This document shows, piece by piece, positions 1 through 33,012 of a DNA stretch of 33,012 bases (positions within the stretch are counted from its first letter, which is position 1; each line of letters begins with the position of its first letter). The stretch covers positions 1 through 33,012 of the forward strand of contig JANXBD010000013.1 in the NCBI GenBank assembly GCA_025057635.1. The letters run 5' to 3'. Source of the stretch: Thermoflexus sp. (lineage in GTDB: Bacteria; Chloroflexota; Anaerolineae; Thermoflexales; Thermoflexaceae). The notes beneath the pieces were generated by a model. The model saw nothing but the letters and a program-made list of their open reading frames with translations, ran no database searches and was not told where the DNA came from. Position numbers and translations under genes: made by a program.

Positions 1-548
1 ACGAGGACCTTAGCGTCAAAATCGAGGTTGCCGAACACATCCGTTGGGGAGAGCCTGTAGTTGTCACAGTGACCGTGACGGCTAAGCAGGGCGTCTCAGA
101 CTTAGGAGTTGCTCTCACTTCTTATCCACCGGTCTTTATAGAAGATCGGGGCAAATGGATAGAAGAGGGAATAAAGGTGAGCGTCGACGTCAAAGCCCAT
201 CAACCTCTTGTCCTTGTGCACAGGGTTCGTCCTCCCAAGGAGGGGGAATTTCAGTTAATCGCAGAGGCGTATGCGCCGATCCTGGGTTATGTCTTCGACT
301 CCGTGCGCATCTACGTCGGTCGGGAGGGCGGGGTTGTGAACCCGACCCCTAAAGCCTTGCCGGGAACGCCCGCCTTGGTGCCGACCGCTCCGCCCGAGTG
401 GCGTCTCACGCCGTTCCCCACGTCGACGCCCTGGCCCACGCCGTTCCCGACCCCGACTTCTCCAGTGCCAGAGCACACGCCTACGCCCACGCAACCGCCG
501 TCTTTGATCTCGCCCGTTGTGCCGCCTGCGCCGGCCGCATCGCCTTGA
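1..548 (+). CDS. Cell-surface or secreted protein with Pro/Thr-rich C-terminal tail (5' partial)
   Basis: The reading frame is open from base 3, so the gene begins left of the window; the first ATG at 69 is internal. About the first 110 visible residues alternate hydrophobic and polar positions (for example VVVTVTVTAKQG, VRIYVGREGG), which suits a beta-sandwich extracellular domain. The last 55 or so residues are a Pro/Thr-rich tail (TPFPTSTPWPTPFPTPTSP and similar). Such tails are common as wall-spanning or surface linkers in Chloroflexota secreted proteins. The gene converges on the M23 peptidase gene 174 bp away; that gap holds a small GC-rich hairpin (624-636, loop ttc) with no T-tract. 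I do not recognise the family, so the surface location is inferred from the tail only. Confidence 0.6.
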   Translation, partial: EDLSVKIEVAEHIRWGEPVVVTVTVTAKQGVSDLGVALTSYPPVFIEDRGKWIEEGIKVSVDVKAHQPLVLVHRVRPPKEGEFQLIAEAYAPILGYVFDSVRIYVGREGGVVNPTPKALPGTPALVPTAPPEWRLTPFPTSTPWPTPFPTPTSPVPEHTPTPTQPPSLISPVVPPAPAASP

Positions 549-722
549 GCGGCTGTTCGGGGAGGGCAAACGGCCAGGAATGCTTAGGGGGGTGGGCAGG
601 CCAAGATCTCGCTCCAGCTGATGCCGCCTTCGGCGGTGCGGCTGATACATCACTCGTTGAACCGCAGTTCATAACTGGACAAAGCACGTCGGCCTACCCA
701 TGGTTTGAAACACTCGCCGGCG

Positions 723-1952
723 TTAGGGGAGCACGTGCCAGGGGTTCACAAACCCGTCTGGCCCCCGGATCTCAAAGTGCAAGTGAGGCCCACTGGAACG
801 CCCGGTCGAACCCACCAGCCCAATAGTAGCCCCCTTGGCCACCTGCTGCCCGCAGCCCACGAAGATCTGGCTGAGATGCGAGTAATAGGTTTGATAGCCG
901 TTCCCGTGATCCAGGACGATCAGATTCCCGTATCCGGAGTTGCTCCAGCCGGAATAGACCACGGTGCCCGCATCGGCAGCATATACAGGATCGCCCAAAC
1001 GCCCCGCGAAGTCCACGCCTCGATGGTAGGGTGTGAAATCATAGCCAGAGCGCCAGCGGCTGTTGACTGGCCAGACGAAGCTCCCCGTGCCCAGTGGTGC
1101 GACTTGGACGCTGGGGCAGGCCCCCGCCGGCATTGCTTTGCCCCCTGCAATCACCACGTAGGAGCGCCGAGGAGGCGTCCACCCCATAAAGGGCCGCGAG
1201 CCGCCGGGGATGATCAGCACCTGGCCGACCTGGGGCTCGCTCCCGTCCATTAGGCCGTTCCACTCGGCATTCCGGATGTCGTCTGGGGTGACCTTATATT
1301 TCTTCGCGATTTCCTCTAGGGTTTCTCCTTCTTTGAACGTATGCAGGATCCCATCTACCGGCGGGATGTTCAGGACCTGGCCGATGTCTAGCGAGTGGGG
1401 ATCATCCTGGAGAACCTCATAGTTTGCCCAGAGAATGGTCTCTGGACGCAGTTTGAACTTCTCAGCGATCCCGAAAAGTGTATCGCCGGCTTGAACTGTA
1501 TACGTGATGATTCCGCGCCGGGGCCGCTCCGGGATCTCGGTATGCAGATCGATCTCGCGGATGATGAGCGCCGGACTATTCCGGCGAGTTCCGCCTAGAT
1601 GGGCGGAACGGCGGAGGAGCGCTTGTAACACCTCGGGCGAGGCTGGTTTGTCTTGAGGGATTTCCGGGAACTGGATCGGCTGAAGAAGCCACGCCGGAGC
1701 TGATCGGCTTTGGTTGAGGGCTAGGTATAGCAATCCCACCATCAGAACCAGGCCGATATGCACACTATAGTGGGCCCACAAGGCGATGCTGAACGCCTGG
1801 GCTCTCCCAATAAGATCTTTTAGCCTTTGAAGTTGCTCGTGAAGCTGAACAGACCAGGGACTTTGACCATCACTGGTGGAAGGGGCCCGCACGAGGCATA
1901 CCCCTATCCTCCCCAGGGGGGAGGATTTCCGAACCGAGGGGTGGTGTTTCAT
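723..1952 (-). CDS. Membrane-anchored LysM / M23 peptidoglycan endopeptidase
   Basis: This protein of 409 residues is predicted to cut peptidoglycan cross-links or to act in wall remodelling. A basic cytoplasmic N-terminus is followed by one membrane segment (about 57-79), so the rest is extracytoplasmic. Two LysM repeats follow (about 150-197, with YTVQAGDTLFGIAEKF, and 202-249, with FKEGETLEEIAKKY). The C-terminal M23 domain (about 290-405) has the zinc-ligand motifs HRGVDFAG (H310, D314) and HLHFE (H390, H392), so it looks catalytically intact rather than a degenerate LytM activator. I chose ATG at 1952 because GGAG lies 9 nt upstream; an in-frame TTG at 1988 adds 12 residues with weaker support. 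It has its own sigma-70 promoter at 2072-2100 and sits below a perfect palindrome at 2107-2126. Confidence 0.9.
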   Translation of the reverse strand: MKHHPSVRKSSPLGRIGVCLVRAPSTSDGQSPWSVQLHEQLQRLKDLIGRAQAFSIALWAHYSVHIGLVLMVGLLYLALNQSRSAPAWLLQPIQFPEIPQDKPASPEVLQALLRRSAHLGGTRRNSPALIIREIDLHTEIPERPRRGIITYTVQAGDTLFGIAEKFKLRPETILWANYEVLQDDPHSLDIGQVLNIPPVDGILHTFKEGETLEEIAKKYKVTPDDIRNAEWNGLMDGSEPQVGQVLIIPGGSRPFMGWTPPRRSYVVIAGGKAMPAGACPSVQVAPLGTGSFVWPVNSRWRSGYDFTPYHRGVDFAGRLGDPVYAADAGTVVYSGWSNSGYGNLIVLDHGNGYQTYYSHLSQIFVGCGQQVAKGATIGLVGSTGRSSGPHLHFEIRGPDGFVNPWHVLP

Positions 1953-2071
1953 CCCTGCGTTCTCCTCAGTCGGGGAGGGAGGAATCAAGCTCAGGCGGCC
2001 AATCCCTTCCCCTACGGAATTTGATTGATCATGATCAGCTCCAGACCGGTCTCTGGCCGGAGGTCGTCCCT

Positions 2072-2100
2072 ATTATAGAGAGTCTGCCGGTTTTAGGCAA
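2072..2100 (-). promoter_or_regulatory. Sigma-70 type promoter of the M23 peptidase gene
   Basis: Read on the minus strand, a -35 box TTGCCT (2095-2100) and a perfect -10 box TATAAT (2072-2077) are separated by exactly 17 nt. Transcription would start near 2065, giving a leader of about 113 nt that contains an inverted repeat (ccaga/tctgg around 2041-2056). The box arrangement matches the one found before the transporter operon at 11135-11163. Confidence 0.75.
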
Positions 2101-2106
2101 GTCCAT

Positions 2107-2126
2107 ATTGTGAATATTTTCACAAT
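2107..2126. promoter_or_regulatory. Perfect 20-bp palindrome, candidate Rex- or CRP/FNR-family operator
   Basis: The sequence is ATTGTGAA-tatt-TTCACAAT, two perfect 8-bp arms around 4 nt. It ends 6 bp upstream of the -35 box of the M23 peptidase promoter. The TTGTGAA-N4-TTCACAA form resembles sites bound by the redox sensor Rex, and the embedded TGTGA-N6-TCACA equals the CRP-type consensus. Its centre is about 51 bp upstream of the predicted start of transcription, which allows activation as well as repression. Which regulator binds is not determined by the sequence. The rest of the gene-free stretch 1953-2327 shows nothing else I can support. Confidence 0.6.
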
Positions 2127-2327
2127 CTTTAGCGAAGGTGGAAGGATTGAATGCCGGGCTGGTGCCTCTTTTCCCTCAGTCGCTTCTGCTCATCTCCGCA
2201 TTTGGCCTTGCGGGTGAGGAGGAGAGATAAGCTTCCTTCCGGCTGCCAGCCGTTCGCTTCCTGACCGCATGAAATTGCCTAGAATCTATCCTCACAACCA
2301 TTGGGTTTGAGAGGAGGAATCAGACGG

Positions 2328-2720
2328 TCACCAGAGGGTCTCCACCCGCTCGGAACGGCGGATAGTCTCATCGTAGGTTACCAGCACAGCACCGTAGCGC
2401 CGTGCGGTGGCCACGATCACCCGGTCATGCAGGTCTTCCAGCTCGGGGAGGTCTCGCACTAGGGCCAGCAGGCTCAGATCGAGGGGGACGATCTCAAATC
2501 TTCCCTTTCCCAGGAGTGTGGTGATGGCGATCTCCCAGAGAGGAGGGATCAGATCCTTTTCCTCGATTCGAATCAGCTCCAACAGAACCACCACTGGGAT
2601 CAGCCCTCGGGCTTCCCCGCGCTCGATCTCCTCAAGTGCGCGGCGGGCGGCTGGGCTCAGCCGCTCGTCCCGAGTAAGATACCAGATTAGGGTATGAGTA
2701 TCTAGAACGTAAACGCTCAC
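2328..2720 (-). CDS. PIN-domain ribonuclease, VapC-like toxin
   Basis: This protein of 130 residues has the PIN fold signature: LDTHTLIWYL at the N-terminus (D7), E48 in LLELI, LEDLHDRVIVATA (D100) and LVTYDE (D118). These four acidic residues form the usual Mg-dependent RNase site, so it looks active. The LDTHTLIW start is typical of the Sll0205-like VapC subgroup. It begins with GTG overlapping the stop of the preceding gene by 4 nt (GTGA), which implies translational coupling to that 74-residue protein, its probable antitoxin. The pair lies downstream of the ABC transporter genes on the same strand and may be partly co-transcribed with them. Alternative reading: a free-standing PIN nuclease with no toxin role. 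Confidence 0.8.
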   Translation of the reverse strand: MSVYVLDTHTLIWYLTRDERLSPAARRALEEIERGEARGLIPVVVLLELIRIEEKDLIPPLWEIAITTLLGKGRFEIVPLDLSLLALVRDLPELEDLHDRVIVATARRYGAVLVTYDETIRRSERVETLW

Positions 2721-2941
2721 GGAGACCTCGGCTCATAGGGGGTCAGCTCATGCCACTCTCGATCCCACTGGGACTGGATCTCTTGTCGTATCTGTCGCAC
2801 GGTCTCGGGATCCAGCCGTGGGTCGGGGAAGGGATGAAGGTGGCGGCAGTGAGCGGCCAGGATGAAGCGGATCACGTGCTTAAGCACGATGATCTCATTT
2901 TCCAGTCGCTCCAACCGCGCCTGCAGTTCCTCAGAATGCAT
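2717..2941 (-). CDS. Small coiled-coil protein, probable antitoxin of the PIN toxin
   Basis: This 74-residue protein starts at ATG 2941 behind a strong GGAGG with 5 nt spacing. Residues about 3-30 form a predicted helix or coiled coil (EELQARLERLENEIIVLKH), followed by a His/Pro-rich segment (HCRHLHPFPDPRLDP) and a charged helix. No AbrB, ribbon-helix-helix or Phd signature is visible, so it is not a standard VapB. The antitoxin role is inferred only from the 4-nt overlap with the PIN gene. A longer open frame extends to 3388, but it runs antisense-like through neighbouring genes and lacks a ribosome site. Confidence 0.6.
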   Translation of the reverse strand: MHSEELQARLERLENEIIVLKHVIRFILAAHCRHLHPFPDPRLDPETVRQIRQEIQSQWDREWHELTPYEPRSP

Positions 2942-3021
2942 GAGCACCTCCGGATGGTTCCCCGGGAGTTTCTTTCTCGATCGTCCAGGCTCGAGGATAA
3001 CCAGCCGATTGGATATCCGGT

Positions 3022-3228
3022 TCACTCCAGCCGCTGTTTCTCCCGCACGTACACCGCGCTCCCAACCATTGCGATCCACAATCCGCCAATCGATGCAGCG
3101 TAAGCCAGCAGGCTCAGCTCTAAGGATGGTGGGATGACGCGAAGGGTCATCCCAAAGGCCAACACCCAGCCTATCCCCATCATGGCCAGCCCAATGCCCA
3201 TCAACCGGCATCCCAAAGCGCACCTCAT
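3022..3228 (-). CDS. Small two-helix membrane protein coupled to the transporter ATPase
   Basis: This 68-residue protein has two hydrophobic segments, about 10-31 (MGIGLAMMGIGWVLAFGMTL) and 38-61 (ending AMVGSAVYV), and a short basic C-terminus. The start ATG at 3228 overlaps the TGA of the ATPase gene (ATGA), so translation is probably coupled; an upstream in-frame TTG at 3243 would add 5 residues. I do not recognise the family. Its position as the last gene of the ABC transporter cluster suggests an accessory membrane subunit, or simply a passenger. Confidence 0.5.
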   Translation of the reverse strand: MRCALGCRLMGIGLAMMGIGWVLAFGMTLRVIPPSLELSLLAYAASIGGLWIAMVGSAVYVREKQRLE

Positions 3229-4214
3229 TCGTACAGCCAGCAAGCCACTTCATGATGCGGACCGATGCGGAATTCCGGAGGCTCTCGGACCTCGCATAAT
3301 CCGGGAATGGCTTTCGGACAGCGAGGGTGGAAACGGCATCCTGGGGGTGGCGCGACCAGACTGGGAGGCTCCCCGGGCGGCACCTCACGAAATCGCTGGG
3401 CGTTCTGAGGATCCGGTTCGGGGATCGCTGCCAGAAGGGCCCAGGTATACGGATGTCGTGGGTTGAGAATCAGCTCATCTGCGGGAGCCTTCTCGACAAT
3501 TTTGCCCGCATACATGACAAAGATCCGCTCGGAGAAATGGCGTGCTGTCGAGAGGTCGTGGGTGATGTAGAGGATGGAGAGTCGATGGTTTCGTTGCAAT
3601 TCTCGGAGGAGAGAGAGGATCTCCAACCGGACAGAGGCGTCCAGCATTGAAACTGGCTCGTCTGCGATCAGCAGCTTCGGGTTAAGGATGGTCGCCCGAG
3701 CGATGACGACACGCTGTTGTTGCCCGCCGCTCAGTTGATGAGGGAACTTTTTCAGGAAATCCTCTACCGGGGTCAATTTTACCTCTTCCAGCGCCCGCCG
3801 CACTCGCTCCATCCGCTGTTGACCGTTCTCGCGGCGGGTGATGATCAATGGCTCTTCCAGGATCTGCTGGATAGTCATAAAAGGCGGCAGTGCGCCGTAA
3901 GGATCTTGCTGGACATATCCGATGCGCGTTCGATACCAGCGGAGATCCGCAGGTTTCAAACGAGGAACATCCCGGCCTTCGAAGACGATGGAACCGGCAC
4001 GGGGGCGATAGAGACCTAGGATAGCACGCATGAGGGTGGACTTTCCCGATCCACTCTCTCCGACGATTGCTACGGCTTCTCCTTCTCGGAGCTGAAAGCT
4101 CACTCCATCCACAGCGCGAACATAACCGGCGATCCCGAAACCGAATCGACGTAACGTAAACCACACCTGTAGATCTTGAACGCTGAGCAAGACATCCGCG
4201 TTCATCTCTAGCAT
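3225..4214 (-). CDS. Oligopeptide/dipeptide ABC transporter ATPase (DppF/OppF type)
   Basis: This 329-residue nucleotide-binding subunit powers peptide-type uptake. It has Walker A GESGSGKST (52-60), Q-loop Q102/Q103, signature LSGGQ (161-165), Walker B LLIADEP (E186) and switch H219 (ITHD). The C-terminal oligo_HPY region carries NPRHPYTWALLAAIPEP and a Cys-rich GCRFHPRCP end, as usual for this family. ATG at 4214 has GGAGAG upstream; a small inverted repeat (ctccga 4224-4229 / tcggag 4237-4242) overlaps this ribosome site and might modulate it. It lies 249 bp after the DppD-type ATPase gene, a wider gap than between the other cluster members here. The true substrate cannot be told from sequence. 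Confidence 0.92.
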   Translation of the reverse strand: MLEMNADVLLSVQDLQVWFTLRRFGFGIAGYVRAVDGVSFQLREGEAVAIVGESGSGKSTLMRAILGLYRPRAGSIVFEGRDVPRLKPADLRWYRTRIGYVQQDPYGALPPFMTIQQILEEPLIITRRENGQQRMERVRRALEEVKLTPVEDFLKKFPHQLSGGQQQRVVIARATILNPKLLIADEPVSMLDASVRLEILSLLRELQRNHRLSILYITHDLSTARHFSERIFVMYAGKIVEKAPADELILNPRHPYTWALLAAIPEPDPQNAQRFREVPPGEPPSLVAPPPGCRFHPRCPKAIPGLCEVREPPEFRIGPHHEVACWLYE

Positions 4215-4463
4215 CCGATGGCTCTCCGAGAGATATTCGGAGATAATTGGTTCTCATCTGGGTGGGTCGTTCTCTGTCCTAATAGCCGCTGGAAGCGACA
4301 AGGTCAGGTATGAAAAGGCACGGATCAAACACCCTGTATCTCAATGCGGCGACCAAATCCCCTTAGGAGCTCTTATTGGCCCGAGGCCCTCGAGAACCTC
4401 ACGGTCAGGCGAGAACAAGACATCCGCCGCGTGGGAGCCCTAGCCAGTCCAAGGTTCGCCCTA

Positions 4464-5420
4464 TCATTCATACAGCCAGCATTTTACCTGTCGGCCCTCC
4501 ACGTTGAACAGGGGCGGGTCTAGATCACAACGGGCGAAGCGGAAGGAGCAGCGATCTGCGAAACGGCAGCCTGCCGGAGGGTGGATCAAGCTGGGAGGCT
4601 GGCCAGGGATATACTCCGGAGCCTGATGGCCTCGGAGGCGGGGAACTGCTGCCAGTAACCTCTGGGAATACGGATGAAGAGGCTGATGGAAAAAGTGCTT
4701 GGCGTCGCTCAGCTCTACGATCTGGCCTGCGTACATGATCGCCATCTGATCGGCGAGCTCGGAGGCGGTGGCGATATCGTGGGTGATCAAAATATAACTA
4801 GTCTTCATTTCGTTTTTGATACCCTTTAGCAGGTTCATGATGTTCGCTTGGGTCAACAGATCCAGGGCCGACGTGGGTTCATCCAAGATCACCAAGGCGG
4901 GGTAGGTGATCAGGGCCATTGCGATAGCGACTCGCTGTCGCATCCCGCCACTAAGCTCAAACGGATAGCGTCGGATGAAATCCTGCGGCACCCCCACGTA
5001 GCTTAACATTTGGGCAGCGCGCTCGATGGCTTGAGGTTTGCTCAATCCCAGGTGAAGCATCGCTGGCTCGGCCACCTGATCCCCTACCCGTAGCACCGGA
5101 TTTAGGGCGTTCATGGAAGCCTGGGGCACAAACGAGATCTGAGACCAGCGGATTTCCCGTCGGAATGTTTCGTCGTCCATGGCCATCAGATCGCGACCAT
5201 CAAGATACACCTGCCCCGAGTAACGAGACACATTCCGAGGCAGCAGTCGCAGGATAGCGCGGGCTAGGGAGCTTTTCCCACATCCGGACTCCCCCAACAC
5301 CGCGAGGGCCCCGTTGCGGGGGACGGAGAACGAAATGCGATCCACGGCCTGAACAACGCCCTTTCGGGTGCGGAAATGCAGGGTCAATTCCTCCACCCGA
5401 AGGACCTCCGCGCTTGTCAT
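4464..5420 (-). CDS. Oligopeptide/dipeptide ABC transporter ATPase (DppD/OppD type)
   Basis: This 318-residue ATPase has Walker A GESGCGKSS (43-51), signature LSGGM (156-160), Walker B VILDEPTSALD (D180, E181) and ITHD switch His. The oligo_HPY tail has HPLHPYSQRLLAAVPRL and a Cys-containing end (GCRFADRC and a later FARC). It pairs with the second ATPase at 3225-4214 to form the heterodimer typical of peptide, nickel and some sugar importers. The ATG lies only 3 bp after the stop of the DppC-type permease gene, so the two are surely in one transcript. Confidence 0.92.
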   Translation of the reverse strand: MTSAEVLRVEELTLHFRTRKGVVQAVDRISFSVPRNGALAVLGESGCGKSSLARAILRLLPRNVSRYSGQVYLDGRDLMAMDDETFRREIRWSQISFVPQASMNALNPVLRVGDQVAEPAMLHLGLSKPQAIERAAQMLSYVGVPQDFIRRYPFELSGGMRQRVAIAMALITYPALVILDEPTSALDLLTQANIMNLLKGIKNEMKTSYILITHDIATASELADQMAIMYAGQIVELSDAKHFFHQPLHPYSQRLLAAVPRLRGHQAPEYIPGQPPSLIHPPAGCRFADRCSFRFARCDLDPPLFNVEGRQVKCWLYE

Positions 5421-5423
5421 CTG

Positions 5424-6779
5424 TCACATCTCCCGCAAGCGTGGGTTGAAGATGCGATCTAGAGCGAATCCTAACATAGCAAACCCCAGGCCGGTGATCA
5501 TCAAGAGGAAGGCTGGCTCTAGCACCCAGTAATACTGACCTCGATATGGAGCTCCATTGGCCACCGCGTTCTCGATCACCTTTCCCCAGGTAGGCAGAAC
5601 AGGATCTCCCAGGCCTAACACAGCCAGTGAGGCCTCCAGGAACACAAAGCTGGGCACCAGGATGATCAGGTTGGGGATCACCACCGGCAGCACGGGCGGG
5701 ATCAAATAGCGGAAGATGATGCGCCAGCTTCCAGCTCCGTACGCTCGGGCGGCCTCTATGTAGGGTGAGCTGCGCACTTGGATGAAAATCGCTCGGAAGG
5801 TCTTCATTGCTGTTCCAAACACGCTCAGCAGAATGCTCACCCCCAGGATCACCCAGATGCTTCGCGAGTAGAGAGTCCCGATCATAATTAGGATCGGGAG
5901 GAAGGGAAGCATCATCACCACATCATTGGCTCGCTGAATCAGATCGTCCCAAAGTCCGCCGAACCATGCGCCGATCGCTGCGATGGTGACGGTCATGAAG
6001 ATAGTTCCGACTGCCGCCAGCAATCCAAAGGTCAGGGCGACCGGTGCTCCCCATAGTAATGCGATTCGCAAATCTCGACGGAGGTGATCGGTGCCTGCTA
6101 AGCCATGCACCTTGCCATACACGACGAGCTCCGCATCAAAGGTGGTCTGGGGCTCGAATCCCAACACGCGCACCTCGACCTGATATGAGCCCTTGAGGGG
6201 CACAGGAGCTCCCTGGGAGTTGGGCACAGTGAAAAGCCCGACGGAGACCGGCAGATCTCCGATCAAGCGGCGGATCCGACGAGCCAGCGCTTCATCCTGG
6301 TCGAACCGGAAACTCCCGCTCGGTCGAGCGCTGAACTCTCCAATCAAAATCTCCCGATGGTCCGGCGTGCGCCAGAGGATGGAGACGAAGGGGGGCTTGG
6401 AAGGATACGTCGCGTCATAGAACAGATTAATTTCCGATGGGAAATCGTCTGCTCGATATTCAAAGACGTAGAGCAAGGTGATCTGCTTGCCTTCCTGAGT
6501 GGGCTTTTCAGCACGGGCGGCTTGGCCGCGTCGGGAGTCCAGGGCAATGGTTTCCGGCAGTTTTTCCCTTCGGAACCAATTGAGCCAAGCTGGCGGGGCC
6601 GTGCGGGGCAGGGCGCGCCAGGTTTGCTCACCGGCCCTCCACAGTTCGATGGCCTGCGAATATGGCATGGTAATCACGGTATAGATGGAGACCAGCACCA
6701 GAAGGCCAATGATGACCAGCCCGAGAAGCGCGGAGGGATAATATCGGAGCTGATGGAGTGCATCTCGCAGGCCCTGCAC
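5424..6779 (-). CDS. DppC-type ABC permease with a large extracytoplasmic insertion
   Basis: This membrane subunit of 451 residues is much longer than the roughly 280-310 usual for DppC/OppC. TM1 is at about 16-38. Residues about 40-227 are a soluble, beta-rich insertion (for example TLLYVFEYRADDFPSEIN, GSYQVEVRVLGFEP) that would sit outside the membrane. The normal permease core then starts with the family motif GTDHLRRDL (229-237), and the EAA loop is at 342-361 (IEAARAYGAGSWRIIFRYLI). The start is GTG at 6779, supported by GGGAGG 8 nt upstream. It follows the DppB-type gene by 55 bp and precedes the DppD gene by 3 bp. The insertion probably contacts the binding protein or substrate; that is inference. 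Confidence 0.9.
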   Translation of the reverse strand: MQGLRDALHQLRYYPSALLGLVIIGLLVLVSIYTVITMPYSQAIELWRAGEQTWRALPRTAPPAWLNWFRREKLPETIALDSRRGQAARAEKPTQEGKQITLLYVFEYRADDFPSEINLFYDATYPSKPPFVSILWRTPDHREILIGEFSARPSGSFRFDQDEALARRIRRLIGDLPVSVGLFTVPNSQGAPVPLKGSYQVEVRVLGFEPQTTFDAELVVYGKVHGLAGTDHLRRDLRIALLWGAPVALTFGLLAAVGTIFMTVTIAAIGAWFGGLWDDLIQRANDVVMMLPFLPILIMIGTLYSRSIWVILGVSILLSVFGTAMKTFRAIFIQVRSSPYIEAARAYGAGSWRIIFRYLIPPVLPVVIPNLIILVPSFVFLEASLAVLGLGDPVLPTWGKVIENAVANGAPYRGQYYWVLEPAFLLMITGLGFAMLGFALDRIFNPRLREM

Positions 6780-6834
6780 CTCAATTTCCTCCCAGTGCCG
6801 GTGCTTTCATCTCGATCTGGGGATCGGATTGAGA

Positions 6835-7971
6835 TCAGGCTTGTCCGCCTTCCCCGATTCGAACGCGTGGATCTAGGATGGCGTAGATGATATCGAGAAC
6901 GAACACGGTGATCGCTAGAAGATAGGCAAAGATCACTGTAGCTCCCACGATCACAGGAGTGTCGAATAGCCCAATCGCCTGATAGAGCGTGCGGCCCATT
7001 CCGGGCCAATTAAAAACGGACTCTAGGATCGGCGCACCCATCCACAAGCTGATCACCGTGAGCATAAAGTTGGTCATGATCGGCGGCAGCGTTGGCCTTA
7101 GGATGTAACGATATTCGATTGCTCGCCCGCTTAATCCCTTTGCCTTTGCCAACTCCACGTAGTCCTCGCTGGAGTAGATCAAGAAGAATGTCCGCCAAGA
7201 ATAAACGCTGATGAAGATCGAGCTGATGAAGAGGGCAGAGACGGGGAGGATCATGTGCTTGAGCACGCCGAGGGCATATTCCGGGAAGGTGGGCGGAGGA
7301 GGGGCGTCCACTAATCCCCCGAAGGGAAGGAGGCGAAGCCAACCTGCGAAGATCACAATCAGGAAAAGCCCATAGAACCAGGGTGGGGCTGCGGATAGAG
7401 GGGAAAGCACCACGAAGGCTCGATCTAGCCAGCTTCCATAGTTACGAGATAGCATCAAGGCGATCATAACGCTGAAAAAGAAGATCAACAGATCCGCTGT
7501 TGCGAACAGGAGGATCGTAGTCGGTAGACGTTCGATGAGAATCCATTGAACTTGTCGGGATCCAGAATCGCTGCTCATCAGCTGAGCGAAGCCCAAGCGC
7601 AAGGTCAGTGCGTTCTGGAGGAAATAAGCGCTTCGCACCAGAAAGGGTTGATCCAGCCCTAGCCGTCGCTCCTCCAGGCGAGCTTGCTCCTCGATGATGC
7701 GCAGTCGATCTTCCGGGCTATGCATACGCATTGCCGGATCGTTTATCACCCGGATCGCGATCTCCTCGCGGATCTCCGCTTTGCGGATCTGATCTACATA
7801 TCCGCCCATGTTCGCGATCAGGATGGTCATATAGACTCCGACAACCACGGTGATCAGCAGTGTGAAACCTCGGATCACCGTGTATCGGGCCAACTGAATC
7901 AAAGTCGTTTGCGCCCATGAGGCTCGAAGGAATTTGCGGAGCTCTGCCAACCCAACGGTAGAAATGCTCAT
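6835..7971 (-). CDS. DppB-type ABC permease
   Basis: This permease of 378 residues has TM1 at about 34-56, an extracytoplasmic segment of about 100 residues containing the conserved RRLGLDQPFLVRSAYFL, and a C-terminal core of five TM segments. The EAA loop reads ELAKAKGLSGRAIEYRYIL, and the family motif VFNWPGMGRTLYQAI is present. ATG at 7971 has AAAGGAAA upstream. It pairs with the DppC-type subunit to form the channel. The end overlaps no gene; 55 bp follow before the DppC-type start. Confidence 0.92.
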   Translation of the reverse strand: MSISTVGLAELRKFLRASWAQTTLIQLARYTVIRGFTLLITVVVGVYMTILIANMGGYVDQIRKAEIREEIAIRVINDPAMRMHSPEDRLRIIEEQARLEERRLGLDQPFLVRSAYFLQNALTLRLGFAQLMSSDSGSRQVQWILIERLPTTILLFATADLLIFFFSVMIALMLSRNYGSWLDRAFVVLSPLSAAPPWFYGLFLIVIFAGWLRLLPFGGLVDAPPPPTFPEYALGVLKHMILPVSALFISSIFISVYSWRTFFLIYSSEDYVELAKAKGLSGRAIEYRYILRPTLPPIMTNFMLTVISLWMGAPILESVFNWPGMGRTLYQAIGLFDTPVIVGATVIFAYLLAITVFVLDIIYAILDPRVRIGEGGQA

Positions 7972-8146
7972 CCCAATTTCCTTTCCAATCCGAAGAAAGG
8001 ATCATCAAATGGCAAATCCGCTCTATTGGTCGGGGACGCCCTATGATCGAAGTCTCCGAAGGGCTGGAAAGTGCCTTCCTCAAATGGGCAGGATGGCCCG
8101 GGCTAACCTCATTGCCGTGATCGGTAGCATATGTTGGCGAATAGCA

Positions 8147-8163
8147 CGGAGGATGATCCTCCG
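8147..8163. repeat. Short palindrome in the binding protein-permease spacer
   Basis: The sequence cggaggat-g-atcctccg has perfect 8-bp arms around one base. It lies in the 436-bp spacer 7972-8407, which has no convincing gene. As RNA it would fold as a 6-bp stem with a 5-nt loop. No function can be assigned. Confidence 0.4.
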
Positions 8164-8272
8164 GAGACAAGCAAGGATCCTCAGATTTGATGCGGGAGCA
8201 GAAATGTGGTCGGAGGCTGCGTTTTCGCTCCTCAAGTCTGAACGGGAACTCTTCAGCCGTGCAATGGTGCTG

Positions 8273-8308
8273 AGGGAACGGGGCCATTCAGGGACGGCCC
8301 CGCTCCCT
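8273..8308 (-). repeat. Strong intercistronic hairpin between binding-protein and permease genes
   Basis: Two 13-nt arms (8273-8285 and 8296-8308) pair with a single mismatch (8278/8303) around a 10-nt loop; the core is CGGGGCC / GGCCCCG. There is no T-tract on either side, so it is not a classical terminator. Hairpins at this place in binding-protein operons are known to protect the upstream message and lower downstream expression, which would give an excess of the binding protein. That role is inferred here. The hairpin lies about 100 nt past the stop of the binding-protein gene. Confidence 0.6.
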
Positions 8309-8407
8309 TAGGGGGATAACCTCATGAACCCGATCAAGGAGCGGGGGCGTTGCCACGGATAGAAAGAGGCAAGCTCCGCCTATCCGCCTCGATTCCCCAC
8401 CGCGTCC

Positions 8408-10861
8408 TTACGGACCTACTACCGCCAGCTCGCGGGCGGCCAGCGCGGGCACGCTAACCAGCTTTGAGATGGCCGCCACCTCCAGCTTTACGGTGCCCGT
8501 GGGGAACCGGCCCGTTATATCGCCCGTAAGGACAACCCGATAGCGGCCCTCTGCCGTGAACTGGGCTGGCCCACTGGTCAAAAGATTCCCCTGAGGATCG
8601 AAGACCAGGAATTTGACCTCTTGTAGCTCGGCAGCCGGATATGGCTGATCTTCGAAGGTGATGAACACGTCAAATATTGCTTCCTGACCTCGGGAGATCT
8701 GGCTAGGCCCTTCCACTTCCACGGCAGCGATCTTGGGCTTCGCAAACCGAGCCCACTTGTCTGCGGGATCGGGATAGCCTTCGTAGCGCCTCAGGGTCAG
8801 GATTTTGGCCGTTGGGTCGACCTGTGCCAGGATGTAGGGGCCGGTGCCCACCCAGAAATGCTTATATTGGTCATACCATTTCGCCAGGTTGGCGTAACGG
8901 CTGGCCGCCTCATCGGCTGTCACATACTTGCCCATCGTAGGTTCGTAGGGGATGAACTTCTGGCTTTGCGCCTGATCAAGATACTTCTTTAGGATGGGCA
9001 GGCTAGGCCCAGATACAAAAGACATCCACTCCACTTTCAGTTGCTCGGCCTTGTTGCTCGAGAACGCTAGCTCTTTATTCGAGTCCGCTAGATATCCAAG
9101 GGCCAGAGCGTGCCAAGGCAATTGCCCGTACGCATAATACGGCCACCAGGTCGCGACGAGATTCTCCGCATCCAGGGTGAACAGATCCTCATAGGTTTCG
9201 ATGACCAGAGGGTCGGTGGAGACAATTCGCACTCCTTTGAAATGCTGCAGAAAGTTATCCACGGTTGGCTTTATGGCCTCGTCAAAGATGGGGCTGCCCT
9301 CCTTCCCAGGGTCAAACGTCATGATCATCAACATCACGAAATCCCCCACAGTCAGGGGGCTTCCATCGTGCCAGCGCACTTTCTGGAAGAGATCCCTGGG
9401 GTAATAAACAGTGACCTTTACTCGGGCGGTGACCGTCTGGTTGAACTTCTCCCCAGCCGTAATGAAGCGCTGGTTGACTGGATCCCAGTCGACCCAGGCA
9501 TCGGATGGAACCTCGATCCGGTCTGCGAACTGCAGATCGACCCAATCCAGGGTCTTGATCACCGGCAGGCCTCGCTGAACCACCACCTGGGCCCGCTCGA
9601 CGCGGTTGGGGAGATTTAACCCCGTGTATGGATCGGGGATGACGGCGTATTCTCCCAGGCCCCGCTGGATCACAGTGTCAGATGACCAGTTGGAGCCGGC
9701 GATCGGATTCCAAGGTTGGACGAGCACATCCGGCTGTCCCCAACGAACCCGACCGCCTGCCTGATCCTTAAAGCGTAGGGTAAAGGGCCAGAGCGGCGTG
9801 CCCTCCACACCTCCGGCCAGATCCGCGGCCACCTCCAGCCTAGATAAGTGTGGGGTGAACTTCTGGGCATCCACCAGCCAGACCCGGACCGAATCCTGGA
9901 GGGCAAGCTCCATTGCTCGGGTAAACAGTTGTCCTCGCTCTTCCATCGTAGAGAACTGGTTGTTCGCCAGCTTTTGAGCGATCTCGAAGAACTCGGGCGT
10001 GGGCGTATAAGCCTGCCATAGCCGAGCAGGCTGTCCAAGCTTTGTATAGTAAAAGGCGAAGTTCAAACCAGAATCCCGTTCTACCGCCGTAGTGAGCCAG
10101 CCGCCCGTGTAGAGATGCCACTTGCCCTCCGCTGGATCGGATTGAATCCAGATAGGGGCGGCCTCGATCCGGTTTTTATACTGACGATCCACGGTGAAGC
10201 CCAGCTTCTCCAACTGGGTGGCGACGTAGTCGCCGATTTGTATCCGCTCGTCATCGTTCCGGATGATAAAGATCAGCGTAATCGGCTGGCCCTTGTAGGT
10301 CCACTTCCCATCTGCCCCCTGCTGAGCGCCCAACTCGGTCAGTCGCTTGGAGATTACCTCTCGAGCCCGGTCGAGATTATAAGCGTATTTGGTCTCTAGG
10401 GGCCGGATTGTATCCAGATAGCGAATGTAATCCGGAAAGGCGGAAACCACGGGCAGGATCTTAGAGGTGGCTAAGCCGCCGAAGATTTCCTGGACGATGA
10501 AATTGCGATCCACCGCCCAGTTCATCGCCTCCCGGATTTGGGGATCCCCGAAAGGATTCAGACGGCCGTCCTGAAAGTTCAACACCGGGTTGAACGTCAG
10601 CTCATACGAAACTCCGAAGGCGGCAGAGTAAGTTAATTCTGGATCCGCCTGGATGCGTCGAAATCGCTCCGGCCCGCCCACGCCATGTGCGAAGATATCG
10701 ATATCCCGTGAGAGCAGGCGGGCGATCCCTTGCTCATCATTTTCCAAGGCCAAAACGACTATTTCATCCGGCCGGGCGCCGGCGCGTGTCGCAGGTCGGC
10801 AGGCGCCCAGAAAGAGGGCCAAGGCTATCCCAAGCGAAAGTATAGCGAATATCCGCTTCAT
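8408..10861 (-). CDS. Substrate-binding lipoprotein, SBP family 5, with apparently permuted halves
   Basis: This lipoprotein of 817 residues is the extracytoplasmic receptor of the peptide-type importer. The signal peptide ends in a lipobox LGAC (C21). The start ATG 10861 has a near-perfect AAAGGAGG 8 nt upstream. Family-5 motifs are present but in swapped order: the usually C-terminal ones come first (RLLSRDIDIF 49-57ff, REAMNWAVDRNFIV 110-123), then the usually N-terminal ones (DPYTG about 410-414, VRWHDGSPLTVGDFV 495-509, GTGPYIL 672-678). Residues about 715-817 form a beta-rich, Ig-like end. Usual length is about 500-600. It is the first gene of the transporter cluster. The substrate is unknown: peptides are likely, but sugars are possible. 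Confidence 0.88.
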   Translation of the reverse strand: MKRIFAILSLGIALALFLGACRPATRAGARPDEIVVLALENDEQGIARLLSRDIDIFAHGVGGPERFRRIQADPELTYSAAFGVSYELTFNPVLNFQDGRLNPFGDPQIREAMNWAVDRNFIVQEIFGGLATSKILPVVSAFPDYIRYLDTIRPLETKYAYNLDRAREVISKRLTELGAQQGADGKWTYKGQPITLIFIIRNDDERIQIGDYVATQLEKLGFTVDRQYKNRIEAAPIWIQSDPAEGKWHLYTGGWLTTAVERDSGLNFAFYYTKLGQPARLWQAYTPTPEFFEIAQKLANNQFSTMEERGQLFTRAMELALQDSVRVWLVDAQKFTPHLSRLEVAADLAGGVEGTPLWPFTLRFKDQAGGRVRWGQPDVLVQPWNPIAGSNWSSDTVIQRGLGEYAVIPDPYTGLNLPNRVERAQVVVQRGLPVIKTLDWVDLQFADRIEVPSDAWVDWDPVNQRFITAGEKFNQTVTARVKVTVYYPRDLFQKVRWHDGSPLTVGDFVMLMIMTFDPGKEGSPIFDEAIKPTVDNFLQHFKGVRIVSTDPLVIETYEDLFTLDAENLVATWWPYYAYGQLPWHALALGYLADSNKELAFSSNKAEQLKVEWMSFVSGPSLPILKKYLDQAQSQKFIPYEPTMGKYVTADEAASRYANLAKWYDQYKHFWVGTGPYILAQVDPTAKILTLRRYEGYPDPADKWARFAKPKIAAVEVEGPSQISRGQEAIFDVFITFEDQPYPAAELQEVKFLVFDPQGNLLTSGPAQFTAEGRYRVVLTGDITGRFPTGTVKLEVAAISKLVSVPALAARELAVVGP

Positions 10862-11134
10862 CTCTTCTCCTCCTTTCTTTGAAGGGCTCAAAAGAGAATG
10901 AACATGCACTCCTTGCACCGGAGATGCGGATAACCCTGCTCAAAGCATGCGGGGTCTTTCCTCTTGAGCCGCTTGAAAACGGGAAGCAAAGATCGGGGTG
11001 AATTGAAGATATGGCCTTCTTGTTCCCAAAAGCCAGCCCTTTAGCAGAGTGAACGGGGAGGATCCTAGCACTCCCGAGGTTGCCGGGCCTATCCTCCAGA
11101 AGTAGAGATTTCCCTCATCTCACTAGCGGTGCAC

Positions 11135-11163
11135 ATTATAATTGCTTCGACCATTATGGGCAA
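11135..11163 (-). promoter_or_regulatory. Sigma-70 type promoter of the ABC transporter operon
   Basis: On the minus strand TTGCCC (11158-11163) and a perfect TATAAT (11135-11140) are separated by exactly 17 nt. Transcription would start near 11128, leaving a leader of about 265 nt before the binding-protein ATG at 10861. The leader has a loose 6-bp inverted repeat (10938-10943 / 10964-10969) but no riboswitch I recognise. The rest of the gap 10862-11359 shows no gene, and I see no convincing promoter for the divergent gene at 11360. Confidence 0.7.
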
Positions 11164-11359
11164 ACTATGCGTCCATCCTTATTCCAAATCTTGTGAGTTG
11201 TTCTGCGAGCGTGGATGCCGAAGGGAATCCTAGAACGTGTGGTTGGCGCGCTGGAAGCTTGCGGTCATGCATCGTCTTGCATTTCGGGAACTTTCGTAAT
11301 CATATCATAATCATGGCGATGTCTCCTGGATGGGACTAACAGCCGGAGCGCTTCGCTGA

Positions 11360-12928
11360 ATGGATATATTGCAGCAGTTATGGGCCTGGCTGGCAGACCC
11401 GAACGTGGCGTATCTTCTGCTGGTGGGTGGGATCCTAGCGGCTGTCGCCGCCTGGAGCATTCCGGGTACCGGGCTTGGGGAGGGCCTGGCCATATTGATG
11501 TTGGGCCTGGCCTTGATCGGCTTATTGCGCCTGTCGATCAGCATGGCAGGCCTCTTGCTGATCCTGCTGGGCGCCCTCATGCTCCTATCGGAGCTCTATT
11601 TCCAGAGCGGCGGATATCTCGGACTATCCGGAGCCATAGCTATAGGCATAGGCGGGATGTTCCTGCTTCCTCTAGGCACCGGACGACAGATCGCTCCGGT
11701 GGTTCTGATCGGAGCCACCATAACGGCGGCTGCGGCTTCGCTTGGTCTGGCTTTCCTAATTCGGGAGCTCGGGCATCGCCCTCCACTTCAGGCGATGGAG
11801 CATCTGATTGGGGCAGAGGGGGTTGCACAGACTGATCTGGATCCTGAGGGGACTGTCTGGGTACGGGGAGAAACCTGGACGGCGCAGGCGGTCGAGGGAA
11901 GGATCACCGCTGGAGAACGGGTTCGGGTGTTGGCGGTTCGCGGCTTGCGACTCCAAGTGACCCGTGAGGAACAGCCCTCCTCATCTTCACCTGCGCCGGC
12001 TCGGGAAGCCTCCTATCCTCCATCCACATCCGCGGGCTCAGCGACCCTAGGCAGCGGCATGGCCCTCCTTCTCGCTGTTCACTGGATCGGCTTTCTGATC
12101 TCCGGCTTGCCTATCGGAGATTTATCCCCTCAAGCCAAGTCCTCTCTCGCTATTCCCCATCGGCTCTCTGAGGAGCTTGCGGCCCGCTCCGTCGTCAAAC
12201 AGGTGGTGGCTGGGATCCTGGTAGCATTAGGATGGATGGCTCTGGGCTTGCTTCTGGTCTTACTGCTGATCAGGCCTCGAGGTTCTCAGCGGATTTTGAA
12301 GGCCGTTATGTTCGGCGTGCTGGGTTTCATGCTCTTTTTCTGCTTACGCCTCTTGACCGCCTCTCTGATTGGGCCAATTGCTCCTTGGATCCTTGCGCTT
12401 TTGGTAGGGCTTGCTTTTGGTCTAGCGTTCTGGTGGTCTCGTCGACCAGGATGGCTAGCGTCAACCCTGATGGGGTTACTGATCTGTGGTTCAGCTGCAG
12501 CTTATTTGGGTCACCTCTGGACGCCCATGGCAGCAGCCGGGCTGTTGCTTGGGATGATGTTTTACGACGCGCTAAGTGTGTATGTGTTCAGGCATATGCA
12601 ACGGCTGGCGGAGTGGGCCATCGAGGAGCGCATTCCGATGATGTTTCTCATCCCTCTTGGTTTTCCCTTTTCTAGATCGAGGGGGCCCCTCTTACTCCTG
12701 GGATTCGGAGATGTGGTGCTACCGGCGATTCTAACCTTTTCGGCCCTTCGGGCCCATCCTACGCCATGGCCAGCCGTGGGAGCGCTTCTTGGCATCCTAA
12801 TAGGATACGCGGTCATGGCCAGCCGCTTTCTAATCAGAGGGGAAAGCCACGCGGGTCTGCCTTTCCTCGCTGGAGGGGCCTTTCTGGGTTATGGGCTAGG
12901 AAGCGCGTTGGAGTGGGCCTTCGGATAA
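11360..12928 (+). CDS. NfeD-family protein fused to a presenilin-like intramembrane aspartyl protease
   Basis: One uninterrupted frame of 522 residues joins two membrane modules. Residues 1-135 are the multi-TM part of NfeD (NPGTGL-type start, SMAGLLLILLGALMLLSELY at 61-80), and 146-200 are its soluble OB-fold (GAEGVAQTDLDPEGTVWVRG at 151-170). A Ser/Pro linker spans about 205-230. Residues 233-522 have about eight TM segments with the GxGD protease signature: YD (Y402, D403 in FYDALSVYVFRHM), GFGD (448-451) followed by VVLP, and the PAL-like LPFL (500-503). These match the archaeal/bacterial presenilin-homologue family (peptidase family A22). Both catalytic Asp are present. NfeD proteins normally partner SPFH/stomatin membrane proteins; none is visible in this window. 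Start ATG has a weak GGAG 10-11 nt upstream. Confidence 0.85.
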   Translation: MDILQQLWAWLADPNVAYLLLVGGILAAVAAWSIPGTGLGEGLAILMLGLALIGLLRLSISMAGLLLILLGALMLLSELYFQSGGYLGLSGAIAIGIGGMFLLPLGTGRQIAPVVLIGATITAAAASLGLAFLIRELGHRPPLQAMEHLIGAEGVAQTDLDPEGTVWVRGETWTAQAVEGRITAGERVRVLAVRGLRLQVTREEQPSSSSPAPAREASYPPSTSAGSATLGSGMALLLAVHWIGFLISGLPIGDLSPQAKSSLAIPHRLSEELAARSVVKQVVAGILVALGWMALGLLLVLLLIRPRGSQRILKAVMFGVLGFMLFFCLRLLTASLIGPIAPWILALLVGLAFGLAFWWSRRPGWLASTLMGLLICGSAAAYLGHLWTPMAAAGLLLGMMFYDALSVYVFRHMQRLAEWAIEERIPMMFLIPLGFPFSRSRGPLLLLGFGDVVLPAILTFSALRAHPTPWPAVGALLGILIGYAVMASRFLIRGESHAGLPFLAGGAFLGYGLGSALEWAFG

Positions 12929-13012
12929 CCCCTCAGGAGCTGCCTTTAGAGTTCAGCATACCGGGTCTGAGCCTTCAATTCTCAGCTGATCATTTGGGTG
13001 ATCGCAGCCTAA

Positions 13013-13041
13013 TTGCATAATCGATGGATCTGTGGTAGGAT
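13013..13041 (+). promoter_or_regulatory. Promoter of the rpsF-ssb-rpsR operon
   Basis: TTGCAT (13013-13018) and TAGGAT (13036-13041) are separated by 17 nt, 70 bp upstream of rpsF. It falls between the NfeD-presenilin gene and rpsF, so the ribosomal operon can be expressed independently. Confidence 0.65.
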
Positions 13042-13110
13042 ACCTCTCGCTTTGCGCCTTTCCGCTCCTGCCTCCAGCAGGGGCAATCCCAAGGGAAGGA
13101 GGACATTCTC

Positions 13111-13425
13111 GTGTTGATTCAGTCAATGCCTCGGATTCGGCCTTACGAGTTAATGGTCGTTCTAGATCCAGATTTGGCTCCCGAGCAGCAGGATCAGATC
13201 GTCGAGCGTATCAAAACTGTGATCACTTCGAATGGCGGGCAGATCCAGGAAATGATCCCTTGGGGCCGTCGCCGTTTTTGCTATCCGATCCGACGGAGGA
13301 TGGAGGGCCAGTATGTTCTGATGCGGGCGGAGATGCCCGCCCATGCAGTTGCTCCTCTGGAGCGGGCCTTGCGGATCACTGAAGAAATCCTGCGCTATCT
13401 TCTAGTTCGTCTGGACGAAGAGTGA
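13111..13425 (+). CDS. rpsF: 30S ribosomal protein bS6
   Basis: This 104-residue protein binds S18 and 16S rRNA on the platform of the small subunit. The N-terminal RPYELMVVLDPDL and central GRRRFCYPIRRRMEGQYVLM segments are characteristic of S6. The start is GTG 13111 with AGGAGG 8 nt upstream; an ATG at 13126 would remove five residues (family start is usually close to the YE motif, so either is possible). It overlaps the open frame of ssb only through an unlikely early GTG; the real ssb start is 45 bp downstream. First gene of the classical rpsF-ssb-rpsR order. Confidence 0.97.
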   Translation: MLIQSMPRIRPYELMVVLDPDLAPEQQDQIVERIKTVITSNGGQIQEMIPWGRRRFCYPIRRRMEGQYVLMRAEMPAHAVAPLERALRITEEILRYLLVRLDEE

Positions 13426-13469
13426 GGAATATCATATACGCATGGAGATGCGGAGGGTGGAGTCCAGCG

Positions 13470-13880
13470 ATGCGTGGGTTGAATAAAGTGATCATTATCG
13501 GACAGGTCGGACGGGATCCGGAGATGCGTTTCACTACCAACGGGCGCTCGGTGACCACATTCCCGGTGGCCACCAGCCGGATCTGGATCGCTAGCAATGG
13601 GGATCGGCGGGAGGAGACGGAGTGGTTTAATGTCGTCGCATGGGGTGGGCTGGCCGAGGTCTGCAAACAGCGCCTCCGAAAGGGAATGTATGTGTATGTG
13701 GAGGGTCGGCTACAGACCCGGGGCTGGGAAGATGCTGAAGGGCGCCGACATTATCGGACTGAGCTGGTGGCCAATCAAATGATCTTCCTGGGTGAAGGTC
13801 GCGCCCCGATTCAGACGTTTGGGGAAGAAGAAGAAACATCAGCCGAAGAGGAGACCTCCGAAGAGTTTCCCTTCGGATGA
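13470..13880 (+). CDS. ssb: Single-stranded DNA-binding protein
   Basis: This 136-residue protein has the SSB OB-fold from the start (LNKVIIIGQVGRDPEMRF, then TEWFNVVAWGGLAEVC and KGMYVYVEGRLQTRGWED). The C-terminus is acidic and ends EEFPFG, a variant of the usual DDDIPF tip through which SSB recruits replication and repair partners; the extra terminal Gly is slightly unusual. ATG 13470 has GGAG 8 nt upstream; an upstream in-frame GTG at 13422, overlapping the rpsF stop, would add 16 non-conserved residues. Confidence 0.96.
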   Translation: MRGLNKVIIIGQVGRDPEMRFTTNGRSVTTFPVATSRIWIASNGDRREETEWFNVVAWGGLAEVCKQRLRKGMYVYVEGRLQTRGWEDAEGRRHYRTELVANQMIFLGEGRAPIQTFGEEEETSAEEETSEEFPFG

Positions 13881-13918
13881 GATTCAGCATCGCATATTCA
13901 TAGATTCGGAGGCTAGCC

Positions 13919-14281
13919 TTGGCGGAAGAGAGGAATGCGATTGAAATCCCAGCGTCGGAAGCTGTGGAGGCTGCTACAGAGGGGACAGTCTCCACGGGAA
14001 TGTCTCAGGCTGCCCCTGCGAAGGCCGCTCCGGTGCGCCGTTATGTGCAGCCGCCTCGTCTATGTTATTTCTGCGTGGAGCGCGTGACGATTGACTATAA
14101 AAACATCGACCTCCTGCGCCGGTTCGTGAACGAGCGGGCGCGCATCAAGCCGCGTCGTCAGACCGGCACGTGTGCGAAGTGCCAGCGGCGCCTCTCCGTG
14201 GCCATCAAGCGGGCGCGTCATCTAGGGCTCCTCCCCTTCACGGCAGAACATGTGCGCAAGTATGGCTGGGGAGGCGTCTAA
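13919..14281 (+). CDS. rpsR: 30S ribosomal protein bS18, zinc-binding type
   Basis: The conserved core ([17 protein letters not shown], then [19 protein letters not shown]) is that of S18, which pairs with S6 on the platform. Two CxxC pairs (C49/C52 in LCYFC and C85/C88 in CAKC) form the zinc site of the C+ type of S18. A non-conserved Ala/Glu/Pro-rich extension of about 40 residues precedes the core. The start is TTG 13919, backed by GGAGG 6 nt upstream; an ATG at 14000 is possible but has no good ribosome site. A strong terminator follows; rplI, often next in this operon, is absent. Confidence 0.95.
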
Positions 14282-14340
14282 GCCTTCCCAACCCCATCGT
14301 TTTTTCATCCTGGGGTGTTGGGACGAGGCCTATGCCATGA

Positions 14341-14377
14341 AGACGGGGCGCAGAGTATGCGCCCCGTCTCTTTATCT
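14341..14377 (+). terminator. Rho-independent terminator of rpsF-ssb-rpsR
   Basis: A perfect 12-bp stem (14341-14352 with 14358-14369, core GACGGGGCGCA / TGCGCCCCGTC) with a 5-nt loop is followed by the T-rich ctctttatct. It lies 60 bp after rpsR. Confidence 0.9.
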
Positions 14378-14408
14378 GCGCTGATTGAATCTATTCGCTA
14401 CGCCGAGA

Positions 14409-14417
14409 TGGGATAAT
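14409..14417 (+). promoter_or_regulatory. Possible extended -10 promoter of the SurA-like gene
   Basis: TG-g-GATAAT (TG 14409-14410, box 14412-14417) fits an extended -10 element. No -35 box stands at the right distance; the nearest TTGAAT (14385-14390) is 21 nt away. It sits after the ribosomal terminator and 155 bp before the next start. Confidence 0.35.
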
Positions 14418-14572
14418 TCGTTTTGAATGGGAAGCCCGAAACCTGAAGGGCCAAGCCCTGCCGGAGAGCCTGCAAGGACAAAGGTCCGCTATCTGATTCC
14501 AAGAAGAAATCGTTGGAAGCTCTCGTTGACCCTGGAGGGTCAATCCAACTAACTTCGAGGGAAGACCCTGGC

Positions 14573-15766
14573 ATGGCTCGTCAATCGACCCCGATGAATC
14601 GTAAGACCCTCTCCCGAGCGGAGCGAGAAGCTCGGATCCAGCGCTGGATCTTGCTGGCCACTGCGGGGGTGGTGGTGCTGGTGATCCTGATTCTCTCTGG
14701 TGGGTTCTTCTATGAGCAGGTGATCTGGCCGGATCAGCCGGTCGCCTCCGTGGATGGCCGGCCGATTCGAACCCGGGAGTTCCAAAAGCGGTTCCGGTTT
14801 GCTTATGACTCGCTAAGGCAACAGGTGGATTTCCTGGAGCGGCAGATCGCAGCTCTGGATCCGAATGACCCGAATCAGTCCTCTATCGCTGATTTATATC
14901 GACAACAGATCCTTCAGATCAACAGGCAATTCGACGATCCCGCCTTGCTAGGTCGGGCCATTCTTCAACGGATGATTGATGAACAGTTAATCCGAACAGA
15001 AGCGGAGCGGCGTGGGATCCAGATTCCTCCAGCAACAGTCGACCGGGAGATCGAGCAGCGCTTTGGCTTCATTCGAGAGACCCCGACTCCCCTCGGATCA
15101 CCCACGCCGACCGTCACACCGGGCACTGGGACGCCCCTGCCGACCCCTTTCCCAACGCCCACGCCGATGTCTGAAGCCAGTTTCCGGGCCCTGTATGCGG
15201 CTCAACTCCAACGGTGGGAAGGGGAGCTGGGATTCACTGAATCGGATTATCGGGCCATGATCGAGGCGGAGCTGCTGGAACAGGCATTGCGGGAAGCATT
15301 CGCCCAGGAGGTGCTCACCCGTGAAGAACATGTGGATGTTCGCTTGATCACCGCGGAGACGTTGGATTTGGCAAATGATCTCTATCGTCAGATTCAGACT
15401 GAGGGGTTTGAGAAGGTGTTCGGGGAAGTTCAAGCGGGGAAGGTGGTCAGCGCCACCGCTCAGAATCTGGGCTGGACGCCATTAGGCGGCTTGAGCCCCG
15501 TGTATGGGGATGAGCTGGAGCGGATCGTTTTCGCCACTCCTGTTCTATCTGTGACATCAGTGATCACATCGCCGCTGGGGTATCACATCATCTGGGTGGC
15601 GGGTCGGGAGGATCGGGAGCTGGCACCTCCTTACCTGCGGGTTCGCCAACAGCAAGCGTTTGAGGACTGGCTCCAAAGGCAACGAACCGATCCGAACCGC
15701 GTGCGGTATTTCGATTGGCAGAATCGGATTCCACGTGCTGCCCTGATGCCTTCGGCCCGTCGTTGA
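14573..15766 (+). CDS. Membrane-anchored SurA/PpiC-type peptidyl-prolyl isomerase or foldase
   Basis: This 397-residue protein is a predicted extracytoplasmic folding factor. One TM segment (about 25-45) follows a basic N-terminus. Then comes a SurA_N-like helical region (about 52-165, with PVASVDGRPIRTREFQKRF and LLGRAILQRMIDEQLIRTEA). A Thr/Pro-rich insertion (about 172-203) separates it from more helices and a parvulin-like rotamase domain (about 275-360, AQNLGWTPLGGLSPVYGDEL and SPLGYHIIWVAGRED). I chose ATG 14573 over TTG 14513 because the longer form adds unlike-family residues and neither has a strong ribosome site. The low-complexity insertion is like the tail of the protein at 1-548. 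Confidence 0.85.
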   Translation: MARQSTPMNRKTLSRAEREARIQRWILLATAGVVVLVILILSGGFFYEQVIWPDQPVASVDGRPIRTREFQKRFRFAYDSLRQQVDFLERQIAALDPNDPNQSSIADLYRQQILQINRQFDDPALLGRAILQRMIDEQLIRTEAERRGIQIPPATVDREIEQRFGFIRETPTPLGSPTPTVTPGTGTPLPTPFPTPTPMSEASFRALYAAQLQRWEGELGFTESDYRAMIEAELLEQALREAFAQEVLTREEHVDVRLITAETLDLANDLYRQIQTEGFEKVFGEVQAGKVVSATAQNLGWTPLGGLSPVYGDELERIVFATPVLSVTSVITSPLGYHIIWVAGREDRELAPPYLRVRQQQAFEDWLQRQRTDPNRVRYFDWQNRIPRAALMPSARR

Positions 15767-15992
15767 GGGCGCATACGCGAGCGAGGTCGGTGCCTCGCGG
15801 AAGCGGCGAGGAGCGTTCTGGGCCTTCGCTCAGGTGCCCTCTAAGGGCATGAGTAAAAGCACCGGTAAGCTGAGCTCCAGCGCTCCAGCCGGTATGGCAT
15901 ATACGGATAAGGGTGCAAACCCGATCCTTCCAACCTCCCAGAAGTCTGGGCACGACTTGCGCGATGGGATGTTGAGACAGCCCTCTTTGCAC

Positions 15993-16628
15993 TTAGCGGT
16001 TCACAGGAAGGAAGTCATCTATGGGAGCACCTGCGACAGCGACAGCTGTGCACGTGCCATCTTTAGAGAGGATAACTCGCAGGGTCACCGGAACGGCCGA
16101 CCGACTACGCCGTTCCACCTGGATTCGGGCTTGCAGGATGGGTGGATCCCCTTCCTGCCAGGCGATCTCCCGAATGCGTCCGGAGATGCTTCCCTTGCTC
16201 TGATTCTGCGCCTGATCGATGAGGCGCTCGAGCGTGGCACGCAAAGTATCGACTGCGGAGCCCGGCGATCCGAACGCGCTGATGAGCTCACGCACTTCAA
16301 AGGGCGTGTAGAGCATCATCAAAATCTGCTCGCCTCGCCAGGCGATCACGCGGATCTCGGTGTCCGTTGCCAGCGCTCGCAGAAGGTATCCGATGTCGTC
16401 TTCCCATTCCTGGAGTCGCCGCTGGGCGTCTTCGCCTTCTGCTTTGCTCCAGAACAGCGGCACTCTGTAGGCGAGGCAGACGTCCCTGTCTGCGGATCCT
16501 GTCCCTCGTCGGCCACCGACAGACTGAGAATACAGCACTCCCAGTCCCGCTCCGAGCGCGACTAAAGCGCACGCCACTGGGAGCGCAATTAAAAGCCCGA
16601 TCCAAATTCGTTGTCTACTTTTGATCAT
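15993..16628 (-). CDS. Membrane-anchored protein of unknown function
   Basis: This 211-residue protein has a basic start (MIKSRQR), one TM or uncleaved signal segment (about 9-33, IGLLIALPVACALVALGAGLG) and a soluble extracytoplasmic domain. The domain has a Trp-rich amphipathic region (about 60-105) and a beta-strand-rich C-terminal part (ILQARIQVERRSR, VPVTLRVILSKDGTCTAVAV). I recognise no family. ATG 16628 has GGAGG 5 nt upstream, so it is a real gene. It converges on the SurA-like gene 226 bp away; that gap holds two small hairpins (15781-15798, 15835-15849) but no T-tract. Confidence 0.75.
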   Translation of the reverse strand: MIKSRQRIWIGLLIALPVACALVALGAGLGVLYSQSVGGRRGTGSADRDVCLAYRVPLFWSKAEGEDAQRRLQEWEDDIGYLLRALATDTEIRVIAWRGEQILMMLYTPFEVRELISAFGSPGSAVDTLRATLERLIDQAQNQSKGSISGRIREIAWQEGDPPILQARIQVERRSRSAVPVTLRVILSKDGTCTAVAVAGAPIDDFLPVNR

Positions 16629-16830
16629 CGTTACCTCCGGTCTGTTGAAGATTCGGAATCAGGAGCCGCGCCTGCAGTCCGTGTTGCGCTTGGCTATTTC
16701 GCCTACCCGGCATCAGCGGTGCGTGAACGTTGATATTTGTGAATCACTCGGTTCGCATGCTGAGGATCCCATCAGGAAGAGGGCAGCGGCATCCCTTCGG
16801 GACGGAAAGCTCATTCCTTAAGTGATATAT

Positions 16831-17185
16831 CTACACACCTACCGCGCGCCGGCCTGGTGGGCCGCTGCCCAAGCGGCAGGTGTAAGGTCTGCTATAAGCC
16901 ACCACCAGCCACGCTTCTGCCTCCAAGGCACAGGCGAAGATAGTTGCCCAACATACCACCCGCTCGATGTCCTCTATCCTCCTTAGCTAGGAGATCTCCA
17001 CCGCTAGGTAGATTTTACGATCTTTCTGGCGGTGGAATCCCCTCTACCGGCAAGTCCAGCTGGATGGTGTCTTCCACTTTTTCTTTGCCGATCCACCAGC
17101 CAGCGGATAACCTTGTTCAGCTCGGCGAAGCGGCGGTCGGTTCCCTAGCGGATCAGGTTTTCAAATCACGCACCGTAAAGGCCAT
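16831..17185 (-). pseudogene. Decayed gene resembling a coiled-coil/nuclease-like family
   Basis: An intact start survives: GGAG, 9 nt, ATG 17185, then MAFTVRDLKT. The frame then shifts and reads LIR-stop-GTDRRFAELNKVIRWLVD, later RKIVKIYLAVEIS-stop and DIERVVCWATIFACALEAEA, ending with TAG at 16831. In another frame the middle reads KEKVEDTIQLDLPVEG. The pieces fit the start (MAFTV-D---LIR) and end (KVYLAVE-S---D---A---A---A) of the Chloroflexota/cyanobacterial proteins with a coiled coil and PD-(D/E)XK-like end, with most of the middle deleted. Family assignment is from memory of its pattern and is tentative; that the gene is broken is clear. Confidence 0.4.
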
Positions 17186-17346
17186 ATCAAACATCTCCTC
17201 TCATGAGGATTCTATCATAGAGTTGGGGCAGAAACGAGGCGGGTTGGGTTCACAAACTATCCATGCGGGCTTCATGATTCTTTCGTCGGATGCTACGGGA
17301 ATGGCCATCCTTAGTGCACGCCGGTTAGACCCCTTCGTGCTTGCTG

Positions 17347-17773
17347 CTACTCGAGATCTGGGGCCTGCTCAAATTCAGAAGAGGCGTTGGTGAAGCTGTC
17401 AGTCGGAGGCCAGTGATCCGACAGGAGGCTTTTAAGAGCACTTGCTTCAATCCTTGATGGATAGTGCAGGCCTCTCATCTCGACGATCTCCCGAAGCGCT
17501 GCCTGGCAGGGATCGCAGGCGCTCGATCCGTGGAAGGACAGCGTAGATGGATCTCGCTCTCGTGAGAACCCGAACCGTGTGATAGCGCCTTCAAAATAGA
17601 CGGTTGGTAGCTCGTCGCCTGGGGATAGACACGTCCATAGACACGTCCGGGCGTATCAAGCGTGTTTGAGCCATCACCAGCTCGTATGGGGTCTGTAGCG
17701 GCGGGACCGGTGACGATTGGAGGATCGTTCTCTTGTGCAAATCGGCCGAGTAAGTTAAGTTTCTGAATCGCAT
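17347..17773 (-). pseudogene. Possible decayed open frame, function unknown
   Basis: From ATG 17773 a frame of 60 codons runs to 17591 (MRFRNLTYSADLHKRTILQ start). A different frame is then open through YFEGAITRFGFSRERD and LREIVEMRGLHYPSRIEAS to TAG at 17347. The two would make one protein of about 140 residues with one frameshift near 17600-17650, close to a 12-bp tandem duplication. I recognise no family, and chance open frames are possible at this GC content. Confidence 0.2.
17625..17648. repeat. 12-bp tandem duplication
   Basis: atagacacgtcc occurs twice head to tail. The unit is a multiple of three, so it keeps the frame. It lies within a stretch with no intact gene. Confidence 0.8.
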
Positions 17774-17783
17774 GCCCTAATTC

Positions 17784-17867
17784 TCAAATAGCCGATCGCC
17801 CCCTTGGTTTGATGCCCAGGCGCCGGGCGGCTTCCTCCAGGGTGAGAAGGCGGGTGATCACGGTCAT
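17784..17867 (-). pseudogene. Truncated helix-turn-helix (excisionase/MerR-like) gene
   Basis: ATG 17867 has GGAG 8 nt upstream and starts a 27-residue frame containing LLTLEEAARRLGIKPRG. This is the first helix-turn-helix of excisionase-type DNA-binding domains, which normally continues into a recognition helix and a wing. Here the frame stops within a few residues after the motif, so the gene is a remnant, or a very short peptide. Its place between decayed genes and the AlbA_2 pair fits a former mobile element. Confidence 0.4.
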
Positions 17868-17900
17868 TGCCGTCGCTCCCCTGCATCCAGCCGCTTACTT

Positions 17901-18272
17901 TCAGGGATTCGCAATAAAGGACCAGTCGATATCGATCGGCTTTCCAAGCGACACGACCTCAAACCCGATCTCATATTTGATCGTTGCCGCTTTCCCCTCC
18001 ACTTTCCCGCTCAGCTGGCCGGCGGCCTCGTATTTCAGCGGCACGTCCCCTTCGAGATCCACATACGCCCTCTCCGTCGCGCGGCCTTCTAGCTGGTCCG
18101 CAAATAAGAAGGTGGAAACGCCTGTCTGCCTTTCATAGACCCGTGCCAGTCTTCCCGAAATCCGAACCAGCTTCCTCCAGGGCTTGTATTCCACCTCATC
18201 GTCCAGATCGAAGTGGGTTGGGAATATGAAGTCCCTAAATACACCCCTGACGCCGTTGATGCTGTTGATCAC
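17901..18272 (-). CDS. Unknown 123-residue protein coupled to the AlbA_2 membrane protein
   Basis: The protein has no signal peptide or TM segment and is predicted to be rich in beta strands (for example RKLVRISGRLARVYE, AATIKYEIGFEVVSLG). I recognise no family. The GTG start at 18272 overlaps the stop of the AlbA_2 gene by 4 nt (GTGA), so the two are translationally coupled and probably work together. Codon and base use do not differ visibly from the neighbours. Downstream lie only remnants, so this two-gene unit is the only intact content of the accessory stretch. Confidence 0.7.
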   Translation of the reverse strand: MINSINGVRGVFRDFIFPTHFDLDDEVEYKPWRKLVRISGRLARVYERQTGVSTFLFADQLEGRATERAYVDLEGDVPLKYEAAGQLSGKVEGKAATIKYEIGFEVVSLGKPIDIDWSFIANP

Positions 18273-18907
18273 CTCGATGGGAGCAGCGGCAGGCCCTGGG
18301 GGAAGATCAGGGTCGCGAGCTCCTGGATCGGCCGGGCGTAGGCCACGCCGGTCAGGATCGTCAGGGGGATCAGCAGAGCGATCGCCAGCAGCGTGGCCAG
18401 AGACAGCAAACGGGCGCGTCGTCCCCGCTCGATCGCCGCCTCCTGATCCAGGGCGACGATCTCCTCCGGGCTGGCCGTCACCACGTGCGACAGGTGGCGG
18501 GTGAACACCGTGCGCTCGGCGATGCGCTTTTTGTCGGAGGCGAACTCGCGCTTGAATTTGTGGGGCTTTCGATAGCTCTGGGGGATGATGATCAGGCCCA
18601 CCAGCTTGCCGTCCACCAGGCCCTGCCAGTAGCGGAACACAACGGGGGGCTGACAGTATAGATCCGCAGCGTCCTTGAGCTGTCGGGCGGTCAGAGGGCT
18701 CTTCATCCCCACGACCGTGCCGTCGTCGTCCACGCCGATGAGGAGATAGCTGGTTTTGCCCACGCTTTTCATAATGTTGGCGAGGGACATCAGATCCTTG
18801 CAGAACTCTGCCTGTCCCTCCCGGATGGAGAGATCCAGCTCCCGCTTGAATTCAAGGGTGGGGCCTTCCCCCTGGGCGATGAGCCCTTTGATGAATCTTG
18901 CGTTCAT
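18269..18907 (-). CDS. AlbA_2/Schlafen-type domain protein with C-terminal membrane anchor
   Basis: This 212-residue protein has the AlbA_2 (Schlafen AlbA, formerly AAA_4) fold: TLEFKREL (17-24, with E19 and K21), EFCKDLMSLANIMKSVG (34-50), LLIGVDDDGTVVG (55-67) and the late RHLSHVVTASPEEIVAL (137-153). These domains bind nucleic acid or nucleotide; eukaryotic Schlafens use a related fold as an RNase. A TM helix follows (about 167-188), so the domain faces the cytoplasm at the membrane, an unusual addition. ATG 18907 has only a weak GAGGG; the long upstream frame to 19132 is antisense to tRNA genes and is not coding. No promoter is visible in the 50 bp after the tRNA terminator. Confidence 0.8.
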   Translation of the reverse strand: MNARFIKGLIAQGEGPTLEFKRELDLSIREGQAEFCKDLMSLANIMKSVGKTSYLLIGVDDDGTVVGMKSPLTARQLKDAADLYCQPPVVFRYWQGLVDGKLVGLIIIPQSYRKPHKFKREFASDKKRIAERTVFTRHLSHVVTASPEEIVALDQEAAIERGRRARLLSLATLLAIALLIPLTILTGVAYARPIQELATLIFPQGLPLLPSR

Positions 18908-18956
18908 GTCTGACCCTCGCGAGGCGTGTCCGCGGGCGGTTTTCGGATGCGGATGC

Positions 18957-18994
18957 CAAAACGCCCCGGGCCGAAAGCCTCGACCCGGGGCGTT
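18957..18994 (-). terminator. Terminator of the tRNA cluster
   Basis: Perfect 11-bp arms (18960-18970 and 18984-18994, AACGCCCCGGG / CCCGGGGCGTT) with a 13-nt loop; on the minus strand the stem is followed by TT(TT)GG. It lies 10 bp after tRNA-Cys and just before the AlbA_2 gene, whose expression may depend on read-through. Confidence 0.75.
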
Positions 18995-19003
18995 GAAGCG
19001 AGG

Positions 19004-19075
19004 AGGCGGCGGTGGGAATCGAACCCACGTCCGGGGTTTTGCAGACCCCTGCCTGAGCCACTCGGCTACGCCGCC
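19004..19075 (-). tRNA. trnC: tRNA-Cys (GCA)
   Basis: On the minus strand the acceptor arms GGCGGCG / CGCCGCC pair, the anticodon stem GGGGT/ACCCC carries loop CTGCAAA (anticodon GCA), and the T arm is GTGGG-TTCGATT-CCCAC. The discriminator is U73, as expected for tRNA-Cys. CCA is not encoded. Confidence 0.95.
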
Positions 19076-19077
19076 AG

Positions 19078-19150
19078 AGCGGGCGACGGGACTCGAACCC
19101 GCGACCTCCTCCATGGCAGGGAGGCGCTCCACCGTCTGAGCTACGCCCGC
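19078..19150 (-). tRNA. trnG: tRNA-Gly (GCC)
   Basis: Acceptor arms GCGGGCG / CGCCCGC pair, D arm GCTC...GAGC, anticodon stem CCTCC/GGAGG with loop CTGCCAT (anticodon GCC), and U73, as usual for tRNA-Gly. It lies 2 bp from tRNA-Cys. Confidence 0.95.
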
Positions 19151-19156
19151 CTGCAG

Positions 19157-19229
19157 TGCCGAGAGGCGGAATCGAACCGCCGACCCCCCGGTTTTCAGCC
19201 GGGTGCTCTACCAACTGAGCTATCTCGGC
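19157..19229 (-). tRNA. trnF: tRNA-Phe (GAA)
   Basis: Acceptor arms GCCGAGA / TCTCGGC pair, D arm GCTC...GAGC, anticodon stem CCCGG/CCGGG with loop CTGAAAA (anticodon GAA), T arm GGCGG-TTCGATT-CCGCC and discriminator A. It is the promoter-proximal member of the three-tRNA cluster. Confidence 0.96.
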
Positions 19230-19241
19230 AATCCACTTTAA

Positions 19242-19270
19242 TATCTAACATGGCCGGAAGGGTTTGTCAA
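19242..19270 (-). promoter_or_regulatory. Promoter of the tRNA cluster
   Basis: A perfect -35 TTGACA (19265-19270) and a weaker -10 TAGATA (19242-19247) preceded by TG-t are separated by 17 nt. Transcription would start about 6-8 nt before tRNA-Phe, typical spacing for a stable RNA gene. Confidence 0.65.
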
Positions 19271-19293
19271 GCCCATCAGCCCGAGCCTCACCC

Positions 19294-20625
19294 CTATACT
19301 TCCCCCACCACGTCCGCCAGCGGCCGGCCTTTCGGTTCGTAAGGCAGTGATAAGGCCGCCAGCCCTGAGATCCCATACGCGGCCGCGAAGACCGTTAGGG
19401 CCAGCGGCATGGAGACCCCCAGCAGGTATCCCCCGAGGGTGGGCGCGAGCGCCCCAGCGATCCGGGTCATCCCGCTGGCTGCGCCCATCCCGGTCGTGCG
19501 CAGCTGGGTGGGATACGCCTCCGGCGTATACGCGTAGAGAGCCCCCCAGGCTCCCAGGGCGAAGAACGACATCCAGATCGCTGCCGCCACATAGGCGGGC
19601 AGGGAGACCGCCGCCGCGAACAGATAGGTGAAGACCCCACTGGCGATCAGATACAGCCCTAGGGTCATCCGCCGACCGATCCGCTCCACCAGGTAGGCGG
19701 CCGAGAAATAGCCCGGAAGCTGGGCTAGGGTCAGAAGGAAGATGTATTCATAGGAGCGAAGGAAGGTCAGTCCACGCTGCACGAACAGGCTGGGCAGCCA
19801 GGTGAAGACCCCATAGTAGCCCAGGGAGATCCCAAACCAGATCAACCATAGCAGCGCCGTCGTTCGGGTGTAAGGACGGCGCCACAAGTCCCTCACCGTG
19901 ACACGAGGTGCCGATGGCGCAACCAGGCGGATTCCTTCCGGAAGCGAGGCGCCGTTCTCCCGGGCAACCTGAGCCAGAACAGCGCGGGCCTCTTCCTCGC
20001 GGCCGTGGACCAGGAGGAAGCGTGGGGACTCCGGGACATATCGACGGATCCAGAAAACGATGAGGCCCGGCAGGGCGGAGATTGCCAGGAGAGGCCGCCA
20101 TCCCACCTGCGGCACGATCAGCCAGGCCAGCCCTGCCGCCATCAGTGCTCCCAGCGCCCAGAAGGCCTCCAGATAAACCAGGTAACGTCCTCGCTTCTGG
20201 CGCGGCAGATACTCCGCGAAGATCGCATAGTCCACCGGCAACGTGCCGCCCACGCCGAAGCCGGTCAGCGCTCGCAGGAGGATCAAGGTTGCGAAGTTCG
20301 GCGAGAAGGCGGAGAGCAAGCCGAAGCCGGAGTCGATCAGCACTGTCAGGATGAAGCCAAGCTTGCGACCGATGCGATCGGAAAGCGTCCCCCAGAACCA
20401 GGCCCCGGCCAGCATCCCCAGGAAGATGGCCGTGCCCAGCAGGCCCGCCTGGGCTGTCGTCAGCCCCCACTCCTGCCGGATGGCCGGCAGCGCAAAGGAG
20501 ATCAGCAGGACCTCCATCGCATCCGCCGCCCATCCAGCGCCGCAGATCGCCATCAGCTTGTATTGAAACCGGCCCAGGCCCACCCGATCGATAGCTTCCT
20601 CGAAGGTCAGCGTTAAGGTCGCCAT
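19294..20625 (-). CDS. niaP: MFS transporter, probable niacin transporter NiaP
   Basis: This 443-residue protein has 12 predicted TM segments. MFS signatures are GTLSDRIGRKLG after TM2, the sugar-porter-like PESPRFLLVHGREEEA after TM6 and LVERIGRRMTLG after TM8. The N-terminus (FEEAIDRVGLGRFQYKLM then GWAADAMEVLL) is typical of the NiaP/SV2-related group. The assignment to nicotinate or nicotinamide uptake rests on the operon: it follows a NiaR-type repressor and a nicotinamidase. ATG 20625 has AGAGGAA upstream; the longer frame to 20766 is not supported. A 185-bp gap before it holds a candidate second promoter and operator. Confidence 0.8.
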   Translation of the reverse strand: MATLTLTFEEAIDRVGLGRFQYKLMAICGAGWAADAMEVLLISFALPAIRQEWGLTTAQAGLLGTAIFLGMLAGAWFWGTLSDRIGRKLGFILTVLIDSGFGLLSAFSPNFATLILLRALTGFGVGGTLPVDYAIFAEYLPRQKRGRYLVYLEAFWALGALMAAGLAWLIVPQVGWRPLLAISALPGLIVFWIRRYVPESPRFLLVHGREEEARAVLAQVARENGASLPEGIRLVAPSAPRVTVRDLWRRPYTRTTALLWLIWFGISLGYYGVFTWLPSLFVQRGLTFLRSYEYIFLLTLAQLPGYFSAAYLVERIGRRMTLGLYLIASGVFTYLFAAAVSLPAYVAAAIWMSFFALGAWGALYAYTPEAYPTQLRTTGMGAASGMTRIAGALAPTLGGYLLGVSMPLALTVFAAAYGISGLAALSLPYEPKGRPLADVVGEV

Positions 20626-20738
20626 GGAAGTTTCCTCTGAGTTTGATTTTGAAACTAGGGATGAGGTATTACTTCGCCTGAAGTGCAGCGTTAACGGCCT
20701 CACCCACCAGCAAATGCCTCCGAGTTGACGACAGCATA

Positions 20739-20762
20739 GTCCCACATAGGGACAACATTGTA
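20739..20762 (-). promoter_or_regulatory. Candidate internal promoter and inverted repeat before niaP
   Basis: On the minus strand an extended -10 (TG-t-TACAAT, box 20757-20762) is followed by the inverted repeat GTCCC-N5-GGGAC (20739-20753), placed where a repressor would cover the start of transcription. The -35 is poor (TGGCTC at 16 nt). It differs from the palindrome before the first gene, so the same regulator cannot be assumed. Confidence 0.35.
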
Positions 20763-20810
20763 ACATCCTCAGAGGGTTGAGCCACCCGGAGCAACCCCGC
20801 CCGCCTCGTC

Positions 20811-21353
20811 TTATTCCACCAGATAGCCTCGTTGCCGTAGCGCCTCCCGCGCCCGTTTCAAGATCTCCGGATTCCGCGCCTCTAGGGTGTGGAGATGCAA
20901 ACCGTCAGTCAGCTCGCTCAGCAGCCGAGCCCCTGTGCGCCGCAGAGCTTCCATAAACTGACGGATATCCTCCCGAGAAGCGATGTGCAGGCTTCCCCGC
21001 AACTCTCCGTAAATTGGGTGCTCCACGATCACATCCACCACTTCAACTCCCAGATCCACCAGGAGCGTCAGCTCATCCTCCGTCTGATCGGGGGTATGAC
21101 GGACGGCGACCAGCATCCGGTGGGCTGGACGGGCGCTGGGGAGGCAGTAGCCTCGGGGCGTCGCTAGGATCTCCACTCCCGCCACTCGCAGCACGGCGAT
21201 GTCCTGAACGATGACCTGCCGGCTGATTCCCAAGCGCTGGGCCAGCTCCGAACCGGTGAGCGGCCGGCCGGCCGTTCGCAGAAGCTCTAGGATCTGGGCG
21301 CGGCGCGCCTCGGGTCCCGCCGTGCGTTCAATCGACTTTCCGGGCACCGCCAT
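20811..21353 (-). CDS. niaR: NiaR-type transcriptional repressor of niacin genes
   Basis: This 180-residue protein has an HTH_11 winged helix (about 18-68, ILELLRTAGRPLTGSELAQR then LGISRQVIVQDIAVLR) and a C-terminal 3H domain with the namesake His residues (H86, H112 in VEHPIYGELRG, H153/H155 in GLHLHTLE). This layout defines NiaR (YrxA), which represses niacin uptake and salvage genes when niacin is present. ATG 21353 has GAGGG upstream and lies 11 bp after the nicotinamidase stop. Genes on both sides fit the regulon, so confidence is high. Confidence 0.9.
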   Translation of the reverse strand: MAVPGKSIERTAGPEARRAQILELLRTAGRPLTGSELAQRLGISRQVIVQDIAVLRVAGVEILATPRGYCLPSARPAHRMLVAVRHTPDQTEDELTLLVDLGVEVVDVIVEHPIYGELRGSLHIASREDIRQFMEALRRTGARLLSELTDGLHLHTLEARNPEILKRAREALRQRGYLVE

Positions 21354-21364
21354 GGTGCTTTCCC

Positions 21365-21979
21365 TCAGGCTGCCACTGGAGCACGCGTCCGAATCGCATC
21401 CACGGTGGTGAGGATGCCCCGGAACAGAAATGCTGTCTGGCGGTTGGCTGCCTCCATATCAAAGGGATGGAGGGCTGAAGTCGCGTCCACCGGAATGATC
21501 ACGTTGAACCAGCGCAGGGCCGCGCTGGCCGCTGTGTAATGCACGCAGATGCTGGCTACTGTGCCGCAGATCACCAGATCTTGGATATTCCGCAGGCGCA
21601 GTTCGTGCTCTAGGGGGGTGCCGTAGAAGGCATCATAGCGCCGCTTCGGAAGGACCAGTTCCCCTTCCTGAGGCTTCAGTTCCTCCACGATCTCCCACCC
21701 CCAGGTGCCCGCTAAGCAGTGCTCTCCCCAGATCGGGAACTCCGGGTCCCCCGGGTAGTGGGTGTCCTGGGTGAAGACCACAAACATCCCACTGGAGCGG
21801 GCCAGATCTAGGAGCTGGCGGATCTTCGGGATCGTGGCCGGGGCATCTGGAACGAAGAGCTTGCCCTGGGGATGAACAAAGTCATTCTGCATGTCCACGA
21901 CAATCAGCGCCGAGGTTCGAGGATCGATCTCCACAGCCGACGCTAAGGAATACTCGGGTGCTTCTACTGTCCGCGTCAT
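21365..21979 (-). CDS. pncA: Isochorismatase-family amidase, probable nicotinamidase
   Basis: This 204-residue enzyme would deamidate nicotinamide to nicotinate for NAD salvage. The catalytic triad is visible: D29 (VVDMQNDF), K112 (LPKRRYDAF) and C145 (GTVASICVHYTA, including the family cis-peptide stretch). D72 and H74 (TQDTHYPGD) and H87 (WGEHC) stand where PncA metal ligands occur. Family members act on various amides; the nicotinamide role follows from the NiaR and NiaP neighbours. ATG 21979 has AGGAGG 6 nt upstream. First gene of the operon, controlled by the promoter and palindrome at 22002-22053. Confidence 0.85.
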   Translation of the reverse strand: MTRTVEAPEYSLASAVEIDPRTSALIVVDMQNDFVHPQGKLFVPDAPATIPKIRQLLDLARSSGMFVVFTQDTHYPGDPEFPIWGEHCLAGTWGWEIVEELKPQEGELVLPKRRYDAFYGTPLEHELRLRNIQDLVICGTVASICVHYTAASAALRWFNVIIPVDATSALHPFDMEAANRQTAFLFRGILTTVDAIRTRAPVAA

Positions 21980-22001
21980 GGAAACCTCCTGTATAGACAG
22001 A

Positions 22002-22018
22002 TGACAAATTTATTGTCA
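22002..22018. promoter_or_regulatory. Operator-like palindrome at the niacin operon start
   Basis: TGACAA-attta-TTGTCA is a perfect 6-bp inverted repeat just downstream of the -10 box, covering the likely start of transcription. It is flanked by two agacag copies (21995-22000, 22020-22025) 25 bp apart. The place suits a repressor, most simply the NiaR protein encoded in the same operon; the binding is inferred. Confidence 0.6.
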
Positions 22019-22024
22019 AGACAG

Positions 22025-22053
22025 ATTATACTCCCTGAAAGGTTAGCTGTCCA
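22025..22053 (-). promoter_or_regulatory. Promoter of the niacin salvage operon
   Basis: TGGACA (22048-22053) and a perfect TATAAT (22025-22030) are separated by 17 nt on the minus strand. The start of transcription would be near 22018, inside the palindrome. A second, weaker pair (TTGACA and TATACA, 18 nt apart) overlaps the palindrome itself but would remove the ribosome site from the message. Confidence 0.75.
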
Positions 22054-22387
22054 TCCCTTTTAGTAGTAAGGAGGGATAGGCCCTATTTCATCGCGGACTC
22101 ATGGTCATGCTGTAGATTTATTCGGCGGGGCCGCTCTCGGAGTCTTCTGGCGAGGAAGCAAGTCGGGGTTTTATGCGGACATTCCCTTTGTGAATTCTGT
22201 AGCGAAGCTCATATGCCACGTGAGGTGAATTGGCCTTCAGTCCCCATCCCCAGCAGGGGGAGCCGGTTCTCCAAGGCGAATCCGCTTATCGGATTTCGAA
22301 TCAGATAGAACACCCGCGCAGGCGCAAGCTTCTATTTCCTGCGTCTTAATGTGCGGGGAAGAATGAGCTCGTAAGGCCCCTGTCGGT
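22054..22387. other. Gene-free stretch
   Basis: No supported gene lies between the niacin promoter and the SDR gene. A small hairpin aatccg-cttat-cggatt (22279-22295) is visible without a T-tract. I see no terminator for either side. Confidence 0.5.
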
Positions 22388-23362
22388 TTATTGATTCATT
22401 TGGTACCATTCCCATGCGCACCGGATGGCCTCCCGAACGGGGATCTCGGGGCGGTAACCCAGCTCAGCTTCCGCCTTACGACCATCACACCAAATGAAAT
22501 GAGCGCTCAGCCACAACTGATCTGCCCCAATCGGCAATGAGACGCCAGTTCTGCTTGCGATGCGAGCCAGCGCGGCTAGCCCCTTCACAACAGGGACGGG
22601 CAGCACCCAACGAGGAACGGGAACTCCGACAATTTGTGCAATCTGCTCGGCGAGCTCCTGATAGGTTAGATTCTCTCCCCCCAAGATATAACGCTCGCCG
22701 GGTCGTCCGCGCTCCAGGGCCAGGAGATGTCCCCGCGCTACGTCCTCTACAGCTACCACGTTCACTCCGCCTGGCGGGAGAGCCGGCACTCGTCTCCGGG
22801 CCATCTCCAGAATCAGGCTCCCGGAGATGCGATGAATATCCCGAGGGCCCAGGATCACGGAGGGGTTCACGATCACGACCTCTAAGCCCCGTTCCACGAA
22901 GATCCGAGCGATCGCTTCCGCCATGGCCTTGCTGTATCCATAGAGGAAACGGGCGGGGGACAGATTGAAGGGATGGTCTTCGGTAAGCAGTGTGCCGGGC
23001 CTGGGCACTCCAAGCGCCGCCAGGGAGCTGGTCAGGATGACTCGTTGGATTGCCAGCTCTTGGGCAGCGGCCAGAATATTCCGCGTGCCTTCGATGTTCA
23101 CTCGGAGGATCTGTTCCGCCGGGTTGCGCCAGTAGGCGGAGATCGCAGCGGTGTGGAAGACGACATCGCATCCCACCATCGCCGCTCTTAGGCTGTCGGG
23201 ATTCAACACGTCTCCGATGGCATGTTCCACTTCGATATCTGTGATTGCCCCCAAGGGCGATGTAGCGCGGCGGAGGATCCGAACAGCCCAACCCTGTTTT
23301 CGTAGATAAGCGGCCAGGTTGGCCCCTAGAAACCCAGTGCCTCCTGTGATCAGCGCGCGCAT
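22388..23362 (-). CDS. Extended SDR NAD(P)-dependent epimerase/reductase
   Basis: This 324-residue protein has the Rossmann signature GGTGFLG (7-13), the acidic GDVLNP turn (50-55), the catalytic S112/S113 (LTSSLAALG) and YGYSK (Y141, K145). The C-terminal part has VEDVARGHLLALERGRPGE and YILGGENLTYQELAEQI, which resemble the hopanoid-associated (HpnA-like) and dihydroflavonol-reductase-like branch of the family. Substrate cannot be told. It stands alone. The ATG has no clear ribosome site. An extended -10 (TG-t-TAGAAT) lies about 60 bp upstream. Confidence 0.85.
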   Translation of the reverse strand: MRALITGGTGFLGANLAAYLRKQGWAVRILRRATSPLGAITDIEVEHAIGDVLNPDSLRAAMVGCDVVFHTAAISAYWRNPAEQILRVNIEGTRNILAAAQELAIQRVILTSSLAALGVPRPGTLLTEDHPFNLSPARFLYGYSKAMAEAIARIFVERGLEVVIVNPSVILGPRDIHRISGSLILEMARRRVPALPPGGVNVVAVEDVARGHLLALERGRPGERYILGGENLTYQELAEQIAQIVGVPVPRWVLPVPVVKGLAALARIASRTGVSLPIGADQLWLSAHFIWCDGRKAEAELGYRPEIPVREAIRCAWEWYQMNQ

Positions 23363-23422
23363 GGAGGTTCGGCCTGATTTGGAAACGTGAATGTTGTGTA
23401 GTGATCGAGGGATTGCCTTTAG

Positions 23423-23431
23423 ATTCTAACA
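23423..23431 (-). promoter_or_regulatory. Possible extended -10 promoter of the SDR gene
   Basis: On the minus strand TG-t-TAGAAT (box 23423-23428) fits an extended -10; no good -35 is present. Confidence 0.35.
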
Positions 23432-23577
23432 GAGATCTTGAGATCCTCTAGCGATGCGGCTCCGAATCGTTGGGCTATTCCTAAGCAGCCTGCCGTTGCC
23501 AGGGCGGATTACGTGTCCTTGCGAATGCTGCGTTGTAGGCTGAATTCGTTTAAAATTGAGTAGGATCTAAAGTGTGC

Positions 23578-23662
23578 GGGCCGGTGGCGGAATCGGCAGA
23601 CGCGGCAGACTTAAAATCTGCTGCCCCAAAGGGGCGTGCGGGTTCGAGTCCCGCCCGGCCCA
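23578..23662 (+). tRNA. trnL: tRNA-Leu (UAA)
   Basis: Acceptor arms GGGCCGG / CCGGCCC pair, anticodon stem GCAGA/TCTGC holds loop CTTAAAA (anticodon TAA), and the long variable arm typical of class II tRNA folds as GCCCC-AAA-GGGGC. T arm GCGGG-TTCGAGT-CCCGC; discriminator A; CCA not encoded. Confidence 0.97.
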
Positions 23663-23725
23663 TTCTACGAGGCAGGAACAGAGCCCGAATGCAAGGCTCC
23701 TCTCAGTGCCACAGGGTCAAACCGT

Positions 23726-24196
23726 ATGGCCGAGGTTGCTCCGCTTTTGACGGGGGAAGCGTGGGAAGCGGTTCTCGATTTCTTGAGTCATCGCTCGACC
23801 ATGACCCTGGCAACGGCGGATGAAAGCGGCTGCCCCTATGCGGCCTCCGTTTATTTTGTCCACGATGAAGGGCTGCGGCTTTACTTCCTCTCTTCCCCGG
23901 AGAGTCGCCACGCCCGCCATCTCACTGCCCGATCAGAAGTTGCTGTGACCATTCACGGAGAGCCTTGGGACTGGAGAACAATCCAGGGCCTTCAACTCAC
24001 CGGCACGGCGAATCCGGTGGAGGATCCGGAGGAATGGGAACGGGTGATGATCCGCTATCGGGAGAAGTTTCCCTTCGTTCGGGAGTTACCGCAGGCGCTG
24101 GCCCACGCTTTCCTTTATCGGGTAACTCCAAATTGGGTGCGGTGGATCGACAACACGAAGGGGTTCGGTTATCGAGTGGAGTGGCGTCTAGGATGA
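23726..24196 (+). CDS. Pyridoxamine-phosphate-oxidase-like flavin split-barrel protein
   Basis: This 156-residue protein has the split-barrel pattern of the PNPOx-related family: STMTLATADESGCPYAASVY (24-43), LRLYFLSSPESRHARHL and SEVAVTIHGEPWDWRTIQGL. The conserved Trp-containing WVRWIDNTKGFGYRVEW end is typical of the small single-domain members that bind FMN, F420 or heme. Exact cofactor and substrate are unknown. ATG 23726 gives a family-length protein; the frame open to 23636 runs through tRNA-Leu. It overlaps the next gene by 4 nt (ATGA). Confidence 0.8.
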   Translation: MAEVAPLLTGEAWEAVLDFLSHRSTMTLATADESGCPYAASVYFVHDEGLRLYFLSSPESRHARHLTARSEVAVTIHGEPWDWRTIQGLQLTGTANPVEDPEEWERVMIRYREKFPFVRELPQALAHAFLYRVTPNWVRWIDNTKGFGYRVEWRLG

Positions 24197-24975
24197 TCTA
24201 TCTGCGCGTTCTCTTGCGGTTCTTCAAGGCGAACCTGATGACAGCTATGGAGTATCGGGTTGATTTCTTGGCCAACGCGCTGGTGGCTGTAGCCTCTGCC
24301 CTCTGGACACTGGCGGCGCTTCATGTGTTCTTCATGCATCGCCCACAGCTGGGCGGCTGGCGCTATCAGGAGGCTCTGATCGTCGCCGGGCTCTTCATCG
24401 CCTTTGAGGGCGTGATGGCTGCTCTCTTCCGCCCGAATCTGGAAGAGATCCCGGAAGCTGTTCGTCAGGGCACCCTGGATTTCATACTGCTGCGCCCCTT
24501 GGACAGCCAGTTTTTGATCTCCTTCCAGCGGATGCAGGTCTGGCATCTCACGGATATCTTGCTAGGCCTTGGGATCGTTGCATGGGCCCTGGCCCAGTTG
24601 GGGTGGCCTCCAGTCGGCCGCTTGCTTCTGTTCGGATTGATGTTGCTCTCCGGCTTAGTGATTTTCTACTCGTTATTGATGATCCTGATTACCTTGGCTT
24701 TCTGGTTTGTTGAGGTGGAAAACATCATAGAGTTGATCTATACCTTCTTTGAGGCCGGGCGCTTCCCTGTCACAGCCTTCCCTACGTGGGTACGGATCGT
24801 GCTAACCTTTATTGTTCCTATCGCTTTTCTCACCACTGTGCCTGCTCAGGCGATCCTAGGCTGGCTACAGCCCCAGGGGGTCTTGTCGGGCCTTCTGGTC
24901 GCTATGGTTCTCCTGATGATCAGCCGTGCCCTCTGGCGTTACGCGCTTCGCCATTATACCAGCGCGGGAGGATAG
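24193..24975 (+). CDS. ABC-2 type transporter permease (PF06182-like)
   Basis: This 260-residue membrane protein has about six TM segments. The stretch RQGTLDFILLRPLDSQFLIS (98-117) is diagnostic for the ABC-2 permeases that normally occur as two different permease genes with one ATPase. Here neither the second permease nor an ATPase is visible within the window, so partners must be elsewhere or lost. ATG 24193 overlaps the stop of the flavin-barrel gene (ATGA), indicating translational coupling of two seemingly unrelated proteins. Confidence 0.85.
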   Translation: MIYLRVLLRFFKANLMTAMEYRVDFLANALVAVASALWTLAALHVFFMHRPQLGGWRYQEALIVAGLFIAFEGVMAALFRPNLEEIPEAVRQGTLDFILLRPLDSQFLISFQRMQVWHLTDILLGLGIVAWALAQLGWPPVGRLLLFGLMLLSGLVIFYSLLMILITLAFWFVEVENIIELIYTFFEAGRFPVTAFPTWVRIVLTFIVPIAFLTTVPAQAILGWLQPQGVLSGLLVAMVLLMISRALWRYALRHYTSAGG

Positions 24976-25471
24976 GCCTCGCCTATGGCGATGCCTGTGG
25001 TCGGCCCCTCGGCTATCGTTTTCGCTTGGTCACCACTGTTTGAAAGCCTTCGCATCCCCGCGGAGCACCGCTGTCCATGCAATCCCGCTGCTGATCATGA
25101 CTGGGTCAGCCGCACGGGAAGATCGCCGGAGCCAACGGACGGTTGTTCTATGGTTCTCTCTCCAGTGGGCGGGGTGCTTTAGATGCTTCTACGAAAGAGA
25201 CGGCGTGCTGTTCTTTCCAGGTTCTCCTTTCTTGATCTTAGAACTTAACTTAGCTCTCGTGAAGAGGAGAGAGAAGGGGAGTAGAGGATCTCTGGAAAAG
25301 CGCTCCGCAGACGTTATACTATCGAAAAGGACAGTGGGAGTGAAAGATTTTGGGCTGCGCCTCTGGGAACGCCAATGCCCTGGGGCGCCTATCAGGGAGA
25401 CGCATGTCACCCTTTTGACTGGCCTCTTCGAGTAACATCAGGACGCAGATAGTCCGAGCAGGAGCGTTTGG
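24976..25471. other. Gene-free stretch before the methyltransferase
   Basis: No frame here has a ribosome site, length and composition of a gene. The second half is purine-rich on the + strand (about 25258-25290). A candidate promoter for the methyltransferase gene lies at 25293-25320. No terminator for the ABC-2 gene is seen. Confidence 0.5.
25293..25320 (+). promoter_or_regulatory. Candidate promoter of the methyltransferase gene
   Basis: TGGAAA (25293-25298) and TATACT (25315-25320) are separated by 16 nt. The leader would be about 145 nt. Confidence 0.4.
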
Positions 25472-27040
25472 ATGCTTCCCTTCGCGGATGAGCGCACTTC
25501 GCGGCAGCGGGATCGGCATTTCTGCCGTCGTGAGAAAGTGCTGGGACAGTTTTTCACGCCACCCCAGCTGGCCGCTTGGATGGTGGAGATTGCCCTTCCC
25601 TGGATTCCCTGCCGGGAGTCTATGCTGGATCCTGCCTGCGGGGAGGGGGTGTTCCTGAAACCTGCCCGGGCTTATGGGTTCTCCGAGGTCGTGGGGGTTG
25701 AGGTCGACCATGAGGTCTTCGCAGAATGTGCTCGCCAGCTGGGAGGGGATTCGGGCGTATCCCTCCGCCACGCCAACGCGCTGGAGCTCCTTCCCGAACT
25801 GGAGAGGCGCTTCGATCTGGTGGCGACGAACCCGCCGTTCTCCGCGAAATACGGCCGGGTAAAGGAGAGCCGGCGGCTGGAGCGCTTTGCCCTCGGGGCA
25901 GAACGGCGCAGCGAGGCGATGGAGGTGCTGTTCCTGGAGCTCAGCGTGCGGGCGCTGCGGGAAGATGGGGCGCTGGCGATCGTGCTCCCGGAGGGCCTCT
26001 TTGCCAATCTGCCCTATCGTCGGGTTCGGGATTGGTTGATCCGCCATGTCACGCCGGTGGCGATCATCAGCCTCTCCCGACAGTTCTTCCCCGCGAAAAG
26101 CTGTATTCTGCTCGCCCGCAAGGGAGCCGCCTCTCCTTCCGCTCCGGTGCTTCTCGCCCACGTAGAGGAGGAAGCGGATCTGGCCCAGGTATTCAGGCAG
26201 CTGAAAGAAGGCGAGGGGGTTCGCAAACCGATCGGAGAGCTTTTGGAGGATATGGCCCCGTTGCACCATCTGCGCCCTCCCGTCCTTCGGTCTGTTTTCC
26301 CGCTCCGCCCTCTGAAGGAGCTATTGAAAGAGATGCGCGGCGGCCATGCCGAATATGGAGCACGACGGAAGTTCGCCGCATCCGGGATTCCCTTCCTCTC
26401 CGCCAAGACCGTCACACCGTTCGGGATCGATCTCCGCCGGGATGGGCGGCGGATCGCCCCGGGCAGCCCGATGGATCATCCGGGGGCGCGCGCGCGAACG
26501 GGCGATGTGCTGTTCGTGCGGGTCGGGGTCGGGTGCATCGGCCGAGCGGCGGTGGTGCTGGGGGAGGATGAGGAAGGCATTGCGGACGATTACATCTACA
26601 TTTTGCGCCTGGACTCCAGCCGGATGCTGCCGGAGTTCTTCGCGTGGCTTACGCAGACGGCCCTGTTCCGACAGCAGCTGGAGCGCATCTGGCGGGGGAC
26701 CGGGACGGTGACGGTGCCTCAGCGGCTGTTGCGGGAGGTCCTGGTGCCGGTGCCGCCCCTTTCCGTCCAGGAAGTCTTCGCCGACGCATATCGCCGCCTT
26801 CATCGGCAGCACCGGGAGGGAAGCGCCCTTGCTGAAGATCTGGCGTTCTGGATAGATCGCTTACAGCATCTCTTGGAGCGGGGAGATAATGAAGCAGGGG
26901 AAGTTCATTGCCGCAAGATGGGATGCGAACCATCGGAAGATCGTCTGCGAGCTGCCTCTGACTCGGCCGACCGGGAAAGTGCGGGTGAAGCGAAAGGGCC
27001 AGCCGATTGCTACTCGTCGGGTTCCTTTGCAAGCGGATGA
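25472..27040 (+). CDS. N6-adenine DNA methyltransferase fused to a specificity (TRD) domain
   Basis: This 522-residue protein starts with the gamma-class N6-methyltransferase block: GQFFTP (25-30), motif I DPACGEGVF (53-61) for SAM binding, and motif IV NPPF (120-123), the catalytic tetrad. From about 300 it has an HsdS-like target-recognition domain (GIPFLSAKTVTPFG, GDVLFVRVGVGCIGRAAVV, VPQRLLREVLVPVPP) and a closing helix. M and S functions are thus fused, as in some type II systems. After about residue 470 the frame overlaps the next gene by 152 nt on the same strand; one extra G in the run at 26880-26883 would end the protein at TAA 26887-26889 in a normal TAATG junction, so the last 50 residues are probably a frameshift artefact. 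ATG has GGAG 7 nt upstream. Confidence 0.85.
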   Translation: MLPFADERTSRQRDRHFCRREKVLGQFFTPPQLAAWMVEIALPWIPCRESMLDPACGEGVFLKPARAYGFSEVVGVEVDHEVFAECARQLGGDSGVSLRHANALELLPELERRFDLVATNPPFSAKYGRVKESRRLERFALGAERRSEAMEVLFLELSVRALREDGALAIVLPEGLFANLPYRRVRDWLIRHVTPVAIISLSRQFFPAKSCILLARKGAASPSAPVLLAHVEEEADLAQVFRQLKEGEGVRKPIGELLEDMAPLHHLRPPVLRSVFPLRPLKELLKEMRGGHAEYGARRKFAASGIPFLSAKTVTPFGIDLRRDGRRIAPGSPMDHPGARARTGDVLFVRVGVGCIGRAAVVLGEDEEGIADDYIYILRLDSSRMLPEFFAWLTQTALFRQQLERIWRGTGTVTVPQRLLREVLVPVPPLSVQEVFADAYRRLHRQHREGSALAEDLAFWIDRLQHLLERGDNEAGEVHCRKMGCEPSEDRLRAASDSADRESAGEAKGPADCYSSGSFASG

Positions 27041-27581
27041 CGAGCTGGAATGGCAGATTTCTTACCAGAATCCTGACGGGGGCCCTGTCGAGCTCGGAGA
27101 ATGGCTACGATGAGCCTATGAATATGAACTGTTAAGTCGCGAAGATATACGGCAGCTGCACGGTCTTGTATGATCCCATCGCGAGTTCTTTGATGAGATA
27201 TTCGCAATCGACGAGGAACTCGCATCCCGGGAGTTTGAGGGCTTTAAGTTGCAGTGGCGTAGGCATCCGGTGTTGCGACGAGAGTTATGGTCAGAAGACG
27301 GGCTGGAAGCGACCATCGTGGTTGAGCTTCGACATCGACAGCGAGCCGTTGGATTTCAGGCGATGGTATTTCTGCTGATCCCGTTGCAGCGATGTGATCC
27401 GGCCGACCTCATCGGGCGTCCGGCAAAGCCAAAGGAAGTAGCATATTGGTCGCCATCAAGGGAAATATTGATCGCTTTAATTCACGCCTTTTCGATTTCT
27501 TCCCGCTCTCACCAGAAAGACATCGCTCATCTTCTAAAGAGATTGATCGGGCATGAGCGCTGGATTCATCACCTGGGCTGA
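26889..27581 (+). pseudogene. Partner of the methyltransferase, one frame with two in-frame TGA codons
   Basis: From ATG 26889 a single frame runs 230 codons to TGA 27579-27581, interrupted by TGA at 27111-27113 (codon 75) and 27171-27173 (codon 95). The three pieces read like one protein: a beta-rich start (MKQGKFIAARWDANHRKIVC), AYEYELLSREDIRQLHGLV, then SHREFFDEIFAIDEELASRE to the end. Both stops could come from CGA (Arg) by C to T. I recognise no family; a restriction or recognition subunit is the natural guess from the neighbour. Alternatives: only the first 74 residues are expressed, or TGA is read through. The end overlaps the alr start by 29 nt. Confidence 0.55.
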
Positions 27582-28764
27582 GATCGATCTGGACGCGATC
27601 GCGGAGAACACGCGGGCGATGAAGCGGTGGGTGGGCAATCGGGTGGAGATCATCGCCGTGGTGAAGGCTGACGCCTATGGCCACGGTGCAGTCCCGGTGG
27701 CCCGCACTGTTCTAAAGGCCGGCGCTACCCGCTTGGCAGTTCATCGCCTGACGGAGGGGGTGGCCCTTCGTCAGGCGGGGATCGAGGCGCCGATCTTGGT
27801 AATGGCGCCTCTGCTGCCCGAGGAGGCCGCCGAGATGATCCGCTGGCAGCTGACTCCTACGCTTTCCACGATCGAAGTTGCCCAGGCGCTTGATGGGATC
27901 GCCCGAGGAACTGGGCGCAGGATGCCAGTCCACGTGGAGGTCGATACGGGAATGGGGCGGGCCGGGCTCCTTCCCCAGGACGCGGTGAGTTTCGCTTGTG
28001 CGGTATCGAGAATGGATGGTCTGACCCTGGAGGGTCTCTACACTCACTTTGCCACTGCAGATGAGAAGGATCCTTCTTTCGTCAGGCGTCAGCTGTGCCG
28101 GTTCGAGGAGGTGGTTGCTACGCTGGAAGCTTCTGGGGTTCGGATTCCACTTCGCCATACGGCCAATAGTGCCGCCGCCTTGCGCTTCCCAGCAGCTCAT
28201 TTTGAAGCTGTGCGCCCAGGGATCGCGCTCTATGGGATGCGTCCCTCGCTAGAATGGGAGCCTCCTTTTCCCTTGCGCCCCGCCATGACCATCCGGAGCC
28301 GGGTGATTCGGGTGTGGACCCTAGCCCCAGGTGAGTCAGTGGGATATGGGCAAACCTTCATTACGGATCGGGCACGTCGCATGGCTTTGGTGCCGATCGG
28401 TTATGGCGATGGCTATCCTCACGCTCTCTCGAGCCGAGGGGCCGTTCTGATTCGAGGCCAGCGGGCCTCGGTATGTGGCCGGGTGAGCATGGATCAGATC
28501 GTAGTGGATGTGAGCAAGATCCCGGATGTCCGAGTAGGAGACGAGGTGGTGATCATAGGCCGGCAGGGGGAGGAGGAGATCTGGGCAGAGGAACTGGCGG
28601 CGTGGGCAGGCACGATTCACTATGAGATCACAACCCGGATCTCTCCCCGGGTGCCCCGCATCTACCGAGAGGGATCTCGAAGAACCATCATCGTGGGGCG
28701 CTATTCCGATTTCCATACTTGTATCGAGGCGAGAGATGATCCAGCTCTATCTTCGTTTTCTTGA
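27553..28764 (+). CDS. alr: Alanine racemase
   Basis: This 403-residue PLP enzyme interconverts L- and D-alanine for peptidoglycan. The N-terminal TIM barrel begins WAEIDLDAIAENTRAM and carries the PLP lysine in VVKADAYGHG (K38). Later family motifs are LYTHFATADEKD, HTANSAAAL and RPGIALYGMRPS. The C-terminal domain has ESVGYGQTF with the second catalytic Tyr and GRVSMDQIVVDV. The ATG has a weak ribosome site and lies within the end of the broken upstream frame. The end overlaps aroB by 29 nt. Its length is slightly above the usual 370-390 owing to a short C-terminal tail. Confidence 0.95.
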   Translation: MSAGFITWAEIDLDAIAENTRAMKRWVGNRVEIIAVVKADAYGHGAVPVARTVLKAGATRLAVHRLTEGVALRQAGIEAPILVMAPLLPEEAAEMIRWQLTPTLSTIEVAQALDGIARGTGRRMPVHVEVDTGMGRAGLLPQDAVSFACAVSRMDGLTLEGLYTHFATADEKDPSFVRRQLCRFEEVVATLEASGVRIPLRHTANSAAALRFPAAHFEAVRPGIALYGMRPSLEWEPPFPLRPAMTIRSRVIRVWTLAPGESVGYGQTFITDRARRMALVPIGYGDGYPHALSSRGAVLIRGQRASVCGRVSMDQIVVDVSKIPDVRVGDEVVIIGRQGEEEIWAEELAAWAGTIHYEITTRISPRVPRIYREGSRRTIIVGRYSDFHTCIEARDDPALSSFS

Positions 28765-29860
28765 GCGGGAACGTTCCCATCCGATTTGGCTTTCAACTGG
28801 CCTGCTGGATTACTGCGGAGCAGCCTTGCGGGAGGCGGGTCTGGAGGGCATGGTAGCCCTGGTGAGTGATACCATTGTCGCGACCTATCATGGTGGGCGA
28901 ATACGTCGATCCCTGGAGGAAGCTGGGTTTTCGGTCTTGGAGATCCAACTGCCGCCGGGGGAAGGAACGAAAACCCTAGATACGGCCACAGTGCTTTATC
29001 GGTCTCTTGCACAGAACGGGATCGGGCGAGACGGCCTCTTGATCGGCCTAGGGGGTGGGGTGGTGCTGGATCTATCCGGTTTTGTCGCTGCCACGTATAT
29101 GCGAGGGATCCCCTTTGTCGGTATTCCCACCACTTTATTGGCTATGGTTGATGCTGCCATCGGAGGGAAAACAGGGGTCGATCTCCCGGAGGGTAAAAAC
29201 TTGGTCGGTGCCTTCTACCCTCCACGTCTGCTGCTGATCGATCCCACCGCGTTGCATACCCTTCCTCCTGCGGAATGGCGAAACGGAATGGCAGAAGTGA
29301 TCAAAGCCGCTCTGATTGGGGATCCTGAGCTGTGGCAGCAATTCCGTAGCGATCCAGCTCGCTGGGCCACGATCCCAGAGGAAGGAACGCTGATGGATCT
29401 GCTCACCCGAGCGATCGCCGTCAAGATCCGTGTTGTGGAGCGCGATCCCCTGGAAACCCGAGGAGAGCGGGAGGTGCTAAATCTGGGTCATACGTTTGGG
29501 CACGCCTTTGAACGGGTCAGTGGGTATCGGGTTCCACATGGGGAAGCGGTAGCTGTAGGGATGGTCGCCGCTTCGGTGCTCTCGGCCCAGCTGGGCTTGC
29601 TGGAGGATCTCGATCTTCCTCGTCAGCTCGAGGTAGTGCTAGAAGGGATCGGTCTTCCCACCCGCTGGCAGGCGTGGCTGGCCCGGTGTGGCGTGGATGC
29701 GACGCCAGAACAGGTGATCGCCGCGATGGGAACAGACAAGAAGCGGCGTGGCGGGCGCCTGCGGTTTGTGGTGATCCAGCGGCCAGGCGTGGTGCGCGTT
29801 GATAAGGACGTGCCCTACTTAGCAGTACATCGAGCCCTCGAGGAAACAGCTCACCCTTAG
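28736..29860 (+). CDS. aroB: 3-dehydroquinate synthase
   Basis: This 374-residue NAD-dependent enzyme makes dehydroquinate from DAHP in the shikimate pathway. The NAD-binding GLGGGVVLDLSGFVAATYMR and the active-site stretch GIPTTLLAMVDAAIGGKTG, GKNLVGAFYPP are fully conserved; NLGHTFGHAFE and PHGEAVAVGM give the metal-binding His residues. ATG 28736 with GAGG upstream starts within the end of alr (29-nt overlap), so the two genes form an operon, though not one pathway. Confidence 0.96.
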   Translation: MIQLYLRFLERERSHPIWLSTGLLDYCGAALREAGLEGMVALVSDTIVATYHGGRIRRSLEEAGFSVLEIQLPPGEGTKTLDTATVLYRSLAQNGIGRDGLLIGLGGGVVLDLSGFVAATYMRGIPFVGIPTTLLAMVDAAIGGKTGVDLPEGKNLVGAFYPPRLLLIDPTALHTLPPAEWRNGMAEVIKAALIGDPELWQQFRSDPARWATIPEEGTLMDLLTRAIAVKIRVVERDPLETRGEREVLNLGHTFGHAFERVSGYRVPHGEAVAVGMVAASVLSAQLGLLEDLDLPRQLEVVLEGIGLPTRWQAWLARCGVDATPEQVIAAMGTDKKRRGGRLRFVVIQRPGVVRVDKDVPYLAVHRALEETAHP

Positions 29861-29863
29861 GGC

Positions 29864-30249
29864 TTATGTGACCATTCGAATGATGCCGGGTTTAGCTCGT
29901 TCTTCTCGATTGTCCAGTTCTCGCATCCGAATGTCGGAATGGCTTGGGTGTGCCCCGATCCAAAATGCCCAGCTGCCGGTGCGATCTCCGGTAACCAGCG
30001 TGTCCAGTAGATCGGTTCAGCCATGAAAGAGAGACAATGATGTCCCCCATCGGCCTACCCATACCGATGCCAGGGGCATGGCTCCCGCGTCAGCCACATC
30101 CCACCCATGGGTCGTAGAGCCGGAAGCCGAACTCATGTAAGCCCAGAGGCTCATCCCACGATCACCGTCCGGTTGTGGTTGGCGTCGTAGGCATATTCGA
30201 CCGCCGTGCCATCGTCGTAGGCCACCCGCACCAGAAGGCCGTCGGCAAT
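29864..30249 (-). pseudogene. Decayed RHS/YD-repeat gene fragment
   Basis: Three frames in succession carry RHS features. First VRVAYDDGTAVEYAYDANHN (a YD repeat) ends at a stop at 30151-30153. Then LHEFGFRLYDPW, the mark of the RHS core end, stops at 30090-30092. The third frame reads MPLASVWVGRWGTSLSLFHG, an in-frame TGA at 30017-30019, then TDLLDTLVTGDRTGSWAFW and onward to TAA at 29864-29866. An intact gene would encode a large secreted repeat protein with a variable C-terminal domain; the last part could be such a tip. At least two frameshifts and one stop make it dead. No ribosome site or start is seen. Confidence 0.65.
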
Positions 30250-30329
30250 GGATTAGGAATCTCACCCTCTTGCTATGATTGTTCCTGCGTCGCCTCTGGG
30301 GGGCCTTGGGAGGGCCGGGCGGGGGCGGT

Positions 30330-31508
30330 TCACCACATCTCGAAGATCCCGGCCGCTCCCATGCCACCGCCAATGCACATGGTGACCATTCCATAGCGGC
30401 CACCCCGATGGCGTAGTTCGTTGAGGATCTGGACGGTGAGCTTGGCCCCGGTGCAGCCTAAGGGATGCCCCAAGGCGATGGCCCCGCCGTTCACGTTGAC
30501 CCGTTCCGGATCCATCTCCAGCTGCCGGATCACCGCCAGGGCCTGGGCGGCGAACGCCTCGTTGAGCTCGATGAGATCGATGTCCTCCAGCCGCAGCCCA
30601 GCTATCCTCAAGGCCTTCGGGATAGCCTCCACCGGCCCGATGCCGAAGAGATCCGGTGGCACCCCGGCGACCGCGAAAGAGACGAAGCGGGCGATGGGCT
30701 GCAGGCCCAGGGATTCCGCCCGTTCTCGGGCCATCACCACCACGGCGGCGGCGCCATCGCTCATCTGAGAGGAGTTCCCCGCTGTGACCACGCCGCCGTT
30801 CTTGAAGGCGGGCGGAAGCCGCGAGAGGGCCTCCATGGAGGTGTCCCGCCGTGGCCCTTCGTCGGTGTCGAAGAGGACCTTCCGCCGCACCACCTGGCCG
30901 TCCTCCGCTGGCTCGGCCACTTCCACCTCCAGCGGGACGATCTCTTGTTGAAATTTCCCAGCGTCGATTGCGGCGATGGCCCGCTGGTGGCTGCGCAGGG
31001 AAAAGGCGTCGGCGTCCTCCCGGGAGATGTCGAACTTCTCCGCCAGCCGTTCGGTGCCCAGCCCCATGCTGATGAATACCTCGGGCCATGCCGCTGCCAG
31101 CTCCGGATCGGGCCGCAGGGTGAAGCCGGTCATCGGCACCAGGGACATCGATTCCACCCCGCCGGCGATGATGATGTCGGCCCCGCCAGTCATGATCCGC
31201 TCGGCGGCTAAGGCGATGGCCTGGAGCCCGGAGGAGCAGAAGCGGTTGATGGTCATCGCTGGGACGCTGGTGGGAAGCCCAGCCTTGAGGGCGGCAATGC
31301 GAGCGATGTTGAGCCCTTGGTGGCCTTCCGGCATGGCGCAGCCCAGGATGACATCGTCCACCATCCCCGGCTCCACCCCGGGGGCCCGCCGCAGCGCCTC
31401 CGCGATCACCGTCGCCGCCAGGGCCTCCGGACGGGTGGTCCGAAGGGTTCCTTTCTTCGCTTTCCCCACCGCCGTTCGCACGCCGGAGACGATCACCGCC
31501 TCGCGCAT
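30330..31508 (-). CDS. fadA: Acetyl-CoA acyltransferase (thiolase), beta-oxidation
   Basis: This 392-residue thiolase cleaves 3-ketoacyl-CoA (or condenses acetyl-CoA). The triad is visible: C91 in [11 protein letters not shown]348 in [15 protein letters not shown] and C378 in [13 protein letters not shown] 31508 has AGGAGG 6 nt upstream; the frame open to 31565 is not needed. It lies about 100 bp after the FadN-type gene on the same strand, so the two form the usual beta-oxidation pair. The gap between them contains a perfect 14-bp inverted repeat. Confidence 0.93.
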
Positions 31509-31574
31509 GGAAAGCCTCCTGATGAGAATGAAAGGGCATGCGGAACCTGTGTCTCGAGAATGCACAGGGGTATT

Positions 31575-31606
31575 CGTAGGGGCAACCCCAGAGGGTTGCC
31601 CCTACG
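31575..31606. repeat. Perfect 14-bp inverted repeat (REP/MITE-like hairpin)
   Basis: The arms CGTAGGGGCAACCC (31575-31588) and GGGTTGCCCCTACG (31593-31606) pair perfectly around caga. There is no T-tract on the minus side, so it is not a classical terminator. The GTAGGGGC-type palindrome resembles dispersed hairpin repeats seen in many bacterial genomes, Chloroflexota and cyanobacteria included; copy number here cannot be seen. It ends 4 bp before the stop of fadN. Confidence 0.8.
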
Positions 31607-31610
31607 ATAA

Positions 31611-33012
31611 TTAATTCCTCAGGATCTTCCCGGTCTGCAGGAAATGCCAGATCCGCTCCTGGGTCTTGGGCTCCCCGCACAGCGAGAGGAAAGCCTCCCG
31701 CTCCAGGTCCAGGAAGTGCTCTTCGTCCATCCACATGGGCTCCGGTTGATCGCCGCCGCAGAGCACGTAGGCCAGCTTCTCCCCGATCTTCGCGTCGTGC
31801 TCGCTGATGTAGCGGGCCTCCCGCATCTGCCATACGGCGATCCGCAGGGTGGCCAGGAGATCCCGCCCGGCCGCATACAGTTTGGTCTTCAGCGGCGGCC
31901 GGTAGCTGGATTCCGCCAGATGGAGCACCTCCCGCTTGGCTTCGTAGAGCAGGAAGTCGGGGTTCATCACGATGCGGTCCGCATCGTTCAGGAAGCCCAG
32001 GGCCCGCCCTTCCTCGGCGCTGGTGGCCACCTTCGCCATCCCGATGGTCTCAAAGATCCGCCGGAGGAAGGGCAGGGGATCCGCGTTCTCGGTTTGCATC
32101 GCCGGGGTCAGCACCCGGCGGATCATCTCCTTACAGCCCCCACCGGCCGGGATCAGGCCCACCCCCACCTCCACCAGGCCGATGTAGGTCTCGGCGGAAG
32201 CCACCATGCGGGCGCCGTGCATGGCCACCTCCGCACCGCCGCCTAAGGTCATCCCGAAGGGAGCGGTGACGATGGGTTTGTGGAAATAACGCATGGTCGT
32301 CATCAGGTTCTGCATGGTGCGGACGGCCTGCTCGATCGCATCGAACATCCCCTGCTGGGCGGACATCGCGATGAGGAACACGTTGGCGCCGGCGCAGAAG
32401 TGCTCTCCCTGGTTGCCGATGACCATCCCGACCCAATCCTCGCGATCCAGTCGCTCCAGCGCCCGCTGCATCATCGCGAAGATGTCGGGGTCGAGGGCGT
32501 TGGCCCGGGTATGGAACTCCAGGCCGAGGACGCCATCGCCCAGGTCGAGGAGGCTGGCGCTGGGGTTGCGCTCCAGCGCCCGGCCTTCGCTTTTGAGGTC
32601 CTTGAGGACGATGGCCATCGGATGGGGGACCAGGCTTCGGTAAGTTCCCGTCCGGAAGTCGTAATACGCGACCGCGCGGCCGTTCTCATACCGATAGAAC
32701 GTCCGGTTCCCGGCGGCCAGGAACGCTTTCACCCATTCCGCCACTGGCCAGCCCCGCGCCTCGATGCGCGCCACTGTCTCGGCCACGCCCAGGGCATCCC
32801 AGGTCTCGAAGGGGCCCAGCTCGTAGTTGAAGCCCCAGCGGATGGCCTGATCGATGGCGACGATGTCCTCCGCCACCTCCGGCGCCACGTAGGCGGCATA
32901 CGCCAGATAGAAATCCAGCACATCCCGCACGAGCTGGCCCGCCCGGTCCTCCTGAGCGACCAGGAAGCGTAGGCGTTCCTTCAGCTCTTCCATCTTCAAC
33001 GCCTTCCCCACC
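31611..33012 (-). CDS. fadN: FadN-type 3-hydroxyacyl-CoA dehydrogenase/enoyl-CoA hydratase (N-terminal part outside window)
   Basis: The 466 visible residues are the C-terminal part of a bifunctional beta-oxidation enzyme. Residues up to about 130 belong to the 3HCDH C-terminal domain (ETWDALGVAETVARIE). From about 150 a crotonase fold follows, with GNQGEHFCAGANVFLI (oxyanion hole) and FGMTLGGGAEVAMHGARMVA. The end LQTGKILRN is typical of FadN. The NAD-binding Rossmann domain lies beyond the right edge, since no start in the visible part makes sense for the family (about 790 residues). It is upstream of fadA in one operon. Confidence 0.92.
   Translation of the reverse strand, partial: VGKALKMEELKERLRFLVAQEDRAGQLVRDVLDFYLAYAAYVAPEVAEDIVAIDQAIRWGFNYELGPFETWDALGVAETVARIEARGWPVAEWVKAFLAAGNRTFYRYENGRAVAYYDFRTGTYRSLVPHPMAIVLKDLKSEGRALERNPSASLLDLGDGVLGLEFHTRANALDPDIFAMMQRALERLDREDWVGMVIGNQGEHFCAGANVFLIAMSAQQGMFDAIEQAVRTMQNLMTTMRYFHKPIVTAPFGMTLGGGAEVAMHGARMVASAETYIGLVEVGVGLIPAGGGCKEMIRRVLTPAMQTENADPLPFLRRIFETIGMAKVATSAEEGRALGFLNDADRIVMNPDFLLYEAKREVLHLAESSYRPPLKTKLYAAGRDLLATLRIAVWQMREARYISEHDAKIGEKLAYVLCGGDQPEPMWMDEEHFLDLEREAFLSLCGEPKTQERIWHFLQTGKILRN

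Follow-up and report, generated by a model that had tools for sequence, protein, structure and literature searches.

An NfeD module fused to a presenilin-like intramembrane protease domain throughout Thermoflexus, with a putative role in membrane-protein quality control

One open reading frame in a contig of Thermoflexus sp. raises the question of whether an NfeD module and a presenilin-like aspartyl protease domain truly form a single protein and, if so, what the NfeD module would do for the protease. To our knowledge, what PSH and other presenilin homologues of prokaryotes do in the cell has not been established. The window analysed here is the whole stretch of 33,012 nucleotides from contig JANXBD010000013.1 (assembly GCA_025057635.1), and the features of the locus are collected in Table 1.

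Table 1. Features of the fusion gene and its downstream neighbours (positions in the window; aa, residues of the fusion protein).
Feature	Position	Strand	Basis
NfeD-presenilin (PSH) fusion gene, 522 aa	11360..12928	+	ORF, Pfam, PDB phmmer, Thermoflexus alignment
NfeD integral membrane domain, aa 15-128	11402..11743	+	PF24961, E 2.8e-11
NfeD OB-fold, SPFH-partner-binding domain, aa 147-202, predicted cytosolic	11798..11965	+	PF01957, 3wwv/2k5h, model strands
Ser/Pro linker, aa 205-231, fast-evolving and length-variable	11972..12052	+	dN/dS; alignment gaps
PSH/presenilin-like domain, aa 232-522	12053..12925	+	PF06550, model, Foldseek, positive-inside pattern
Predicted catalytic motif YD (Y402-D403), TM6	12563..12568	+	Invariant; D403 aligns with PSH D162
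Predicted catalytic motif GFGD (448-451), TM7	12701..12712	+	Invariant; D451 aligns with PSH D220
AGLP (498-501), PAL-motif equivalent	12851..12862	+	Same letters as archaeal PSH 273-276
rpsF-ssb-rpsR, downstream neighbours of the fusion	13111..14281	+	Pfam; tblastn synteny

The ORF at 11360-12928 is one intact gene in which NfeD is joined to a complete presenilin/PSH domain. The original prediction, made from the letters alone, had described one frame with an NfeD module, a Ser/Pro linker and a C-terminal membrane module, and ORF analysis and Pfam agree on this arrangement. Both halves scored above curated Pfam cut-offs: the membrane half of NfeD matched PF24961 (43.9 bits, cut-off 26), the OB half matched PF01957 (E = 4.2e-16; 59.3 bits, cut-off 29.1) and residues 295-514 matched PF06550 (SPP/presenilin; E = 6e-27; 95.3 bits, cut-off 23.9), with a further match of the protein to Peptidase_A22B. 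The best scores of the C-terminal half were to protease families. A phmmer search of the PDB matched residues 282-521 to archaeal PSH (4hyc; 2e-19) and residues 146-206 to a stomatin operon partner protein (3wwv; 1.8e-8), and 2k5h was a further match of the OB domain. Pfam found no N-terminal ClpP-like domain, so the protein is not of the NfeD1b form. On the NCBIfam equivalog model for PSH (NF041679), the fusion scored 101 bits, under the cut-off of 125, which makes its PSH domain a diverged relative and not an equivalog in the strict sense. A promoter scan gave one promoter-like site, versus 1.0 expected by chance, and terminator-like sites fall within the gene itself.

The motifs on which the protease assignment had first been based, YD (402-403), GFGD (448-451) and LPFL (500-503), are all present, and Y402, D403, GFGD and AGLPFL are invariant in an alignment of eight Thermoflexus proteins. 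Aligned to archaeal PSH, D403 corresponds to D162 and D451 to D220, both of which are essential for that enzyme (PMC2947513), and the AGLP of the fusion, a PAL-type motif before TM9, falls on the identical AGLP. This alignment suggests that D403 would face D451, and the fusion is predicted to be an active protease. AF2 modelling of the whole protein with eight close relatives was poor (pLDDT 42.7), the beta strands of the OB domain being fairly confident, and for this reason only the C-terminal half was modelled further, on 26 Chloroflexota rows. The resulting model was of moderate quality (pLDDT 68, pTM 0.61). It shows nine long helices and, between TM6 and TM7, a beta hairpin; within that quality its leading Foldseek matches were PSH 4hyc, human SPPL2a and PSEN1 of gamma-secretase (E from 2.3e-6 for 4hyc to 7e-4, probability 1.00). 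By this model, the C-terminal half would adopt the nine-TM presenilin fold. Hydropathy and the positive charges of the PSH part fit an N-in/C-out orientation, which is that of presenilin, and the same orientation would be imposed by a cytosolic NfeD OB domain, such as that of S. aureus NfeD (PMC11222466). Taken together, family matches, motifs, fold search and conservation bear out an architecture of NfeD plus a GxGD intramembrane protease.

The fusion was present in all nine sampled Thermoflexus species, one genome each. Eight of these genomes, one of them a single contig, carry it as one open frame of 516-526 aa; in G002 it is split into two pieces that both run into contig ends. Pairwise dN/dS was about 0.08-0.2 for the NfeD part (0.08-0.16 for the OB domain), 0.12-0.38 for nearly all pairs of PSH parts and mostly about 0.4-0.7 for the Ser/Pro linker, saturation making the largest dS values rough. 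Purifying selection acts on both halves. Because the fusion is conserved genus-wide across independent assemblies and dN/dS is low in both halves, a sequencing frameshift, a join error or a decaying half is excluded. The fusion precedes rpsF-ssb-rpsR and then a SurA/parvulin-like gene at 14513, a synteny seen in 7 of 8 other Thermoflexus loci. At locus L012 (G001:C18), no rpsF-ssb-rpsR follows the fusion in the stretch examined and an integrase-like frame was noted by eye at ~5725-6603, which suggests a local rearrangement. Upstream of the fusion in the window lies a gene for a family-5 solute-binding protein of unusual length (836 aa; 8408-10918, minus strand), whose Pfam matches fall in two separate stretches, with an ABC permease gene beyond it.

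According to the original prediction, the intramembrane protease stands in for the ClpP-type protease of long NfeD, and this the genomes do not support. Exactly two NfeD genes occur in each Thermoflexus genome, one being the fusion and the other a long NfeD; in the fusion's own genome the latter (NfeD1b_N, ClpP-like and NfeD domains) is a separate gene at 7158-8543 of locus L020 (G000:C111). The NfeD halves of the fusions formed one clade in a tree (100/100), outside the long-NfeD clade and among short NfeDs of unresolved order; in that tree, the L101 row labelled 'short' probably represents the terminal part of a long NfeD that meets a contig edge. Replacement of the long form was rejected, as the genus keeps its ClpP form and the fusion belongs to the short type; a more apt description of the fusion is a short NfeD of the stomatin-operon type to which a protease domain has been added. 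The long NfeD at L020 is followed by a response-regulator-like gene and a bPH_5-domain gene. At L101 (1-1324, G029), a long NfeD truncated where the contig ends precedes a minimal NfeD-like frame, after which comes the stomatin gene, apparently two NfeD forms in one operon.

The best relatives of the NfeD half in other families of the class are stand-alone short NfeDs that lie directly upstream of an SPFH gene. The four closest have open frames of 212-239 aa and are 43-47% identical to the NfeD half of the fusion, and the SPFH gene beside them is ~70% identical to a Thermoflexus stomatin (Band_7). This stomatin is kept in all nine Thermoflexus genomes (the other eight are 88-95% identical to the copy of the fusion's own genome), and in none of the nine does an NfeD gene adjoin it. 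Because the relatives lie upstream of stomatin and the Thermoflexus stomatin is without NfeD, the simplest reading is that, in an ancestor of Thermoflexus, a short NfeD would have become separated from the stomatin operon and acquired a C-terminal PSH of the archaeal type. No SPFH gene was found near the fusion in any Thermoflexus locus examined, and hence the pairing of the fusion with an SPFH protein is drawn from these relatives. No SPFH neighbour of the long NfeD was detected at L020, or likewise in G004 and G005. Since long NfeDs adjoin the same stomatin type in some members of the class (L115, L119 and L121), the Thermoflexus stomatin could belong to the long NfeD.

A survey of Chloroflexota genomes found the fusion in 9 of 9 Thermoflexus genomes and in none of the 387 other sampled genomes of the class, from which PF06550 was absent altogether. 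Elsewhere in Chloroflexota, PSH occurred in 22 of 294 genomes of the class of G626 (probably Dehalococcoidia), one of them under the family cut-off. These PSHs are stand-alone, with open frames mostly of 284-371 aa and without NfeD, carry GGGD and PALP/PAMP-type motifs and scored no higher than ~55 bits when compared with the Thermoflexus PSH; archaeal PSH reached 105 bits against the Thermoflexus PSH half, at 31% identity. These scores place the PSH half nearer to archaeal PSH than to the Dehalococcoidia-type PSHs, and transfer from archaea is its likely source. Near stand-alone PSH genes of Chloroflexota, no NfeD or SPFH gene was found in 11 of 12 cases. An isolated and weak observation was made in G715, of the class of G626, where a small NfeD-like OB frame (L034, 10297-10776, minus strand; 40% identity over 55 aa) lies ~4 kb from a stand-alone PSH gene. 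A tblastn search of plasmids found no relative.

NfeD OB domains bind SPFH proteins (PMC2636767, PMC11222466), and PSH cleaves TM segments (PMC2947513). We propose that the NfeD module, through its membrane helices and cytosolic OB domain, would bind a scaffold of the SPFH/stomatin type, and that the covalently attached, catalytically competent PSH (N-in/C-out, with Asp403 and Asp451) would thereby be placed in the membrane domain of that scaffold, where it could cleave misfolded or leftover membrane proteins within their transmembrane segments. As a whole, an NfeD module that ties an active intramembrane aspartyl protease to such a scaffold is the best explanation of the locus, with a probability of roughly 0.55. 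Removal of damaged membrane proteins would be the most likely role of a stomatin-delivered protease, and a putative role of the fusion in membrane-protein quality control is plausible. Counted against the scaffold model were the scarcity of NfeD and SPFH genes around stand-alone Chloroflexota PSHs, the lack of an SPFH gene beside the fusion, a long NfeD in Thermoflexus that is equally unlinked, the NF041679 score below its cut-off and a structural model of only moderate quality.

Alternatively, NfeD could merely target, oligomerise or stabilise the protein in a hot membrane, with PSH acting as a regulatory or signal-peptide-type protease that has no SPFH partner. The syntenic partners of the fusion, which are rpsF-ssb-rpsR and the SurA/parvulin-like gene rather than an SPFH gene, would fit such a role, as would the PSHs that stand alone elsewhere without NfeD; however, the low dN/dS of an OB domain that is described as partner-binding, and the stomatin genes that adjoin its closest relatives in the class, make this unlikely. 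Rather improbable, in our judgement, is regulated processing of the scaffold, in which PSH would cut stomatin or its own NfeD partner complex, much as the long NfeD serine protease of archaea reportedly acts with stomatin, instead of serving general quality control. A protease fused in this way would lie next to the scaffold, and in Pyrococcus an NfeD homologue, itself a serine protease, interacts with the stomatin of its operon (PMC2636767), but PSH cuts TM segments, the one hydrophobic stretch of the stomatin, at its N-terminus, also occurs in relatives that have a short NfeD with no protease, and no special cleavage-site signal was seen. The chance that a frameshift or assembly error joined two adjacent genes, or that a non-protease membrane protein bears the motifs by accident, is negligible: the fusion initially came to light in a draft bin (76.65% complete, 201 contigs), but it recurs in one frame and at a near-constant length in eight genomes, the single-contig one among them, with invariant motifs and with presenilin/SPP families as best matches.

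Both parts of the protein belong to known families, and only their combination is undescribed in the open-access literature searched. There, as the original prediction had supposed, no protein architecture of NfeD plus presenilin was found (most subscription journals and architecture databases lay outside this scope), and the main text of a paper on Thermoflexus proteases makes no mention of presenilin, A22 or NfeD. A fusion kept throughout a genus is a 'Rosetta stone' hint that PSH-type proteases may act in SPFH membrane domains, and a concrete clue to possible working partners of the prokaryotic relatives, bacterial as well as archaeal, of the Alzheimer's enzyme. A more general partnership, in which prokaryotic presenilin homologues would be clients of NfeD/SPFH scaffolds and Thermoflexus would have fixed the association covalently, is a tentative and somewhat doubtful extension of the scaffold model; if true, it would be a bacterial parallel to the SPFH-organised or raft-associated intramembrane proteases of eukaryotes. 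The fusion, which comes from a hot-spring genus with a cultured species, T. hugenholtzii (PMC8129789), also offers a compact thermophile protein in which the guidance of an intramembrane aspartyl protease by a scaffold domain could be tested.

Compared with known systems, the fusion shares with archaeal PSH (Methanoculleus marisnigri MCMJR1, 4hyc) the nine-TM GxGD diaspartyl fold, as predicted here, and the YD, GxGD and AGLP motifs, but the archaeal enzyme is a stand-alone protein of 301 aa, whereas the Thermoflexus protein adds an N-terminal NfeD module of 204 aa and has a shorter TM6-TM7 loop. Short NfeDs (NfeD1a; operons of the YbbJ/QmcA type) likewise combine an NfeD membrane domain with an OB domain, yet the nearest relatives in the class stand alone upstream of a stomatin gene, while the Thermoflexus NfeD is fused to a protease and lies away from the stomatin gene. 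Long NfeDs (NfeD1b; PH1510/YqeZ type) also join NfeD to a protease domain, and the fusion would be a second, independent case of such a joining besides the ClpP type; there, however, the protease is N-terminal, a ClpP-like serine enzyme and outside the membrane, and here it is C-terminal, of the aspartyl type and predicted to lie within the membrane. By analogy only, HflKC-FtsH and mitochondrial SLP2-PARL-YME1L resemble the proposed arrangement in that an SPFH scaffold holds a membrane protease, but both rely on non-covalent contact and on AAA+ metalloproteases or a rhomboid as the enzyme, whereas in Thermoflexus a presenilin-type enzyme is covalently attached to a domain of the SPFH-partner type.
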